A stretch of 64,000 nucleotides of DNA, from assembly GCA_039636795.1 (NCBI GenBank), contig CP143430.1, forward strand, positions 496,001 to 560,000. The letters are read 5' to 3'. The position numbers were made by a program, and so were the translations under genes. Source of the DNA: Micrococcaceae bacterium Sec5.1. GTDB taxonomy: Bacteria > Actinomycetota > Actinomycetes > Actinomycetales > Micrococcaceae. Within the stretch, counting starts at the first letter, position 1; the number at the start of each line of letters is the position of its first letter. Positions 1 to 64,000 of the stretch are shown here, in pieces. The notes under the pieces were generated by a model that had not been told where the DNA came from, made no database searches, and was given only the letters and a program-made list of their open reading frames with translations.

Positions 1-605
1 ACCTCGCGGGGGTCGCCACGGAAGCTGAGGCCCTTGCGGATGAGCTCGTCGAGACCGAACTGCTCGGGACCGGCGACCTCAACGATGGCGTTTTGTGGAC
101 TTCCGACGGCGGTGCGTGCAACTGCGGTGGCCACGTCCTCAGCGGCCATTGGCTGGATCCGGGCGGGCGACAGACGAACAATGTTTCCCTCGGTCGCGGC
201 CTGGGCGATGCTCTTGACGAACTCGAAGAACTGCGTCGCATGAACAATCGAATAGGGGACGCCCGATTCCTTGATGAGCTTCTCCTGAGCGATTTTCGCC
301 CGGAAGTAGCCGCTCTCCAACAGTCGCTCGGTGCCCACGACCGACAGAGCGACATGGTGCCCGACGCCGGCCTCCTTCTCCGCGGCGAGCTGGTTGCGGG
401 TGGAGGTTGTAAAGAAATCGAGCACAGCCGCATCTTCAAACGAGGGCGAGTTCGACACATCGACTACGGTGTCCGCTCCCTGCAAGACATCCGCGAGGCC
501 CTCGCCCGTGAGCGTGTTCACGCCTGAGTCAGGGGAAGCGGCAACTGCTTCGTGTCCATGTTCGCGGAACTTGCTAGGCCGTGCTAGGACGTCACGTTCA
601 GCCAC
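1..605 (-). pseudogene. 5'-truncated NmrA-like SDR paralogue (continues past left edge)
   Basis: The minus strand encodes a protein clearly paralogous to the neighbouring SDR: shared stretches include HHVALSVVGT, a Y-F-x-x-K segment, ATQFFEF, QPMAA and VAGPE. The frame is open from about 605 to the window edge. Homology begins only at the residues matching position 24 or so of the neighbour (EHGHEAVAASP). The N-terminal strand and GGTGLIG dinucleotide-binding loop are absent, and the sequence runs directly into the 3' end of the neighbour. A GTG at 603-605 could start translation, but the product would lack the NAD(P) loop. This fits tandem duplication followed by deletion of the junction. 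It is either a pseudogene or a protein that no longer binds cofactor in the usual way. Confidence 0.7.
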
Positions 606-1327
606 TCTTTGAGGGTGATGTCCCCGATCCGGGATTCACCCACGGGAACGATGCTCGTCTCTTCGATCGGTATGCCGAAGTAGCCGGCCTGGGTGTCAAC
701 AACCACTGGGCGGGGATCATTGTGGGCCTCGAGAACCCGGGCTACGAATTCGTTAATTCCTGCGCGCTCAGGGCCTGCCATTTCCAGGACGCCGTCGATC
801 GCTGGCGAGACGGCCGTCTCCGCCAGGATGCGGGCAACGTCGGCAGCAGCCATCGGCTGCATCAGGTAATTTGTCGCATAAATCGACCCATCGCGCATTC
901 CTGCATTGGCGATGATCGGGATGAACTCGAAGAATTGAGTTGCCCGCAGAATGGTGTACGGCACTCCACCATCTCTAACAGCCTTCTCCTGCGCGGCTTT
1001 TCCGGCGAAGTAGCCGACGTCGATACGGTCAGTTCCAACGACCGACAGAGCCACGTGATGCTGCACGCCCGCCCTATTCCCGGCAGCGAGAAGATTGCGG
1101 GATGAAGTGGAGAAGAAGGGAACGACTACCTTCTCGTCGAAATCGGACGTGTTCGTCAAGTCGACAACGACGTCCGCCCCCACCATCGCCTCATCCAATC
1201 CATGGCCGGTCACGGAATCCACCCCGGTGGAAGGGGACGCCGCTTTCGCCTCATGACCCTGACTGCTGAGGATCTCCACAACTTGCTTGCCGATCAGGCC
1301 AGTGCCGCCGATTACAACGATCTTCAT
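584..1327 (-). CDS. NmrA-like NAD(P)-binding SDR family protein
   Basis: A 247-residue atypical short-chain dehydrogenase of the NmrA/NAD(P)H-binding type. The GGTGLIG loop at residues 7-13 follows a typical first strand (MKIVVI). An upstream in-frame ATG would add 18 residues, but the start at 1327 sits behind a GGAGGG-like ribosome site and gives the usual N-terminus. It lies directly downstream of an ECF41 sigma factor gene. ECF41 genes are characteristically linked to carboxymuconolactone decarboxylase, oxidoreductase or epimerase (COE) genes, and a matching promoter lies just upstream, so this is the probable ECF41 target. The substrate is unknown. Confidence 0.88.
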   Translation of the reverse strand: MKIVVIGGTGLIGKQVVEILSSQGHEAKAASPSTGVDSVTGHGLDEAMVGADVVVDLTNTSDFDEKVVVPFFSTSSRNLLAAGNRAGVQHHVALSVVGTDRIDVGYFAGKAAQEKAVRDGGVPYTILRATQFFEFIPIIANAGMRDGSIYATNYLMQPMAAADVARILAETAVSPAIDGVLEMAGPERAGINEFVARVLEAHNDPRPVVVDTQAGYFGIPIEETSIVPVGESRIGDITLKEWLNVTS

Positions 1328-1388
1328 GATGATCTTTCCCTCCGATGTTGGCGTAGCGGAATGTAGGGCCATTCCGTCCACCAGCTAT

Positions 1389-1415
1389 GACCGGATACCG
1401 GATCAATCTGTGACA
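1389..1415 (-). promoter_or_regulatory. Candidate ECF41-dependent promoter of the SDR gene
   Basis: On the minus strand, TGTCACA (1409-1415) is followed after 16 bp by GGTC (1389-1392). The published ECF41 signature is TGTCACA with CGTC about 16-18 bp downstream, so the -35 is an exact match and the -10 matches 3 of 4. It fills the short gap between the sigma factor stop and the SDR start. Activity is inferred. Confidence 0.6.
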
Positions 1416-1416
1416 G

Positions 1417-2313
1417 TCAGCCCCCAACCCTCGTCACGCCGGAGAGTTTGTCTGGATTCATCGTCCACAACAGCCGATCAATACCATCGGCAGACGCAGT
1501 GAGGGTCACCACCGCAAACACCACCCCGTCCCGGGCCAGGCGTGCGGAGGGCCGGCCGTTGGCCATGAAAGCCTGGGTATCGACACCAAGCCAGAACCGC
1601 GACGCGAACGCCTGATAGTACTTCGCGACCCGTTCCCGTCCGACAACAGGGAACTTCGAAGCCCGAACCTTCCCACCGCCGTCGGAGTAACTGACGACGT
1701 CGGCGGCGAACAGCGCCTCCAGCGCGGCCAGGTTGCCGGTTCGCGCAGCAGCCAGGAATGCCTCCAGCAGATTCCGCTGCTCGCTCACGCTTACCTCAGC
1801 ACGTTTCTCCTCAGCAAGGCGTTTGCGTGCGCGGCTGACCAGCTGGCGGGCATTGCCTTCTGTCTGCTGAATGACCTCGGCGATCTGCTCATATGGGTAG
1901 TCGAATGCCTGCCGCAGCACGTAGGCTGCACGTTCGGTTGGCGACAACTTTTCCAGTATCAGCAACACCGCAAACTCGAGCGCTTCACCACGCAAGGCGC
2001 CCAGTTCGGGGTCGGCGCTTGTGTCCACCGGCTCGGGCAGCCAGGGACCCACATACGTCTCACGACGGACACGTGCCGACTGCCCGACATTGATGGCGAG
2101 ACGGGTGGCGGTAGTCGCCAGGAATGCCGGCGCATGCCGAACCAGGCTGCGATCGCATGTCTGCCATCGGACCCACGTCTCCTGGACGATGTCTTCGGCC
2201 TCGCTGACACTTCCGAGCATGCGGTAGGCGATCCCGAACAATCGAGGACGGACTTCCGCGAAAATAGTCGATGCCGTTTCCAATTCGGCCGCTGACCCCG
2301 TGTCGGCATCCAT
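1417..2313 (-). CDS. ECF41-type RNA polymerase sigma factor with SnoaL-like C-terminal domain
   Basis: A 298-residue SigJ/ECF41 sigma factor. Region 2 covers roughly residues 15-85 (with the motif FGIAYRMLGS) and region 4 roughly 110-170. A SnoaL/NTF2-like domain occupies about 180-298. The C-terminal domain carries the two ECF41 hallmarks, DGGGKV at 211-216 and NPDKL at 286-290. In this family the extension controls sigma activity in place of a separate anti-sigma factor. The start at 2313 (MDADTG) is preferred over an upstream in-frame start that would add 34 low-complexity Arg/Ser/Pro residues. It is followed by its COE-type partner. Confidence 0.9.
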   Translation of the reverse strand: MDADTGSAAELETASTIFAEVRPRLFGIAYRMLGSVSEAEDIVQETWVRWQTCDRSLVRHAPAFLATTATRLAINVGQSARVRRETYVGPWLPEPVDTSADPELGALRGEALEFAVLLILEKLSPTERAAYVLRQAFDYPYEQIAEVIQQTEGNARQLVSRARKRLAEEKRAEVSVSEQRNLLEAFLAAARTGNLAALEALFAADVVSYSDGGGKVRASKFPVVGRERVAKYYQAFASRFWLGVDTQAFMANGRPSARLARDGVVFAVVTLTASADGIDRLLWTMNPDKLSGVTRVGG

Positions 2314-2430
2314 GCGCCCAATGTTACTGCTCGAAGGATTGGACGCTGGCCGTGGAAGCCTGAGCCTGGGTGACCTACGACGGCGGGCGAATCTGGCCGC
2401 GTATTGGTATTCCAATTCTTACCCCCCCAC

Positions 2431-4164
2431 TCACTCGACGAGTTTGTCAGCGGTCATGACCGGTCGACGCATGTGCTTCGCAATCTCGTGCGATACAGGC
2501 GCGATGGCTTCGTGCTCGATGCCACGAGCAGGAGACCAGACAAGATTCACCTGCAAGCTTGAATCAAGATCCGGATAGTCGCTGCGGTTATGACAGCCTC
2601 GTGTTTCACGGCGTTCACGGGCAGCTTCGAGCGTCGCACGGGCGGCAAGAGCGGCTGCCTTCAAGTCGAAAGCGTGTGCAAGATCCTGATATCCGGCAAT
2701 GTCGGGATGCACGCCCACGTCGATGATGCGGGCCTCAATGTCGTCGAGCTCGGCCAAGCCCTGCTTAAGACCTTCTTCGTTACGCACAACACCCGCATGC
2801 TCGGTCATGGTGTCTCGGATGGCCCGCTGAAGTACGCGGACGTTCTCACGTCTCTTGGCGTTGAGCAGCTTATCTATCTCTTTCCGAGCTTCATCCACCG
2901 CTTCCGCTGACCGCACGTGTGCAGTTAGGGAGTCTGAATACTCAGCGGCGGCATTGCCGACGATCCTACCGAAGACCAGTAGCTCGATCAGCGAGTTGCC
3001 TCCCAATCGGTTGGCGCCATGCAGGCCGCTTGAGGCCTCCCCGATTGCGTAGAGACCCGCGACATCCGTGCTGTGATCGTCGGGACGGACCCAGACGCCG
3101 CCCATGGAGTAATGCGCTGTTGGTGCGATTTCCATTGGCGTCGTCGTGATATCGAGCATCTGCAATTCGAGCATGGTCTGATAAACACGCGGTAGGCGAC
3201 GCATGATCGTCTCCCGAGGCAGGTGCGAAACGTCCAGCCACACACCACCATTGGGCGTGCCGCGGCCCTCTTGAATCTCCGTATAACAAGCCAAAGCCAC
3301 CCGATCTCTGGTGGAGAGCTCCATGCGCTCTGGATCGTATTTGGCCATGAATCGTTCACCGAGGGCGTTGGTGAGGATACCGCCTTCGCCGCGCGCGGCT
3401 TCCGAGATGAGCGTTCCTGCAGCATTCTCTGGCTCAAGAATGCCTGAAGGGTGGAACTGGACCAGCTCGGGGTCGCGGATGCGGCCGCCTGCGAGCACTG
3501 CCAGGCGGAAGGAATCACCAGTGTTCTCGTCCCGCCGGCTGGACGTGCGTCGCCAGATGCGGGTATGCCCTCCGGCAGCGAGCACCACGGCGTCGGCATG
3601 GATCCGATAGCGCGTCCCGTCCGAGAGCCGGAAGCCATAGGCGCCGAAGACCCGGCCCTCGGTGACGAGGATGCGCGTGATGTAAACATCGTCCAATATC
3701 GGAACGTCGAGCTCGACGGCGCGATTGACAAGCGTGCGCTGAATTTCAAGCCCCGTATAGTCGCCGCTGAAAGCCGTCCGGCGGAACGTATGAGCACCGA
3801 AGAAACGCTGGCTGATCCGCCCGTCTTCCTCGCGGGCGAACGGCATGCCGTAACGTTCCAGGTCGCTGATTCCCTGCGCGGCACCTTTGGTGACAATCTC
3901 CACGATCTCAGGGTTCGCAAGATCGTAGCTCTCCAGGATTGTGTCGGCGGCGTGCTGCTGCCAACTGTCATCCGCATCCATTGTGCCGAGAGCGGCGTTG
4001 ATGCCTCCCGCCGCGAGCGAAGTGTGCGCGTCGCTTCTGGGCCTTTTGCCGACAGCGAGCACATCGACACCCAGCTCGGCCAGTTCGATCGCGGCGCGGA
4101 GTCCGGCACCTCCCGTGCCAATGACGAGCACCGACGTCGACACGAGCAGTTCCTGAGACTTCAT
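2431..4164 (-). CDS. Fumarate reductase/succinate dehydrogenase-type FAD flavoprotein
   Basis: A 577-residue FAD-dependent oxidoreductase of the fumarate reductase, succinate dehydrogenase and L-aspartate oxidase superfamily. Visible features are the FAD dinucleotide loop GTGGAG (16-21), the flavin-site HTSLAAGGIN (47-56), HPSG (238-241), the substrate-side ARGEGG (257-262) and HYSMGG (351-356), and a helical C-terminal domain. No iron-sulfur or membrane-anchor subunit lies nearby, so it may act as a soluble single-subunit enzyme or pair with a distant partner. Two longer in-frame starts exist. Position 4164 (MKSQELL) places the FAD loop at the usual distance from the N-terminus. The substrate (succinate/fumarate, aspartate or another dicarboxylate) cannot be fixed. 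Confidence 0.82.
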   Translation of the reverse strand: MKSQELLVSTSVLVIGTGGAGLRAAIELAELGVDVLAVGKRPRSDAHTSLAAGGINAALGTMDADDSWQQHAADTILESYDLANPEIVEIVTKGAAQGISDLERYGMPFAREEDGRISQRFFGAHTFRRTAFSGDYTGLEIQRTLVNRAVELDVPILDDVYITRILVTEGRVFGAYGFRLSDGTRYRIHADAVVLAAGGHTRIWRRTSSRRDENTGDSFRLAVLAGGRIRDPELVQFHPSGILEPENAAGTLISEAARGEGGILTNALGERFMAKYDPERMELSTRDRVALACYTEIQEGRGTPNGGVWLDVSHLPRETIMRRLPRVYQTMLELQMLDITTTPMEIAPTAHYSMGGVWVRPDDHSTDVAGLYAIGEASSGLHGANRLGGNSLIELLVFGRIVGNAAAEYSDSLTAHVRSAEAVDEARKEIDKLLNAKRRENVRVLQRAIRDTMTEHAGVVRNEEGLKQGLAELDDIEARIIDVGVHPDIAGYQDLAHAFDLKAAALAARATLEAARERRETRGCHNRSDYPDLDSSLQVNLVWSPARGIEHEAIAPVSHEIAKHMRRPVMTADKLVE

Positions 4165-4404
4165 CGCTACATTCCATTCACTCGGGATATCTGAAGTTGA
4201 GATTCCTCGAGGAGCGCGCCGGTATGTCATCTTGGATTTCATTGGCGCAACAAGTCCTCCGGTCTCGTCACCAACTAAGACCGGACAGCCCTCAAATTTG
4301 TGACAGAAGAAACGACGGCCAAGGCCGCGCGTACCCGCGCGAATGGTATTGGTCGATCAGGGCGGGCACTCCGGAACACCGTATCCCGCAATTGCGCAGC
4401 GGCG
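4165..4404. other. Intergenic region, about 240 bp
   Basis: It lies between the flavoprotein start and the 3' end of the small membrane protein gene, both on the minus strand. It probably carries the flavoprotein promoter. I see no convincing gene, repeat or strong hairpin in it. Confidence 0.4.
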
Positions 4405-4563
4405 TCAGCTGTCCTCGGCCCGTGCTGCCCTCTTCAACTCAGCGATCCTCAGCCGTAAGAAGATGATGGCCAAGACCAGGGCGTACACCGCCAGGACGGA
4501 CACCGCGATCACAAAGACCGCGTAAAGGATCCCGAGGATTCCGAAGGCTGGACTTAAATTCAC
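4405..4563 (-). CDS. Small single-pass membrane protein
   Basis: A 52-residue protein starting at GTG 4561-4563, just behind a GGGGGT ribosome site. It has a short polar N-terminus, one long hydrophobic segment (about residues 6-38, GILGILYAVFVIAVSVLAVY and onward) and a basic/acidic tail (RLRIAELKRAARAEDS). Longer in-frame starts run into the sulfurtransferase 3' end and lack a ribosome site. No family was recognised. It is plausible from its composition, but function and expression are unknown. Confidence 0.55.
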   Translation of the reverse strand: MNLSPAFGILGILYAVFVIAVSVLAVYALVLAIIFLRLRIAELKRAARAEDS

Positions 4564-4646
4564 TACTACCCCCAATAGTTGTTGAGCCCCAATGCTACGC
4601 AAGCCACCAGCGATTCCCACGGAGGCTGGAAGGCGTGGGTCCGTTG

Positions 4647-5486
4647 TCAGCCAAGCTCGGCTCGGCGGTGAGGCTCGGCTCCGTACTCTGACCAACCGCC
4701 TGGGTAGAGTCGGCCGCGGCCGAGTCCTGCATACTCCAGGGCGAGAAGGTTGTGGCAGGCCGTGACGCCCGATCCACAGTAAGAGATGACGGCACTCGCG
4801 TCTTCAATCCCAACCTTCGCAAACGCTCGTCGGACCTCGGCGATCGGGCGCAGGCGTCCATCAGGGGCCAGGTTTCCACGGCACGGGACGTTCACTGCGC
4901 CGGGGATGTGCCCGGCTTGGGGATCGGTGGGCAGCTGGAGGCTTCCGTCGAAGCGGTCGGCATTGCGGGCGTCGACGATCATCCCGGCAACCCCTGCCCT
5001 GATGTCCTCAAGCTGGGCGAGATGCGTCTCCGGCCACGGAGACGGCGTGAAGGTCGCGGGCGTCGGCGTCACGGGCTTCATCTCCAGCGGTCCCGTCCAC
5101 GCGGCAATCCCGCCGTCGAGCAATGCCGCCCGATGCCCGAGCGCACGCAGCATCCACACGAGCCGCGCGGCGATGACTCCTCCGGCGTCGTCATAGGCGA
5201 CGACGGTCGTGTCGTCACCTATTCCCAAGGAGGACATTCCCTGTGCGAACACCTCATAGTCGGGAAGCGGGTTCAGCCCGTGTGGTCCCGAACTCCCAGA
5301 CAGCCATGAATCCAGGTCCACAAACACCGCATCCGGAAGGTGCCCGCCGTCGTAGGCTGCACGGCCCGACGCGCCGTCGAGGTACCACCGAACATCAGCG
5401 GTAACAACGTTGCTTCGGTGCGCCGTAAGCCAGGCGGCATCAACAAAGGGCAGAAGGTCCTCTTGGGTTATCAGACTGTCATCCAT
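4647..5486 (-). CDS. Thiosulfate/3-mercaptopyruvate sulfurtransferase (two rhodanese domains)
   Basis: A 279-residue tandem-rhodanese protein. The N-terminal domain (about 10-130) is the usual non-catalytic one. The C-terminal domain carries the active-site loop CGSGVT with Cys237, consistent with transfer of sulfane sulfur from thiosulfate or 3-mercaptopyruvate to cyanide or thiols. CGSGV(T/S) is commonly associated with 3-mercaptopyruvate preference, but specificity is not proven. An alternative start at 5513 would add nine residues, and neither start has a strong ribosome site. Confidence 0.88.
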   Translation of the reverse strand: MDDSLITQEDLLPFVDAAWLTAHRSNVVTADVRWYLDGASGRAAYDGGHLPDAVFVDLDSWLSGSSGPHGLNPLPDYEVFAQGMSSLGIGDDTTVVAYDDAGGVIAARLVWMLRALGHRAALLDGGIAAWTGPLEMKPVTPTPATFTPSPWPETHLAQLEDIRAGVAGMIVDARNADRFDGSLQLPTDPQAGHIPGAVNVPCRGNLAPDGRLRPIAEVRRAFAKVGIEDASAVISYCGSGVTACHNLLALEYAGLGRGRLYPGGWSEYGAEPHRRAELG

Positions 5487-5546
5487 ACAGTGCAGGCTAA
5501 AGGATGTGTCCATTATTCGAGCAAAAACGTCTCATTATGCGGAACC

Positions 5547-7223
5547 TTAGCTGAGCGGGTATTCGCGCTGGAGCTTGGCGACTTTGGGGTCGTTCTCGTC
5601 CGCTCCGTAGTCGGAGTTTCGCGTAATGTCCTTTCCGTCGGGGAGCTTCATCGCACGGAAGAGCAGCGACAGGATAACGGCAACTATCAGGTTGATCGCG
5701 AAGGCCACTACGGCGATGTAGACCTGCACGTTGGTGCCGGGGATGGCGGCGATGGAGCCACCGAAATTGGCCTTTGTCACCGGATTCACCACGTTGTAAG
5801 CTGCAACGGTTCCGTAGATGATTCCGGCTACCCAGCCTCCGAAGAGCGCCCAGCGATGGAACCAGCGGGTGTAGAGTCCTGCCACGATCGCCGGGAATGT
5901 CTGCAGGATCCAGATACCGCCGAGAAGCTGCATGTTGATTGCGGCAGACTGGTCCATCGCGATGACGAAGATCAGTGCTCCGAACTTCACCACGAGCGAC
6001 GCGATCTTGGAGACCCTCGCTTCCTGCCGCGGGTCGGCGTCGGGCTTTATCAGGTCGCGGTAGATGTTGCGGGTAAACAAGTTGGCAGCTGCGATCGACA
6101 TGATGGCTGCTGGAACCAGGGCGCCGATCGCGATGGCGGCCAAGGCGATCCCTGCAAACCATGCGGGGAAGTTGTCCAAGAACAACTGCGGAACCACTAG
6201 TTGCGGATTTACGGCACCGTTGAGGTCAACGGGCTTGGTGCCGGCAGCGATGGCTGCGTAGCCCAGGAGGGCAAGGAATCCCAGCATCAGCGAGTACAAC
6301 GGAAGCACTGCCGCATTCTTGCGGATCGTGTTCCTGCTCTTGGTCGCCAGGACCCCCGTCACCGAGTGCGGGTACATGAACAGCGCCATCGCCGAGCCAA
6401 GAGCGAGTGTCCAATACGCCGAGTAGCTGGCAGCGCCTGGGATAAAGATGCCAGCCGGTTTGCCTGTAGCGGGACTAGCGGCGTCGAGTTTCGTCTGGGC
6501 GGCGCCAAAGATGTTGTCCCAGCCCCCGAACTTGATCGGCATATAGATCACCGCGACGATGACGGCCAGATAGATCAAAAGATCCTTCACGACGGCGATA
6601 AGCGCCGGGGCCCGCAGGCCCGAGGTGTACGTGTAGGCGGCCAGGACCACGAAAGCGATGATCAGCGGCAAGTCTGTCAACAGTGCATTCTCGGCGCTGC
6701 CGAGGCCTAGCACCGTGAGCACGGCTTTGATGCCAACCAATTGCAGCGCGATGTACGGCATGGTCGCGACAATGCCGGTAAGTGCCACGGCAACGGTCAG
6801 CGCCCTGCTGCCATAGCGCCCGCCAACGAAGTCCGCCGGCGTGACGAACCCGTGCCGGTGCGAGACCGACCACAGCCGGCCCATCAACAGGAATACGATC
6901 GGGTAAAGCACGATCGTATATGGCACCGCGAAGAAGCCGCTCACTGCTCCCGTTGCCCACATTGCCGCCGGGACTGCCACGAACGTGTAGGCCGTGTAGA
7001 GGTCGCCACCGAGGAGGAACCACGTCACCCACGTTCCAAAACCACGGCCACCCAGCCCCCATTCATCGAGGCTGTGCAAACCGGTCTCTCTGTCCGCACG
7101 CCACCGTGCAGCGAAGAAACCCAAAACCGCCACGAGAATAAAGAGAGCGACAACGATGGCGAGCGCGATACCGTTGACGGGACGATCGCCTGTGGTCTCT
7201 ACCGGTACGGCGAGCGCGTTCAT
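5547..7223 (-). CDS. Sodium:solute symporter (monocarboxylate permease-like)
   Basis: A 558-residue SSS-family transporter with about 13 hydrophobic segments. The first is near residues 18-40, and the SSS-type stretch GGRGFGTWVTWFLLGGDLYT follows. It resembles the monocarboxylate (acetate, propionate, pyruvate) branch, as in MctC/MctP, though the substrate is inferred. Its ATG overlaps the stop of the DUF3311 gene by four bases (ATGA), indicating translational coupling. The DUF3311 + SSS pair is a standard arrangement in Actinobacteria and Proteobacteria. Confidence 0.88.
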   Translation of the reverse strand: MNALAVPVETTGDRPVNGIALAIVVALFILVAVLGFFAARWRADRETGLHSLDEWGLGGRGFGTWVTWFLLGGDLYTAYTFVAVPAAMWATGAVSGFFAVPYTIVLYPIVFLLMGRLWSVSHRHGFVTPADFVGGRYGSRALTVAVALTGIVATMPYIALQLVGIKAVLTVLGLGSAENALLTDLPLIIAFVVLAAYTYTSGLRAPALIAVVKDLLIYLAVIVAVIYMPIKFGGWDNIFGAAQTKLDAASPATGKPAGIFIPGAASYSAYWTLALGSAMALFMYPHSVTGVLATKSRNTIRKNAAVLPLYSLMLGFLALLGYAAIAAGTKPVDLNGAVNPQLVVPQLFLDNFPAWFAGIALAAIAIGALVPAAIMSIAAANLFTRNIYRDLIKPDADPRQEARVSKIASLVVKFGALIFVIAMDQSAAINMQLLGGIWILQTFPAIVAGLYTRWFHRWALFGGWVAGIIYGTVAAYNVVNPVTKANFGGSIAAIPGTNVQVYIAVVAFAINLIVAVILSLLFRAMKLPDGKDITRNSDYGADENDPKVAKLQREYPLS

Positions 7224-7513
7224 TGTTCCTGCTCCTCGGCTTGTTCCTGCGAGCGTGTGCCCCGGACGGCTGCGCGGCGGCGGCGGTCCTCCTTGGTAAC
7301 CAGCCAGTAGGAGACCCCGACCAGGCCCGCGGTGATCGGGACCCAGAGCATTTGGTACCAGTAGAAGAACGGCATACCGGCCAGCCGTGGCTTATCCATT
7401 GCGTACGCTGGGACGAACAAGGGAACCAGGACGGAGATAGCTAGCAGGATTCCGGCCACAATATACGGACCGGGCCTTGCTGGCCCGCGAGTCGGCAGAT
7501 CGGGAGTTGACAT
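7220..7513 (-). CDS. DUF3311 small membrane protein, symporter partner
   Basis: A 97-residue protein with two hydrophobic segments (about residues 15-35 and 47-68) and a charged, Gln/Glu-rich C-terminus. This matches the DUF3311 family, small integral membrane proteins co-encoded with SSS symporters. It is translationally coupled to the downstream symporter. It is probably an accessory subunit, with role unproven. The start at 7513 follows AGGAGG-like bases. Confidence 0.85.
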   Translation of the reverse strand: MSTPDLPTRGPARPGPYIVAGILLAISVLVPLFVPAYAMDKPRLAGMPFFYWYQMLWVPITAGLVGVSYWLVTKEDRRRRAAVRGTRSQEQAEEQEQ

Positions 7514-7751
7514 CGACGCCTCCTTATAGAGACGGCCCCCGGATCGGGATGGGCTTCCCGGGGTGTGCCGGTGGCCTGATGGGCGCTAAACATACCCATA
7601 AACACAGAATAGATTCTGGACTAATTCTTTGATAGATAAGGCTCCTTATTTTCGTCTGTCCACTGCGGAAAAACGCGGCTCCCGGCCGTTGAGTTCAGTC
7701 CTTGGGGAGGTGGCGCGGGATTTATTGGTAGTCCAATACGTAGGGGCTGAT

Positions 7752-8285
7752 TCAGTGAAAGGGAAGTTCTGACCCCTGGGGGAAAGACAGCACTCCCTGT
7801 GCGGGGGTTATGGTGAACCATTCGTCGCCCTGCTTGGTGGCGAAAATGATGACTCTTTCAGCAGTGTCCAGTGGGTCGCCATCAGGGTAGGACCCTCCTG
7901 CCGTGCAGGTCGGGGGTGTAGAGGTGATGCGCACGTTCCCGTGTCCGGGATTCCCTTTGAGTAACTGCTCGACTTCCACAATGTGGGTGGTGGCCTCCTG
8001 ACCATAAATTGTGGTCCCTCCTGCCCGTCTTACAGACTTTCCGATGAGCACCAGGCCGGCTTTGTCGTATTGGTCCTGAGGGGTCGCAAACCTGACCCAG
8101 TCCACGCACGCAAAGGGTCCACCACTTGGAACGGGGCTACTGGTAGAACCAGGGATTGAGCCAGTGGCCTTCGTCGTGGGCTCAGTAGTTACCGGATCGC
8201 CCGCCAACTTGTTGCCGCACGATGTCAGCAGCATGGTGAGAAATAGGGGCAGGATCAGGCATCGCCATAACCGAACGGGTTTCAT
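7752..8285 (-). CDS. Putative secreted lipoprotein, function unknown
   Basis: A 177-residue protein with a type II signal peptide: basic MKPVRLWR, a hydrophobic core and the lipobox LLTSC with Cys23. A Thr/Ser/Pro-rich linker follows to about residue 60, then a compact domain with Cys pairs that may form a disulfide. The family was not recognised. The roughly 238-bp region between it and the DUF3311 start holds only short GC-rich imperfect hairpins and no gene. Confidence 0.72.
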   Translation of the reverse strand: MKPVRLWRCLILPLFLTMLLTSCGNKLAGDPVTTEPTTKATGSIPGSTSSPVPSGGPFACVDWVRFATPQDQYDKAGLVLIGKSVRRAGGTTIYGQEATTHIVEVEQLLKGNPGHGNVRITSTPPTCTAGGSYPDGDPLDTAERVIIFATKQGDEWFTITPAQGVLSFPQGSELPFH

Positions 8286-8328
8286 TGTGCTCCCTCAAAG
8301 GTGGATGCTGACCGAGCGACTAATCGGT

Positions 8329-9129
8329 TCATCCGGGCGGGCCGCTTCGCGTTGGGTAGGAGGGTATTCCTCCGCCGGAGCCGGAGGCCATGAAGACGCC
8401 GATTTGGGTTTCTCCATCGCTTTGGAAGACGGGGATCTCGCGCGGAGGGCGAGCGGTGTTGAAGTTCTTGATGGCGTCTTCAGGACTGCTCGGCATGGGA
8501 CCGTCGTATAGGTCGCTGGCGTAGGCATAACCGGATTGCCCGTTGGTGGCCATCACAGCGATCAAGTCGGGGCTTCCGTTCTCCTGGCTTTCGACGCCGT
8601 AGGTTTCGCCCTTCGCATTGATGCCCAGCGGTGTTCGTTCCTGCTTCACATACTCGGCGGTGAGCTGCCAGCGGGCCTCGGGGTCGGCCTTGATCGTGAT
8701 GCTGTCCTGGCCGGGAGTGAGTGCAATGGTGTAGCCGCTCCAGCCCACCCGGTCGCTTGCGGCATCCACATCTGAGCAGCTGCTCGAGGCACCGTCGGGA
8801 AACTCAAACCGGCCAGGGGTCAGGCACCTAAGTTCGATTTGAATCCCCGTGGTTCCCTCGGGCGGAGTGCCCAGCTCAACGGTTGCTGTGCCGGCGTAGG
8901 TTGTGGTCACAGGTGAAGCCAAGGGGGTCACTTTCTCGCTTCCAGGGATGAAGAAGAGTCCTGCTGCCGCCGCTCCAATGCCAAGCAGTCCCGCACCGGC
9001 CAGAGCGCCGGTACCAAGCCACACCCTGGTGCGCCTCCGCTTCGCAGACAGCGTTTCCTTCTTGACCTGGGAGACGAGTTCCGCCCGCAGGGCGTCACTG
9101 AAGTGATCGTCGACGTGGAGCTGCTTCAT
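8329..9129 (-). CDS. One-pass membrane protein, probable anti-sigma factor partner
   Basis: A 266-residue protein with about 38 cytoplasmic residues, one membrane segment (about 39-65, rich in Gly/Ala/Leu) and an extracytoplasmic domain of about 190 residues. It overlaps the upstream ECF sigma gene by four bases, the usual arrangement for an anti-sigma factor. The short N-terminus contains no HxxxCxxC zinc motif, so it is not a ZAS-type anti-sigma factor. The role is inferred from topology and coupling only. Confidence 0.7.
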   Translation of the reverse strand: MKQLHVDDHFSDALRAELVSQVKKETLSAKRRRTRVWLGTGALAGAGLLGIGAAAAGLFFIPGSEKVTPLASPVTTTYAGTATVELGTPPEGTTGIQIELRCLTPGRFEFPDGASSSCSDVDAASDRVGWSGYTIALTPGQDSITIKADPEARWQLTAEYVKQERTPLGINAKGETYGVESQENGSPDLIAVMATNGQSGYAYASDLYDGPMPSSPEDAIKNFNTARPPREIPVFQSDGETQIGVFMASGSGGGIPSYPTRSGPPG

Positions 9130-9734
9130 GGCCGTTCTCCTTCCAAGACCGGGGTTGGAGCCGTGGGCGTGTTTGTTGATGCATCACCGTTGAGGGCTGC
9201 TCTGAGCCGCTGGCGGGCTCGGTGCATCCTTGATTTCGCTGCAGCAGGGGTCAGATGCAGGACAGTGGCGGCGGCAACGATGGTGTGCTCCTCGAAAACG
9301 ACCAGCGTGACCAGGTGCAGATCCTCAGGCGTCAGTGTCGCAAGAGCCTGGGCAAGGTCATGGTCAAGGTTGTCCTGGTAAGAGCGGTAAGAATCTGCCG
9401 TTGGGTCCGTCAGGTCGCCGCTGCGGGGAAGGGCTTTCAGGAGGCGTTGGTAGCGCAACGCCGTCCGGGCGCTGTTACGTGACATGTTCGTCGTCGTGAC
9501 CAGCAACCACGGAAGGACCGATCCTTCCACGACCCGGACCTGCTTTCGCCGCCGCCAGAGCTCCAGAAAGGAGGCAGCCATGATGTCTTCAGCCTCGTGG
9601 TGATTCCCGCAGAGCCGGTACGCATGGCGGAAGACCCGGTCCCGATGCAGGTCATACAAGGCGCCAAAGGCATCGCCATGGCCCAGAAGACTCTGGTGCC
9701 ACAACCCCTCTTCGCTGTCTGTGTTGTTCCCCAT
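9126..9734 (-). CDS. ECF RNA polymerase sigma factor
   Basis: A 202-residue sigma-70 family ECF protein. Region 2 spans about residues 20-90 (DAFGALYDLHRDRVFRHAYR, then EAEDIMAASFLELWRRR) and region 4 about 125-180 (the helix-turn-helix ending in AKSRMHRARQRLR). The start at 9734 (MGNNTDSEEG) is chosen over a further upstream one that would add 23 unrelated residues. It is co-transcribed with the downstream membrane protein. Confidence 0.88.
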   Translation of the reverse strand: MGNNTDSEEGLWHQSLLGHGDAFGALYDLHRDRVFRHAYRLCGNHHEAEDIMAASFLELWRRRKQVRVVEGSVLPWLLVTTTNMSRNSARTALRYQRLLKALPRSGDLTDPTADSYRSYQDNLDHDLAQALATLTPEDLHLVTLVVFEEHTIVAAATVLHLTPAAAKSRMHRARQRLRAALNGDASTNTPTAPTPVLEGERP

Positions 9735-9787
9735 GCCCTTTAGTGTCCGGCAATGCCCAAAAGGTTTCACCGAATCAGAAAAAGTTA

Positions 9788-9818
9788 AAGAAGACCGGCA
9801 CACGGTGCCGGTCTTCTT
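9788..9818 (-). terminator. Perfect stem-loop terminator after the second ECF operon
   Basis: A 14-bp perfect stem (AAGAAGACCGGCAC pairing with GTGCCGGTCTTCTT) encloses a 3-base loop and is followed on the minus strand by TTTAACTTTTTCT. It lies 53 bp past the stop of the CU044_5270-like gene and upstream of the next sigma gene, so it separates the two sigma/anti-sigma units. Confidence 0.85.
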
Positions 9819-9870
9819 CTCTTGTTACTCTCGTCTCGCTGCCATCATCCATGAGGGAACAGGCGGAGCG

Positions 9871-10887
9871 TTACGGTGCGGTCTCCGAAATGGTCGTTTC
9901 GATCGCGGTCCAAGTCGTAGCTGTTCCCGCAGGGATAGATCCCCGGGGTTCGGTCAGCACTTCACGTTCGCCGATCAACAGACCTGTCTTGGGGTCGATG
10001 ATGATGTCTTGACGGCGGTTGGAAGCTGTCTCCACTCGCCCGATGGCGATGCCTTTTCTTCCATCGAGCGTGGCCTGCTCGTCGGTGACGGTCACCCCTG
10101 GGATGAGCGCTGCAGACTTGTACAGTGCAGCGCGGAGATCGGCAGGGACTATGCCCGTCCTGAGCAGGTCGGCGATGAACACCAGCGCCTCGCCATCCTT
10201 GGACTGGCCCTTGCGGTTTGTTTGCCGCTGGATTTCAGCCAGGAGGGCGTTTGGATCGCGTGGGAAGGTGGCCAGGGCATCCTGCGAGGGAAAGCTGGAC
10301 TGCTCAGATGGGGTGCCGTAGAAGCCTCCGTTATTGCCCCGGAGCACGTACGCTTCGGCAGGTTCCATACTGGAGGCGTATTCTTTCGATTTCTCATCAA
10401 AATACGTTGTGGGGATTCTTCCTGATCTTTCCCAGACCCACTCCTCCTCGCGGTTGGCTGGGATGTACATGGCGCTCTTTTCAGTGTCCAGCCACTCATA
10501 CTCGCTGCCATCCGCCGTAACCGCGGCACTACCCCACATATTGGTGCTTTGGATCTTCAAGTACTGTCCAGGGCCCGGTACAAGGTCTGCTGTCTGGATG
10601 GTTGTCTCGGCAGCGGCGTTGAGCACCTCCGCGGCCTGCGCGGTGGCTGCTCCCCGCAGTGGGCCGGGCCCAAAGACGTCGCCACCGACCAGGAGGCCAG
10701 CGACTAAAGCCGTTGCCGCTGAAACAAGCCCCCACCTCATTGCCATGCGGCGACGCGGGTTCTTCTGAAGCTTTACCGCGTGGGGATCAATACCTTGCAG
10801 TAACTTGGTCCGACCCCTGTCGATAGCCGCATCGGTGGCAATGGGAGTCCTGTCACGCATTTCGCGCAGGAGTGATAGCTCGTCCAT
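9871..10887 (-). CDS. CU044_5270-like membrane protein, probable anti-sigma partner
   Basis: A 338-residue protein starting MDELSLLREMRDRTP. It has a cytoplasmic region of about 50 residues, one membrane segment (about 52-70) and a large extracytoplasmic domain. The N-terminal motif and layout match the actinobacterial CU044_5270 family, routinely encoded beside ECF sigma factors. The extracytoplasmic part resembles lipoprotein-like folds that bind ligands. It overlaps the sigma gene by 35 bp. The anti-sigma role is inferred. Confidence 0.78.
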   Translation of the reverse strand: MDELSLLREMRDRTPIATDAAIDRGRTKLLQGIDPHAVKLQKNPRRRMAMRWGLVSAATALVAGLLVGGDVFGPGPLRGAATAQAAEVLNAAAETTIQTADLVPGPGQYLKIQSTNMWGSAAVTADGSEYEWLDTEKSAMYIPANREEEWVWERSGRIPTTYFDEKSKEYASSMEPAEAYVLRGNNGGFYGTPSEQSSFPSQDALATFPRDPNALLAEIQRQTNRKGQSKDGEALVFIADLLRTGIVPADLRAALYKSAALIPGVTVTDEQATLDGRKGIAIGRVETASNRRQDIIIDPKTGLLIGEREVLTEPRGSIPAGTATTWTAIETTISETAP

Positions 10888-11449
10888 GCTCAATCTCCTC
10901 TTCATCCATGTTCAGCAGGCCGGCGGCACCTCGAATGATGCGCCGCGCCCTGTTAAGCCGTGACCGGACAGTGCCAACGGGAACGCCGGTTGCCAGTGCC
11001 ATGCCCTCGTAAGTCAGGTCAGCCCACGCATAGAGCAGCAAGCATTCCCGATCTGCTGTCGAAAGCGTCCTGATCGCTGCGGCCAGATTGGAAGACTTCA
11101 CGGCTGCGTCCAGCCGCTCAGCCACACGATCGGCACCGTCCTCGTAGCTGTCTCTGCCTGCAGCTTTCGCGAAGGCTCTTAGCCGCCTTGCTTCAGTACG
11201 GTGATGCCGGCGGAGAAGATTGGTCGCGATGCCGAATAGCCATGGCCTGGCATCATCCCACTCGTCATCAAAAGCCTCCCGGCTTTCATAGGCGACCAAG
11301 AACGTTTGCGACATGACGTCTTCAGCTACTGAGTCACCTGCCCGGGTAGCCGCGTAGCGGTACACCGCCCGCGAATACTTGTCATAAAGCGCAGCGAAGG
11401 CCTGCGGGTCCTTGCTGGATCGGCGAATCAAGTCGCTATCGGTAGTCAC
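10853..11449 (-). CDS. ECF RNA polymerase sigma factor
   Basis: A 198-residue ECF sigma factor. Region 2 (about 15-80) includes AAEDVMSQ-like residues (VAEDVMSQTFLVAYE). Region 4 (about 125-175) has TYEGMALATGVPVGTVRSRL followed by NRARRI. The start is assigned to GTG 11447-11449 (VTTDSDLIRR), which has an AAGGGG site upstream. Longer starts add residues unlike a sigma factor. It pairs with the overlapping CU044_5270-like gene. Confidence 0.87.
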   Translation of the reverse strand: MTTDSDLIRRSSKDPQAFAALYDKYSRAVYRYAATRAGDSVAEDVMSQTFLVAYESREAFDDEWDDARPWLFGIATNLLRRHHRTEARRLRAFAKAAGRDSYEDGADRVAERLDAAVKSSNLAAAIRTLSTADRECLLLYAWADLTYEGMALATGVPVGTVRSRLNRARRIIRGAAGLLNMDEEEIEHGRAITPARNA

Positions 11450-11761
11450 AAACTGTATTGCCCCTTGGCAGGAAAAGAGTTCACGGCAGTCTAGGTCGAA
11501 ACCGCACCATCGCCGGACGACTCGATAAGTGGCACGGCAAAAACCCGATAAGTGGCAAGGAAAAATGACCGTTTCTTGATTAGTTCTCGGCACGTCCCCC
11601 AACAACGGCTCCAGCAGCCCTTCTTGTTGTGACTTTCGGCATTAAATGACTCTTTTTCAACGCGTGCTTGCCCCCATCCCGCCACCCTAGCCACTTTGAG
11701 TGCGTCCGTTGCCGGCAACTGACAGTTCCCAACACCAGCCATTGACTGACACACTCAATGA
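11450..11761. other. Divergent intergenic region with a short direct repeat
   Basis: About 312 bp lie between the minus-strand sigma gene and the plus-strand NTF2-like gene, so promoters for both should be here. CGATAAGTGGCA occurs twice (11523-11534 and 11546-11557, 23 bp apart) and a TTGCCGGCAA palindrome lies at 11709-11718. No gene is convincing. Confidence 0.5.
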
Positions 11762-12130
11762 ATGCTCACTCAGGACGAGGTGCTCAAAGCTGCTGTAGAA
11801 AGGGCCGACGCCCTTGCGCGACGTGACGGAGAATCTTTGATTCGTCTGCTGCACCCCAAGTTTTGCTGGATCTCGCATCAAGGCGAGCGATTCGACCGCG
11901 ATACCTACGTTCGATCAAACATCGGCGGTCAGAACAATTGGCACTCGCAAACCCTCGAACAGCCCACGATCACGATCTTCTGTACAACAGCTGTCTTGAC
12001 CTGCATCGCTTCTGACGATGTATCCACAGCCGCCGGCCGGAGGCAATATCGCATGCCCATGACCCAAGTCTGGATCCGGGAAGAGGGCAGTACGCTACTG
12101 GTCGCCGGACATGCAGGTCCGCTTCTCTAG
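11762..12130 (+). CDS. NTF2-like (DUF4440/SnoaL-type) protein
   Basis: A 122-residue protein with the profile of the DUF4440/NTF2-like fold: an N-terminal helix (DEVLKAAVERADALARRD), a LLHPKFCWISHQGERFDRD strand-turn, and a C-terminal strand pair ending in a tryptophan motif (MTQVWIREEG). Such cone-fold proteins bind or convert small hydrophobic molecules. The specific role is unknown. It is transcribed alone. Confidence 0.72.
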   Translation: MLTQDEVLKAAVERADALARRDGESLIRLLHPKFCWISHQGERFDRDTYVRSNIGGQNNWHSQTLEQPTITIFCTTAVLTCIASDDVSTAAGRRQYRMPMTQVWIREEGSTLLVAGHAGPLL

Positions 12131-12336
12131 CCACGCCCAGGGTTAACTATGTTCCGGGTGTAAACGGCATCTTCATCGAGCTCCGGATATGCGCCAAAAA
12201 AGGACGGTGCTGGGACGAACATCTGTTGAAGGTTCCTGTTCCACTCGATAACCCAGTGTGGTACGAATGAGACGAGGGCAAGCAACCCCCTTGCAACTTA
12301 GGGTTTGTCAGAATATTTGGAAAGGTAAGGACTGAA

Positions 12337-12492
12337 ATGCTCATACTCGGAGTTGTTCTACTAATCCTTGGTTATATCTTCAACATTGGAATCCTGATAA
12401 CTATTGGGTGGATTGTGGCTGTTATCGGCCTCATCCTCTTGGTGCTCGGTGCAATCGGACGCCCTCTTGCCGGAAGACGGTACTGGTACTAA
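12337..12492 (+). CDS. DUF6131-like small hydrophobic peptide
   Basis: A 51-residue peptide beginning MLILGVVLLILGYIF and ending GRPLAGRRYWY. Two closely packed hydrophobic segments fill residues 2-40, and a short basic-aromatic tail follows. The pattern, including the GRRxYW-type C-terminus, matches actinobacterial DUF6131 peptides. A good AAAGGTAAGG ribosome site lies just upstream. The 206 bp before it (12131-12336) hold no recognisable feature beyond a presumed promoter. Confidence 0.75.
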   Translation: MLILGVVLLILGYIFNIGILITIGWIVAVIGLILLVLGAIGRPLAGRRYWY

Positions 12493-12533
12493 TCGCGGCC
12501 CGAGGCGCTACAGGGCATCCAGCCCCGTTCCCA

Positions 12534-13085
12534 CTACTCGACGACGGACATGGGTAAGCCGCCCCCATGTACCGACGGCGTGATGCTGTCGAGCTGCCAG
12601 CCATCCGCGGATGCCCGGAACATCGCCGTCTGCGGCAGCGAGTAGCCTGACGGGACGTTGCTTGGCCCATTCGCTGTCGAGGCCTGGTGTTGCTCTGTGA
12701 ATTCCTTGAAATGGACGCTCGCTTCCGAGCCGGCCACTTCGATTGACTCCACCGTGATCGTCGTCGAAAAGTCCGTGTACCAGAAACCCATCGACTTGAA
12801 GCCGGCCTTTGACCTCGCCACCACCGGAAGGTCCCTCGCGCGCTTCGCCCGGTAGGCCGCCGTCGACTGCGCGTCGCTGAGATGCGGCTCCGGGGGAACG
12901 TCCAGGGCAGTGCCGTTGCGGTCCTCAACGGCAGTCTGGATGATGGCCGAAAGCTCAGAGGACGACGGGCTGGGCACAGCTGCTGCGGGAGACCCGACCG
13001 TGCGCGGCCCGGCAACAGGCTGGCATCCGGAAAGGGCAAACCCAAGCAGCACCGCGGTAGCCGCCAACGAGCGTCGATAAGTCAT
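12534..13085 (-). CDS. Putative secreted lipoprotein, function unknown
   Basis: A 183-residue protein. The start at 13085 (MTYRRSLAAT) gives a clean type II signal peptide with lipobox ALSGC. A longer upstream frame adds 72 residues of no recognisable nature. A Ser/Pro-rich linker is followed by a domain of about 130 residues with several aromatic residues (FWYTDF). It may be a surface-exposed NTF2- or SnoaL-like domain, but the family is not recognised. Confidence 0.75.
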   Translation of the reverse strand: MTYRRSLAATAVLLGFALSGCQPVAGPRTVGSPAAAVPSPSSSELSAIIQTAVEDRNGTALDVPPEPHLSDAQSTAAYRAKRARDLPVVARSKAGFKSMGFWYTDFSTTITVESIEVAGSEASVHFKEFTEQHQASTANGPSNVPSGYSLPQTAMFRASADGWQLDSITPSVHGGGLPMSVVE

Positions 13086-13195
13086 CGTGGTCCCCTTGCC
13101 GGATGTCCTCACAGCCTGCCCGGAAGGCCCCAGCCAGTCAACTAGAGCCGGATGGCGGGCGTTAGAAGGTCCAGACGGCGTTGGCCGGCTTTCAA

Positions 13196-13801
13196 TCAAT
13201 GCCGGTCGGCGTGACGCGAAGGAGCGAAAGCGATCTGCTCCGTGCGGGCAATGCCTCGCTCGATGGCAGCCTTGTCTATACCCAGGAGCGTGGTGAGCCA
13301 CATGCCGTTTTGCACGACGACGATGTCTGCTGCGCGCTCCTTACTCTCATCGGCGGAAAGCTCGGGTTTGGCATTCCCTATGAGTGTGGCTAGCCCGTCC
13401 AGATACCGGTCGAACGCCGCAGCGTTGATCCGTGCGAAGTCCTCATGCGCCTGGGCGAGAGCCCACAGGTGGAGGCGGAGGGACAGGTACGGCGTGGTCA
13501 GGAGATCGGGGTCCGCAACGCGCCGAAGTGACTCCCGAAGCTGCTCCTCAGGGGTTGAGGCCGGCTCCGGCTCCACAAGCATGAGGTCGTGCTCTTCAAT
13601 CCGGTGAAGTACCGCACGGATCAAGCTCGACTTGTCTTCGTAGTAGTAGTTCACGAGCCCCAAGGCGACGCCGGCTTCACGCGCCACGGCCCGCATATTG
13701 ATGCCCGAAATGCCGTGGCGGGACAGCAGTTCCAGGGCCGCTTCGAGAATGCGAGTCTGCCGGTCAACCTGTTCGCTGGACTTTACGGTGCTAGTACCCA
13801 T
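13196..13801 (-). CDS. TetR family transcriptional regulator
   Basis: A 201-residue TetR-type repressor. The N-terminal helix-turn-helix (about 14-60) reads ILEAALELLSRHGISGINMR, then AREAGVALGLVNYYYEDKSSL, a standard TetR pattern. The C-terminal domain (about 75-190) is the ligand and dimerisation part, resembling the TetR_C_6/BetI group. No clear operator is visible, and its target is unknown; the adjacent lipoprotein gene is a candidate. Confidence 0.88.
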   Translation of the reverse strand: MGTSTVKSSEQVDRQTRILEAALELLSRHGISGINMRAVAREAGVALGLVNYYYEDKSSLIRAVLHRIEEHDLMLVEPEPASTPEEQLRESLRRVADPDLLTTPYLSLRLHLWALAQAHEDFARINAAAFDRYLDGLATLIGNAKPELSADESKERAADIVVVQNGMWLTTLLGIDKAAIERGIARTEQIAFAPSRHADRH

Positions 13802-13845
13802 TCGGCCAGACTATTGCCAAACCCCGGTCAACGCATCCCGGCTGC

Positions 13846-14604
13846 CTACAGGTTCTCCTCCGCGTAAACCCGCAGGGCATCCCGAACGAACGTGGCTCCT
13901 GACTCCCCGCCATAGTTCGCGGCAAATCGGGGGTCCGCAACGTACATCTCGCCGAGGCCTGTGACATAACCCTTCACGTCTCCGCCAGGTGCCGCCGTCG
14001 GGGTTCCAGGGATTCCGCGGAGCCATTCGACGTGGCGCCTTGCCAGTTCCTGTGCTTCAGCGCTGTCGGGTGCAATTCCGGACGTGGCGGCGGAGATCCA
14101 GTCGCTCCCGAGTTTGCGGGAGCGTTCCTTCCATTGCTGTTTTTCTTCGGCGCTCATACCGCGCCACCAAGCGTCACTTGTGGCGTAAGCGTCCTTGCCC
14201 CAGCGCTCCTCTACCTCGTCCTTGTACTGCGTGTGGTCGAAGCCATCAAACATGTCCTGTGCCATGTACTTTCCATCCCCTTTCAATGTGTCAATTGTTT
14301 GCCGGACCGACGCGATTTGCCGCGCCAGTCGGTCCTGCTCTTGCCCAAGCCATTCCAAGTGGCCGCTCAACGCCTTGACGGTATCGGTCTCCCGGGCAAG
14401 CACGTCGGCAATTGCAGGCAAACCCAGTCCAAGCTCCCTGAGCAGGAGGATCCGCTGGAGCTGCACCAAGGCCGGACCGTCGTAATAGCGGTAGCCGTTA
14501 TGACCGGTCCGGCTTGGCTTGAGCAGCCCAATGTCGTCGTAGTGACGCAGCGTGCGGCTGGTGGTCCCTGCCATCTTGGCGATTTCCTGGATCGACCAGT
14601 CCAT
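13846..14604 (-). CDS. MerR family regulator with TipAS drug-binding domain
   Basis: A 252-residue TipA-type regulator. The MerR winged helix covers about residues 1-70 (IQEIAKMAGTTSRTLRHYDD, then GYRYYDG), the dimerisation coiled coil about 75-110, and the TipAS-like all-alpha domain about 130-250 (ERWG, AYATSDAWWRGMS, DPRFAANYGG). TipAS domains bind thiopeptides or other cyclic compounds. Its own promoter has the elongated 19-bp spacer with a central palindrome typical of MerR targets, so autoregulation is likely. Confidence 0.92.
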   Translation of the reverse strand: MDWSIQEIAKMAGTTSRTLRHYDDIGLLKPSRTGHNGYRYYDGPALVQLQRILLLRELGLGLPAIADVLARETDTVKALSGHLEWLGQEQDRLARQIASVRQTIDTLKGDGKYMAQDMFDGFDHTQYKDEVEERWGKDAYATSDAWWRGMSAEEKQQWKERSRKLGSDWISAATSGIAPDSAEAQELARRHVEWLRGIPGTPTAAPGGDVKGYVTGLGEMYVADPRFAANYGGESGATFVRDALRVYAEENL

Positions 14605-14646
14605 GAGTCCTCCGTCCTGGCCCTCTCGTTCCTGGCTTGTCCTTTG

Positions 14647-14677
14647 ACAGTAATGGTTGACGTTACGTCAAGGTCAA
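14647..14677 (-). promoter_or_regulatory. MerR-type promoter/operator of the TipA-like gene
   Basis: On the minus strand a -35 TTGACC (14672-14677) and -10 TACTGT (14647-14652) are separated by exactly 19 bp. The spacer contains the perfect 15-bp palindrome TTGACGTAACGTCAA (14657-14671). An overlong spacer filled with dyad symmetry is the hallmark of MerR-activated promoters. Confidence 0.85.
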
Positions 14678-14695
14678 GGGGGTGGATTGGAGGAA

Positions 14696-15352
14696 TCAGT
14701 CGGCCAGGATCAGGTACAGCGCACGGCGGGTTTCATCGAGTTTCTCGATTGCTGCCCGGCGTTGTTCGTCGGTTGCCGCGGCGCGGAACTGGTGGACAAC
14801 GCCCATGAGCTTCCCGATGCTCTGGTGGAACTCCTGCATGTTTCCGTCGGCCTCGGTGTTCCAGGCATTGGCGAGCTCTTCCTCATGCTCGGCAACGTAG
14901 GCGCGGCCGTCGTCCGTCAACGTGAATTCTGTCCGACGTCCCTCGCCCACGGCTGTGATGAGCTCTTCATCAACCAGCTGCTGCAACGTGGGGTAGACAG
15001 ATCCGGGGCTGGGCCGCCATGTTCCGGACGTCTTTTCCGCAATCGTTCTGATCAGCCCATAGCCGTTGGATGGCGACTCGGCCAGCAAGGAAAGGATGGC
15101 TGCCCTGACGTCGCCGCGGTTTGCCCGGCGCCCGCCACCGGGACCGAAGCCCCTGGGCCCGAAGCCGCCCGGGCCAAAGCCGCCGGGCCCGAAACCAGTC
15201 CCGAAACCGCCGGGTCCAAAGCCGGGTCCGCCGTGTCCGTGGGGACCGCGGCGCCCCTTGCCCCGATTGAAGCGGCCTCTTCCCTGGCTGTGTTCGGGAA
15301 CGCCGGAGCCATGCTCCGGGAAGGTGTTGTCGTGTTCGTGGATGCCCTTCAT
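14696..15352 (-). CDS. PadR family regulator with Gly/Phe-rich N-terminal extension
   Basis: A 218-residue PadR-type protein. The first 75 or so residues are His/Gly/Arg-rich with repeated GFGPGG units. The PadR winged helix follows (about 80-150: VRAAILSLLAESPSNGYGLI, then SPGSVYPTLQQL), then the C-terminal dimerisation helices. Such glycine-rich leaders occur in some actinobacterial PadR proteins and are probably disordered. A 30-bp near-perfect palindrome sits upstream, which suggests autorepression. No obvious target such as an efflux pump lies beside it. Confidence 0.88.
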   Translation of the reverse strand: MKGIHEHDNTFPEHGSGVPEHSQGRGRFNRGKGRRGPHGHGGPGFGPGGFGTGFGPGGFGPGGFGPRGFGPGGGRRANRGDVRAAILSLLAESPSNGYGLIRTIAEKTSGTWRPSPGSVYPTLQQLVDEELITAVGEGRRTEFTLTDDGRAYVAEHEEELANAWNTEADGNMQEFHQSIGKLMGVVHQFRAAATDEQRRAAIEKLDETRRALYLILAD

Positions 15353-15398
15353 GACAGCATCGCCCTTTCGGTTTAAGTGTTCGCCGAAGGAGTATCGG

Positions 15399-15428
15399 CG
15401 ATAGTTAACGATATATCGGTAACTATCG
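15399..15428. promoter_or_regulatory. 30-bp palindromic operator upstream of padR-like gene
   Basis: CGATAGTTA at 15399-15407 pairs with TAACTATCG at 15420-15428, enclosing the further palindrome CGATATATCG at 15409-15418. The only asymmetry is one base pair. It lies 47 bp upstream of the PadR-like start, as expected for PadR autoregulation. Confidence 0.75.
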
Positions 15429-15454
15429 CGACGTCAAGAGGCTTAAACGCGAAA

Positions 15455-15485
15455 GCTGCCCCCGCCCAAAGAGGGCAGGGGCAGC
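15455..15485 (-). terminator. Stem-loop terminator of the gamma-glutamyl operon
   Basis: GCTGCCCC and GGGGCAGC form an 8-bp stem, extended after one mismatch by GCCC/GGGC, around a 5-base loop. On the minus strand it is followed by TTTCGCGTTT. It lies 11 bp past the stop of the SDR gene that ends the operon. Confidence 0.75.
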
Positions 15486-15495
15486 CGGAGAGATG

Positions 15496-16278
15496 CTACG
15501 AGAGAGGAGTGACGTAAGCGCCCGAGATGCCGCCATCCACCAGGAATGTGGAGGCCGTGATGAAGGAAGCGTCATCGCTGGCAAGGAACGCGACGGCTGC
15601 AGCCAGCTCTTCCGGTTCCGCGAAGCGGCCCAGAGGAACATGCACCAAGCGGCGTGCTGCCTTCTCAGGATCCTTCGCGAAGAGTTCCTTCAGCAGGGGA
15701 GTGTTCACCGGTCCCGGGCAGAGGGCGTTGATGCGGATGCCCTGCCGCGCAAACTCGACGCCGAGTTCCCGGCTCATGGACAGGACGCCGCCCTTCGAGG
15801 CGCTGTAGGAAATCTGGGATGTTGCGGCTCCCATGACAGCCACGAACGACGCCGTGTTGATGATGGACCCCTTGCCCTGCTCCTGCATGTAAGGAATGGC
15901 GTACTTGCAGCAGTAGTAAACGGACGTCAGGTTCACTTCCTGCACCCGGCGCCAGGCGTCGATTCCGGTATCCAGGATCGAAGCGTCGTCGGCAGGAGAA
16001 ATGCCCGCGTTGTTGAAGGCGATGTCAACGCTGCCGTACGTCTCCTTGGTCTGGGCGTAGAGGTTGCGGACTTCTTCTTCACTGGTCACGTCCACCTTGA
16101 CGAACAGGCCGCCTACTTCGCTGGCGGCGGCAATCCCGGAGGTAGGTTCGATGTCGGCGATCACGACATTGGCGCCTTCGGCTGCCATTCGGCGTGCTGT
16201 GGCCAGACCGATCCCACTGGCACCGCCGGTGATGACTGCGCTGCGGCCGGCGAGACGGTTGGAAACTACTGCTTGCAT
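15496..16278 (-). CDS. SDR family oxidoreductase, last gene of the gamma-glutamyl operon
   Basis: A 260-residue classical SDR. The cofactor loop TGGASGIG lies near residue 17, NNAG near 88, the catalytic Ser near 142 and YSASK near 156. The C-terminal LVDGG is typical of 3-oxoacyl-ACP reductase-like members. It follows the aldehyde dehydrogenase gene by 30 bp in a five-gene operon. In a gamma-glutamyl amine pathway it could oxidise the alcohol group of a gamma-glutamylated amino alcohol. That assignment is inference. Confidence 0.85.
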   Translation of the reverse strand: MQAVVSNRLAGRSAVITGGASGIGLATARRMAAEGANVVIADIEPTSGIAAASEVGGLFVKVDVTSEEEVRNLYAQTKETYGSVDIAFNNAGISPADDASILDTGIDAWRRVQEVNLTSVYYCCKYAIPYMQEQGKGSIINTASFVAVMGAATSQISYSASKGGVLSMSRELGVEFARQGIRINALCPGPVNTPLLKELFAKDPEKAARRLVHVPLGRFAEPEELAAAVAFLASDDASFITASTFLVDGGISGAYVTPLS

Positions 16279-16308
16279 TGGTGCTCTCCTTTGAAAAAGT
16301 GGAAAAGA

Positions 16309-17679
16309 TCAGGCGGACTGAGTGGAAATGAAGACGTTCTTGACTTCGCTGAAGGCGTCAAGGGCGTCCGGGCCGAGCTCACGGCCGAGGCCGGACTGCT
16401 TGAAGCCGCCAAACGGGGTGGAGTACCGGACGGACGAATGGGAGTTCACGGAGAGGTTGCCCGATTCGACTCCCCGGGCAACGCGGAGTGCCCGGTCCAC
16501 TTTGGACGTCCAGATGGAGCCGGACAAGCCGTACTCGGTGTTGTTGGCGATGCGTATAGCGTCTGCTTCGTCGTCGAATGGCACCACGGCAACGACCGGA
16601 CCGAAGATTTCGTCGGTGAAGGACGGCGCCTTCAGATCCGGTGTGAGCACTGTGGGTGGGAACCAGAAGCCCGGTCCTTCCGGCGCCTTCCCCTGGAAGG
16701 CGACCGGGGCGCCGTCGGGCACGAAAGCGGAAACCGTGTCCAGCTGCTGGGCTGAAATCAGCGGACCCATGGTGGTAGCCGGATCTGCGGGGTTTCCGAC
16801 ACGCATGCCGAGGACCTCTGGTTCCAACAGTTCCAGGAAGCGTTCGTAGACGCTGCGCTGCACGAGGATCCTGGAGCGTGCGCAGCAGTCCTGCCCGGCG
16901 TTGTCGAAAGCACCGCCGGGGGCGGCGGCCGCAGCCATCTCAAGATCGGCGTCGTCGAAAATGATGTTGGCGCTCTTGCCTCCCAGTTCCAGCGTCACGC
17001 GTTTCACCTGGTCAGCGCAGCCTGCCATGATCTGCTTGCCAACGCCGGTTGAGCCGGTGAAGACCACCTTCCTGACCGCCGGATGCGTGACGAACCGCTG
17101 GCCCACCACGGAACCCTTGCCCGGAATCACTTGGAAGACGCCCTCAGGAAGGCCCGCTTCCAGAGCCAATTCACCAAGGCGGATCGCGGTCAGCGGTGTC
17201 ACCTCCGCCGGTTTGAGCACCACGGTATTGCCGGCGGCCAGTGCGGGGGCGAATCCCCATCCTGCAATGGGCATCGGGAAGTTCCAGGGAACAATGATGC
17301 CAACAACGCCCAGCGGCTCGTGGAAGGTCATGTTGACGCCGCCTGCCACGGGAATTTGGCGGCCGAAATGACGTTCCGGGGCGGCGGAGTAATAATTGAG
17401 GACGTCGCGGACGTTGCCCGCTTCCCATCGGGCGTTTCCAATGGTGTGGCCCGCGTTGCGCACCTCGAGTTGCGCGAGGTTCTCCAGATCATTGTCGACG
17501 GCGGCAGCGAACCGTCGCAGCAGCAACGCCCGGTCCGCGGGGGCAACGGCCCGCCACGTTTCGTAGGCAGCGGCTGCCTGGGCAATGGCGGCGTCTGTTT
17601 CGGCCACGCCAGCGAGCGGAACGGTCTGGATGACCTCCTCGGTGGCCGGATTGATCACATCAAACACTGTTGCTGTCAT
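16309..17679 (-). CDS. Aldehyde dehydrogenase (PuuC-like)
   Basis: A 456-residue NAD(P)-dependent aldehyde dehydrogenase. Landmarks are PWNFPMPI (131-138), FTGSTGVGK (207-215), the catalytic Glu in ELGGKS (231-236) and the catalytic Cys in GQDCCARSR (Cys265). It is co-encoded with a gamma-glutamyl ligase and amidotransferase, so the likely substrate is a gamma-glutamyl-aminoaldehyde, as for PuuC. Its ATG overlaps the amidotransferase stop by four bases. It is slightly short of the usual 475-500 residues, mostly at the N-terminus. Confidence 0.88.
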   Translation of the reverse strand: MTATVFDVINPATEEVIQTVPLAGVAETDAAIAQAAAAYETWRAVAPADRALLLRRFAAAVDNDLENLAQLEVRNAGHTIGNARWEAGNVRDVLNYYSAAPERHFGRQIPVAGGVNMTFHEPLGVVGIIVPWNFPMPIAGWGFAPALAAGNTVVLKPAEVTPLTAIRLGELALEAGLPEGVFQVIPGKGSVVGQRFVTHPAVRKVVFTGSTGVGKQIMAGCADQVKRVTLELGGKSANIIFDDADLEMAAAAAPGGAFDNAGQDCCARSRILVQRSVYERFLELLEPEVLGMRVGNPADPATTMGPLISAQQLDTVSAFVPDGAPVAFQGKAPEGPGFWFPPTVLTPDLKAPSFTDEIFGPVVAVVPFDDEADAIRIANNTEYGLSGSIWTSKVDRALRVARGVESGNLSVNSHSSVRYSTPFGGFKQSGLGRELGPDALDAFSEVKNVFISTQSA

Positions 17680-18473
17680 GCGGGGGACATCGCTTTCATG
17701 GTTGCGGTCTGGACTGAGCGGTAGCCGGCGGCAGCCTCCACAAAGCCGCGGAACAGCCGGAGATCATGGGGGTTGTGTTCCGGATGGAACTGGACGCCAA
17801 GAACCCAGCCGCCCTCCGTGGTTTCAATGGCCTGCACCAGGCCATCGCCGGAGCGGGCTGTCACGCGCAGGGTTTCAGGCACGTCGTCCATGGCCTGGTG
17901 GTGGTAGCACGGCGAAGTGGCGGAATCACCCAGGAGGTGGTGGATGAGGCTGCCCGGCGTGGTGTCGAATGCCGCCTCACCATAGACCCCAGGTGCTGGC
18001 TGACTGTTGCTGCCGGGAAGGACGTCCGGGATGTGCTGGATCAGCGTCCCGCCCAAAACCACATTGAGGAGCTGCGCCCCCCGGCAGATCGCGAACAGCG
18101 GAAGCCCGCGTTCAAGCGCGGCGCGGATGAGCGCTGAGTCATGCTTGTCCCGCAGTGGTTGGGGCTTGGTGGTGGGATGCGGTGCCTGACCGTACAGGGA
18201 AGGATCGACGTCGGGACCTCCCACCACGATCAAGCCATCCACCAGGTCCAGCACGGATTCGTCGGTGCCCAGCGGAGGCAGCAGGATAGGTGTTGCTCCG
18301 GCTGCGACCACCGCCTCCACGTACGATCCGGGGAGAATCGCCGCCGTCGTATTCCACACTCCCCAGGAGGCGTCCTGAAGGTAACTGGTGAGCGCGATTC
18401 TGGGCTTGTACGGTTGCCCGTAGGATTTAGAGACGTTCGAAGCCACGGACCCGCTCCCAATCTGTGATGGCAC
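17676..18473 (-). CDS. Class I glutamine amidotransferase-like gamma-glutamyl hydrolase (PuuD-like)
   Basis: A 265-residue peptidase C26-type enzyme. The nucleophile elbow is AICRGAQ with Cys130, and the catalytic His230 and Glu232 lie in QFHPEHNP, so the triad is complete. PuuD-type enzymes release glutamate from gamma-glutamyl-aminobutyrate or a related acid. The assigned start overlaps the upstream ligase gene by 47 bp, and a shorter GTG start ten codons in is possible. It belongs to the five-gene operon. Confidence 0.85.
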   Translation of the reverse strand: MPSQIGSGSVASNVSKSYGQPYKPRIALTSYLQDASWGVWNTTAAILPGSYVEAVVAAGATPILLPPLGTDESVLDLVDGLIVVGGPDVDPSLYGQAPHPTTKPQPLRDKHDSALIRAALERGLPLFAICRGAQLLNVVLGGTLIQHIPDVLPGSNSQPAPGVYGEAAFDTTPGSLIHHLLGDSATSPCYHHQAMDDVPETLRVTARSGDGLVQAIETTEGGWVLGVQFHPEHNPHDLRLFRGFVEAAAGYRSVQTATMKAMSPA

Positions 18474-19809
18474 TGTCGTAGGCGGTGAGCTCCACGTTGG
18501 CGGCGTGGACGTAGTGGTCCACTACGTCGTCGCCGAAAGCCTTGCGCGCAATACTGCTCTCGGCCAGGAGGTCCCGCGCGTCCCGCAAGGTTGTGGGCAG
18601 CCGTTCCGCGTCGGACTCGTAGGCATTGCCCTTGGTGATTGCCGGCAACTGGAGATCGTTCTCGATGCCATGGATGACAGCGGCGATCATTGCAGCCACG
18701 GCCAGGTAGGGGTTCACGTCGCCGCCGCCCACACGGTTCTCAGTGCGGAGGCCGCGGCCGTGGCCCACCACGCGGAGTGCGCAGCTGCGGTTGTCCAAAC
18801 CCCAGGCGATCGCTGTTGGCGCGAAGCTGCCCTCCACGAAGCGTTTGTAGGAATTGATGTTGGGTGCCAGGAAATAGGCGAGTTCGCGCAGCGCCGCGAG
18901 TTGACCGGCCACGAACCGTTCCATCAGGGGGCTGAAGCCGTGTTCGCCGTCGCCCGCCAGCACGGGGTTCCCGTCCAGGTCGGTGAGGCTGAAGTGGATG
19001 TGGCAGGAGTTGCCTTCACGTTCGTTGAACTTGGACATGAACGTGATACTCTTGCCGTGCTGGTCCGCGATTTCCTTGGCGCCGTTCTTGTAGAACGTGT
19101 GCTTATCGCAGGCGGCGAGGGCTTCATCGAAGCGGAACGTGATTTCCTGCTGGCCGAGGTTGCACTCGCCCTTGGACGACTCGACCACCAGGCCTGCGGC
19201 TTCCATGTTGTTGCGGATGGAGCGGATCACTGGTTCCAAACGGGCCGTGGCAAGGAGCGAGTAGTCCACGTTGTACTGCGTCGACGGCGCGAGGCCCGTG
19301 TAGTTCTTCTGCCAGGCCTGGTTGTAGGAGTCATCGAACATCAGGAACTCCAGCTCGGTCCCTGCGTGGGCACGGTAGCCCAGCTTTTCGAGCCGCTCGA
19401 TCTGGGCTTTCAGGATCTGCCGCGGTGATGCGGCTACCGGCGTCCTGTCCGTCCAGAGGACATCGCACTGCACAATGGCTGTGCCTTCGAGCCAAGGGAC
19501 TCTCCGTAGGGTTGAAATGTCCGGCATCATTACCATGTCGCCGTACCCGGTCTCCCAGGACGACATCGCGTAACCGTCCACGGTTTGCATTTCGACATCC
19601 ACGGCCAGCAGGTAGTTACAGCCCTCTGCGCCGTGGTCCAGAACGTCTTCGAGGAAGGAGCGTGCACCACAACGCTTACCCTGGAGGCGACCCAGTGCAT
19701 CGGTGATGGCGACAATGACGGTATCAATTTCGCCGCTAGCTACGGATTCGCGCAGTTCGTCGACGGTGAGCTGCCGGTTCCGGCTGGACTCTTGGATGTG
19801 GGAATTCAT
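18427..19809 (-). CDS. Glutamine synthetase-like gamma-glutamyl amine ligase (PuuA/GlnA4-like)
   Basis: A 460-residue member of the glutamine synthetase fold family. Visible are the beta-grasp N-terminal domain, an ATP-site segment HIHFSLTD, the NSYKR motif and the NRSCALRVVG/RTENRVGGGDVNPYL C-terminal signature. Its gene context (permease, amidotransferase, aldehyde dehydrogenase) points to ATP-dependent gamma-glutamylation of an amine rather than ammonia assimilation. It could use putrescine as PuuA does, or ethanolamine as the Streptomyces GlnA4 does. The permease subtype favours ethanolamine. Confidence 0.88.
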   Translation of the reverse strand: MNSHIQESSRNRQLTVDELRESVASGEIDTVIVAITDALGRLQGKRCGARSFLEDVLDHGAEGCNYLLAVDVEMQTVDGYAMSSWETGYGDMVMMPDISTLRRVPWLEGTAIVQCDVLWTDRTPVAASPRQILKAQIERLEKLGYRAHAGTELEFLMFDDSYNQAWQKNYTGLAPSTQYNVDYSLLATARLEPVIRSIRNNMEAAGLVVESSKGECNLGQQEITFRFDEALAACDKHTFYKNGAKEIADQHGKSITFMSKFNEREGNSCHIHFSLTDLDGNPVLAGDGEHGFSPLMERFVAGQLAALRELAYFLAPNINSYKRFVEGSFAPTAIAWGLDNRSCALRVVGHGRGLRTENRVGGGDVNPYLAVAAMIAAVIHGIENDLQLPAITKGNAYESDAERLPTTLRDARDLLAESSIARKAFGDDVVDHYVHAANVELTAYDSAITDWERVRGFERL

Positions 19810-19853
19810 GATGTCTCCGCAGTGTAGTTGTGGATGTCAGGTTCTGCTGGCTG

Positions 19854-21284
19854 TTATTTCAGCTCGGCCTCGGCCATGGCGAGTTGGGCGAACTCTTCTT
19901 CGGGTGCGCCCGCCACGATCCGGTGCCGGCTGTAGAGCCAGTAGTAAAGGAGGGCAGCGGCAAAAATCGCTGCCGTAATGGAAGCGGCAAAGACGTCGAC
20001 GACGAACGTCGCCACGACTGCCACCGCGGACAGGACCAAGGCAATCGACGTCGTGACGATCCCGCCCGGCGTCCTGTAGCCGCGTTCCAGGTTGGGTTCC
20101 TTCTTGCGAAGGACGATGTGCGAGAGGTTCAGCAGGACGTAGGAAACTGTGGCGCCGAAGACTGCGATGTTGATGAGCAAAGCACCATCCTGCGTTAGGG
20201 CAGCCAGTAGGAAGCCGATGGTTCCCGGGACGATCAATGCCCAGTACGGGGTGCGCCGGGCGCCGGTCAGTGACAGCCAACGGGGCAGGTATCCCGCCCG
20301 GGACAGGGCAAACAGCTGCCGTGAGTAGGCGTAAATGATGGAGAAGAAGCTGGCTACCAGTCCGGCCAGGCCGGCGTAATTGATGAAGTCGGCCAGGAAA
20401 GTGTTGCCACCGTAGGCAATGCGTAGTGCCTCAGGGAGCGGGTTGTCGGATCCGCTCATGGCTTGCGAGCCGGCTGCCCCCGGGACCAGGACCAGCATGA
20501 GGGCGCCAAAGATGACCAGGATGATGACGGCCACAATGATTCCCCGGGGCATGTCCCGCTTGGGGTTGGACGTTTCCTCGGCCGCGAGGGGGACGCCCTC
20601 CACTGCCAGGAAGAACCAGATCCCGTAGACGAGCGCCGCCAGGATGCCGCCGATACCCATGGGCAGGAAGGCGCTGGAGCCGGCGGAACCATCGGGAACA
20701 ATATCGAACAAGCGGGCGGAATCGAACTTGGGAAGCAGGCCGACGACGGCGGCGGCCAGGGCGATGGTTGCCACCGCGGTGATGGCGAACATGATCTTCA
20801 GGGCTTCGCCGACTCCGCGGATGTGGATGCCGATGAAGATGACGTACGTGACCAGGTAGACCGGCCACGAGTTGGTGAGGCCAAAGAGGCCAAGCGCTTC
20901 AACATAGCCGCCGATGAACGTGGCAATAGCTGCCGGGGCCACCGCGTATTCGATGAGGACCGCCATACCTGTCGCGAATCCACCGAGGGGTCCCAGAGCC
21001 CGGCGGGCGAACGCATAGCCAGCCCCCGCCGTCGGGAGCGTTGATGAGAGTTCAGCGAGCCCGAAAACCATGCAGGTGTACATAATGGCCATGAGCAGGA
21101 AGGCGATCAGCAGGCCGCCCCAACCTCCTTGGGCCAGGCCCAGGTTCCAGCCCGCGAAATCGCCGGAGATCACATAGGCCACCCCGAGCCCTGCGAGGAG
21201 AACCCATCCGGCGGCACCCCGTTTGAGGCGCCGGTGCTGCAAATACTCATCCTCGCCGCCGGGCGGCTGGTGCACTGTTTCCAT
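19854..21284 (-). CDS. APC superfamily amine permease (ethanolamine permease-like)
   Basis: A 476-residue transporter with about 12 membrane segments. The N-terminal stretch EYLQHRRLKRGAAGWVLLAG and then VISGDFAGWNLGLAQGGWGG is characteristic of the ethanolamine permease branch of the APC family, as judged by recognition rather than search. It is the first gene of the operon and lies 44 bp before the ligase. It would import the amine that the ligase then gamma-glutamylates. Putrescine/amino-acid import remains the alternative. Confidence 0.85.
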   Translation of the reverse strand: METVHQPPGGEDEYLQHRRLKRGAAGWVLLAGLGVAYVISGDFAGWNLGLAQGGWGGLLIAFLLMAIMYTCMVFGLAELSSTLPTAGAGYAFARRALGPLGGFATGMAVLIEYAVAPAAIATFIGGYVEALGLFGLTNSWPVYLVTYVIFIGIHIRGVGEALKIMFAITAVATIALAAAVVGLLPKFDSARLFDIVPDGSAGSSAFLPMGIGGILAALVYGIWFFLAVEGVPLAAEETSNPKRDMPRGIIVAVIILVIFGALMLVLVPGAAGSQAMSGSDNPLPEALRIAYGGNTFLADFINYAGLAGLVASFFSIIYAYSRQLFALSRAGYLPRWLSLTGARRTPYWALIVPGTIGFLLAALTQDGALLINIAVFGATVSYVLLNLSHIVLRKKEPNLERGYRTPGGIVTTSIALVLSAVAVVATFVVDVFAASITAAIFAAALLYYWLYSRHRIVAGAPEEEFAQLAMAEAELK

Positions 21285-21350
21285 GCGTGTTCCTATCGTC
21301 TGAGGAATGCTTCTGGGAAGAGTCGAGCGGGGGATCCTTCAGATCCTAAA

Positions 21351-21366
21351 GGACTGTTTTCAGTCC
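21351..21366. promoter_or_regulatory. Candidate FadR/GntR operator in the divergent promoter region
   Basis: GGACTG-TTTT-CAGTCC is a perfect 6-bp inverted repeat in the 305-bp region between the permease gene and the divergent GntR/FadR regulator. Its position 67 bp from the permease start suits a repressor site. A direct repeat (CCTCACTGAT twice, 21527-21536 and 21547-21556) precedes the regulator start. Function is inferred. Confidence 0.45.
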
Positions 21367-21589
21367 AAAGTGTGCTTCAAAGTCTGGATCGTGATTCGCC
21401 ACGAGTCAAGACTTTTCTGAAAAACCTGATGACTTGGATCACAATTGAGGGCGTGTCCAATGGTTTTTTTGATGACCTTTACTGGTTGGCGTGGGTAGCA
21501 TGGAGGCAGCAGCGCCCTGTGAACGGCCTCACTGATCGGTGAATGACCTCACTGATGGGCGCAGCCCGCATTCCGTGGAAGGAGATGCC

Positions 21590-22306
21590 GTGCCGGACTC
21601 ACCGTTTGGCCCGTCGTTCTCGATGCTGCGCCCAGTCAGGGGCGGCAACGCGTTCGAAGAGACCATCGAACACATCCTGCAGACCATCAAGCTGGGGATC
21701 TTCGCTCCCGCCGAAAAACTGCCGCCTGAACGCGAACTGGCCGAACAATTAGGTGTCAGCCGCGCCACGCTTCGGGATGCGTTGGGGGAGTTGCAGAGCG
21801 CCGGCTATTTGGAAGTCCAGCGCGGCCGGTACGGCGGTACGTATGTCTCCACAACGGCAGTCCAGCGCCAGCCGGACCAAGGGCCGCTCGACCCCGCCGA
21901 GGTGGAGGACGTCCTGCTCTTCAGGTCCATCATCGAGCCTGCCGCTGCTTCTTTGGCCGCCAAAGCGGACCTATCCGCGGCTGCCCGGAGGCACCTGCAG
22001 GTTTGCCTCTCCGAAGTGAGCGCTTCCCCCGCCGTGGGCTACCGACCCCGCGATGCCCGGTTCCATATCGCCGTCGCCGAATTGTCCGGCTCCGCAAGCT
22101 TGGTGGGCGCCGTGGCCGAAACACGATCCAGGCTCAACGAACTCCTGGACCGGATCCCCTTGCTCAGCACCAACCTCGAGCACGCCAACGAACAACACGC
22201 CGAGATCGCCGAGGCTATCCTGCGCGGCGATGCCCCCGCCGCCGAACGGGCCACCATCGAACACCTGGAGGGAACGGCTTCACTGCTGCGCGGCTTCCTC
22301 GCCTGA
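21590..22306 (+). CDS. FadR/GntR family transcriptional regulator
   Basis: A 238-residue regulator starting at GTG 21590 (VPDSPFGPSF), five bases after a strong GGAAGGAG site; an upstream GTG start is less likely. The GntR winged helix covers about residues 20-85 (LPPERELAEQLGVSRATLRD, then GGTYVS). An FCD-type all-alpha ligand domain follows (about 100-235). It is divergent from the gamma-glutamyl operon and is its probable regulator. A 32-bp repeat array begins one base after its stop codon. Confidence 0.9.
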   Translation: MPDSPFGPSFSMLRPVRGGNAFEETIEHILQTIKLGIFAPAEKLPPERELAEQLGVSRATLRDALGELQSAGYLEVQRGRYGGTYVSTTAVQRQPDQGPLDPAEVEDVLLFRSIIEPAAASLAAKADLSAAARRHLQVCLSEVSASPAVGYRPRDARFHIAVAELSGSASLVGAVAETRSRLNELLDRIPLLSTNLEHANEQHAEIAEAILRGDAPAAERATIEHLEGTASLLRGFLA

Positions 22307-22307
22307 C

Positions 22308-22455
22308 GTTCTCTCACGTCCTGCTGCTTTTTGGCGATCGTTCTCTCACGTCCTGCTGCTTTTTGAGCATTGTTCTCTCACGTCCTGCTGCTTTTTGAGC
22401 ATTGTTCTCTCGGGTCCTGCGGGTTCTTGGGGATTGTTCCTTCAGGTCCATGCCG
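22308..22455 (+). repeat. 32-bp tandem repeat array I, 3' of the FadR-type gene
   Basis: Four 32-bp units begin at 22308, 22340, 22372 and 22404, followed by a degenerate partial unit at 22436. Units 1-3 begin GTTCTCTCACGTCCTGCTGC, followed by a TTTTTG stretch, and differ only in their last six bases (GCGATC or AGCATT). Unit 4 is diverged. The array starts one base after the regulator's stop codon and is in the same orientation as that gene. Confidence 0.9.
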
Positions 22456-22535
22456 CCGCGGCCGAATCACAGCGAGGCCGAATCACGGCGCAATATGGTT
22501 GAGCCTTTGTCATGGGGCTGACTAGTGTTGGACAC

Positions 22536-23357
22536 ATGCGCGAACTCCAGGCCAAGATCATCGAGGAAATGGGCGTCCAGCCCCGGATCAATCCCCAAGA
22601 GGAGGTCCGCAAACGGGTCACGTTCCTGAAAGAATATGTAAAAGCCACGGGCACGAACGGTTTTGTGCTCGGCATCTCCGGTGGGCTTGATTCCACTCTT
22701 GCCGGCCGGTTGGCGCAGCTGGCAGTCGAGGAACTGGAAGCTGAAGGCGTTAACGCGAACTTCGTCGCGATGCGTCTCCCCTACGGCATCCAGCACGACG
22801 AAGACGACGCCCAAGCCGCCTTGGACTTCATCAAGGCCAAAAACGAGCGGACCTTCAACATCTCCCGCGCAGTGGACGGATTCGAGGAAGAGTTCGAGAA
22901 AGCCACCGGCGCTGAAATCTCCGACTTCCACAAGGGCAACACCAAGGCCCGCGCACGCATGGTTGCCCAGTATGCACTGGCCGGCGAACACAATTACTTG
23001 GTCATCGGCACAGACCACGGCGCCGAGTCCGTCACAGGTTTCTTCACCAAATATGGCGACGGCGGTGCGGACATCCTGCCGCTGTTCGGCCTGAACAAGC
23101 GCCAGAACCGCGAACTTTTGGCCGAACTTGGCGCTTCCGCACGGCTTTGGCAGAAGGTGCCCACGGCTGACCTCCTGGACGACAAGCCGGGCCGCACCGA
23201 CGAAGACGAGCTCGGAGTCACGTACGACCAAATCGACGACTACCTTGAAGGCCGCGAAGTTCCCGAGGGCGTCGCGGAAATCATCGAGCAGAAGTACCTC
23301 CGTACGCGCCACAAGCGCACGGTGCCGGTCACCCTCTTCGATACCTGGTGGAAATAA
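22536..23357 (+). CDS. nadE: NH3-dependent NAD+ synthetase
   Basis: A 273-residue NAD synthetase that converts nicotinic acid adenine dinucleotide, ATP and ammonia to NAD+. The N-terminus ([20 protein letters not shown]) aligns with E. coli NadE, which sets the start at 22536; an upstream ATG at 22512 is possible. The ATP pyrophosphatase loop SGGLDS lies at 48-53. GTDHGAE and the C-terminal [17 protein letters not shown] are also characteristic. It has no glutaminase domain, so free ammonia is the donor. 32-bp repeat arrays lie on both sides. Confidence 0.95.
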
Positions 23358-23363
23358 CTCCCG

Positions 23364-23490
23364 GATCCTCTCGCGCATCCAAGGGTTTTTTGGCGATCGT
23401 TCTCTCACGTCCAACGGGATTTTGGCGATCGTTCTCTCATGTCCAAACGGCTTTTGGCCATCGGTCTCTCACCTCCCACAGGCTTCGACG
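23364..23490 (+). repeat. 32-bp tandem repeat array II, 3' of nadE
   Basis: Two well-kept 32-bp units (from about 23399 and 23431) are flanked by one diverged unit on each side. The good units begin GTTCTCTCACGTCC or GTTCTCTCATGTCC and end in TTTTGGCGATC or TTTTGGCCATC. The array starts within ten bases of the nadE stop codon and is in the same orientation as nadE. Confidence 0.8.
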
Positions 23491-23708
23491 CCCATCGCGG
23501 TGACCCTGGCCTACTCCGCTTAGTACTCGAAGAAGTCCTCTACTTTTGTTTGGTGGCAAGAAGACGTTGGCTTCACCCAGGAACTCGACCTCAACCTTCA
23601 CCGCTCGTTTTCGGCCAGGGCCTTCTCATCCCAGGCCTACTACTCGCAGTGAGTGCCGACGTCGGACTTTACCGACGGCGGCCATCCCGCCGTCGAGCAG
23701 GACGTAAC
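23491..23708. other. Gene-free stretch between two repeat arrays
   Basis: About 220 bp without a convincing gene. One plus-strand frame reads WWQEDVGFTQELDLNLHRSF and ends AFSSQAYYSQ before a stop at about 23652, preceded in frame by another stop near 23523. It could be a decayed gene 3' end. No family is recognised. Confidence 0.4.
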
Positions 23709-23921
23709 GAGCAACCGCCCGAAACGGGCAGGGCGTGAGAGAGCAACCGCCCGAAACGGGCAGGACGTGAGAGAGCAACCGCCCGAAACGGGCAGGACGT
23801 GAGAGAGCAACCGCCCGAAACGGGCAGGACGTGAGAGAGCAACCGCCCGAAACGGGCAGGACGTGAGAGCGCAACCGCCCGAAACCGGCAGGACGTGAGA
23901 GAGCAACCGCTGGGCAGGACC
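23709..23921 (-). repeat. 32-bp tandem repeat array III, 3' of the LacI-type gene
   Basis: Six full 32-bp units start at 23709, 23741, 23773, 23805, 23837 and 23869, and a partial seventh starts at 23901. On the plus strand units read GAGCAACCGCCCGAAACGGG, then CAGGACGTGAGA. Units 2-5 are identical, and units 1 and 6 differ by one or two bases. The GCCCG-AAA-CGGGC part forms a hairpin. Read on the minus strand each unit carries CTCTCACGTCC, so the array is oriented with the minus-strand LacI gene and abuts its stop codon. Confidence 0.95.
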
Positions 23922-24937
23922 TAGGCCGAGACCGGACCCGTGGAGCCGCGGACCGTGAGGTGGGTGGGCATGACTGAGCGGCTGCGGTTACCGCCCCCCG
24001 CCAACGGGTTCAGCTGGGCCAGCAGCATGGACACGGACACGCGGCCTGCTTGCTCAATGGGTGAGCTCATGGTGGTGAGCGGGGGATTGCAGAAATCAGC
24101 CCCGAAGATATCGTCACAGCCCACTATGCTCATATCTTCGGGCACGCGCAGGCCGCGCTCGCGAAGCCGCTGCAGCATGCCGATCGCTATGAGGTCGTTG
24201 AACACAATGCAGGCAGTCACTCCACTGTGGACTGCCGCATCGGCAGCTGCGGCGCCAGATTGCGTCTTCGGCGCAAAAGGGCCGAGGCTGCGAACGTCCA
24301 CCCCACGGTCCCCGGCGGCTTCGGACAATGCCACCCAGCGTCGGGCGCTCGATTGCGAGACTGCAGGTCCGGCTACGTAGGCCACGGATGTGTGCCCCAG
24401 CGAAATAAGGTGATCCAACGCCTGCGGCATGGCCGATGGAGTATCGATGATGACTGCAGGAACGCCGCCGACGTCCCGGTTCACCGTGACCATGGGCATC
24501 TTGGCGGCGGCAGCGGCGAGTGACTCGTCATTCAAGCGGGAGGCTGCAACGATCACGCCGTCAGCACTCTTGCGCAGCTGCTCGAGGGTGCTGGCCTCCA
24601 CTTCGTCGGATTCCTCGGTGTCCACCAGTAACTGTGTGTACCCGGCAGCCTTGAGTTGCAACTGCGTGCCGCGAATGAGATCGAAGTAGAACGGGTTGGT
24701 GATATCCGGCACCAGCACGCCCACTGCTCCGGTCCGGCCTGAGCTCAGCGCCTTTGCCTGGGAGTTTGGCGTGTAGTTAAGTTCGACGGCGGCAGCTTGG
24801 ATCCGCTGCCGGGTGCGGATATTGACGCGGTCCGGATTCGTGAGTGCCCGGGAGACAGTGGACGCCGCGACTCCGCAGAGGGCGGCAATGTCATGGATGG
24901 TGGCGGGCCGGTTTGATGCCACGGGTTGCGTCGCCAT
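23921..24937 (-). CDS. LacI family transcriptional regulator (uronate regulon, paralogue 1)
   Basis: A 338-residue LacI-type repressor. The helix-turn-helix covers about residues 13-60 (IHDIAALCGVAASTVSRALT) and the periplasmic binding protein-like domain about 70-335 (GVLVPDITNPFYFDLIRG, VGCDDIFGADF). It is divergent from the isomerase/oxidoreductase unit and has an operator between. It is closely similar to the second LacI regulator 10 kb away, sharing xPDITNPxxFDxIRG, AYVAGP and the DDIFGADF segment. The inducer is probably a uronate or uronate derivative, inferred from context. Confidence 0.9.
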   Translation of the reverse strand: MATQPVASNRPATIHDIAALCGVAASTVSRALTNPDRVNIRTRQRIQAAAVELNYTPNSQAKALSSGRTGAVGVLVPDITNPFYFDLIRGTQLQLKAAGYTQLLVDTEESDEVEASTLEQLRKSADGVIVAASRLNDESLAAAAAKMPMVTVNRDVGGVPAVIIDTPSAMPQALDHLISLGHTSVAYVAGPAVSQSSARRWVALSEAAGDRGVDVRSLGPFAPKTQSGAAAADAAVHSGVTACIVFNDLIAIGMLQRLRERGLRVPEDMSIVGCDDIFGADFCNPPLTTMSSPIEQAGRVSVSMLLAQLNPLAGGGNRSRSVMPTHLTVRGSTGPVSA

Positions 24938-25020
24938 GGGTGTTCCTCTCTGAACAACGGGTCATCCGGCTGTGATTGCTGCCACACCGTTTATCAAGAA
25001 TGCCACAGCATGGCAGATTA

Positions 25021-25059
25021 TGGCAATCGGTTGTCATGAGGATGCCAAGTTGGCTAAAC
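25021..25059 (+). promoter_or_regulatory. LacI operator overlapping promoter of the isomerase/oxidoreductase unit
   Basis: The dyad TGGCAATCGGTTGTCA (25021-25036) contains TTGTCA (25031-25036) as a probable -35. CTAAAC follows 17 bp later (25054-25059) as a weak -10. The same operator/-35 overlap recurs at three other sites in this cluster. Confidence 0.7.
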
Positions 25060-25149
25060 TCAGGGGACAACACCGCCTGTGAACTATGTCACCGCACCCC
25101 TGCGGCGGCGTCAGGAACAAGCCGCCACAGGCACTATCTAGGAGATTTC

Positions 25150-25995
25150 GTGACTCAACCCAATGCCGTGTGGAGCCTGTCCGGCTTCGGTGATGAGATA
25201 GACCCCGATCCCGCAGTCCAGGCCGCTGTACTCCTGGCCCTGGGCGCCAGCCACATCGAAGTCCGCAGCGCCTGGGACGTCAACGTGTCCGAACTCGAAA
25301 AGGAAGCAGTAGAGCGACTCAAGGGGATTTTTGACGAAAAAGGCCTCAAAATCTCAGCTGTTGCCAGCCCCATAGGCAAGGTGGACGTCAGCCTTCCCGT
25401 GGAGCATGAGGTCAACCGGCTCCGCCAGATCATCTCCGTGGCCAAGGGCCTTGACGCCAAGTACGTCCGGATCTTCTCCTTCTACCGCGCGGAAGGCCAG
25501 AGCCAGGAAGAAATCCGGGATGACGTAATAGAACGCATGAGGGCATTGGCCGCAGAGGCTGAAGCCAGTGGAATCGTCCTGCTCCACGAAAACGAAAAAG
25601 GCATCTACGGCGATACGCCCGAGCGGGTCCTGGACATCATGGAGACTGTGGCCTCCCCGGCACTCCGCGCGGCGTGGGATAACGCCAACTTCGTACAGGT
25701 AGGCGTCAAGCCCTACACCGAGGGCTATGCCATGCTGCGTCCGTACCTTGAGTACTTGCAGGTAAAGGATGCCCTGGCCGATACGGGTGAAGTGGTTCCT
25801 GCCGGGCAGGGCGACGGCGAACTTGATGCCACCATTGCCGCACTCCAGGCCGACGGCTTCACAGGCTTCGCCTCCCTGGAGCCGCACCTCGACAACGCAC
25901 ACGAGCTGGGCGGGTACTCCGGACCCGTAGCCTTCGGCATCGCCGCGCGGGCTTTCGCAGCCCTGGCAGCCAGGAATGGCGTCGACCTGGTCTGA
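25150..25995 (+). CDS. Sugar phosphate isomerase/epimerase (TIM barrel, xylose isomerase-like)
   Basis: A 281-residue AP endonuclease 2/xylose isomerase-like TIM-barrel protein. The GTG start at 25150 follows AGGAGATTTC. Typical strand ends with metal-ligand residues are seen: HIEVRSAWD, VRIFSFYR, LLHENEKGIYGD, AAWDNANFVQ, YLQVKDA and ASLEPHLD. These enzymes epimerise or isomerise sugars or their keto derivatives with a divalent metal. It pairs with the Gfo/Idh/MocA oxidoreductase 51 bp downstream. The substrate is unknown. Confidence 0.85.
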   Translation: MTQPNAVWSLSGFGDEIDPDPAVQAAVLLALGASHIEVRSAWDVNVSELEKEAVERLKGIFDEKGLKISAVASPIGKVDVSLPVEHEVNRLRQIISVAKGLDAKYVRIFSFYRAEGQSQEEIRDDVIERMRALAAEAEASGIVLLHENEKGIYGDTPERVLDIMETVASPALRAAWDNANFVQVGVKPYTEGYAMLRPYLEYLQVKDALADTGEVVPAGQGDGELDATIAALQADGFTGFASLEPHLDNAHELGGYSGPVAFGIAARAFAALAARNGVDLV

Positions 25996-26046
25996 CCGCC
26001 GGATCGACCGCCAGCCCACCAGCACCATCCTTCAAAGGAGCAGGAA

Positions 26047-27054
26047 ATGCCTACAGCGGCAGTCATCGGTTGCGGTGACATCTCAACGATCCACTTTTCG
26101 GCGCTCTCAACCTTGGACGACGTCCAACTGGTGGCGGTATGCGACACCGATCCGGAGCGGTTGCAAGCGGCGGCAGCCGCCCACAGCGTGCCGGGGTACA
26201 CGGACTACCTGGACATGCTGGAGAAGGCGCGTCCCGACGTCGTACATATTTGTACCCCACACCACCTCCATGCGTCACTGGCAGCCGACTGCCTGGAGCG
26301 CGGCGTCAATGTAATCGTCGAGAAGCCCCTCGCGCACACGCTTGAAGAGGGAAAGCGGCTCATTGAAGCGGCTGAACGGAGCAAGGCGAAGATCGCCGTC
26401 TGCTTCCAGAACCGCTACAACGTGACATCGCAGGCAATGCGGAAAATGCTCGACGGCGGTGGGCTGGGTCGGGTAATCGGCGCATCGGCCACTGTTATGT
26501 GGCATAGGAACGGCGACTACTACCGTGATCGGCCTTGGCGCGGCACCTGGCTGGAGGGCGGGGGTGGCTTGATGATGAACCAGGCAATCCATACCGTCGA
26601 TTTGCTCCAGTGGTTGGTGGGCGATGTTGCCAAGGTGGAAGGCCGGGCGTCGACCCGATCTCTGGGCGGCGTGATTGAGGTGGAAGACACGGCGGAGTTT
26701 GTTGCCGAGCACGTGAACGGTGCCCGCAGCGTCTTCTATGCAACTTTGGCTAATGCGGTCAATGCGCCCGTAGCGCTGGACATCGTGACCGAAAAGGCGA
26801 CGCTCAGCCTGCGCGGGGACCTCACTGTGACTTACGACGACGGCACCGTGGATGTCATCCCGGAGCGGGTGGCGGAAACGGGCGGCAGGTCCTATTGGGG
26901 CGTCTCGCATGAGCTCCTGATCAAGGACTTTTACGCCGGACTCGAGAACGACGGACCTTTCTGGATAAGTCCTGCAGAGGCAGGAAAGTCGCTCCGGATC
27001 GTCAAGGACATCTATGCACAGAGCTATCCGGACCAGTTGGAGCGGGTGAGCTGA
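26047..27054 (+). CDS. Gfo/Idh/MocA family oxidoreductase
   Basis: A 335-residue NAD(P)-dependent sugar oxidoreductase. The Rossmann N-terminus reads AAVIGCGDISTIHFSAL, followed by VAVCDTDPERL and the EKPLAHT motif (the family's EKP Lys). The substrate-domain strand GGGLMMNQAIHTVDLLQWL carries the usual H-x-x-D pair. A ribosome site AAAGGAGCAGG lies upstream. Together with the preceding TIM-barrel protein it could oxidise and rearrange a hexose, hexuronate or glycoside. Confidence 0.88.
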   Translation: MPTAAVIGCGDISTIHFSALSTLDDVQLVAVCDTDPERLQAAAAAHSVPGYTDYLDMLEKARPDVVHICTPHHLHASLAADCLERGVNVIVEKPLAHTLEEGKRLIEAAERSKAKIAVCFQNRYNVTSQAMRKMLDGGGLGRVIGASATVMWHRNGDYYRDRPWRGTWLEGGGGLMMNQAIHTVDLLQWLVGDVAKVEGRASTRSLGGVIEVEDTAEFVAEHVNGARSVFYATLANAVNAPVALDIVTEKATLSLRGDLTVTYDDGTVDVIPERVAETGGRSYWGVSHELLIKDFYAGLENDGPFWISPAEAGKSLRIVKDIYAQSYPDQLERVS

Positions 27055-27175
27055 ACGCAGCAGTGCCTGCCGGCGATTTCGGCCGGGAGCCATTGGGGGT
27101 TTCCGGCCGATTTCGTCTCCAATTCAGGGAACCCCGCCCAGCATCCTGGCAACTTGGCAACATTTTCAGAAACTT

Positions 27176-27198
27176 TTGACAATCGGTTGCCAAGCTCG
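27176..27198 (+). promoter_or_regulatory. LacI operator/promoter upstream of the Dpp-type transporter
   Basis: The near-perfect dyad TTGACAATCGGTTGCCAA (27176-27193) lies 106 bp before the binding-protein gene. Its right half supplies TTGCCA (27187-27192) as a -35, with TAATGT 17 bp downstream. The surrounding 244-bp gap (27055-27298) holds nothing else recognisable. Confidence 0.75.
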
Positions 27199-27298
27199 GA
27201 TTACTTCCGTAATGTAAGTCCCACACCCACAAAAATGTGGTTCACACCACACCCTTCGTTCTGATTCGCATCAGGCCAAGATTCAGTAGGAGCCGACA

Positions 27299-28834
27299 AT
27301 GAAGTTAGGTCCAAAGGCGGCAGCAGCCGCCCTCGTACTCAGCGCCTCCCTAGCGCTCACCGCATGTGGCGGCGGAGGCGCCGGAGCCGGTTCAAACGCT
27401 GGTGGCGGAAAGACTGTCACAGCCTTGACGCTGGGCACGCTCCGTGACATTACTTCGTGGGATCCTGCCCAGGCTCACGTCGGCCACGCACTGCAGCCCT
27501 ATCAAGCAGCCTATGACTCCCTGATCCTGCGCGAACCGGATGGCAAGCTCAGCCCCATGCTGGCCACGGCGTGGAAGTACAACACCACCAACACCAAGCT
27601 CACCGTGGACCTCCGGAAGGACGTCACGTTCAGCGACGGCGCCAAGTTCGACGCCACAGCAGCCAAGGCCAACCTTGACCACTTCAAGAAGGCCAACGGC
27701 CCGCAGATGGCCCAGCTCGGATCCGTATCGGACATCGCCGTGGTGGACGAGGACACCATCGACATCAACCTCAGCGCTCCAGAGCCGGCCTTGGAGTACT
27801 TCCTGAGCCAGGCCGCCGGCCTGATGGGCAGCCCCGCAGCGCTCGGCACTGATGCGATCAAGACCGTACCGGTTGGTTCGGGACCCTACGTGATGGACAA
27901 AGCGGCATCGGTGAAAGACTCCCAGACGGTCTTCACTGCCCGCGAGGGATACTGGAACAAGGACCTGCAGAAGTACAAGAAGCTCACCCTGAAGATCCTC
28001 ACAGATCCAACGGCCCGCACCAATGCCCTGGTTTCCGGCCAGATTGATGCCACGCTCCTGGATCCCAAGAACGGCAAGCAGGCAGAGGGTGCCAAGATGA
28101 AGCTGGAAACCAACCAGGTTGACTGGTCCGGTTTGCTCCTTCTGGACCGGGACGGCACTAAGAACCCCGCACTTGCCAACGTCAAGGTCCGTCAGGCCAT
28201 CAACTATGCGTTCGACCGCAAGACCATTCTGGACCAGGTCATGCTGGGCCAGGGAACGCCCACTTCGCAGCCGTTCGGCAAGGAAAGTGGCGCCTGGACG
28301 GAGGAGCTGGAGAACTACTACAGCTACGATCCCGCCAAGGCCAAGCAACTGTTGAAGGACTCCGGTTTCGAGGGCAAGGTAACCCTTGACGTTCCCACCC
28401 TGCCTGGAGCTGAAACCCTTATCTCAGTCATGCAGCAACAACTCGCAGACGTTGGGATCACCCTGAAACCGGGCGCCGCCATCACCAACACGTTCACCGC
28501 GGACGTCGCGGCACAGAAGTACCAGGCGCTCTTCTTCAACCTCTTCCAGGGTGAGCCCACAGTTGCGATCGACCAGATCGTCTCCACCAAGGCGTTGTAC
28601 AACCCCTTCAAGAACACCACACCCGAGCTTGAGGCGAAGATCCAGGCTGTGCGCACCGGTGGCGACGAGGCCGGCAAGCTGGCCCAGGAAGTCAACAAGT
28701 ATGTTGTGGAACAGGCATGGTTCGCCCCGCTCTTCCGCGTGAACCAGATGTACTACCACAACGACAAAGTGAACGTCACCCCGCAAGTACAGCAGGCCGT
28801 TCCGTCCATCTATAACTACTCGCCCGCCAAGTAG
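27299..28834 (+). CDS. ABC transporter substrate-binding lipoprotein, family 5 (DppA-like)
   Basis: A 511-residue solute-binding protein with a lipoprotein signal peptide (lipobox LTAC, Cys23) followed by a Gly-rich spacer. SBP_bac_5 features include TLGTLRDITSWDPAQAHVG, the DGKLSPMLATAW region, LRKDVTFSDG and the VRQAINYAFDR helix. Family 5 proteins bind peptides, nickel or oligosaccharides. The neighbouring sugar isomerases and uronate enzymes make an oligosaccharide or uronide ligand more likely than a peptide, though this is inference. It is first of four transporter genes. Confidence 0.9.
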   Translation: MKLGPKAAAAALVLSASLALTACGGGGAGAGSNAGGGKTVTALTLGTLRDITSWDPAQAHVGHALQPYQAAYDSLILREPDGKLSPMLATAWKYNTTNTKLTVDLRKDVTFSDGAKFDATAAKANLDHFKKANGPQMAQLGSVSDIAVVDEDTIDINLSAPEPALEYFLSQAAGLMGSPAALGTDAIKTVPVGSGPYVMDKAASVKDSQTVFTAREGYWNKDLQKYKKLTLKILTDPTARTNALVSGQIDATLLDPKNGKQAEGAKMKLETNQVDWSGLLLLDRDGTKNPALANVKVRQAINYAFDRKTILDQVMLGQGTPTSQPFGKESGAWTEELENYYSYDPAKAKQLLKDSGFEGKVTLDVPTLPGAETLISVMQQQLADVGITLKPGAAITNTFTADVAAQKYQALFFNLFQGEPTVAIDQIVSTKALYNPFKNTTPELEAKIQAVRTGGDEAGKLAQEVNKYVVEQAWFAPLFRVNQMYYHNDKVNVTPQVQQAVPSIYNYSPAK

Positions 28835-28840
28835 GAACCC

Positions 28841-29782
28841 ATGATCAAGTTCATTGCGAAAAGGCTGGGCAGCGGACTGGTGGTGTTGTTCGTAGTCTCG
28901 GCTCTCACCTTCATCCTGCTGTACACCTCCAGCGGAAGCATCGCCCAAAATATCCTGGGTGACCAAGCCACACCTGAACAGGTGGCCATGAAGGAACAGG
29001 AGCTCGGTCTCGACCAGCCACTTGCAACGCGCTATTTCGCCTGGTTGGGCGATGCCTTGAGCGGAAACCTTGGAACCTCGTGGTTCACGTCGGAGCCGGT
29101 GGCCAACTCCTTGGCCACTCGGATCCCGGTGACCATGACCATGGTTTTCTCCGCAATGATCCTGATCGCCATCTGCGCAGCTCTGATCGGTGTTGCTGCA
29201 GCCGTCAAGCGCGGCTGGGTGGACAGGGCAGTCCAGGTGGGCGCCATCATCGGCGACTCCATCCCCGGATACGTGATCGGCGTGTTCCTTGTGACTATCC
29301 TTGCCATCCAGCTGGGCCTCTTCCCGGCCACCAGCACTATCTCGCCCGAGGTGGGACCTGAGGCCTGGGTGTACTCCATGACACTTCCGGTCATCGCCCT
29401 GCTCATCAACGGTGTGACCGGCGGGGCACAGCAAATCCGCAGTGCCGTGATCAAGCAGCTCGAGCGTGACTACGTCCGCACATTGCGCAGCCGGGGCATT
29501 GGAGAGCGTGAAATCCTCTTCAAGCATGTGCTCCGCAGCGCCGCTCCGGCAGGCCTCACAGTATTGAGCCTGCAACTGATCGGCATGCTGGGAGGCGTGG
29601 TGATCATCGAGCAGATCTTCGCCCTCCCCGGAATGGGTCCCCTCGCAGTTACTGCAACAGGCCAGTCCGATCTTCCCGTAGTCATGGGAGTGGTGATGTA
29701 CACCGTAGTGGTGGTCATCGTGGTGAACCTCCTGGTGGACATTCTCAATGGCTGGCTCAACCCGAAAGTACGTGTGTCATGA
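28841..29782 (+). CDS. ABC transporter permease (DppB-like)
   Basis: A 313-residue inner-membrane permease with about six membrane segments. The DppB-type N-terminal domain (KRLGSGLVVLFVVSALTFIL) is present, as is the BPD_transp_1 domain with the EAA-type loop DYVRTLRSRGIGEREILFKH. It begins 6 bp after the binding-protein stop and overlaps the next gene by four bases, so the four transporter genes are one operon. Confidence 0.92.
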   Translation: MIKFIAKRLGSGLVVLFVVSALTFILLYTSSGSIAQNILGDQATPEQVAMKEQELGLDQPLATRYFAWLGDALSGNLGTSWFTSEPVANSLATRIPVTMTMVFSAMILIAICAALIGVAAAVKRGWVDRAVQVGAIIGDSIPGYVIGVFLVTILAIQLGLFPATSTISPEVGPEAWVYSMTLPVIALLINGVTGGAQQIRSAVIKQLERDYVRTLRSRGIGEREILFKHVLRSAAPAGLTVLSLQLIGMLGGVVIIEQIFALPGMGPLAVTATGQSDLPVVMGVVMYTVVVVIVVNLLVDILNGWLNPKVRVS

Positions 29783-31683
29783 GCGATTCCGTAGATTCAG
29801 CGGCAATTTCCGCAAGTCCCGACTCCATGGGTGTGGCAGCGAAGGTCCCCGATGGACAAAGCGGTACCGTGGTCCGTTCCGGCGTGATGCGCCGCCTCAT
29901 CAGGAACCCCCTGGGTATCGCTTCGCTGGTCATCCTGGGCAGCATCGCCTTGTTGGCTATTTTCGCCCCGGTCCTGGCTCCCTTTGAGGAGAACTTCGCC
30001 AACATCTCCAAGACGTTGGCCGCTCCGGACTCGGTGAATATCCTGGGTACCGACAGCGCCGGACGCGATACCTGGAGCCGCCTGCTCTTCGGCTCCCAGC
30101 TCACCCTGGTGTCCGCCCTGCTGTGCGCAGGTGTGGCCATCGCCATCGGACTCCCCGCGGGCCTGATCGCCGGCTACTACGCAGGCAAGTTCGAAGCGGT
30201 CTCCAACTGGGTAGTGAGCATCCTGATGAGCCTGCCCGGCCTGATCGTTTTGCTTACCATCCGCGCAGCCTTCGGCCCGTCCGTGTGGATTTCCATGATC
30301 GCGTTCGGCGTCCTCATCAGCCCGTCCTACTTCCGGTTGACACGCACAGCAGTCCAGTCTGTCCGCAACGAGCTCTACGTCGATGCCGCGCGTGTCTCCG
30401 GCCTTTCGGACATGAGCATCATCGCCCGCCATATCTTCTCCGTGGTCCGCGCACCCATCATCATCCAGACCGCAGCAATCGCGGGCGTGGCCATCGCCAT
30501 CCAGTCCGGCCTTGAATTCCTGGGACTTGGGGATCCCACCAAGGCAACCTGGGGCGTCATGCTCTCGGAAGGCTTCAAGAACGTCTATCTGACGCCGACC
30601 CTGCTTCTCTGGCCGGCACTTGCCATGGCACTCACCATCGGTGGACTCGTCCTGCTTGGCAACGCCATCCGCGACGCCCTGGAAGACGGCGAAAAGATCA
30701 AGCACCGCAAGAAGAAGGTCGCCAAAGCTGAACGTAATGCTGCAGAACGCACGACGGCGGAACCCGCCAAGGCGCGCCAGTCACGTAAGTCCGTGGCCGC
30801 CGTCGAGACCGGAACCGAACACCACCTGGTCAAGGTGACCAACCTCGGCGTCGGATATCCGCAGGCTGATGGTTCCATCAAAAAAGTAGTGGACGACGTC
30901 TCGTTCCACGTGGACCGCGGCGAAATCCTGGGCATCGTGGGTGAATCGGGTTCGGGCAAGTCCCAGACCGCGTTCTCCATCCTGGGCCTGCTGCCGGACA
31001 ACGCCAGGATCGTGGGCGGCTCCATCCAGTTCGACGGCAACTACACCGTTGCCCCGGGCGAGGACCGCGTCAGCCAGGAGCGGTTGTCCAAGCTGCGCGG
31101 CAAGAGGATCTCCTACATTCCACAGGAACCCATGAGCAACCTGGACCCGGCCTTCACCATTGGCTACCAGCTGGTCACGCCCATGGTCCGTGTCTTGGGA
31201 ATCTCGAAGTCCGAAGCCCGCCAGCGTGCGCTCAAGCTGCTCACCGACGTCGGTATTGCCAACCCGGAACTAACCTTCAACGCTTACCCGCATGAAGTTT
31301 CCGGTGGCATGGCCCAGCGCGTGCTCATCGCCGGTGCCATCAGCTGCGAACCGGACTTGGTGATTGCTGACGAACCCACCACGGCGCTGGACGTCACCGT
31401 CCAAGCGGATGTGCTGGACCTGCTGCGCGAGCTTCAGCAGCGACTGAACATCGGCGTGATCCTGGTGACCCACAACTTCGGCGTCGTCGCCGATCTCTGC
31501 GACCGTGTTGTGGTCATGCAGAACGGCCGGCTTGTTGAAGAAGGAACCGTCCGGGATATCCTCCGAAACCCGAAAGAGCCGTACACCCAGACCCTTCTTG
31601 GGTCCATGCTCGAAGGAAAGACCCCCATGACGATGCTGGTATCCAAGCCTGGATCAGCAGCACAGAAGGAGCCGGTGGCATGA
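29779..31683 (+). CDS. Fused ABC permease-ATPase (DppC-DppD-like)
   Basis: A 634-residue fusion. Residues 1-300 form a DppC-like permease (EAA loop [20 protein letters not shown]). A charged linker (about 305-350, [18 protein letters not shown] and onward) leads to a DppD-type ATPase with Walker A GESGSGKS near 390, signature VSGGMAQR near 507 and DEPTTALD following it. Permease and ATPase are usually separate proteins, but such fusions are known in Actinobacteria. The frame is continuous, so it is not an assembly join of two genes at a frameshift. Confidence 0.92.
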
Positions 31684-32567
31684 GCATCTCAGTTACATCA
31701 CCGCAAAGCGCCCCGTTGCTGTCCGTGGAGAACCTGGTGGTCGAGTACCCCAGCAAGAGGTTCCGGGCCAAGCCCTTCCGGGCGCTGACGGACATCAACA
31801 TCACCATCGGCCAAGGCGAAACCCTTGGCCTGGTGGGGGAGTCCGGCTCGGGCAAGACCACCTTGGGCAGGGCCGTTCTGGGCCTCGCCCCCGTCACTTC
31901 CGGAAAGGTGATTTTCGAAGGCAACGACATCAGCAACGCCTCGCGCAAGGAACGCCGGACGCTGAGCCGGGACCTCCAAGTGGTGTTCCAGGACCCCTAC
32001 ACGTCGCTGAACCCTGCCTTGGAAATCGGCGACATCCTGGCTGAACCGCTGGGCGTGCAAGGAATGGAATCGGCAGCGGCCAAGAAGCGCGTCAAGGAAC
32101 TGCTGGACCAGGTGGGCCTGCCGTCGGACGCGATCCACCGACTACCCCGTGAGTTCAGTGGCGGCCAGCGCCAGCGTGTTGCGATTGCCCGGGCTTTGGC
32201 GCTGTCACCCAAACTCATTGTCTGCGACGAACCGGTCAGTGCTTTGGACCTCTCCACCCAGGCCCGCGTTCTGGACCTCTTCCTGCAGATCCAGAAGGAC
32301 ACCGGGGTTTCGTACCTGTTCGTCTCCCACGACCTCGACGTCGTGCGGCACATCAGCCACCGCGTAGCCGTGATGTACCACGGCGAAATCGTGGAGCAAG
32401 GCCCCGCCGAGGTGGTCACCCGCGATCCCGATCACCCCTACACCCAGCGACTGTTGCTCGCCTCGCCCGTGCCCGATCCTGACCGCCAGGAACAACGGCG
32501 GGCAGACCGCCATCGTTTGCTCGCAAACCAACACAGCCAAATCGAACAGCAAGGTGCCGTGGCCTGA
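31680..32567 (+). CDS. ABC transporter ATPase (DppF-like)
   Basis: A 295-residue ATPase with Walker A GESGSGKT near 53, Q-loop VFQDPY near 103, signature FSGGQRQR near 158 and DEPVSALD. The C-terminal oligopeptide/dipeptide extension (YTQRLLLASPVPDPDR) is typical of DppF/OppF. It overlaps the upstream fusion gene by four bases and supplies the second ATPase of the importer. Confidence 0.92.
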   Translation: MSISVTSPQSAPLLSVENLVVEYPSKRFRAKPFRALTDINITIGQGETLGLVGESGSGKTTLGRAVLGLAPVTSGKVIFEGNDISNASRKERRTLSRDLQVVFQDPYTSLNPALEIGDILAEPLGVQGMESAAAKKRVKELLDQVGLPSDAIHRLPREFSGGQRQRVAIARALALSPKLIVCDEPVSALDLSTQARVLDLFLQIQKDTGVSYLFVSHDLDVVRHISHRVAVMYHGEIVEQGPAEVVTRDPDHPYTQRLLLASPVPDPDRQEQRRADRHRLLANQHSQIEQQGAVA

Positions 32568-32629
32568 ACGGCCAGGCATCCCATGACACATCCAGGGCCC
32601 GGAAGGGCCCGGAAACCCCGGAGGAAAAA

Positions 32630-33490
32630 GTGGCCACAATAGGCGTCCAAGCCATGATGCTGAAGGACAGTTTTGCTGATGTGGGAGCATTCGAAACGCT
32701 CCGCAAGGTCAGTGCGATCGGCTATAACGCCGTCGAAATTTCCCAGATCCCCATGACTGCGGAGAACGTGGGCGAGCTGGACCGCTCCCGCACGGAGCTG
32801 GGCATGGACATTGCCGCGCTTTCGGTCAATATTGAAGGCCGCAAGGGCATGCCCGTGGAATCACTGGCAGACGACTTCGACAAGATCGTGGACGATGCCA
32901 AGCGCCTGGATACCTCGTTGCTGCGCATTGGCATGCTTCCGTTCGGGGCAATGAAGTCTTTGGATTCGGTGGTTGAATTCGCCAAGCAAGCCAACGGCTA
33001 CGCCGAACGGCTGCAGGAACAAGGCATCAGCCTTTACTACCACAACCACCACATTGAGTTCGCGAAGTTCGACGGCAAATACATGCTGGATATCATCGCC
33101 GAAAACTCCCCGGCCATGGGTATGGAGATTGATGTCCACTGGGTGCAGCGCGGCGGCCTGGATCCCGTCCGCACCCTCCAAAAGTACGCCGGCAAGACTG
33201 CCATGGTGCACCTCAAGGACTACAGGATCGGCCAGATGCCGGAATCGTCCTTCGGGCTTCTGGAGAAGGGCGACTTCCCCGGGTTCATGGCGGAGTTCCG
33301 GAATGTGGTGCAGTTCGCCGAAGTAGGCGAAGGCAACCTGGACTTCCCATCCATCATCCCTGCCGCCATGGCCGCTGGGGCCCGGTATCTCCTGGTGGAG
33401 CAGGACGAACTGTATGGACGGACCGTCTGGGATGCACTCCAGACCTCGTACGACAACCTGGTGGCCATGGGCCACGCCGACCTTTTCTAG
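32630..33490 (+). CDS. Sugar phosphate isomerase/epimerase (second TIM-barrel protein)
   Basis: A 286-residue AP endonuclease 2-like TIM barrel that starts at GTG 32630 behind GGAGGAAAAAG. Strand ends typical of the family are GYNAVEISQIPM, YYHNHHIEFAKF, MEIDVHWVQRGG, VHLKDYRI and LVEQDELYGR, which supply metal-ligand Glu, His and Asp residues. It differs from the first isomerase at 25.1 kb and more closely resembles inosose isomerase/dehydratase-type members. It lies just before another Gfo/Idh/MocA gene. Confidence 0.87.
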   Translation: MATIGVQAMMLKDSFADVGAFETLRKVSAIGYNAVEISQIPMTAENVGELDRSRTELGMDIAALSVNIEGRKGMPVESLADDFDKIVDDAKRLDTSLLRIGMLPFGAMKSLDSVVEFAKQANGYAERLQEQGISLYYHNHHIEFAKFDGKYMLDIIAENSPAMGMEIDVHWVQRGGLDPVRTLQKYAGKTAMVHLKDYRIGQMPESSFGLLEKGDFPGFMAEFRNVVQFAEVGEGNLDFPSIIPAAMAAGARYLLVEQDELYGRTVWDALQTSYDNLVAMGHADLF

Positions 33491-33515
33491 ATTTTCAATA
33501 CAGGAGATTGCATTC

Positions 33516-34682
33516 ATGAGCACGAAAGTACGCCTCGGCATCATCGGCCTGGGCCAGCAAGGCGGCGCCTACGCCAAGTTCATCACCGACGGCTTGGTCC
33601 CGAATATGGAGATCGGCGCCATTTGCGACGTCGATCCTGCCAAGAAGGAACTTGCCGCATCCCAGTACCCGGATGTCCCGTTCTACGACGACTACATAGC
33701 CCTGCTGGAAAGCGGTTCGGTTGATGCTGTTATCACCTGCGTGCCGCACTTCCTGCACCCTGAGATGGGCATCGAATCACTCAAGCGAGACATCCATGCG
33801 CTGGTGGAGAAGCCTGCCGGGGTCTACACCAAGCAGGTCAAGGAGCTGAACGAGTTCGCCGCTTCGAAGCCTGAGCTCTCCTTCGGCATCATGTTCAACC
33901 AGCGCAACAACCCGCTCTACAAGAAGCTCAAGGAAATCGTCGATAACGGCGAGATTGGCAAGATCCGCCGCTCCAACTGGATCATCACCAACTGGTGGCG
34001 GCCGCAGGGTTACTACAACTCCAGCGAGTGGCGGGCTACGTGGGGCGGCGAGGGTGGCGGCGTTCTGGTCAACCAGGCGCCGCACCAGCTGGATCTGTGG
34101 CAGTGGATCTGTGGCGTCCCGCAGTCCGTCTACTCCAAGGTGGCGTACGGCTTCCGCCGCGACATCGCCGTCGAGGATGAGGTCACCGCAGTGGTCGACT
34201 ATGGCGACGGCGCGACGGGCGTTTTCGTGACGGCCACCCACGACATCGTGGGAACCGACAGATTCGAAATCCTGGGTGACCAGGGCAAGATCGTGGTGGA
34301 GGACAGCAAGGTGGCCACAGTCACCCGGCTGGTCAAGCCGGAGCGGGAAATCAGCGATTCCATGGGCATGGATGATGTCCGCAAGCTCTTTATGGGCCAG
34401 CTGAACCGCGAGGAGTTGTACAGCAGCGAGGTTATCGAGTTCGAGTCTGCGTGGGGCGGCCAGCACGCCGGGGTCCTGGAGAACTTTGCGGCCAACATTC
34501 TGGATGGCACTCCTCTGCTTGCTCCGGGTTCCGACGGAATCAACGGCGTCCGCCTGGCCAATGCCATCCACCTCTCCAGCTGGACCGGCAAGGAGGTCTC
34601 GCTGGACTTTGACGAGGATGAATTCCTCCGGGAACTCAACAAGCGCATCGCTGAAGAGGGCAAGTTCCCCGAGCGTTCTTAA
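33516..34682 (+). CDS. Gfo/Idh/MocA family oxidoreductase (second copy)
   Basis: A 388-residue sugar oxidoreductase starting at 33516 (MSTKVRLGII) behind AGGAG. Motifs are GLGQQGGAYA (Rossmann), ICDVDPAKKE, the EKPAGVYTKQ motif and GGGVLVNQAPHQLDLWQWI with the catalytic His/Asp. It is 26 bp after the isomerase. The isomerase + oxidoreductase pair repeats the arrangement at 25.1-27.0 kb with divergent sequences, suggesting two consecutive steps or two substrates. Confidence 0.88.
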   Translation: MSTKVRLGIIGLGQQGGAYAKFITDGLVPNMEIGAICDVDPAKKELAASQYPDVPFYDDYIALLESGSVDAVITCVPHFLHPEMGIESLKRDIHALVEKPAGVYTKQVKELNEFAASKPELSFGIMFNQRNNPLYKKLKEIVDNGEIGKIRRSNWIITNWWRPQGYYNSSEWRATWGGEGGGVLVNQAPHQLDLWQWICGVPQSVYSKVAYGFRRDIAVEDEVTAVVDYGDGATGVFVTATHDIVGTDRFEILGDQGKIVVEDSKVATVTRLVKPEREISDSMGMDDVRKLFMGQLNREELYSSEVIEFESAWGGQHAGVLENFAANILDGTPLLAPGSDGINGVRLANAIHLSSWTGKEVSLDFDEDEFLRELNKRIAEEGKFPERS

Positions 34683-34690
34683 CCAGGCCG

Positions 34691-34725
34691 GGCCGGTTGC
34701 CACGATTAATGAATGGCAACCGGCC
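34691..34725 (+). terminator. Stem-loop terminator after the transporter/oxidoreductase operon
   Basis: A perfect 12-bp stem, GGCCGGTTGCCA (34691-34702) with TGGCAACCGGCC (34714-34725), encloses an 11-base loop and is followed by TGATTTTGTTG. It lies just after the oxidoreductase stop. The stem includes GGTTGCCA/TGGCAACC, the same half-site found in the cluster's LacI operators. It could therefore also bind a regulator next to the following lacI-type gene. Confidence 0.75.
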
Positions 34726-34758
34726 TGATTTTGTTGCCAAAAGGTCTACGATGGAGCG

Positions 34759-35805
34759 GTGACCGACGTGACGAACTCCGGAGCAGCCACTACCCCCACC
34801 AAACGCGGCCGGGGGGAGAAGTCCTCACCCACCATCTACGACATCGCCAAGCTTGCAGGCGTCAACCCCTCCACGGTGTCCCGTGCCTTGAGCAAGCCCG
34901 GGAGGGTGAGTGCCAAGACGCAGAAGATCATCGAGGATGCAGCCGAGCAACTGAATTACCAGGTGAACCCGTTCGCCCGCGCGCTTCCAACGGGAAGGAC
35001 GCAGACCATTGGGTTGATCGTTGCAGATATCACCAATCCGACCTTCTTTGACATCATCCGCGGCGCTGAAACCACTGGCTCGGCCCGTGATTACACCCTG
35101 GTCCTGGCTGAATCCGCAGAGTCGCCAGAGACGGAAGTCACGGCAGGACGTCGCCTGCTGAATACTGTGGACGGCCTCATCCTGGCCAGCCCCCGCATGG
35201 ATGACGACCACATCCGCGCGCTGGCTGAGGACAAGCCGGTAGTCGTTATCAACCGCGAGGTCCAGGGCGTCCCATGTGTGGTGCCGGACGTCAACAAGGG
35301 CATCAGCCAAGCGGTCAGAAGTCTCGCTGCCAATGGCCATGAGAACCTCGCCTACGTTGCGGGTCCAAAGCAGTCCTGGATGACGGCTCGCCGCTGGGAG
35401 GGCGTTAAAGCGGCATGCGATTGGTCAAAGCTGGGTGCAGTCCGCCTGGAATCGTCCAAACCCACGGTCGACGGCGGCCGGCAGGTAGCGCGCGACGTCC
35501 TGGAAAGCGGAGCGACCGCGGTCATCACGTACAACGACCTCCTTGCCATCGGTTTGATGCAGGAACTCCAAGCCGGTGGGATGCGGGTTCCAGACCAGAT
35601 CAGCATCGTGGGCTTTGACGATATCTTCGGCGCGGACTTCACTACTCCAGCCTTAACCACAGTGCGCTCACCCCTTGGGGAGTGCGGAACCCGTGCAGTC
35701 ACCATTCTGTTGGACATGCTGCAAGGCCACGATGCCCCCAGCGAAGCCGTGAGCGTGGAGACCGAGCTCGTGGTGCGAGGGTCCAGCGGAAGGCTGCTGA
35801 GCTAG
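34759..35805 (+). CDS. LacI family transcriptional regulator (uronate regulon, paralogue 2)
   Basis: A 348-residue LacI-type regulator with a GTG start at 34759. The helix-turn-helix is at about 25-70 (IYDIAKLAGVNPSTVSRALS). The ligand domain includes GLIVADITNPTFFDIIRG, AYVAGP and VGFDDIFGADF. It is closely related to the minus-strand LacI protein at 23.9 kb, with a near-identical recognition helix (ASTVSRAL against PSTVSRAL). The two may therefore recognise the same operators. It is followed 92 bp later by uxaC. Confidence 0.9.
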   Translation: MTDVTNSGAATTPTKRGRGEKSSPTIYDIAKLAGVNPSTVSRALSKPGRVSAKTQKIIEDAAEQLNYQVNPFARALPTGRTQTIGLIVADITNPTFFDIIRGAETTGSARDYTLVLAESAESPETEVTAGRRLLNTVDGLILASPRMDDDHIRALAEDKPVVVINREVQGVPCVVPDVNKGISQAVRSLAANGHENLAYVAGPKQSWMTARRWEGVKAACDWSKLGAVRLESSKPTVDGGRQVARDVLESGATAVITYNDLLAIGLMQELQAGGMRVPDQISIVGFDDIFGADFTTPALTTVRSPLGECGTRAVTILLDMLQGHDAPSEAVSVETELVVRGSSGRLLS

Positions 35806-35849
35806 TCCTCGGTGTTCAGGCAAGGGCTGTTGCACTGAATTGGCAATTT

Positions 35850-35885
35850 TTGGCAACCGGTTGACAAGATGGCAAGCTGAACCGC
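35850..35885 (+). promoter_or_regulatory. LacI operator/promoter upstream of uxaC
   Basis: The dyad TTGGCAACCGGTTGACAA (35850-35867) lies 29 bp before the uxaC start. Its right half contains TTGACA (35861-35866), a consensus -35, with the weak -10 CAAGAT about 18 bp downstream. A further half-site (TTGGCAA) lies at 35840-35846. Confidence 0.72.
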
Positions 35886-35896
35886 AAGATTGACCT

Positions 35897-37303
35897 ATGT
35901 CACAGTCCATCGCAGCACACCCTGACAGGCTCCTGCCCGCAGATCCCGGGACGCGCAGCATCGCGCGATCCTTGCTGGAGCGCGTCCAGGACCTGCCCAT
36001 CATTTCTCCGCACGGCCACGTTGACGCGGCTGTTATTGAACAGAACACGCCGTTCCCTGATCCTGCAGCGCTCCTGGTCAGCCCGGACCACTACGTCACC
36101 CGCCTGATCCACGCCAATGGTGTTCCGATGGATCAGTTGCTGACAGGTACGGCGTCCGCCCCCGAATCACGGGAGATCTGGAGGCGGTTCGTTCAGGCCT
36201 GGCCGCTGTTCGAGGGCACGGCCTCCGGGTACTGGCTAAGCACCCAGTTCCACGATGTGTTCAAACTCGGTGCAGACCTCAGTGAGATGCCGGCTGACGC
36301 CAGTTATGACGCCATCGCCGCGAAGCTGGTAGAGCCGGACTTCCGTCCTCGCCAGCTTTTCAAGGACTTCAACATTGAGGTCCTGGCCACCACGGATGAT
36401 CCCCTGGACAACCTTTCCAGCCACAAGGCCCTCACCAATGACCCCAGCTTCAACGGCCGCGTGCTCCCCACGTTCCGACCGGATGCCTATCTGAATGCGG
36501 CGCATCCCAGCTGGAACGCCAACGTTGACCGTTTGATCGAAACTGCGGCCGACGGCGCAACAGGTTACGCCGGCTACATCGCGGCCCTGGAAAACCGCCG
36601 TCGCTACTTTGTGGAGCATGGCGCAGTATCGGCGGACCACGGCGTGCGCACCCCGGCCACCCTCAAACTGGATGCTGCCGAGGCGGAAGCGCTCTTTGAA
36701 CGTGCCCGCACAGGCAAGGCCACCGTGCAGGATCGGGATGCGTTCGAGGCCCACATGATGTACCAAATGGCGCGCATGTCAGTGGAAGACGGACTGGTCA
36801 TGACCATCCACCCTGGCTCGTACCGCAATCACCACGGGCCCACGTTTAACAAGTTCGGCCCAGACACCGGTCACGATATTCCGTTCGCAGTGAACTACAC
36901 CGAGGCCATCCGTCCGTTGCTGCAGGATTTCGGCACGGCCAAGGATTTCCACCTGGTGCTCTTCACTCTCGATGAGACTGTTTTCTCCCGTGAACTCGCG
37001 CCGTTGGCTGGTTTCTACCCGTCCGTCTTCATCGGTGCGCCGTGGTGGTTCCTCGATGCCCCGGATGCCATGTTGCGCTTCCGTTCTGCAGTTACAGAAA
37101 CCGCCGGTTTCTCGCGGTCCTCCGGCTTCATCGATGACACCCGCGCGTTCTGCTCCATTCCCGCACGGCACGATGCCTCCCGCAGGATCGAAGCGTCCTT
37201 CCTCGCGCGCCTTGTAGCCGAGCACCGCGTGACTGAAGACCGCGCGCACGAGCTGATTCTCGACGTCGTTGATTCCTCGCCACGCAGGGTGTTCAAACTA
37301 TGA
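35897..37303 (+). CDS. uxaC: Glucuronate/galacturonate isomerase
   Basis: A 468-residue uronate isomerase of the amidohydrolase superfamily, converting D-glucuronate to D-fructuronate or D-galacturonate to D-tagaturonate. The metal-binding ISPHGHVD (usual HTH/HGH pair) is near 34. TTDDPLDNL, the MTIHPGSYRNH segment and the C-terminal FSRSSGFIDDTRAFCSIPARHD region are characteristic. Length matches the family (about 465-475). Its stop overlaps the next start by four bases. Confidence 0.93.
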   Translation: MSQSIAAHPDRLLPADPGTRSIARSLLERVQDLPIISPHGHVDAAVIEQNTPFPDPAALLVSPDHYVTRLIHANGVPMDQLLTGTASAPESREIWRRFVQAWPLFEGTASGYWLSTQFHDVFKLGADLSEMPADASYDAIAAKLVEPDFRPRQLFKDFNIEVLATTDDPLDNLSSHKALTNDPSFNGRVLPTFRPDAYLNAAHPSWNANVDRLIETAADGATGYAGYIAALENRRRYFVEHGAVSADHGVRTPATLKLDAAEAEALFERARTGKATVQDRDAFEAHMMYQMARMSVEDGLVMTIHPGSYRNHHGPTFNKFGPDTGHDIPFAVNYTEAIRPLLQDFGTAKDFHLVLFTLDETVFSRELAPLAGFYPSVFIGAPWWFLDAPDAMLRFRSAVTETAGFSRSSGFIDDTRAFCSIPARHDASRRIEASFLARLVAEHRVTEDRAHELILDVVDSSPRRVFKL

Positions 37304-38664
37304 GCGTGGATGGGCTCCCTCGATTGAACCGCGAGGTCAAAGCAGTGGAAAAGGCTCCCGTGCGCATTGTGCACCTCGGACTCGGGGCCTTTCACCGTTC
37401 GCACCAGGCCTGGTACACGCAGCATGCTGGCGACGCAGGGGATTGGGGCATCGCCTCCTTCACGGGGCGTCGTCCGGATGCCGCAGCAGTTCTGGCGGAA
37501 CAGGACGGCCTTTTTACCGTGGTGGAACGATCCGATGCAGGGGATTCCTTCGAGGTTGTAGTCAGCGTTGTAGAAGCCATCGATGGCGCCAACGTTGGAC
37601 GATTGACCGAACTCGTCGCAGCACCGCAAACCGCTGTGATAACTCTGACCATCACGGAAGCAGCATATGCGCACGGCGCGGATGACCTGCCGCGGCTGGT
37701 GGCGGGGCAGCAACCCACGACGCCGTTGGGACGCTTGGTCCTTGGCCTCGGCGCCCGCAGGGACGCCGACGCCGGACCCCTCGCAGTGGTTTCCTGCGAC
37801 AACCTCTCGGACAACGGAAACGTGGCCCGTGCGGGTGTAGCGGAAATCGCCCTGGGCTTCGACGCCGGACTTGCCGACTGGATCGAGCGCAACGTCAGCT
37901 TTGTCAGCACCTCGGTGGACCGCATCACGCCCCGAACCACAGCCGACGATGTTGCTCTGGTCAGTGAACAGTGCGGGTACCGGGACGAAGCTCCGGTAGT
38001 CACTGAACCGTTCCACAACTGGGTGCTGAGCGGACAATTCCCCTCAGGGCGTCCACGTTGGGAAGACGCCGGAGCCGTTTTTGTGGATGACATCGAACCT
38101 TACGAAAACCGCAAACTTTGGCTCCTTAATGGCGCGCATTCCATCCTGGCTTATGCCGGGCAGTTGCGCGGCCACACCACAGTGGCGCAGGCCTTGGGTG
38201 ACGCCGTATGCCGTGAAGCTGTTGAGGAATTCTGGGACGAAGCTGCCAGGCACCTTTCCGGCGAGGAACTCCGCATCCCCGAATACCGGACTGCCTTGCT
38301 TGATCGCTTTGGGAACTCCCGGATCGCACACCATCTGGCCCAGATCGCCGTGGACGGCAGCACCAAGCTCCGAATGCGTGCACTGCCGGTGTTTCGTGCG
38401 GAGCGGGCCGCAGGGCGAAGCGGCACTGCCGCGGCGAGAATGATCGCGGTGTGGTCCGCCTACGCCGCCGTCAATCCTGAGCTGCAGGATCCCAAGGCTT
38501 CAGCCATTGCAGCTGCCAACGGGCTCTCTGGGAGTGCGCGGGTCGCAGCGTTGCTGGGGCTTTTGGATCCGGACCTTGCCACCGAACCAGGAGTGGCAGA
38601 GCTGGTGCAGGAGCTGAGCTCGGATTGGGCCACTGCCCGTGCCGGGACAGGAACTGCAGCGTAG
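37300..38664 (+). CDS. uxuB: Mannitol dehydrogenase family protein, probable fructuronate reductase
   Basis: A 454-residue polyol-specific long-chain dehydrogenase. The N-terminal HLGLGAFHRSHQAWYT nucleotide-site motif and the VVSCDNLSDNGNVAR segment are present. The C-terminal catalytic helix reads YENRKLWLLNGAHSILAYAG, with the family's catalytic Lys-Asn-His pattern (KLWLLNGAH). Context between uxaC and mannonate dehydratase makes D-fructuronate to D-mannonate reduction the best assignment, though tagaturonate or mannitol activity is not excluded by sequence alone. Confidence 0.85.
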   Translation: MSVDGLPRLNREVKAVEKAPVRIVHLGLGAFHRSHQAWYTQHAGDAGDWGIASFTGRRPDAAAVLAEQDGLFTVVERSDAGDSFEVVVSVVEAIDGANVGRLTELVAAPQTAVITLTITEAAYAHGADDLPRLVAGQQPTTPLGRLVLGLGARRDADAGPLAVVSCDNLSDNGNVARAGVAEIALGFDAGLADWIERNVSFVSTSVDRITPRTTADDVALVSEQCGYRDEAPVVTEPFHNWVLSGQFPSGRPRWEDAGAVFVDDIEPYENRKLWLLNGAHSILAYAGQLRGHTTVAQALGDAVCREAVEEFWDEAARHLSGEELRIPEYRTALLDRFGNSRIAHHLAQIAVDGSTKLRMRALPVFRAERAAGRSGTAAARMIAVWSAYAAVNPELQDPKASAIAAANGLSGSARVAALLGLLDPDLATEPGVAELVQELSSDWATARAGTGTAA

Positions 38665-38680
38665 GGTTTTCCAATCCGCC

Positions 38681-38720
38681 ATGGCAACCGATTGCCAAAA
38701 ATTGCAAACAATTCTAGACT
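38681..38720 (+). promoter_or_regulatory. LacI operator/promoter upstream of the mannonate dehydratase gene
   Basis: The dyad ATGGCAACCGATTGCCAA (38681-38698) overlaps TTGCCA (38692-38697) as a -35, with TAGACT 17 bp downstream (38715-38720). It lies about 80 bp before the gene and matches the three other operators of the cluster. Confidence 0.75.
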
Positions 38721-38801
38721 CAATTTCAGTACCTGTGGTGAACATCGCATCGAGGCGAGTAGGAACCCTTTCAACCCAGCCCAATCCCGAAAGGAAAAGC
38801 T

Positions 38802-40031
38802 GTGAAAATCATTGCCGCTGAAGTCTTCGTGACCAGCCCCTCCCGGAACTTCGTCACCCTGCGCATCACTACGGAGGACGGGGTGACTGGCATTGGTGAC
38901 GCGACGCTCAACGGCCGGGAACTCGCCGTCGCCGCGTACCTTAAGGAGCATGTGGCGCAGCTGTTGATCGGGAAGGATCCGCACCGCATCGAAGACACGT
39001 GGCAGTTCCTGTACCGCAGCTCGTACTGGCGCCGTGGGCCCGTGACCATGGCCGCGATTGCCGCCGTGGACATGGCGCTGTGGGACATCAAAGGCAAAGT
39101 TGCCGGCATGCCCGTCTACCAGTTGCTCGGTGGTGCATCCCGCAACGGGCTGCGTGCCTACGGCCACGCTTCGGGTTCGGACATTCCCTCGCTGTTCGAC
39201 TCCGTTCGTGAGCACTTGGAACTGGGCTACAAGTCCATCCGAATCCAGACCGCGGTCCCAGGCATCAAGGCCGTCTATGGAGTTGCCGCCCAGGCCCAGG
39301 CATCCGGCGAACGCTACGACTATGAGCCTGCCGGCCGCGGCAACTTCCCGCTGGAAGAAGACTGGGACACCCGCGCCTACCTGCGGCACCTGCCTACGGT
39401 TTTCGAAGCGGTGCGCAATGAGTTCGGCCCGGAAATTCCGCTGCTTCACGATGGCCACCACCGTATGACGCCCATTCAGGCCGCCAAGCTTGGCAAGGCG
39501 CTGGAGCCCTATGACCTGTTCTGGTTGGAGGACTGCACCCCGGCCGAGAACCAGGAAGGCCTGCGCCTGGTCCGTCAGCACACCACCACGCCTTTGGCCA
39601 TCGGCGAAATCTTCAACACGGTGTGGGATTACCAGACCCTCATCAAGGAACAGTTGATCGACTACGTCCGCGCAGCCTCCACGCACTTCGGCGGCATCTC
39701 CCCGCTGAAGAAGGTCATGGACTTCGCCGCCCAGTACCAGATCAAGTCAGGCTTCCACGGGCCCACGGACATCTCCCCGGTGGGCTTCGCCGCCCAGCTG
39801 CACGTTGGCCTGGCCATCCACAACTACGGCATCCAGGAATACATGCAGCACTCGGACAAGACCAACGAGGTCTTCCAGCAGTCCATGACGTTCAAGGACG
39901 GCTACCTGCACCCGGGGGACGAGCCCGGTATCGGCGTCGAGTTCAACGAGGAAGCAGCAGCCGCCTTCCCGTACCAGCAGGCTTACCTGCCCTACAACCG
40001 CCTCGTGGACGGAACCGTTCATGACTGGTGA
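38802..40031 (+). CDS. D-mannonate dehydratase (ManD type, enolase superfamily)
   Basis: A 409-residue enolase-superfamily acid-sugar dehydratase of the ManD/RspA group. The N-terminal capping domain has the [23 protein letters not shown] motif regions. Metal ligands follow in [20 protein letters not shown] and AIGEIFNT, and the His motif is [13 protein letters not shown]. The product of D-mannonate dehydration is 2-keto-3-deoxygluconate. This replaces the UxuA-type enzyme. ManD members can have low activity, so in vivo use is inferred from context. The gene overlaps the following gluconokinase start by 11 bp. Confidence 0.88.
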
Positions 40032-40550
40032 TTCCGGTTTTGCGGCCAACGCCCATCCGCACATTGTGGTGATGGGCGTGGCCGGCTGCGGCAAAGCACC
40101 GTGGGCGCAGCCGTCGCTGAGCGGCTCGGAGCCGAATTCCTCGACGGCGATTCGCTGCACCCTCAGCGGAACATCGACAAGATGGCCTCAGGTACTCCTC
40201 TCAATGACGAGGACCGCGCACCCTGGCTGGCCGAGATCGGGAGGCGATTCATGGCGTCGAACTCTGCTCTTGTCATAGCGTGCAGCGCGCTCAAGCGAGC
40301 CTATCGCGACATCATCCGCAGCGCCGATCCATCCGTGGTGTTCGTCCACCTGCAGGGCACACGTGAGTTGCTGAATGAGCGCATGAACGCCCGGCCCGGC
40401 CACTTCATGCCCGCGTCCTTGCTGGATTCGCAACTCGCAACGCTTGAGCCATTGCAATCCGATGAAGCCGGCTTGGTAGTGGACATCGATCAGCCCGTGG
40501 AGAAGATCGTGGATGACGCGTTCTCAGCACTCGAAGGAGCACTGTCCTAG
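40021..40550 (+). pseudogene. gntK: Gluconokinase (GntK-type) with a frameshift in the Walker A motif
   Basis: The first frame reads [20 protein letters not shown], then AGCGKA, and leaves homology right after the P-loop Lys. The second frame continues without gap as TVGAAVAERLGAEFLDGDSL, then HPQRN, and runs to the stop at 40550 with a full gluconokinase sequence (CSALKRAYRD, HLQG, RPGHFMPASLLDSQLATLE). Adding one base at about 40095-40096, in an AAA run, restores GCGKSTVG and a kinase of the usual 170-odd residues. It is either a recent inactivating deletion or a sequencing error in a homopolymer. Confidence 0.85.
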
Positions 40551-40566
40551 CTCGCTGCATTGGAAC

Positions 40567-40607
40567 GCCCGGCACTGCCCACAAGGCGGTGCCGGGCTCT
40601 TCTTTTT
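40567..40607 (+). terminator. Rho-independent terminator after the uronate genes
   Basis: GCCCGGCAC (40567-40575) pairs with GTGCCGGGC (40589-40597), extended inward by GCC/GGC after one mismatch. TCTTCTTTTT follows. It lies directly after gntK and ends the uronate cluster. Confidence 0.9.
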
Positions 40608-40633
40608 GGTGACGAAAGCATGAAATGGGAAAG

Positions 40634-40738
40634 TGTGAACGCTAACAACGTTGTAAATCAAGACTTCCGGACGAGGTTCCCACCTGCAATCATTTTGTGA
40701 TCCAATCCACTTGACCGACGGTATTGTTAGCGTTCACA
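40634..40738 (+). promoter_or_regulatory. Pair of inverted LacI-type operators upstream of the monosaccharide importer
   Basis: TGTGAACGCTAACAA (40634-40648) and its exact reverse complement TTGTTAGCGTTCACA (40724-40738) lie 90 bp apart. A TTGACC at 40711-40716, about 18 bp before CACAAT, could be the promoter, which would put the right operator in the spacer. The sites differ from the TTGGCAA-type operators of the uronate cluster. They presumably serve the LacI regulator encoded at 45.05 kb. The 322-bp gap 40551-40872 holds this region and the terminator only. Confidence 0.65.
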
Positions 40739-40872
40739 ATGGCAGTCGTATCACCTTGAAGTAGCCTGTGCCGCCCCCAGCGCACAGGCCAACCCAGCTT
40801 CACCGTGCCGGACGCGCAGATGCTCCGGCTGCATCAGAGTTCGCGGCAAAGCTGCCGCGGAAGGAGAGCATC

Positions 40873-41997
40873 GTGAGATTAAAGAAACTCCTGGGCGCCG
40901 TAGCGGTTGTCCTTACCTTGACCGTGGGAGCCACGGGCTGCGGTAGCCGCGGAGGAGCTGCAGAATCCAGCAGCACCGCCAAGCCCAGCGATTCGCTGGT
41001 CGGCATTTCGATGCCGACTCAGACGTCCGAGCGTTGGATTGCCGATGGCGCCAACGTTGAGAAGTCCTTGAAGGACCTTGGTTACAAGACTGACCTTCAG
41101 TTCGCCAACGATGACATCCCTACGCAGGTTTCCCAGATTGAGAACATGCTGACCAAGGGCGCCAAGGCCCTGATCATCGCAGCAATTGATGGCACCACGC
41201 TGACCGACGTCCTGGCCAAGGCCAAGGAACAGAACGTCAAGGTCATCGCCTACGACCGCCTCATCAACGGAACCCCGAACGTTGATTACTACACCACCTT
41301 CGACAACTACACCGTGGGTGTCCAGCAGGCTACGTCACTGCTCACCGGCCTTGGCCTGGTGGACGCAAGTGGCAAGAAGGTTGATGGCAAGGGCCCGTTC
41401 AACGTGGAGCTCTTCGCCGGAAGCCCAGATGACAACAACGCCAACTTCTTCTGGACTGGCGCCATGGACACCCTCAAGCCGTACCTGGATGCAGGCACGC
41501 TGAAGGTTCCCAGTGGCCAGACCAAGTTCGAGCAGGCAGCGATCCTGCGCTGGCAGGCACCCGTTGCCCAGAAGCGCATGGAAGACATCCTCACCTCGGC
41601 TTACAGCTCCGGCACCAAGCTGGACGGCGTGCTCTCCCCGTATGACGGCCTTTCCATCGGCATCATCTCGGCGCTGACCAGCACCGGTGGCTACTCCACC
41701 GGAAAGCTGCCGGTAGTTACCGGCCAGGACGCCGAAAAGGGCTCCGTGAAGTCCATCATCGCCGGCGAGCAGTACTCCACGATCTTCAAAGACACCCGCC
41801 AGCTCGGCGCGCAGGCCGTGAAGATGGTTGACGCCGTGCTCAAGGGTACGGAACCGGAAACCAACGACACCAAGACCTACAACAACAAGGTCAAGGTTGT
41901 TCCGGCCTTCCTCCTGAAGTCCGTCATCATCACCAAGGACAACTACAAGAAGGAACTCATCGACTCGGGCTACTACAAGGAATCCGACGTCAAGTAA
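40873..41997 (+). CDS. chvE: Multiple-monosaccharide ABC transporter substrate-binding lipoprotein (ChvE-like)
   Basis: A 374-residue family 2 sugar-binding protein. The GTG start at 40873 follows AAGGAGAGCATC, and the lipobox GATGC gives Cys23. Mature features are [20 protein letters not shown], the [20 protein letters not shown] loop, AYDRLINGT and [12 protein letters not shown]. ChvE-type proteins bind aldoses such as arabinose, galactose, glucose and xylose. It is first of a three-gene importer, and a strong hairpin follows it. Confidence 0.88.
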
Positions 41998-42008
41998 GCA
42001 TTTCCTTC

Positions 42009-42050
42009 GGGTTGTGGTCCCGCTTCTGAAGCGGGGCGGGGCCACAACCC
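42009..42050 (+). other. Intercistronic stem-loop between binding-protein and ATPase genes
   Basis: GGGTTGTGG (42009-42017) pairs with CCACAACCC (42042-42050), and inside it CCCGCTT pairs with AAGCGGG. No T-run follows. Such hairpins after a binding-protein gene often stabilise its mRNA or cause partial termination, giving more binding protein than transporter. Confidence 0.65.
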
Positions 42051-42111
42051 ACCATGAGCCGGCCGAATCCCCGGCCAGGCAAAGTTTCCAACCAGTCAGT
42101 GGGAATTGACG

Positions 42112-43641
42112 ATGAACGTACCCATTCTTCAAATGCGAGGAATAACCAAGACCTTCCCCGGGGTCAAGGCCCTTCAGGACGTCACCCTGGATGTAAACCG
42201 CGGCGAAGTCCACGCTATCTGTGGAGAGAACGGCGCCGGGAAATCCACCCTGATGAAGGTGTTGTCCGGGGTGTACCCGCACAACTCCTTTGACGGCGAC
42301 ATTCTTTTTGAGAACGAACCCTGCGAATTCAACAGCATCTCGGACAGCGAGAAGCGCGGGATCGTGATCATCCACCAGGAACTGGCCCTTAGCCCGTACC
42401 TTTCCATCGCAGAGAACATTTACCTCGGCAACGAACTGGCAAACAACGGCTGGGTGGATTGGCGGAAAACCAACCTCGAAGCCGCCAAGCTGCTTGCCCG
42501 CGTAGGTCTGAGCGAAAACCCCGTCACACCCATCCAGCACATCAGTGTTGGCAAGCAGCAGCTGGTGGAGATTGCCAAGGCGCTCTCCAAAGAGGTGAAG
42601 CTCCTCATCCTGGACGAGCCAACCGCTGCGCTGAACGATGAAGACTCGGACCACCTGCTGGACCTCATCCTGCACCTCAAGGGCCAGGGCGTCACCAGCA
42701 TCATCATCAGCCACAAACTCAACGAGATCCGCAAGGTGGCCGATGCCGTCACCATCATCCGCGATGGCAAGTCCATCGAGACCCTGCGGCTGGACCAGGG
42801 CCAGATCACCCAGGAACGCATCATCCGCGGAATGGTGGGACGTGACCTTGAAAGCCTCTATCCGGACCGGACTCCGAACATCGGCGAGGAAGTCCTCCGC
42901 ATTGAAGACTGGACCGTTCAGCATCCCCAGGACCACAGCCGCACCGTGGTGCACAATGCCAACATGAATGTCCGCAAGGGCGAAGTAGTGGGCTTGGCGG
43001 GCCTTATGGGCGCGGGCCGCACCGAGTTGGCCATGAGCGTTTTCGGCCGGACGTACGGACGCGCCGTTTCGGGCAAGGTCTATAAGTACGGCGAAGAGAT
43101 CAACACTTCCACCGTTTCGGACGCGATCGATCACGGCATTGCCTACGCCACCGAGGACCGCAAGCACTATGGCCTGAACCTGATCGAGGACATCAAACGG
43201 AACATCTCCATGGCAGCGCTGAACAAGCTGGCCAAACGCGGATGGGTTGATGGCAACAAAGAAACCACCGTTGCCAACCACTACCGGAAGAGCATGAACA
43301 TCAAGGCGCCGTCCGTTGCAGCCATCACCGGCAAGCTTTCCGGCGGTAATCAGCAGAAAGTGGTGCTGAGCAAGTGGATGTTCTCGGATCCGGACGTGCT
43401 GATCCTGGACGAACCAACCCGCGGTATCGACGTCGGCGCAAAGTTCGAGATCTACACGATCATCAATGAACTCGCGGCCGCCGGGAAAGCCGTAATCGTG
43501 ATCTCCTCGGAGCTGCCTGAGCTCCTGGGCATTTGCGACAGGATCTACACGCTGTCCGCAGGGCACATCACCGGCGAGGTCCCCATCGCCGAGGCCACCC
43601 AGGAAACCCTCATGCACTTCATGACTCAAGAGAAGGAATAG
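42112..43641 (+). CDS. mmsA: Multiple-monosaccharide ABC transporter ATPase (two ABC domains)
   Basis: A 509-residue double ATPase. Domain 1 has Walker [10 protein letters not shown] near 40, a signature [10 protein letters not shown] and Walker [12 protein letters not shown]. Domain 2 has the degenerate Walker [10 protein letters not shown] (near 302) typical of sugar importers, with signature [11 protein letters not shown] and DEPTRGID. It starts at ATG 42112 ([10 protein letters not shown]); an upstream TTG start is possible. It pairs with the ChvE-like protein and the following permease. Confidence 0.92.
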
Positions 43642-43646
43642 CCAAC

Positions 43647-44930
43647 ATGTCCGCCCTACGAGAATCCCTTGGCTTCCTCACAAGCCGCCTCCGCCAGGTT
43701 GGCATCTTCGTCGCCCTGATCCTGATCGTTATCCTCTTCCAGGTCCTGACCAATGGCATCCTGCTTGAACCGCAGAACGTCAGCAACCTGGTGGTCCAGA
43801 ACAGTTACATCCTGATCCTCGCCATAGGCATGGTGATGGTCATCATCGCCGGCCACATCGACCTCTCCGTCGGATCCATCGCCGGGTTCATCGGTGCTGT
43901 TGCCGGTGTGATGATCGTGCACTGGGGCTGGGCATGGTGGCTCGCCATCCCGGCTTGCCTCCTGGTAGGTGCCTTGGTGGGTGCCTGGCAGGGTTACTGG
44001 ATTGCCTATGTGGGCATTCCCGCCTTCATCGTCACCCTGGCCGGCATGCTCATCTTCCGCGGCCTTACGCTCATCACCCTTAAGAACCAGCAGATCACCC
44101 CGTTCCCCAACGAGTTGCGGGCCCTCGGTGGAGGCTTCCTCCCCGATATCTCCGGCGGCACATCCGTACTTGAATGGTTGACGGTCATCCTGGGCGTTGG
44201 CGGCACCGCAGCAATCCTCTTCCAGGCCATCAAGGAACGCCGGGTTCGCCGCAAGTTCAACCTTGAGAATGAGCCGATGGCATGGTTTGCCGTCAAGAAC
44301 GGCTTCATTGCCGTACTGATGCTCATCATCACGTTCCTGCTGGCCAGCTACCGAGGAACCCCGATTGTGCTGATCGTCCTGGCAGTCCTCGTGATCCTGT
44401 ACTCGGCATTGATGAACAACAGCATTTTTGGGCGCCACACCTACGCCATTGGTGGCAACCTCCATGCAGCAGAGCTTTCCGGCATCAAGACCAAGAAGGT
44501 GACTTTCCGGCTGTTCGTCAACATGGGCGTCCTCGCCGCGTTGGCCGGCCTTGTGTTCACGGCACGACTGAACTCCGCCCAGCCTGCTGGCGGTACCGGC
44601 TTTGAACTGGACTCCATTGCTGCCGCATTCATCGGTGGCGCGGCCGTCCAAGGTGGTATCGGTACCGTTGCGGGAGCAATGATCGGTGGCCTCATCATGG
44701 GTGTCCTGAACAACGGTATGTCCATCCTTGGCTTGGGAACTGACTACCAGCAGCTCATCAAGGGCCTGGTTCTGCTCCTTGCGGTCGGCTTCGACATCTT
44801 CAACAAGAACCGGACCGGTGCTGGTGGAGGGTCCTCAATCAGCCGCCGCTTTAAGTGGAAGACAACGCCTCCGGCAACCGAATCTGCGCCACATGCCAAG
44901 ACTGAACCTGTGCGGGTCGACGCCAAGTAG
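43647..44930 (+). CDS. mmsB: Multiple-monosaccharide ABC transporter permease
   Basis: A 427-residue permease with about 10 membrane segments. Family features are AIGMVMVIIAGHIDLSVGSI, VGIPAFIVTLAGMLIFRGLT, GIKTKKVTFRLFVNMG and AAFIGGAAVQGGIGTVAGAM. The C-terminal 45 residues are polar and Thr/Pro/Lys-rich. It starts 5 bp after the ATPase stop, behind AGAAGGAATAG. It forms the membrane channel of the three-gene monosaccharide importer. Confidence 0.92.
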   Translation: MSALRESLGFLTSRLRQVGIFVALILIVILFQVLTNGILLEPQNVSNLVVQNSYILILAIGMVMVIIAGHIDLSVGSIAGFIGAVAGVMIVHWGWAWWLAIPACLLVGALVGAWQGYWIAYVGIPAFIVTLAGMLIFRGLTLITLKNQQITPFPNELRALGGGFLPDISGGTSVLEWLTVILGVGGTAAILFQAIKERRVRRKFNLENEPMAWFAVKNGFIAVLMLIITFLLASYRGTPIVLIVLAVLVILYSALMNNSIFGRHTYAIGGNLHAAELSGIKTKKVTFRLFVNMGVLAALAGLVFTARLNSAQPAGGTGFELDSIAAAFIGGAAVQGGIGTVAGAMIGGLIMGVLNNGMSILGLGTDYQQLIKGLVLLLAVGFDIFNKNRTGAGGGSSISRRFKWKTTPPATESAPHAKTEPVRVDAK

Positions 44931-44943
44931 CAAATAACCCTTG

Positions 44944-45013
44944 GGATTGGCCTGCATCCTGCTCCCAGCTGAGCTGACCTGCTCGGTGTGAAGAGCCGGA
45001 TGCGGGCCAATCC
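44944..45013 (+). terminator. Long stem-loop between the importer and its regulator gene
   Basis: GGATTGGCCTGCATCC (44944-44959) pairs with GGATGCGGGCCAATCC (44998-45013) at 15 of 16 positions, around a 38-base loop. No clear T-run follows. It may terminate or attenuate transcription into the lacI-type gene 39 bp on. Confidence 0.6.
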
Positions 45014-45052
45014 TGCCCAAGCCCGCCATACGAATCCATAAAGTGAGGTGCG

Positions 45053-46132
45053 ATGTCTCCCGGTGCACCATCAAGCAGGCCACCCGTTATGGGGGATGTA
45101 GCCAAGTTGGCCGGGGTCTCGCACCAGACCGTTTCCCGTGTCTTGAACAACCACCCCAACGTCAGCGGGAAGACCAAGGAACGCGTGGAATCGGCCATCG
45201 CCAGCCTTGGCTACCGGCGTAACACCGCAGCCCGCAGCCTGGTGACGCGGCGCTCCCGGACCATAGGCGTGCTGGCCTGCGAAACTGGCCAGTACGGACC
45301 CGCGAATACGTTGCTGGGAGTCGAACAGGCAGGCCGGGAAGCAGGCTATTTCGTCAGCATCGCCAACCTCCGCGAAGTAACGGGCGACAGCATCAACGAC
45401 GCCATCACCCATTTTCGCAACCAGTCCGTGGAGGGGGTGGTCATCCTTGTCCCGCATCCGGATGTCCTGGCAGCCCTCCGCGACGTCGCCGTCCCGTTTC
45501 CCATGGTGGCCGTGGGCGCCGGAACCGGGAACCAACTGACGGGTGCTTCACTGAACCAGCGGTTGGGAGCGCGGTTGGCGGTGGAACATCTCATCGGGCT
45601 CGGACACCGCCACATCGGACACATTTCCGGTCCGCCCCACTGGATCGACGCGGCTGAGCGCATCAAGGGATGGCAGGAGGCACTCGGCAACGCCGGCTTG
45701 GAGGCCGACGTTCTCCTCCAAGGGGGATGGGACGCCGCCTCGGGATACGAAGCAGGCCTGGCGCTCATTGAACAGCGCAAACCAGACGATCAGCGCAAAC
45801 CAGACGATCAGCCCACTATCACCGCCGTCTTCGTCGCGAACGACCAAATGGCGGTGGGAGTCCTTCGCGCCCTGCAGGAAGCTGGGTTGCGAGTTCCGGA
45901 AGACATCAGCGTGGTGGGATACGACGATCAGCCTGAAGCTGCGTTCTTCCTGCCGCCACTGACCACCATCAAACAGGACTTTGAAGAACTCGGCCGCCGT
46001 TGCATGTCCGCGGTACTCCATCAGTTGGAAAACGAGCCAGGCAGTGAGGAACAGATCGTCAATCCCAAGTTGGTTGTCCGTTCCACCACCGCGGCACCTG
46101 CGCTTCGCCCGGCTCCGTCCCCACTAAACTAG
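45053..46132 (+). CDS. LacI family transcriptional regulator of the monosaccharide importer
   Basis: A 359-residue LacI-type regulator. The helix-turn-helix is at about 12-58 (MGDVAKLAGVSHQTVSRVLN). The sugar-binding domain includes VEGVVILVPHP, VFVANDQMAVGVL and SVVGYDDQPEAAFF. It lies directly after the importer genes and probably binds the two TGTGAACGCTAACAA sites. An exact 18-bp tandem duplication near residues 240-253 repeats QRKPDD in frame, lengthening a surface loop by six residues. pyrE follows after 5 bp. Confidence 0.9.
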   Translation: MSPGAPSSRPPVMGDVAKLAGVSHQTVSRVLNNHPNVSGKTKERVESAIASLGYRRNTAARSLVTRRSRTIGVLACETGQYGPANTLLGVEQAGREAGYFVSIANLREVTGDSINDAITHFRNQSVEGVVILVPHPDVLAALRDVAVPFPMVAVGAGTGNQLTGASLNQRLGARLAVEHLIGLGHRHIGHISGPPHWIDAAERIKGWQEALGNAGLEADVLLQGGWDAASGYEAGLALIEQRKPDDQRKPDDQPTITAVFVANDQMAVGVLRALQEAGLRVPEDISVVGYDDQPEAAFFLPPLTTIKQDFEELGRRCMSAVLHQLENEPGSEEQIVNPKLVVRSTTAAPALRPAPSPLN

Positions 46133-46137
46133 AAGCC

Positions 46138-46722
46138 ATGACTTCCACCAGTACCCCCGCAGCAGACACTGCAACTGCCCGTGCCCGCCTTCTCGAGCTC
46201 ATCAGAGAGTTGGCGGTGGTCCGCGGAAAGGTGATCCTCTCCAGCGGCAAGGAAGCTGACTACTACATTGACCTCCGCCGCATCACCCTGCATCACGAGG
46301 CCTCCAAGCTGGTGGGCCAGGTCATGTTGGCAATGATCGACGACGCCGGGATCCCGGTTGAGTGCGCTGGCGGACTCACCATGGGTGCCGACCCCGTAGG
46401 TACGGCTGTCATGCACGCCGCTGCTGACGCCGGGCGCGCCGTGGACGCCTTCGTGGTCCGTAAGGCCCAGAAGTCGTACGGCATGGGCCGCCAGGTGGAA
46501 GGTCCCTCGGTTGAGGGCCGCAATGTGGTTGTCCTCGAGGACACGTCCACCACCGGCGGGTCCGCACTGACCGCCGTCGAGGGTGTCCGTAAGGCCGGCG
46601 GCAATGTGGTTGCCGTCGCCGTCATCGTGGACCGAGACACCGGCGCCAAAGAGAAGATCGAAGCCGAAACCGGCGTGCCCTACCTCTTTGCCTTCGGCAA
46701 GGACGAATTGGGCCTCAACTAG
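46138..46722 (+). CDS. pyrE: Orotate phosphoribosyltransferase
   Basis: A 194-residue PRTase catalysing orotate + PRPP to OMP in pyrimidine synthesis. ILSSGKEADYYIDLRR (substrate hood) and the PRPP-binding motif VVVLEDTSTTGGSAL are diagnostic. The length suits the actinobacterial single-domain enzyme. It starts 5 bp after the lacI-type stop, yet it belongs functionally to the housekeeping block that follows. A small palindrome AGTTTGCAGGCAAACT lies just past its stop. Confidence 0.95.
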   Translation: MTSTSTPAADTATARARLLELIRELAVVRGKVILSSGKEADYYIDLRRITLHHEASKLVGQVMLAMIDDAGIPVECAGGLTMGADPVGTAVMHAAADAGRAVDAFVVRKAQKSYGMGRQVEGPSVEGRNVVVLEDTSTTGGSALTAVEGVRKAGGNVVAVAVIVDRDTGAKEKIEAETGVPYLFAFGKDELGLN

Positions 46723-46782
46723 GGAGTTTGCAGGCAAACTACGGGGCTGTAAGGCAGTGCCCGCGAAGCCTATGCTAGCTGC

Positions 46783-47919
46783 GTGGACGTTCAAGTAGGG
46801 AAGCTCCAGGCTCCGCCGGAGGTGAACGAAAACCTCCCGGGCCGAGGCTCTGCCATGCCCGGATCCGGATCAGGGGATGCGGCCGATCTGGCAGACTGGG
46901 CGCGGATCCTGCCCCAGGTTTCCCGGATAAAGCGGATATCGCGCCGCGACTTCCTTGTCACTGCAGGGGTTTCCGTGGCGCTGGCCGGAGACATGCTGTT
47001 TACCCGGCGCGTGCAGGCGGAACGGCGGGCCACCAAGATCCTGCGCGTCCCGGACTCCTACTCGGATCTCTACTTTCCGAAGGCCAGCTGGATCCTGTTT
47101 CCCGGGTATAAAACCAGTTGGGAAGAGGCACAGTGGATCCTGAACTCACTGCGCCCTGCCCTGCACCAGCGCGGCCGCCTAGCCGCCGTCGGGTATTCCA
47201 ACCTTGGCCTGGATGTTGATGAGGTGGTCCGCGAACTCGTTCTGCATGTGCGCGAATTGGGGCTGGAGAAGCTGTATTTCTACGGCCACAGCTTCGGTGG
47301 GATGCTCGCCACGCAAGTTGCCGCCCGTCTGCTGGAGCTGCATGGTGTGGAGACCCAGCTGATCGTCCTGGATTCCAGTCCCTTCAGCCGCGCTGATGTG
47401 CTGGATCAGAGCTGGTTCGACGGCGTGGTGTTCCTTTATGAGAATGGCTTCCGCATCCCTTCAGTCCTGCGTGGCGGCTATGAACTGGGGGAGCGGGTGG
47501 CGCACAAGGACGAACGCACTTGGCGGCAAATCCTGGACCAAAGCCTGGAGCAGCTCTCGCCCATCGCCCCCTCCAGCGTGCTGATCCAGACGGAGTCTGC
47601 GTACATTTACCACTTCGATGGCTTGCGTCTCGCCGGCAAAATCGGCTCGGCCAAAATGGCGTTCCTGGGCAACTCCGAGGACAAGACCGTCAACTACGAG
47701 TCTGCTCGGGCGGCGTGGAGCAAGGTCTTCGCGGCGAACATGAAGCTCCCGGTGCTTAGTACGGAGGGTGCCCGGCCCGCCCATGCCAGCCCGCAGTGGA
47801 GTGCCGACATTTATCGGCCCCTGTTGGAGCGCGTCCAGAATGAGCTGGAACCGCTGCCGCCTGCACCTGAGGAGCCGTCGTACCAGGAGCCGAATGGACG
47901 GGTTATCCGGCCGGCATAG
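46783..47919 (+). CDS. Predicted Tat-exported alpha/beta hydrolase
   Basis: A 378-residue protein. An N-terminal polar segment of about 50 residues precedes a twin-arginine motif SRRDFL (53-58) and a hydrophobic core (about 59-72), suggesting Tat export after an unusually long n-region. The alpha/beta hydrolase domain contains the nucleophile elbow YGHSFGG (Ser near 170), a likely Asp in LVLDSSPF and a possible C-terminal His in RPAHAS. It is probably a lipase/esterase-like enzyme with unknown substrate. The start codon is GTG. Confidence 0.72.
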   Translation: MDVQVGKLQAPPEVNENLPGRGSAMPGSGSGDAADLADWARILPQVSRIKRISRRDFLVTAGVSVALAGDMLFTRRVQAERRATKILRVPDSYSDLYFPKASWILFPGYKTSWEEAQWILNSLRPALHQRGRLAAVGYSNLGLDVDEVVRELVLHVRELGLEKLYFYGHSFGGMLATQVAARLLELHGVETQLIVLDSSPFSRADVLDQSWFDGVVFLYENGFRIPSVLRGGYELGERVAHKDERTWRQILDQSLEQLSPIAPSSVLIQTESAYIYHFDGLRLAGKIGSAKMAFLGNSEDKTVNYESARAAWSKVFAANMKLPVLSTEGARPAHASPQWSADIYRPLLERVQNELEPLPPAPEEPSYQEPNGRVIRPA

Positions 47920-47957
47920 GTTTTGTTGCGGCTTCCACTGCATCACCCCGCAGCGGT

Positions 47958-48695
47958 TCAGCCCCGCAGCGCTTCAACCTCGACGGCGGTTAGACCGGCC
48001 TCGCGCAGGAAGCTGCGAGCATCCCCGAATTCCCGCGCGAAGCCCACCAGGAAATGCCGGATCGCGGCTTCCGGGCTTTGCAGGATCATGAGGTCAGGGC
48101 TGAAATACTGCGCGGGCGTGGACGGGACGTGGAGCCGCCATGTCTCGGCCATGACCTGAAGCAGGTTCGGAAGGCTGCGCGTGGTGGCCGTGTAATCCTT
48201 CACCACGGCCTCGTCCGATTCGCCCGCGGCCATGAGCGCGATCGCCGACACTACTCCAGTCCGGTCCTTGCCCAGCGAACAATGAACCAGGGTGCGTTTG
48301 CCTTCCGCGACAGGACGCAGGGCATCGGCTACCCAATCGGGTCTGACGCGGATCCAGCCCAAATACAGGTTCCCCAGATCCTCCGGAGTCTCCACTGCCT
48401 GCAGAGACCCCGCCACCGTGTTGGGATCCAACGGATTGTGGATGAGCTCGACGGCGGGTCCGACGACGGCGGTACTCCCGCCACCGCCGTCGGGCTTGGA
48501 CGCGTTCGAAGGAGAGGGGCCGCCCGGAACCAGCCACGGAACCAAAGACCGCTCGAGCTCGTTGCGCAGGTCCATGATGGCCTGGATGCCATGCTCCGCC
48601 AGGAACCCCGACGTCGCGGCAGCATCCAGACCAAACGGCTGGCTCCCCCTCAGTATCCGGCCACCGGCCAGAGGACGGAGGTTGAGCACAGCCAT
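47958..48695 (-). CDS. Tyrosine-protein phosphatase (Y_phosphatase3 type)
   Basis: A 245-residue phosphatase with the P-loop VHCSLGKDRTG (Cys139, Arg145) and an N-terminal domain beginning NLRPLAGGRILRGSQPFGL, as in the Mycobacterium PtpB/Y_phosphatase3 group. The Lys in the P-loop (CxxGKDR) is characteristic of lipid/protein dual-specificity PtpB-like enzymes. Residues 58-78 are a Ser/Gly-rich insertion. It is cytoplasmic or exported without a visible signal. It is adjacent to a HAD phosphatase on the same strand. Confidence 0.88.
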   Translation of the reverse strand: MAVLNLRPLAGGRILRGSQPFGLDAAATSGFLAEHGIQAIMDLRNELERSLVPWLVPGGPSPSNASKPDGGGGSTAVVGPAVELIHNPLDPNTVAGSLQAVETPEDLGNLYLGWIRVRPDWVADALRPVAEGKRTLVHCSLGKDRTGVVSAIALMAAGESDEAVVKDYTATTRSLPNLLQVMAETWRLHVPSTPAQYFSPDLMILQSPEAAIRHFLVGFAREFGDARSFLREAGLTAVEVEALRG

Positions 48696-48712
48696 GACGG
48701 GACTCCTTTGGC

Positions 48713-49543
48713 TTAGATCTGGCTCTTGAGGTCGGCCACGGAGCTCAGGATCTGGTTGGGTCGGAACGGGAAGGACACGATTTCCTCGCGCTGGGTGATG
48801 CCGCTGAGCACCAGAACCGTGTGAAGGCCGGCTTCCATACCTGCCACGATGTCCGTGTCCATGCGGTCGCCAATCATGGCCGTGGTCTCCGAGTGGGCGT
48901 CGATCTGGTTCATGGCCGAGCGGAACATCATGGGGTTCGGCTTGCCCACGATGTACGGTTCGCGGCCCGTGGCCTTGGTGATCATTGCCGCGATTGCGCC
49001 CGTTGCCGGCATGGGGCCGTCCTTGGAAGGGCCAGTGGCATCAGGGTTGGTTGCGATGAAACGGGCGCCGGCAAGGATGTGCCGGACCGCCATGGTGATC
49101 GCTTCGAAAGAGTAAGTGCGGGTTTCGCCGAGAACCACGAAGTCAGGTTCCGTGTCCGTGAGGATGAAGCCGGCTTCGTGCAATGCAGTGGTGAGGCCGG
49201 CCTCGCCAATGGTGTAAGCGCGGTTGCCGGAATCAGAGGATTGGACCTGGTCCTTGAGGAACTGGGCTGTGGCCAGCGCGGACGTCCAGATGTTCTCTTC
49301 CGGAACTTCAAGACCGGAGGCCCGGAGGCGGGCTGCGAGGTCGCGCGGGGTAAAGATGGAATTGTTGGTCAGGACAAGGAAGCGCTTGGACGTATCCACC
49401 CAGCGCTGGATGAGCTCGGCTGCACCCGGGATCGCCTGGTTTTCATGAACCAGCACGCCGTCCATGTCCGTGAGCCAGCATTCGATTTCGTGGCCGTTCC
49501 GGTAAACCGATGCGGACGTGTGGGGCGTGGATTCTTCTGCCAT
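48713..49543 (-). CDS. HAD-IIA family phosphatase (NagD-like)
   Basis: A 276-residue HAD-superfamily hydrolase. Motif I is WLTDMDGVLVHE (nucleophile Asp plus acid/base Asp), motif II LVLTNNS, and a Lys in GKPNPMMF precedes motif IV MIGDRMDTDIVAG. The C2-type cap lies between. It resembles NagD-like nucleotide or sugar phosphatases. The start at 49543 (MAEESTPHTS) is preferred to upstream starts that add 43 residues running into the divergent promoter. Confidence 0.9.
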   Translation of the reverse strand: MAEESTPHTSASVYRNGHEIECWLTDMDGVLVHENQAIPGAAELIQRWVDTSKRFLVLTNNSIFTPRDLAARLRASGLEVPEENIWTSALATAQFLKDQVQSSDSGNRAYTIGEAGLTTALHEAGFILTDTEPDFVVLGETRTYSFEAITMAVRHILAGARFIATNPDATGPSKDGPMPATGAIAAMITKATGREPYIVGKPNPMMFRSAMNQIDAHSETTAMIGDRMDTDIVAGMEAGLHTVLVLSGITQREEIVSFPFRPNQILSSVADLKSQI

Positions 49544-49632
49544 ATTTGCCTCCGGCTGGGATTGGTCATGCACTGCCTCCCAGTCTTTCATTATTCGCAG
49601 CTGGAGACATCCCGTGGTCTCGATGGCGTTAA

Positions 49633-49651
49633 CTATAAACTCAGTGTATAG
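49633..49651. promoter_or_regulatory. Candidate PadR operator
   Basis: The short dyad CTATA (49633-49637) and TATAG (49647-49651), separated by nine bases, lies just before the PadR start at 49660. PadR-family operators are usually such AT-rich dyads at their own promoters. Confidence 0.4.
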
Positions 49652-49659
49652 ATGGAGCT

Positions 49660-50187
49660 GTGAACAACTCACTCACCCTTCTGGGCCTTTTGAATCGCGA
49701 GCCCAGCTACGGCTACGACCTCAAGCACTCTTACGACCGATACTTCGGAGCAGGCAAGGCGCTGGCCTACGGACAGGTGTATTCCACGCTGGCGCGGATG
49801 GTCCGTGATGAGTTGATCCGGGCTTTGGGCGAAGAGACCGGGGGAGGTCCTGATCGAAAAAAGTATGCGATTACCGACGCCGGAGAGGCCACGGTGCGCG
49901 ATTGGCTCTTCACTCCCGACATTCCCTCGGAATCCCTGCAGAGCAACCTCTTTGCGAAAACCGTCATCGCACTGCTGCTGGATGACGACGCCGAGCGGCT
50001 CCTTGACGTGCAGCGCAGGCAACACATGGCCCGGATGCGGGAACTGACGCGCGCGAAGAAGGAAGCAGGCCTGCTGCAGGTACTGATGTGTGACCACGGT
50101 CTGTTCCACATCGAAGCGGACTTGAGATGGATCGACCTCACGGCCGCCCGCCTGTCCCAACTCAAAAAGGAGCTTCAGAGCGCATGA
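49660..50187 (+). CDS. PadR family transcriptional regulator of an ABC exporter
   Basis: A 175-residue PadR protein with GTG start. The winged helix occupies about 1-80 (LTLLGLLNREPSYGYDLKHS, then YGQVYSTLARMVRDELI), followed by a Vir_C-type helical domain (about 95-175). Its stop overlaps the ATPase start by four bases (ATGA). PadR + ATPase + FtsX-type permease operons are typical inducible exporters that respond to antimicrobial or lipophilic compounds. Confidence 0.9.
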   Translation: MNNSLTLLGLLNREPSYGYDLKHSYDRYFGAGKALAYGQVYSTLARMVRDELIRALGEETGGGPDRKKYAITDAGEATVRDWLFTPDIPSESLQSNLFAKTVIALLLDDDAERLLDVQRRQHMARMRELTRAKKEAGLLQVLMCDHGLFHIEADLRWIDLTAARLSQLKKELQSA

Positions 50188-50888
50188 GCATCCAAACACC
50201 CATCCTCAGTGCCCGCGGGTTGCACCACTCCTTTGGCCCGACGGAGGCGCTCCGGGGAATAGACCTGGATGTCCATGTGGGGGAAGTGCTGGCCGTCATG
50301 GGGCCATCCGGATCCGGGAAGTCCACGCTGCTGCACTGTCTGGCCGGGGTCCTCGTGCCCGACCGCGGGACGGTGACGTACAACCCCGTTGACGAAGTGC
50401 CCTTGCACCTCAACGAACTCAAGGAGACCAAGCGGGCCCGGCTGCGGCTGACGGACTTTGGATTCGTCTTTCAATTCGGGCAGTTGCTGCCCGAACTCAG
50501 TGCGGTCGATAACGTCAGCATCCCGTTGCTGCTTAAGGGGATCAAACGACCTGAAGCGCTGGAGCGATCCAGAGACATGCTGCAACGTCTTGGCTTGGAC
50601 GGACTGGGCGAAAAGCTGCCTGGCGAATTGTCTGGTGGTCAAGCCCAACGTGTCGCTGTTGGCCGTGCCTTGGTGACGTCCCCTGCGGTGTTGTTCGCAG
50701 ATGAACCCACTGGCTCGTTGGACTCCCTCGCCTCGGAAAACGTACTGACCTTGATGCTCGATCTTGTCCGCGAAGCCGACACGACCGTGGTGATGATCAC
50801 CCACGATGCCCGAACCGCTGCCTATGCCGATCGGGAAGTCATTGTGCGCGATGGTGCTCTGGGCGCCGGATACCGGGTGTCCACGTGA
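50184..50888 (+). CDS. ABC transporter ATPase (MacB/LolD type)
   Basis: A 234-residue ATPase with Walker A GPSGSGKST near 43, Q-loop FVFQFGQL, signature LSGGQAQRVAVGRAL and Walker B VLFADEPTGSLD, followed by MITHD. The sequence belongs to the MacB/LolD/FtsE class that works with FtsX-like permeases. It is translationally coupled on both sides, to PadR and to the permease. Confidence 0.92.
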   Translation: MSIQTPILSARGLHHSFGPTEALRGIDLDVHVGEVLAVMGPSGSGKSTLLHCLAGVLVPDRGTVTYNPVDEVPLHLNELKETKRARLRLTDFGFVFQFGQLLPELSAVDNVSIPLLLKGIKRPEALERSRDMLQRLGLDGLGEKLPGELSGGQAQRVAVGRALVTSPAVLFADEPTGSLDSLASENVLTLMLDLVREADTTVVMITHDARTAAYADREVIVRDGALGAGYRVST

Positions 50889-53104
50889 ACTGGGGACTTT
50901 TCCGCCTGGCTGTGGCCGGCAGCCGCTCCGCCTATGGCAGGTTGACTGGAATCGCTGGAGGAGTCGCCGTCGGGGTCTGTCTTTTGTCGTTGCTCTGGGG
51001 TGGCGCCAACGGATTGCAAGCCCGGGACGACCGTGGCGCCTGGCTGCGCGAAACGGGGCATCCGTCCGTATCGGATTCGATCGATGCTTCGGGCGTTGCA
51101 GCTCCTATCCCCTTGACTCAGGAAACAGTGCTCATGCGGAGCAATGGGCTGGAGATCTTCCGGGACCAACTCATTGAGCGCCGCGATTTCGCTGCATTTC
51201 CCTCGACGACCGTGAGCATCCCGGGAATTGGTAGCCCGCCGGAATTCGGGAGCTATTACGCCTCGCCAGCGCTACAACGCCTGATCGAATCGACGCCCCG
51301 GGATCAGCTCGGAGACCGGTTTGGGGAGTTTGCCGGCGTGATCAACGACGCTGCCCTGCCGGGGCCCGATTCCCTGGTGGTCATCACGGGGGCCTCGGAG
51401 GCAGAGCTTCGAAAGAGCGGAAACGCCTCGTTGGTTTCGGACTTCACCAGCAACCCGTACGGAGGCAGCGCCGCCTCCTACACCACGGTGCTCCTTGTCG
51501 GAGCCATAGCAGTGTTCTTTCCGGTGTTGCTGTTGATCAGCATCGTCACAGATTTAGGAGCAGCGCAGCGACGCGAACGGTTTGCGACCCTGCGACTCAT
51601 TGGGGCGTCACCCGGCACGGTCTCCCGCATTGCCGCCGTCGAAATTGCCATCCCCAGCCTGATCGGTGCCGCGATAGGCCTTGCCCTGGCGGTGATGTTG
51701 ACGCCTGCCGCTGCCGAGATACCAATCAACGGCACCAGAATGTTTGACGCTGATCTGCACACAGGATGGCCGGCCAATGTTGCGGTGGTGGCTGTAGTCG
51801 TGGTGGCGTCTGCACTCGTCGCCGCCATTCGGACCGCACGCGCAGATGTTGGGCCTCTAGGGGTGACGAGGGTGGTTCACGAGAAGAAGCCAACAATTTG
51901 GCGAACAGTGCCGATGGTTATGGGGCTCGCCTTCATGACTTTGGCGGTTGTTCTCATCCGTGTTTTGAATTTTCGGCTGCCATGGCTTGAGTCCCCGCTC
52001 TTGGTGGTCGGATTCATGCTGGTTCTTGCAGGCATCGTTGTGATCGGCCCGTGGCTGACTCGAATGGTGAGCCGGATGGGCCAGCGACAGGCACGAAGCG
52101 CGGCCGCAATCGTTGCCGCAAGCCGTATTCAAAAGACTCCGGCGGCTACTTTCCGGTCCGTATCGGGGCTTGTGATTGCAGTGTTTGTTGTCTCGGTTTT
52201 CGCCGGCGCATCCAGCATCCTGGAATCCACCGAGAGTCCACAGCCGCGCCCCGGGTTGATGCAGCCCACCAGCCTCCACGCAACTGTGGGGTCTGGAGAA
52301 ACACAGGTCGGGGTAGGGAAAGCGGCTTTAGCTGCGAAGGAATTGCCCGGAATTCTCAGCGCCACCATTGGCTATGGCTCGGCTGTGCTTTCGGACCGGG
52401 GCGCCGGACCCGAGCTCTACTTCCGGGCCTCAGAAGCTCGGGCCTTGGGGTTCGAGGACATTCCAGCAGCAGAAACGGTTGCTGTGGACAGCGCCTTCCT
52501 CTACTTCTGGACAGCTCAGCCGCTGGCCTTGACAGCGGCTCCCGATGGAATCCTGGAGGGTCTTGTTCCGGTTGTCATGGTGGTGGACACGGATGGCACT
52601 CCTGAGGCCATGGACCGGGCCAGGACAGCGTTGAGCCGCTCGGGCGTCACGGCCACGCCGGCGTCCTCCCCGTCCGACTTTCACTTGCAATCATCCAAAC
52701 GCCTGATCCAAGGGCTTGCCGTGCTTGCATACCTCGGCATGTTCGTTGCAGTCGCCATCGCCGGGCTTTCCCTCGCTGTGGGGACGGCCTCGGCCATCCT
52801 GGACCGGCAAAGGGTTCTTGGGCTTATGCGCCTTATGGGGATGCCAGCATCAGTTCTGCGTCGAATCATTGCCCGGGAGGCTGCAGTTCCCCTCCTGAGC
52901 GTGCTGCTGCTTTCGATCGGCCTCGGATTCCTCACGGCCTGGCTCATGGTCACGGCAATTAACGACGCATACCAACTCTCGTGGCCGGAGCCCGGATATT
53001 TCATTGCCTTGGCGCTGAGCCTGCTCCTGGCGCTCAGCGCTGTCATCGCCACCTTTGGCCTGATCCGGCGAACTACTTCCGTTACGGCTACACGCTTCGA
53101 ATAA
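50885..53104 (+). CDS. FtsX-like ABC transporter permease
   Basis: A 739-residue permease with an N-terminal membrane segment, a large extracytoplasmic loop (about 45-190) and a first FtsX block (about 205-320). Two more membrane segments lie around 340-400, with another extracytoplasmic domain (about 440-600) and a second FtsX block (about 615-735, LMRLMGMPASVLRRIIAREA). The two four-helix FtsX units make it a single-chain permease. The export substrate is unknown. Confidence 0.9.
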   Translation: MNWGLFRLAVAGSRSAYGRLTGIAGGVAVGVCLLSLLWGGANGLQARDDRGAWLRETGHPSVSDSIDASGVAAPIPLTQETVLMRSNGLEIFRDQLIERRDFAAFPSTTVSIPGIGSPPEFGSYYASPALQRLIESTPRDQLGDRFGEFAGVINDAALPGPDSLVVITGASEAELRKSGNASLVSDFTSNPYGGSAASYTTVLLVGAIAVFFPVLLLISIVTDLGAAQRRERFATLRLIGASPGTVSRIAAVEIAIPSLIGAAIGLALAVMLTPAAAEIPINGTRMFDADLHTGWPANVAVVAVVVVASALVAAIRTARADVGPLGVTRVVHEKKPTIWRTVPMVMGLAFMTLAVVLIRVLNFRLPWLESPLLVVGFMLVLAGIVVIGPWLTRMVSRMGQRQARSAAAIVAASRIQKTPAATFRSVSGLVIAVFVVSVFAGASSILESTESPQPRPGLMQPTSLHATVGSGETQVGVGKAALAAKELPGILSATIGYGSAVLSDRGAGPELYFRASEARALGFEDIPAAETVAVDSAFLYFWTAQPLALTAAPDGILEGLVPVVMVVDTDGTPEAMDRARTALSRSGVTATPASSPSDFHLQSSKRLIQGLAVLAYLGMFVAVAIAGLSLAVGTASAILDRQRVLGLMRLMGMPASVLRRIIAREAAVPLLSVLLLSIGLGFLTAWLMVTAINDAYQLSWPEPGYFIALALSLLLALSAVIATFGLIRRTTSVTATRFE

Positions 53105-53361
53105 AAAGGCGGTTCGAAGGGAGACATCCCATGGTGTGCCTCCGTGGGTAGTTCTGCCCATGCGGATATTCGGCTTTGACTTGCGTCGGGCGGCTCAGCC
53201 TCGACTACGCTTGTCCCGGCGCAGGCGTGCCACCACCGTGGGTCGGGGGATCGACATGGTGGATTTTTTGTGTCGCCGCACTTCAGCAGGTCCCCAGCAC
53301 TGGATCGACAACCGGATATCCCCAGATACGCCGGTACTCAACACGTTTGAAAGGGCCTGTC
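53105..53361. other. Intergenic region, about 257 bp
   Basis: It lies between the exporter permease and the Pro/Gln-rich membrane protein gene, both on the plus strand. I see no gene. A T-run (GATTTTTTGTG, near 53261) and the promoter of the next gene are presumably here. Confidence 0.4.
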
Positions 53362-54645
53362 ATGAGCAACAACAATGGAGCGCCGCAGCCTCCGTACAAT
53401 CCCGACGGCGTGCCGCAGCCCCGCTACGACACCGGCCAGGAGCAGTATCGGCAGTATCAGCCGGGCCAGACGCAGTCTATGTATCAGCCGGAAGCGCAGT
53501 ACCAGCCGGAAGGGCAGTACCATCCGGAAGCGCAGGGGCAGGAGGGCCAAACTCAGGCTCTCCCCACACAGCCGGAAGTGACCCAGGCTTTCCCCGCGCA
53601 ACAATTGCCGACCCAGCAGGGTTACCCTGACGGCGAGTTCGCCGAAACGGTCCACCGCTACCCACAGACGCAGCAGGGTCAGCCCGGTTTCACCTCACCG
53701 GGCAGCGGCTACCCCGGCCAGCCTGGTTACCCCGGTCAACCTGGTTACCCTGGCCAGCCCGGCGGACCCAGCCAGGGCCCGGGTGACCACAACAAAAAGG
53801 CGCTGTTCCTGATCCTCGGCGGGGTCGCCGTCGTCGTGATCATTGCGCTGGTAGTCGTGTTCGCATGGTTGATTCCTTCGGTGACCAAGCCTGTGGCCGT
53901 AGAGAGTCCCGTGCCTTCGGCCAGTGCCTCCGACGAAGGCTCTGATGCAGCGTCCGAACCGTCCGCAGAGCCGTCTACGGAGCCGTCTGGCAATGCAACG
54001 GCCTCCTCCGAGATTCCGGAGGGTGCTATCCCGCTCCCCAGCGTGTGGGAAGAATTCGCCGGCCCAACCAATGTCCCGGCCGACGGCGATCCGCTGTTCA
54101 GCAAGTGGGTCACGGGCGAATCTTCCTTCCAGTACCTGGCCGAGTGGACCCATGACGAATCCTTCGGGATAACCAAGGACCCCACCACGGGTGAAGAAAT
54201 CCAGAAGAAGGCCCAAGGCACCGTGGAGGCGGACGGCGACGGCATTGCCCTCGCGTATGCGTTCTTCGCCGAGTCCGACGAAGGCAAGTTCGGCAAGGAT
54301 CCGAAAGAGATCAAGGCCGCGATCGAGGACATCGAGGCCCGGTACAAGGGCATGACCGCCACGGAACTGCCCCAGAACCTGGTGGGCCACAAGTGCACCT
54401 CGGACTTCAAGACCTCGATGCCAGAAATCCGCGAGTTCCGCCGGGGCGCAGCAGTGGTCATTGGCTTCACCTGCACCAACGCGCGTGGCGAAGAAATCCA
54501 GGCAGTCAACCTGTTCTCGGTGACCCCGTGGGGAACGCCGCAGATGCTCGGCGTTAGCGGGCACAAGACCTACTGGGATGCCCACCCCGGCCTGATGGAG
54601 CAGCTCGCCAACTCGTACCGCATCAACAAGTGGAAGATGGTCTAG
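53362..54645 (+). CDS. One-pass membrane protein with YQPEGQY/PGQPGYPG repeats
   Basis: A 427-residue protein whose start at 53362 (MSNNNGAPQP) follows AAAGGGCC. Residues 1-140 are Pro/Gln/Tyr-rich and disordered, with repeats of YQPE and YPGQPG. One membrane segment (about 150-172, LFLILGGVAVVVIIALVVVF) follows, then a Ser/Glu/Pro linker and an extracytoplasmic domain of about 210 residues containing two cysteines. The layout resembles actinobacterial cell-envelope proteins with cytoplasmic proline-rich tails. The function is unknown. Confidence 0.75.
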   Translation: MSNNNGAPQPPYNPDGVPQPRYDTGQEQYRQYQPGQTQSMYQPEAQYQPEGQYHPEAQGQEGQTQALPTQPEVTQAFPAQQLPTQQGYPDGEFAETVHRYPQTQQGQPGFTSPGSGYPGQPGYPGQPGYPGQPGGPSQGPGDHNKKALFLILGGVAVVVIIALVVVFAWLIPSVTKPVAVESPVPSASASDEGSDAASEPSAEPSTEPSGNATASSEIPEGAIPLPSVWEEFAGPTNVPADGDPLFSKWVTGESSFQYLAEWTHDESFGITKDPTTGEEIQKKAQGTVEADGDGIALAYAFFAESDEGKFGKDPKEIKAAIEDIEARYKGMTATELPQNLVGHKCTSDFKTSMPEIREFRRGAAVVIGFTCTNARGEEIQAVNLFSVTPWGTPQMLGVSGHKTYWDAHPGLMEQLANSYRINKWKMV

Positions 54646-54690
54646 GCGCCCGGGCAAAGAGGCCAGGACGGGCAGGGCTAAAGTTGAGGG

Positions 54691-55416
54691 GTGACTGACC
54701 TTCCCCCCAACACAGCCCTGCCCACCCCTGCCCCCACGTCAGCAGAAGCTGACGGAACGGCGGAAGTTGACGGGACCACGGCAGAAGGCGGGGCTGAAGC
54801 AAAGCCGGAGGTCGGCGTCGGGCCTTGGGAAGGCGAGTGGCCGGTAGGCGAGCACTGGGACCCGGACCTGCTCAGGGACGGCGACCGCCGCAACGTGGTG
54901 GACCAGTACAGGTATTGGAAGCACGACGCGATCGTCGCAGACCTGGATTCCAAGCGGCACGAATTCCATATCGCCATCGAGAACTGGCAGCACGACCTCA
55001 ACATCGGAACGGTTGTGCGCACAGCGAATGCGTTCCTCGCCAAAGAGGTCCATATCATCGGTCGACGGCGGTGGAACCGTCGCGGGGCTATGGTCACCGA
55101 CCGCTACCAGCACGTCCGCCACCACCCCACTGTTGAGGAGTTTGTTCAGTGGGCGCAGGGGGAGGGGCTGGCCGTGATCGGCATCGATATCTTCCCGGAT
55201 TCCGTGCCGCTGGAGACCTACGACCTCCCGGAAAAGTGCGTCCTGGTCTTCGGGCAGGAAGGCCCAGGCCTAACACCCGAGGTGCACGAGGCCGCTGTTG
55301 CTACGTTGTCCATTGAGCAGTTCGGCTCCACGCGTTCCATGAATGCTGCCTCCGCTGCGGCGATCGCGATGCACGCATGGGTTCGCCGGCACGTGTTCCA
55401 GCAGCCGGTCGCCTAG
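54691..55416 (+). CDS. TrmH/SpoU family RNA 2'-O-methyltransferase
   Basis: A 241-residue SPOUT methyltransferase. Residues 1-45 are a Pro/Ala/Glu-rich tail. The knotted domain shows motif 1 NIGTVVRTANAF, motif 2 CVLVFGQEGPGLTPEV and motif 3 IEQFGSTRSMNAASAAAIAM. It transfers methyl from SAM to a ribose 2'-OH in tRNA or rRNA; which site cannot be told from sequence. A 47-bp palindrome begins 15 bases after its stop. Confidence 0.9.
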   Translation: MTDLPPNTALPTPAPTSAEADGTAEVDGTTAEGGAEAKPEVGVGPWEGEWPVGEHWDPDLLRDGDRRNVVDQYRYWKHDAIVADLDSKRHEFHIAIENWQHDLNIGTVVRTANAFLAKEVHIIGRRRWNRRGAMVTDRYQHVRHHPTVEEFVQWAQGEGLAVIGIDIFPDSVPLETYDLPEKCVLVFGQEGPGLTPEVHEAAVATLSIEQFGSTRSMNAASAAAIAMHAWVRRHVFQQPVA

Positions 55417-55430
55417 TCTCTCCGCCGAGG

Positions 55431-55477
55431 TGGCATTTAAACCCCATGTTTGTCTGCAACATCGGGTTTAAATGCCA
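55431..55477. repeat. 47-bp palindrome, copy A (left of the DUF559-like gene)
   Basis: TGGCATTTAAACCC (55431-55444) pairs perfectly with GGGTTTAAATGCCA (55464-55477). After one mismatch ATGTT/AACAT extends the stem. It is preceded by CCGCCGAGG. Copy B has the same length, flank and outer sequence. No T-run follows, so it is not a canonical terminator, although it sits directly after trmH. Confidence 0.9.
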
Positions 55478-55550
55478 ACTCGCGCATGCTCCAACGGGAG
55501 GCCCTGTGGATAACTCCCAAGGCGGTCCGGTGAACAGGTCAGAATGGGGA

Positions 55551-56483
55551 ATGCGCAGGACAAGTCTTCCGGAGTATCTGACCACGGGTTCGTTTTCCTT
55601 GCGCGCATCGGACAAAGCCGGAGTGCCCAGAAAGCGGGCAGCCGCAAAGGACTTGGTCACAGTCTCCCGTGGAATTAGGGTGCCGGTCGCGTCTGATGCT
55701 TCCGGCGCTTCGGCATTGCGCGCTTACACGGATTTGGATGATTCCTCCATCCTCGTCTCGCTCTCGGCCGCACGGATTTGGGGTGTGCCGTTGCCGTCCA
55801 GCCGTAGCGGAGATTGGCGCATTCACTTGGCGCGGCGGCGGGGGTTCAGCTTTCCCCGGAGAGTCAACGTGTCCGGACACCTCCTTACTTTCCTTCCGGA
55901 GGAGACGATTGAGTACGACGGCGTTAGGGTCACCTCGCCCGCACGAACGTGGTTGGACTTGGCGTCGATGATGACCATGGAAGACCTCGTTGCAGCAGGC
56001 GACGCCCTTGTGTGTTCCCACGATCCTCGGTTTCCAGTTCCGAAAGAAGCCCTATGCACCATTGACGAGTTGAGGGAGATTACCGATCGCCACCCTGGAA
56101 TGCGTGGTGTGAGTACTGCCCGGGCTGCCCTGGACCTGATTCGTGTTGGTGCCGATTCCGCTCCGGAAACGTATATGCGACTGGCCCTGGTCAACGCCAA
56201 CCTGCCAGAACCCGCGCTCAACCTCGTCGTCCCAGATTCTTTGGGACGCCCTGCCCTATGGCCCGACGCAGGATACGAGGACTGGAAGGTTTCCCTGCAG
56301 TACGACGGCCGGCACCATGGCGACGGTCAACAGCACCTGCGGGACATCGAGCGGCAAGAGAAGTCCCTTGCCCTGGGCTGGCTGGAAGTCCGGATTTCCA
56401 AGCACGACCTCCAAGGCGAGCGGCCCGGCGTCGTACATAAAGTCCGTCGTGCGCTCCAAAGCCGGGGGTGGACGCCGAGGTGA
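55551..56483 (+). CDS. DUF559/AbiEi-like protein with putative endonuclease-fold C-terminus
   Basis: A 310-residue protein (start MRRTSLPEYL at 55551; GTG 55530 is an alternative). The N-terminal half has an AbiEi/type IV toxin-antitoxin-like winged-helix appearance (LVTVSRGIRVPV, LSAARIWGVPLP). The C-terminus resembles PD-(D/E)xK/DUF559 proteins: PDAGYEDWKVSLQYDGRHH, then LGWLEVRISKHDL. Asp and Glu sit in roughly the order expected for a very-short-patch-like nuclease. The family is widespread in Actinobacteria and without assigned function. The gene is bracketed by two 47-bp palindromes, the right one containing its stop codon. Confidence 0.72.
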   Translation: MRRTSLPEYLTTGSFSLRASDKAGVPRKRAAAKDLVTVSRGIRVPVASDASGASALRAYTDLDDSSILVSLSAARIWGVPLPSSRSGDWRIHLARRRGFSFPRRVNVSGHLLTFLPEETIEYDGVRVTSPARTWLDLASMMTMEDLVAAGDALVCSHDPRFPVPKEALCTIDELREITDRHPGMRGVSTARAALDLIRVGADSAPETYMRLALVNANLPEPALNLVVPDSLGRPALWPDAGYEDWKVSLQYDGRHHGDGQQHLRDIERQEKSLALGWLEVRISKHDLQGERPGVVHKVRRALQSRGWTPR

Positions 56484-56527
56484 CATTTGAAACCGATGTT
56501 GTGCAGCAACATGGGTGTTAAATGCCA
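56481..56527. repeat. 47-bp palindrome, copy B (right of the DUF559-like gene)
   Basis: TGACATTTGAAACC, then ATGTT and AACAT around a short loop, then TGTTAAATGCCA. It has the same 47-bp length and the same preceding CGCCGAGG as copy A, with about three quarters of positions identical. The outer stem is less perfect than in copy A. The first three bases are the TGA stop codon of the DUF559-like gene. Confidence 0.85.
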
Positions 56528-56661
56528 ACCCGGCGGAAGTGTTAAGAGCTCCAGTGACCCGAAACACGGCGTCCCGGCGGATATCGCTAGGATGGGAGCT
56601 AGCCGTAAGCGGTCTACTCCAGGGTTACCAACCCACAGACGAATTCAGCATAGGAGTCACC

Positions 56662-57680
<1,019 letters not shown>

Positions 57681-57681
<1 letters not shown>

Positions 57682-58103
57682 TGTCCGACGAATTCCGGAA
57701 GAACCTGATGGGGCCGGAGCCCACGCTCCTGCCCGCCGAAACCGAGGTCTACCAGCACCTGGCTCTCGGCAAGGAAGCGCTGGACCTCGTGGAGAAGAAC
57801 CCCACGTCGTCTCTTCTCTGGGCAATCCTCGCCGAGGAAGCCTGGGCCGAGGGCCGGACCATCGACTCCTACGCCTACGCCCGCGTGGGCTACCACCGGG
57901 GACTGGACTCACTGCGCCGCAACGGATGGCGCGGTGTGGGACCGATCCCGTGGGAGCACGAGCCCAACCAGGGCTTCCTGCGCGCGCTCTACGCACTGGG
58001 TCGTGCCGCCGCTGCCATCGGCGAACCCGAAGAGCCCGAGCGGATCGAGAAGTTCCTGAACGACTCAGACCCGAAGGCCAAGGCAGCGATCGAGGCCAGC
58101 TAA
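57681..58103 (+). CDS. DUF3151 family protein
   Basis: A 140-residue protein matching DUF3151, an actinobacterial family of unknown function found next to fbaA and purA. Typical stretches are LGPEPTLLP-like MGPEPTLLP, LLWAILAEEAW and YHRGLDSLRRNGWRG, then EHEPNQGFLRALYALG. It is all-helical, TPR-like in appearance and cytoplasmic. It overlaps fbaA by one base, so it is co-translated with it. Confidence 0.9.
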
Positions 58104-58119
58104 AGCCTGCGCTGCTAAA

Positions 58120-58170
58120 GCAAACGACGACGGCGGCCCTCACCAAAAGGTGGGGGCCGCCGTCGTTTGC
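58120..58170. terminator. Strong bidirectional terminator
   Basis: GCAAACGACG, followed by GCGGCC-type bases, pairs with GGCCGCCGTCGTTTGC to form a stem of more than 15 bp with one 3-base bulge and a CACCAAAAGGTG top. It lies between the plus-strand DUF3151 gene and the convergent minus-strand gene at 58199, so it can serve both. Confidence 0.9.
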
Positions 58171-58198
58171 TCGTTGCGGACTGCAACGAAGGGGGAGA

Positions 58199-58831
58199 CT
58201 AAGCCTTGCGCGGGATGCCCGTGCGCGCCATTGCCTCGGCATAGGCGCCGTGGATGGCGTCCAGGTATTCCTGCTGGCGCGCGGGTGTGCCTGCGAAGGA
58301 GCGGCCACCCAGGGAACGGACCTTGAAGGTCTTGAAACCGCGGCGGGCGATGCTGGCAGGAGCGGCCTTCATCAATTGGTCAGCAAGGCGGTGTGCTTCA
58401 TTGCCGTGTGCCACAAGGGCGGAGGTGCGCGGCAGGATCGCGAGCAAGCGCAGGAGCGGCTTCAGGCCTTCGGTGATGTTGGCCGGCGTCAGCTTGCCCG
58501 GTTCCTCGTTGGGCTCGATCCACGGGTACGCGTTCCACGGCATCATGAGCTCCGGGCGGAGACCCAGCTGCCACTGCATGCCGAGCATGCGGGTGGCTGC
58601 TTCTTCGTCACCCGGGTTGATGAAACCTTCGCCGGAGTTGGTGCGCTGATTGGAGAAAAGGCTGACGATGCGGCAGTCATCCATGCTGTGGGCGGGGTCG
58701 ATGTAGAGGACCTCGCTGCCCGGCTTCTGCTCCTTGATGGAGTCGCACAGCTCGTTGACCTCGGCGATGTGCGGTTCGTAGCGGCGGTTCCAGAGGATTT
58801 CTTCGGGTGATTCAGTCGCCAGTTCTTGCAT
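58199..58831 (-). CDS. Uracil-DNA glycosylase-like superfamily protein
   Basis: A 210-residue protein. The segments RIVSLFSNQR, ATRMLGMQWQLGLRPELMMP, WNAYPW and ALVAHGNEAHRLADQL resemble an actinobacterial branch of the uracil-DNA glycosylase fold (a MPWNAYPW-like core strand). The classical GQDPYH or GEAPG motif is not visible, so activity is uncertain. Substrate binding of another kind is possible. It is transcribed alone, and the start at 58831 follows AGGAGACC. Confidence 0.6.
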   Translation of the reverse strand: MQELATESPEEILWNRRYEPHIAEVNELCDSIKEQKPGSEVLYIDPAHSMDDCRIVSLFSNQRTNSGEGFINPGDEEAATRMLGMQWQLGLRPELMMPWNAYPWIEPNEEPGKLTPANITEGLKPLLRLLAILPRTSALVAHGNEAHRLADQLMKAAPASIARRGFKTFKVRSLGGRSFAGTPARQQEYLDAIHGAYAEAMARTGIPRKA

Positions 58832-59055
58832 CAGGGGTTTGGTCTCCTAGGTGTTACTGCGCGCACCTTTCCAAGGGGCCGCGGGCATGCCGCTGCCGAA
58901 CCTCAAAGGGTGCTGTTGGGGGCTAACTAACCTTACCGGACTATGGGCGCTGCAGCACCCTGTTTCGGCGCGCCCCCAAATGAGACGCGGCGTGTTGCCC
59001 GGCATCGTGGCGGACGTCTCCACGGTGGGGCGCGAATTCCGGCATGATTTGCGAT
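58832..59055. other. Intergenic divergent region, about 224 bp
   Basis: It separates the minus-strand glycosylase-like gene from the plus-strand TfoX-like gene and must carry both promoters. No repeat or gene was seen. Confidence 0.4.
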
Positions 59056-59394
59056 ATGGAGAGACGAGAATCATCCGCTGCCGCTATTTCCGCTTTCGAA
59101 GACTTGGGGGCCGATCTGGCCTCGGTGGGTGTGGTGATGGGCAAGATGTTCGGTGCCAGCTCACTGTTGCTGAACAAGAAGGCTCTGGCCTGCCTGAACG
59201 GGGACAAGGTTGCCTTCAAATTGGGTAAGGACACACCGGAACATGCGCGAGCCCTGGCCCTCCCTGGCGCTGAACTGTTCGATCCCTCGGGAATGAACCG
59301 CCCGTTCAAAGACTGGGTGGAGCTCCCGTTGTCCTCACAGTCACAGTGGCCTACCTTCGCCGAAGCGGCGCTGCAATCCGCCGCAGGCAAGTAA
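59056..59394 (+). CDS. TfoX N-terminal domain-like protein
   Basis: A 112-residue protein resembling the TfoX/Sxy N-terminal domain: GKMFGASSLLLNKKALACLN, then KVAFKL, ALALPGAELFDPSG and KDWVELP. Stand-alone copies are common in Actinobacteria and are not known to control competence there. The start at 59056 (MERRESS) or an ATG four codons earlier are equally supported. Confidence 0.75.
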   Translation: MERRESSAAAISAFEDLGADLASVGVVMGKMFGASSLLLNKKALACLNGDKVAFKLGKDTPEHARALALPGAELFDPSGMNRPFKDWVELPLSSQSQWPTFAEAALQSAAGK

Positions 59395-59583
59395 AGCACC
59401 TTCCGTGCTTCGCGCCGGCGTCGAGCCTGAACATTAACCCATTTGTGCAGGTCAAAGCCGTTGACTTTGATTTGCGCAGATGATGAATTGGGCTATTGGT
59501 TTTGGGGAACCTGTTCTGGAACCCCCGAATCCAGGCATCGGTCTTAGACAGCATCGTTCGCATCATCTACCTCGGGGGTAAAC
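59395..59583. promoter_or_regulatory. Upstream region of the SipW operon
   Basis: A 189-bp region containing TTGACT (59460-59465), a possible -35, with ATGAAT about 16 bp downstream. CGGGGGTAA lies just before the GTG start at 59584 as a ribosome site. Promoter assignment is tentative. Confidence 0.35.
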
Positions 59584-60198
59584 GTGGTTGCATCAACAGA
59601 AGCGTCACCAGAATCAGGGCAGCGTCCCGGCAAAGCTCCAAAAGTCCGCGCAATCCTGGCAGGTGGCCTGGTCCTCGGAGTGGGTGCGGCGATCACCTTG
59701 GCCGCATGGAACAGCTCCGAGTTTGCCAAAGGCACCTTCACAGCAGGCTCCTTCAATCTCCAGGGAAGCATCAACGGAACCACGTTTACTGATAATCCGG
59801 TGGACTCACCGGCCACGTTGGCGTTCACTACCAACCCCACAAACCTTTCGCCGGGCGACGTCGTAGCCGCTCCGTTCGCTGTCAGGTTGGACGCGGCGTC
59901 AAGCTACGACGCCACGGTGACCATCTCCACGCAAGGATCCACGGGGTCCGTGGCAGGCCTGACGTACGAGCTCACACAGACTGATGCTTTTGGTTGCACG
60001 GAAGCTGTCACGGACACGTTGGTGGCGGCCGGGCAAACGCTGGGGACGACGCCGACAAGCATCACCTTTCCCTTGACTCAAGGAGCCGGCACTGACCCCG
60101 GAGCCCCCGTAAACCTTTGCTTCGCGGTGACCGCCGGGGCAGTTGTCCAAGCCCAAACCGGGTCCACCACGTGGGAATTCGCCGCACAGTCGCAGTGA
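59584..60198 (+). CDS. SipW-type alternate-signal exported protein 1
   Basis: A 204-residue exported protein with GTG start. After 22 polar residues comes a hydrophobic segment ending ITLAAWNSSEFAKGTFTAGS. The W-x-x-S-(E/D)-F-x-x-G-(T/S)-F motif is shared by all three predicted substrates of this operon and is typical of signal peptides cleaved by SipW-type peptidases. The mature part is Thr/Ser/Gly-rich and beta-strand-rich, with two cysteines (FGCTE, NLCF) that may pair, like TasA/camelysin-type surface proteins. It is first of five coupled genes. Confidence 0.8.
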   Translation: MVASTEASPESGQRPGKAPKVRAILAGGLVLGVGAAITLAAWNSSEFAKGTFTAGSFNLQGSINGTTFTDNPVDSPATLAFTTNPTNLSPGDVVAAPFAVRLDAASSYDATVTISTQGSTGSVAGLTYELTQTDAFGCTEAVTDTLVAAGQTLGTTPTSITFPLTQGAGTDPGAPVNLCFAVTAGAVVQAQTGSTTWEFAAQSQ

Positions 60199-60201
60199 TC
60201 C

Positions 60202-60861
60202 ATGGGTCATCGACGAGCAAAAACCAAGCGCGGTGTAGTTTTCCTTCGGTTCCGTGCGCTCCTCGCAGGGGCATTGGCACTGGGGCTCGGCGGCTCCGTC
60301 ACCCTCGCTTCCTGGACTGACAGCGACTTCGCCAGGGGGTCATTCGGAACCAGTTTTTTCCAGACTGAATCCAATGTCACCAAGCCCTATGACGCCTCGG
60401 GTGCCTGGAGCACCAACGACGTTTCACCCGGCGCCACGTTGGTGTTCGATGCTAGCGCCATGAGCCCGGGCACCGTGTTATATGCGCCGTTTGCCATCAG
60501 GACCAAGGCAACATCCGTTGCCGGCGAGGTGGTGCTCGGGATTCCCGTGGTGACCAGCAGCGGAACCGGGGTCTCAGATCTTGGTGCTGCCCTGCGGTAT
60601 CGGGTAGTCCGATCGGCTACATGCCAGATGTCGTCGTTCGCGGGGAGCCCGAATTTTGTTGTGGGAAGCGATGGCGTTAAGCCCTTGACCGTGGGCCAGG
60701 CCGTCGGCGTCGTAAATCCGCTGGCGGCGGCCACGGCGACCCTGCCGGGGGCAGCAACGGAATTCTGCTTTGAAGTGTCGCTTCCGGCAGGGGCAAACAA
60801 TGCGCTGCAGGGCCAGACGGCAACCGCGACCTGGCAGTTCACTGCCACCTCAAGCTCATGA
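60202..60861 (+). CDS. SipW-type alternate-signal exported protein 2
   Basis: A 219-residue paralogue of the preceding protein. Its signal segment ends VTLASWTDSDFARGSFGTSF, the same tryptophan motif. The mature region again holds two cysteines (SATCQMS, EFCFE) and ends in a strand TATWQFTA, matching TTWEFAA in protein 1. It starts 3 bp after the previous stop and overlaps sipW by four bases. It is probably a second fibre or surface subunit. Confidence 0.8.
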   Translation: MGHRRAKTKRGVVFLRFRALLAGALALGLGGSVTLASWTDSDFARGSFGTSFFQTESNVTKPYDASGAWSTNDVSPGATLVFDASAMSPGTVLYAPFAIRTKATSVAGEVVLGIPVVTSSGTGVSDLGAALRYRVVRSATCQMSSFAGSPNFVVGSDGVKPLTVGQAVGVVNPLAAATATLPGAATEFCFEVSLPAGANNALQGQTATATWQFTATSSS

Positions 60862-61433
60862 GCACGCCCAGGATACGGAGTGGCCAGTTTCAGCGCCGCC
60901 TGCGGGAGACGCTGCTGAACATTGCTGCCGCGGGCGGCGCTGTCTGCCTCATCGCCGTCATTCTTGCGGTCGCATTCAACATCACCTTGATCCTGTTCAA
61001 AACCGGCTCCATGTCGCCCACCATCCCGGCAGGTTCGCTGGCCGTGGTTCGCGAGATTCCGGCGGCGGACATGAAGGTAGGCGATGTCGTCACCGTGGAC
61101 CGACCAGGAAAGCTGCCCATCACGCACAGGATCCAGAGCATTGGACCCGCGGAGGGGACTGCCCGGACCATCACGATGAAAGGAGACGCCAACGCCGAGG
61201 CTGATCCGGCGCCCTACGTTGTGGAGCGGGTCCGGATTGTGCTCTGGTCCGTCCCCGGTCTTGCGTATCCCTTGGCCGCTGCCGCAAACCCGGTGGTGTT
61301 GGGGGCAACTACTGTGTGCGTAGCGGCGTTGGTGAGCTGGGTGCTCTGGCCCCGAAACGGATCCCGAAACGGGCCCGGAAACGGATCCGGGCGCCGCCAG
61401 CGTCGCAAAAGAGGGCAACATGCTGCTGCCTAG
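60858..61433 (+). CDS. sipW: SipW-family (ER-type) signal peptidase I
   Basis: A 191-residue membrane peptidase. An N-terminal membrane anchor (about 22-48) leads to the catalytic Ser51 in KTGSMSPTIPAGS. A His (His90 in PITHRI) replaces the Lys of bacterial SipS-type enzymes, and MKGDANAEAD supplies Asp110. The Ser-His-Asp arrangement defines the ER/SipW type. A second membrane segment (about 140-165) and a Gly/Asn/Arg-rich tail follow. It lies between its presumed substrates, overlapping genes on both sides. Confidence 0.9.
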   Translation: MSTPRIRSGQFQRRLRETLLNIAAAGGAVCLIAVILAVAFNITLILFKTGSMSPTIPAGSLAVVREIPAADMKVGDVVTVDRPGKLPITHRIQSIGPAEGTARTITMKGDANAEADPAPYVVERVRIVLWSVPGLAYPLAAAANPVVLGATTVCVAALVSWVLWPRNGSRNGPGNGSGRRQRRKRGQHAAA

Positions 61434-62118
61434 GTTGGGGGCCTTGGCCGGGCTGCTCGCTCTCTTTTTGTTGGGTGCCTTGTTGGGTGCCGTTCCGGCC
61501 CGCGCGGAAGAAGGACCTGCCGGTTGGTTGGAGCTCGACGCCGGTCCGGCCGGGGAGGTTCATCGTCTCACCCCTGGCGGGAGGGCGGATTGGGCGGTGG
61601 ACGTGCACGCACGGGGCGAGGGCGCCGGTTTGTTGGAAGTGTGGATCCAGCCGACCGAAACTGCAGGTCCGGATAGTGAATCCAGGGGACTCCGGGACTT
61701 CCTCAGCGTGCAATTAAGGTCCTGTGAGCAGCCATGGGATGGCACCTTGTGCGCGAGCGGTGAACGGACGTTGCTTGAGCCCTCGGATCTAAACGTTGCC
61801 GAGGGCTTGAAGATCGACCTCATGAAGGACGGCAGCACCTGGTCCAACGGATCGTACGTCCTTGTGAGCGCGGCGCTCGCGGAGGACGTTCCCGCAGAGT
61901 TCCAGGGGAGTCGCACACAAATTGTGATCGGTGTCCATGGTTCGGGCGACGCGGCTGGAGATCCCAGCCCCGGTGCCGTCACCGCACGTCCGGGCGGGCC
62001 GCCGTCGTCGATTGGCTTGGCGGATACCGGCGCCAGGCTTGGTGGCGTCGCGATGCTGGGCGTGCTGGCGGTCGCCGCAGGGTTCGCTCTTGCCCGTTGG
62101 CGGGGTGCGCAGGCATGA
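61420..62118 (+). CDS. Secreted protein with C-terminal LAXTG sortase signal
   Basis: A 232-residue protein with a classical Sec signal peptide (residues 1-30, ending VPARAEE). A beta-rich domain of about 150 residues with two cysteines follows, then a Pro/Gly linker. The C-terminal sorting signal is LADTG (about 203-207), then a hydrophobic segment and the basic tail RWRGAQA. LAXTG is the motif of class E sortases in high-GC Gram-positive bacteria. No sortase gene is in the window. The ATG overlaps the sipW 3' end by 14 bp, and it overlaps the next gene by four. Confidence 0.78.
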   Translation: MLLPRLGALAGLLALFLLGALLGAVPARAEEGPAGWLELDAGPAGEVHRLTPGGRADWAVDVHARGEGAGLLEVWIQPTETAGPDSESRGLRDFLSVQLRSCEQPWDGTLCASGERTLLEPSDLNVAEGLKIDLMKDGSTWSNGSYVLVSAALAEDVPAEFQGSRTQIVIGVHGSGDAAGDPSPGAVTARPGGPPSSIGLADTGARLGGVAMLGVLAVAAGFALARWRGAQA

Positions 62119-62633
62119 AGAAGCGGATCGGCTGGTTGGGCTGCGTAGCGATGGCATTCGCCCTGCTCATCTCCGCCTCAAGCCCGCCAGAGGTGACCGA
62201 GGCTTCCTGGCAGCGGAGCGAATTCGGCGCGGGTAGCTTCGGGACGATCACGATTCCGCCTGCAACCCTCAATGGCGCCTGCCAGTACAACGCTGGGTTT
62301 CTCGGCACAGACGCTAACATCCGGGTCTTTTGGAAGCCGCCCGTCACGTACCCAAGGCTGACGGACGCCGTGATTGATGTTCACCTGCTCACGGCAGGAT
62401 CTGTGGTGACCACACTCCAGGGATATCCAGGAACTGCGAATACCACCGGGTCATCATCCGCTGGCTACACCACAGAGATTCCGGCTACGCTTCTTGGTGG
62501 CGTTTTGGGGTTCAACACGCAGTTCCAAGTGGATATCTACATCACCGCGGCCGGGTGGAAGTCCATGCCTGTGTCGGTCAAGGCCAACGCGGGCTCGGTT
62601 GCCGGCCTCGGAGGGTCCTGCACCAATCTCTGA
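62115..62633 (+). CDS. SipW-type alternate-signal exported protein 3
   Basis: A 172-residue protein starting at ATG 62115 (MKKRIGWLGC). Its signal segment ends EASWQRSEFGAGSFGTI, again W-x-x-S-E-F-x-x-G-S-F. The mature domain (about 110 residues) begins PATLNGACQYN and reads NIRVFWKPP, then LGGSCTN at the end, suggesting a disulfide between termini and an immunoglobulin-like fold. It differs in sequence from exported proteins 1 and 2. Last gene of the operon. Confidence 0.78.
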   Translation: MKKRIGWLGCVAMAFALLISASSPPEVTEASWQRSEFGAGSFGTITIPPATLNGACQYNAGFLGTDANIRVFWKPPVTYPRLTDAVIDVHLLTAGSVVTTLQGYPGTANTTGSSSAGYTTEIPATLLGGVLGFNTQFQVDIYITAAGWKSMPVSVKANAGSVAGLGGSCTNL

Positions 62634-62858
62634 ATCGTCATCCCGGGTACTCCAAAACTTCGACAAAACGTCCTTGGAAGGCTCCTTGACACCAGAGTTT
62701 GAGGCCCCATCGGCTAAACTTGGCTGGTAAGAGCCCCGAACTCTTGCGTACGCTGCCGTCCGCGGCAGGCTGCACCGGTAAGTCGGGGCATTCTCATGTA
62801 CGGCGTCGAGTCCTGGCCATCCGGCCTGGTCTCGCCCGAAAGAATGGGGGAGGATCCC
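62634..62858. other. Intergenic region before purA, about 225 bp
   Basis: It carries the purA promoter and ribosome site (GGGGGAGGATCCC just before the ATG). I looked for a purine riboswitch-like or tRNA-like fold and saw none. Nothing else is recognisable. Confidence 0.45.
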
Positions 62859-64000
62859 ATGCCCGCTATCGTGATCGTCGGAGCCCAGTGGGGCGACGAA
62901 GGCAAAGGCAAAGCTACCGATCTGCTCGGTGGCCGTGTTGACTACGTGGTTAAGCCCAATGGCGGCAACAACGCCGGGCACACCGTGGTGGTTGGCGGTG
63001 AGAAGTATGAGCTGAAGCTCCTTCCCGCGGGCATTCTGAGCCCCAACGCAATTCCCATTATTGGCAACGGCTGCGTGGTGAACCTCGAGGCACTCTTCCA
63101 GGAAATCGACGGCCTTGAGGCCCGTGGCGCGGACACGTCCCGCCTGCGCGTTTCGGCCAATGCGCACCTTGTCGCCCCGTACCACCAGGTCCTGGATAAG
63201 GTCACGGAGCGCTTCCTCGGCAGCCGCGCCATCGGCACCACCGGACGCGGCATTGGCCCCGCCTACATGGACAAGGTGGCCCGCCTGGGCATCCGCGTCC
63301 AGGACGTCTTCGATGAATCGATCCTCCGCCAGAAGGTGGAGGGTTCGCTGCGCCAGAAGAACGAACTCCTGGTCAAGGTCTACAACCGCCGCGACATCGT
63401 GGTGGACGAGATCGTGGACTACTTCCTCTCCTTCGCTGAGCGACTGCGGCCGCTGGTTATCGACAGCACGCTGGAGCTGAACAACGCGTTGGACGAGGGC
63501 AAGGTTGTGCTCATGGAAGGCGGCCAGGCAACGTTCCTGGACGTTGACCACGGCACGTACCCGTTCGTCACCTCATCCAACCCGACGGCGGGTGGCGCGT
63601 CCGTCGGCTCGGGTATTGGCCCCACGCGTATTTCCCGTTCCATCGGCATCATCAAGGCTTACACCACACGTGTTGGCGCCGGTCCGTTCCCCACTGAACT
63701 GTTCGACGAAATGGGTATGTACCTGCAGAAGACCGGTGGCGAGTTCGGTGTAAACACCGGCCGTCCCCGCCGTTGCGGTTGGTACGACGCCGTCCTGGCC
63801 CGCCACGCTTCCCGCGTCAACGGCTTCACGGACTACTTCGTGACCAAGCTGGACGTCCTCACGGGCATCGAGCAGATCCCGGTCTGCGTTGCCTACGATG
63901 TGGATGGCGTCCGTCACGACGAAATGCCCATGACGCAGACCGAGTTCCACCACGCGGTGCCGATCTTCGAGTACTTCGACGGCTGGACCGAGGACATCAC
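62859..64000 (+). CDS. purA: Adenylosuccinate synthetase (3' end beyond the window)
   Basis: At least 380 residues, cut by the right edge. PurA converts IMP + aspartate + GTP to adenylosuccinate. The GTP-binding loop [11 protein letters not shown] lies at residues 8-18, with [11 protein letters not shown], the [12 protein letters not shown] segment, [20 protein letters not shown] and RPRRCGWYD all characteristic. The ATG at 62859 follows a strong GGGGGAGGA ribosome site. Missing residues (about 50) are only at the C-terminus. Confidence 0.95.

Follow-up and report, generated by a model that had tools for sequence, protein, structure and literature searches.

The window analysed here, a 64-kb stretch of DNA (bases 496001-560000 of one 5,426,886-base contig), contains three tandem arrays with a period of 32 bp, which are located next to a GntR/FCD (FadR-type) regulator gene (21575..22306, plus strand), the NAD synthase gene nadE (22536..23357, plus strand) and a LacI-type regulator gene (23921..24937, minus strand). 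Array 1 (22307..22449, plus strand) is opened by the TGA stop codon of the FadR-type gene (22304-22306) and its first core lies 3 nt past this codon; three exact cores (22310, 22342, 22374), one with two mismatches (22406) and a degenerate fifth recognised by eye (22438) are all 32 apart. Array 2 (23369..23476, plus strand) follows nadE, which ends in TAA, and includes a degenerate core seen by eye at 23369, 11 nt after the stop codon, an exact core at 23401 and cores with one mismatch each at 23433 and 23465. Array 3 (23699..23902, minus strand) opposes array 2, so that the two face each other as arms, and has cores at 23731, 23763, 23795, 23827, 23859 and 23891 (four exact and two with one mismatch), a degenerate inner copy near 23700, and a distance of 18 nt between its first core and the TAG of the LacI-type gene.

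The period of 32 was recovered by TRF at 22308-22439 (4.1 copies), 23388-23485 (3.1 copies) and 23697-23910 (6.7 copies). The core TCTCTCACGTCC, at up to two mismatches, has 14 matches in the window, compared to a mean of 6.1 and a maximum of 12 in window shuffles, and 13 of the 14 are inside the three arrays (eight exact, four with one mismatch and one with two). The arrays and gene types reported by the first-pass annotation are thereby upheld, as is the orientation of all three arrays with the gene upstream. Its statement that every unit carries the core holds for the eight exact copies, whereas those at 22406, 23433, 23465, 23731 and 23859 differ and those at 22438 and 23369 are degenerate; a start within 0-10 nt of the stop codon is obtained only when the degenerate edges are counted, the real first-core distances being 3, 11 and 18 nt. 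Elsewhere in the window, TRF also marked short 18-bp tandem repeats at 45773-45812, 53481-53535 and 53707-53763, possibly inside coding sequence.

Unit structure and pitch

The 32-bp unit can be written approximately as CNGAYSY-TCNCTCACNTCC-(7 variable)-TT-(about 6 variable, ending in the next CNGAYSY), that is, a core of 12 bp with variable filler. The pitch corresponds to three DNA turns and varies unusually little, being exactly 32 in 317 of the 337 neighbouring core pairs that lie 20-50 apart. Units within one array resemble each other, with positions 32 apart linked, and the segments between neighbouring cores differ at no more than 3 of 15 positions in 165 of the 317 pairs; in another 78 pairs they differ at 8 or more of 15 (random mean 8.4) and the pitch is still 32. 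Spacing variants range from 30 to 36, plus one of 23, and are not 32 plus or minus one turn. The arrays show about 75 substitutions per spacing change (approximately 450 to 6 in the home genome and 1,036 to 14 in relatives), versus 7.4 in array-free spacers (3,731 substitutions and 503 gap openings inside BLAST alignments), a comparison that is rough as arrays also exchange sequence internally. No 10.7-bp A/T rhythm was detected within the unit (P=0.315), and a signature of helical wrapping was rejected on this ground. One array of a variant type (G032:C171:25981-26824) has approximately 26 units with the core TCCCGCACGTCC, in which two versions of the inter-core segment alternate.

Genome-wide census and distribution

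Exact TCTCTCACGTCC has 57 matches in the home genome and none for the control, in which the motif is read backwards; the corresponding numbers are 78 and one for TCTCTCACATCC, and 126 and none for core pairs 32 apart at up to three mismatches. A weight matrix was built from 33 stretches of the home chromosome taken around core matches, and it identified 232 units in these stretches and none in a reversed control of 723,064 bases. With an array defined by two or more units, or by a single strong one, the stretches hold 77 arrays, a number in which arrays with strongly changed cores are under-counted since the stretches were picked for holding a core. The related loci consist of at least 120 stretches from a scan of a genome collection; the 80 titles listed are all Arthrobacter or Paenarthrobacter. 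Along the home chromosome, where dnaA is at base 394, array density peaks on the dnaA side (3, 15, 7, 7, 0, 0, 2, 5, 10, 13 and 15 arrays per successive 0.5 Mb), to which the origin crowding of core genes themselves may contribute.

The R-type core, at up to three mismatches, was found in 11 of 295 genomes of the family, including 10 of 24 from the own genus; outside the genus there was one single match, which is at background level because the controls total 8 matches over the 295 genomes. Order-wide, 6 of 396 genomes match, all from the own genus. The degenerate core TCNCTCACNTCC, at up to two mismatches, is present in 46 of 61 genomes of the genus, home included, with one control match in all, and the number of pattern matches per genome ranges from 0 to 162. 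Among the matches listed, the common forms of this core vary between genomes, and at the orthologous loci listed the position of the array is kept while the cores change. In a nadE tree of 60 genomes (G053 was omitted for its split gene), 12 of the 15 matchless genomes fall in one clade of 14. The gene end behind the PRA isomerase gene could be read in 56 genomes, 8 of which have an array exactly 3 nt after the TGA; the close relatives G033, G023, G060 and G041 have none there, and G022, G045 and G012 carry TCGCTCACCT-type units slightly further on. The arrays are dispensable, given that close relatives lack them at a shared gene end and that one clade is mostly without a match.

Placement relative to genes

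Genes were called with a simple coding-score script, not an annotation pipeline. On this basis, 56 of the 77 home arrays follow a same-sense gene, 17 of them exactly 3 nt from the stop codon, and in the listed related loci 134 of 169 arrays are sense, 45 of them at exactly 3 nt (excluding duplicates, arrays less than 400 nt from the locus end and those with no upstream gene). Relative to expected counts based on random place and strand within the same spacer, starts at exactly 3 nt are strongly enriched, with 17 of 76 home arrays versus 1.3 expected and 48 of 173 arrays in the listed related loci versus 1.2 expected (here excluding duplicates and arrays that are not flanked by genes on both sides), and the same applies to starts within 18 nt of the stop codon (33 versus 8.6 expected in the home genome and 86 versus 19.7 in the listed relatives). 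The excess of sense arrays in any context is weak (55 versus 50.1 in the home genome and 135 versus 114.8 in the listed relatives) as either strand counts as sense where genes converge. In tandem spacers, 52 one-direction arrays are sense and 5 antisense, and when the second arms of plus-minus pairs are included all arrays amount to 87 sense and 38 antisense; past a folded stretch and at a distance above 40 nt from the stop codon, one-direction arrays are 10 sense and 0 antisense, and all arrays 21 and 24. Enrichment behind stop codons and a bias in orientation, the two properties on which the first-pass annotation had staked its proposal, are thus both present in the home genome and the related loci, and gene-oriented placement at the 3' end with a 32-bp pitch is supported far outside the window.

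Array-bearing spacers in the home genome are convergent, tandem and divergent in 19, 23 and 5 cases versus 12, 87 and 38 for array-free spacers, and those of the listed related loci in 51, 67 and 9 versus 38, 182 and 90. Promoters are avoided accordingly, with divergent spacers making up 5 of 47 (home) and 9 of 127 (related) array-bearing spacers versus 38 of 137 and 90 of 310 array-free ones. An array is often faced by a second one from across the spacer, and such paired arms are arranged as plus then minus, with only two home spacers showing minus then plus. A rule based on the replication strand was unconvincing (sense arrays 34 leading and 22 lagging, antisense 8 and 13, genes of the same stretches 176 and 150). 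At one locus, a DUF559 gene on the plus strand (L202:6199-6630) ends inside a minus-strand array, a reversed unit of which supplies its TGA.

The stop codon as part of the first unit

Among the 65 arrays that start at exactly 3 nt, the stop codon is TGA in 42, TAA in 20 and TAG in 3, while TAG accounts for 34% of the stops called overall. C precedes the stop codon in 57 of these 65 cases versus 50-51% of all called genes, and the same positions inside arrays mostly read C-S-G-A. As C followed by TGA or TAA matches this in-array sequence, the gene end completes the first unit, to which the stop codon contributes its GA or AA; behind TAG-ended genes the first unit often has its own CCGA or similar a few bases on (by eye). 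A rather improbable reading is that the arrays are a genus-wide punctuation of the chromosome, in which a putative DNA-reading factor includes the stop codon in its recognition site. The last base of the final codon and the TGA or TAA would then form the left border of that first 32-bp unit, gene end and array start would amount to one composite signal, and this signal would have been copied to dozens of gene ends and held in helix phase.

A putative protein-binding boundary repeat

The first-pass annotation had suggested a transcript-end element or a protein-binding array, and the sequence data fit either putative function. Our tentative preference, which we hold with less than even confidence, is that the arrays are a genus-specific family of dispersed, REP-like boundary repeats with putative sites for a cooperatively binding DNA protein. 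Each unit would be the site for one sequence-specific DNA-binding protein, the molecules would bind cooperatively, spaced at three turns along one face of the helix, and the bound array could insulate adjacent transcription units from each other as a polar block or anchor, with back-up termination or the holding of supercoils between converging genes as possible roles. The copies probably date from the early history of the genus and have since diverged in situ, homogenising within each array. We prefer a DNA-binding protein to an RNA element or a functionless mobile repeat because of the pitch, the stop-overlapping motif and the orientation.

Several observations speak against this reading. 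A tight block 3 nt past the stop codon would be expected to stall RNA polymerase short of that codon and yield non-stop mRNA, a consequence that would be escaped if the enzyme can pass the first units. A 10.7-bp A/T rhythm is absent from the unit, the spacing variants are not one turn off, and the constant pitch could partly reflect tandem copying. The sense bias in any context is small, the tandem-gene bias is 87:38 once second arms are counted, and the arrays are dispensable.

Alternative explanations

One alternative places the function in the RNA, with the arrays serving as Rho-loading, rut-like tracts that begin where ribosomes leave, so that the C-rich, G-poor and weakly folded 3' tail captures Rho and provides either the only termination signal or a reserve behind an intrinsic terminator. 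This agrees with the composition of the array sense strand (C 42%, G 18%, T 28%, A 12%, with C 31% and G 29% in array-free 3' flanks) and with the 70 nt after the stop codon, where the C-G excess is 0.21 versus 0.03 in array-free cases, YC dinucleotides number 19.6 versus 11.2 and the median folding energy is -15.7 versus -22.3 kcal/mol (n=90 versus 392 throughout). It also agrees with the 52:5 orientation of one-direction arrays and with a terminator scan of 21500-25200, in which nothing terminator-like appeared between the three window genes and the single match obtained lay outside the arrays (25001-25015, minus strand; 2.9 expected). The excess of C over G resides mainly in the core, however, and inter-core segments are near balance (C 37% and G 30% in the home genome, C 36% and G 32% in relatives), C exceeding G in 94 and G exceeding C in 100 of 207 units from relatives, and in 44 and 34 of 85 units from the home genome; as these segments are not G-poor, the signal is one of sequence and not of bulk composition. 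To our knowledge, Rho needs neither a fixed 32-nt pitch nor an invariant A and T in the core, and we know it as near-universal, while the arrays are absent from most of one clade. We consider this explanation rather unlikely.

An equally unlikely explanation, in our judgement, is that the arrays are selfish dispersed repeats of MITE or REP type without host function, inserted after CTRA or CCRA by a putative enzyme and purged by selection except behind genes. In its favour are a copy number that is patchy across the genus (0 to 162 pattern matches), an orthologous gene end that is occupied in some genomes and empty in others, the scarcity of arrays in divergent spacers and the junction preference for CTGA or CTAA. 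Of the features of a MITE, inverted arms occur in only part of the sites, and both filled and empty sites are seen. Further support comes from an IS3-type element of approximately 1.3 kb, encoding an HTH_Tnp_1 protein and an rve transposase, which is present in the home genome in five full copies, all identical (L184 at 761152, L189 at 1079505, L190 at 1483286, L194 at 3145584 and L208 at 5041571), and has elsewhere one match of 45 residues at 64%. Each of the five is found within 50 nt of an array core and two sit in an array, and the arrays therefore also serve as landing sites; the element is placed as if seeking arrays. Against this explanation, neither the 52:5 sense bias between tandem genes nor the ten-fold constancy of the pitch is readily given by selection alone. 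The Y1/RAYT transposase (PF01797) was absent from 23 of 23 genus genomes (controls were positive in 5 of 14), which led us to reject RAYT as mobiliser, and with window arrays 2 and 3 as queries there was no phage match and only 2 matches in 72,556 plasmid records, both over 1 Mb and from one strain. Two other candidates were rejected as well: a DUF559 endonuclease, considered as one such gene (4494198-4494629) ends inside an array, is matched in 22 of 23 genomes irrespective of whether they carry arrays, and the 20 proteins scanned beside or between arrays as potential cargo comprised 2 from an insertion sequence, 1 DUF559 protein and otherwise ordinary enzyme, transport or regulator families.

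Hairpin elements, in which the unit or the paired arms would form intrinsic terminators or stable RNA 3' structures, are very unlikely. Some converging arms do meet in a short palindrome (e.g. 4791857 and 5392500 in the home genome, by eye), but tested stem positions showed no covariation in 226 home and 494 related units, the RNA of array 1 folded no better than its shuffles (z=0.72) and the arm middles had a similarity of 0.53 versus 0.49 for random (65 pairs), on which grounds we set this reading aside. Rfam gave no matches up to E=1 in 21500-25200. A weak test for a stem plus T-tract was positive after 4 of 108 stop-adjacent arrays and 17 of 295 array-free stops, and in 6 of 51 cases for arrays 21-250 nt away. 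Hairpins of -20 kcal/mol or better precede the distant arrays at a frequency of 0.61 versus 0.64 for array-free gene ends; in a good part of 40 of the 51 distant cases a strong hairpin stands just before the array (L194, L195, L197, L199, L210, L066, L076, L131 and others), an observation made by eye and not a count. Also by eye, the nadE relatives L215, L216, L218, L219 and L217 have an array soon after a hairpin with a T-rich tail, and L220, L221 and L223 have a similar hairpin without an array. As some arrays thus lie beyond what looks like an intrinsic terminator, the arrays are not just a standard component of mRNA 3' ends. A strong hairpin common to L087 and L217 behind different genes is possibly another dispersed 3' element. 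Finally, although units within an array are alike, as expected of an ordinary VNTR slippage product placed by chance, the genome-wide common core and pitch, the lock to the stop codon and the orientation bias refute this possibility for practical purposes.

Comparison with known systems

The arrays differ from intrinsic terminators in having no GC hairpin and U tract (window scan; z=0.72 for array 1), and from CRISPR in a core of only 12 bp and in neighbouring inter-core segments that are often alike (165 of 317). The rut sites of Rho are sense-strand, C-rich, G-poor and weakly folded and start where translation ends; the sense RNA of the arrays is likewise richer in C than in G and weakly structured, though the inter-core segments alone hardly so, and differs in its fixed pitch, its invariant non-C positions and its restriction to one genus. 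Sal-box arrays behind rRNA genes are tandem, oriented short sites read by the polar DNA-binding protein TTF-I, and the present arrays are similarly tandem, oriented and directly behind a transcription unit, but they occur behind many protein-coding genes in a bacterial genus and their reader protein is only putative.

The MIRU of mycobacteria are direct intergenic repeats with a unit of approximately 40-100 bp that are oriented with neighbouring genes, can overlap stop codons and vary in copy number. The arrays share with them direct repetition, intergenic location, actinobacterial hosts, gene orientation (52:5 for one-direction arrays between tandem genes), stop overlap and variable copy number, and differ in a unit of 32 bp made of a 12-bp core with variable filler. 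REP/BIME elements of enterobacteria and others are dispersed intergenic repeats with a palindromic unit, associated with RAYT, which occupy gene 3' ends, at times within a few nt of the stop codon, as well as the spacers of converging genes, and are targets of insertion sequences. The arrays resemble them in being intergenic at gene 3' ends, between converging genes and landing sites for insertion sequences, and differ in having neither a palindromic unit nor a Y1/RAYT gene and in consisting of direct tandem units, at a fixed 32-bp pitch, oriented with the gene. If our preferred reading is true, the arrays would represent a second route, without the RAYT enzyme, to REP-like repeats at gene ends, following a tighter rule than the REPs known to us (3 nt from the stop codon, on the gene strand and at a 32-bp pitch) and suggesting that a common soil genus has a novel factor for recognising the ends of genes.
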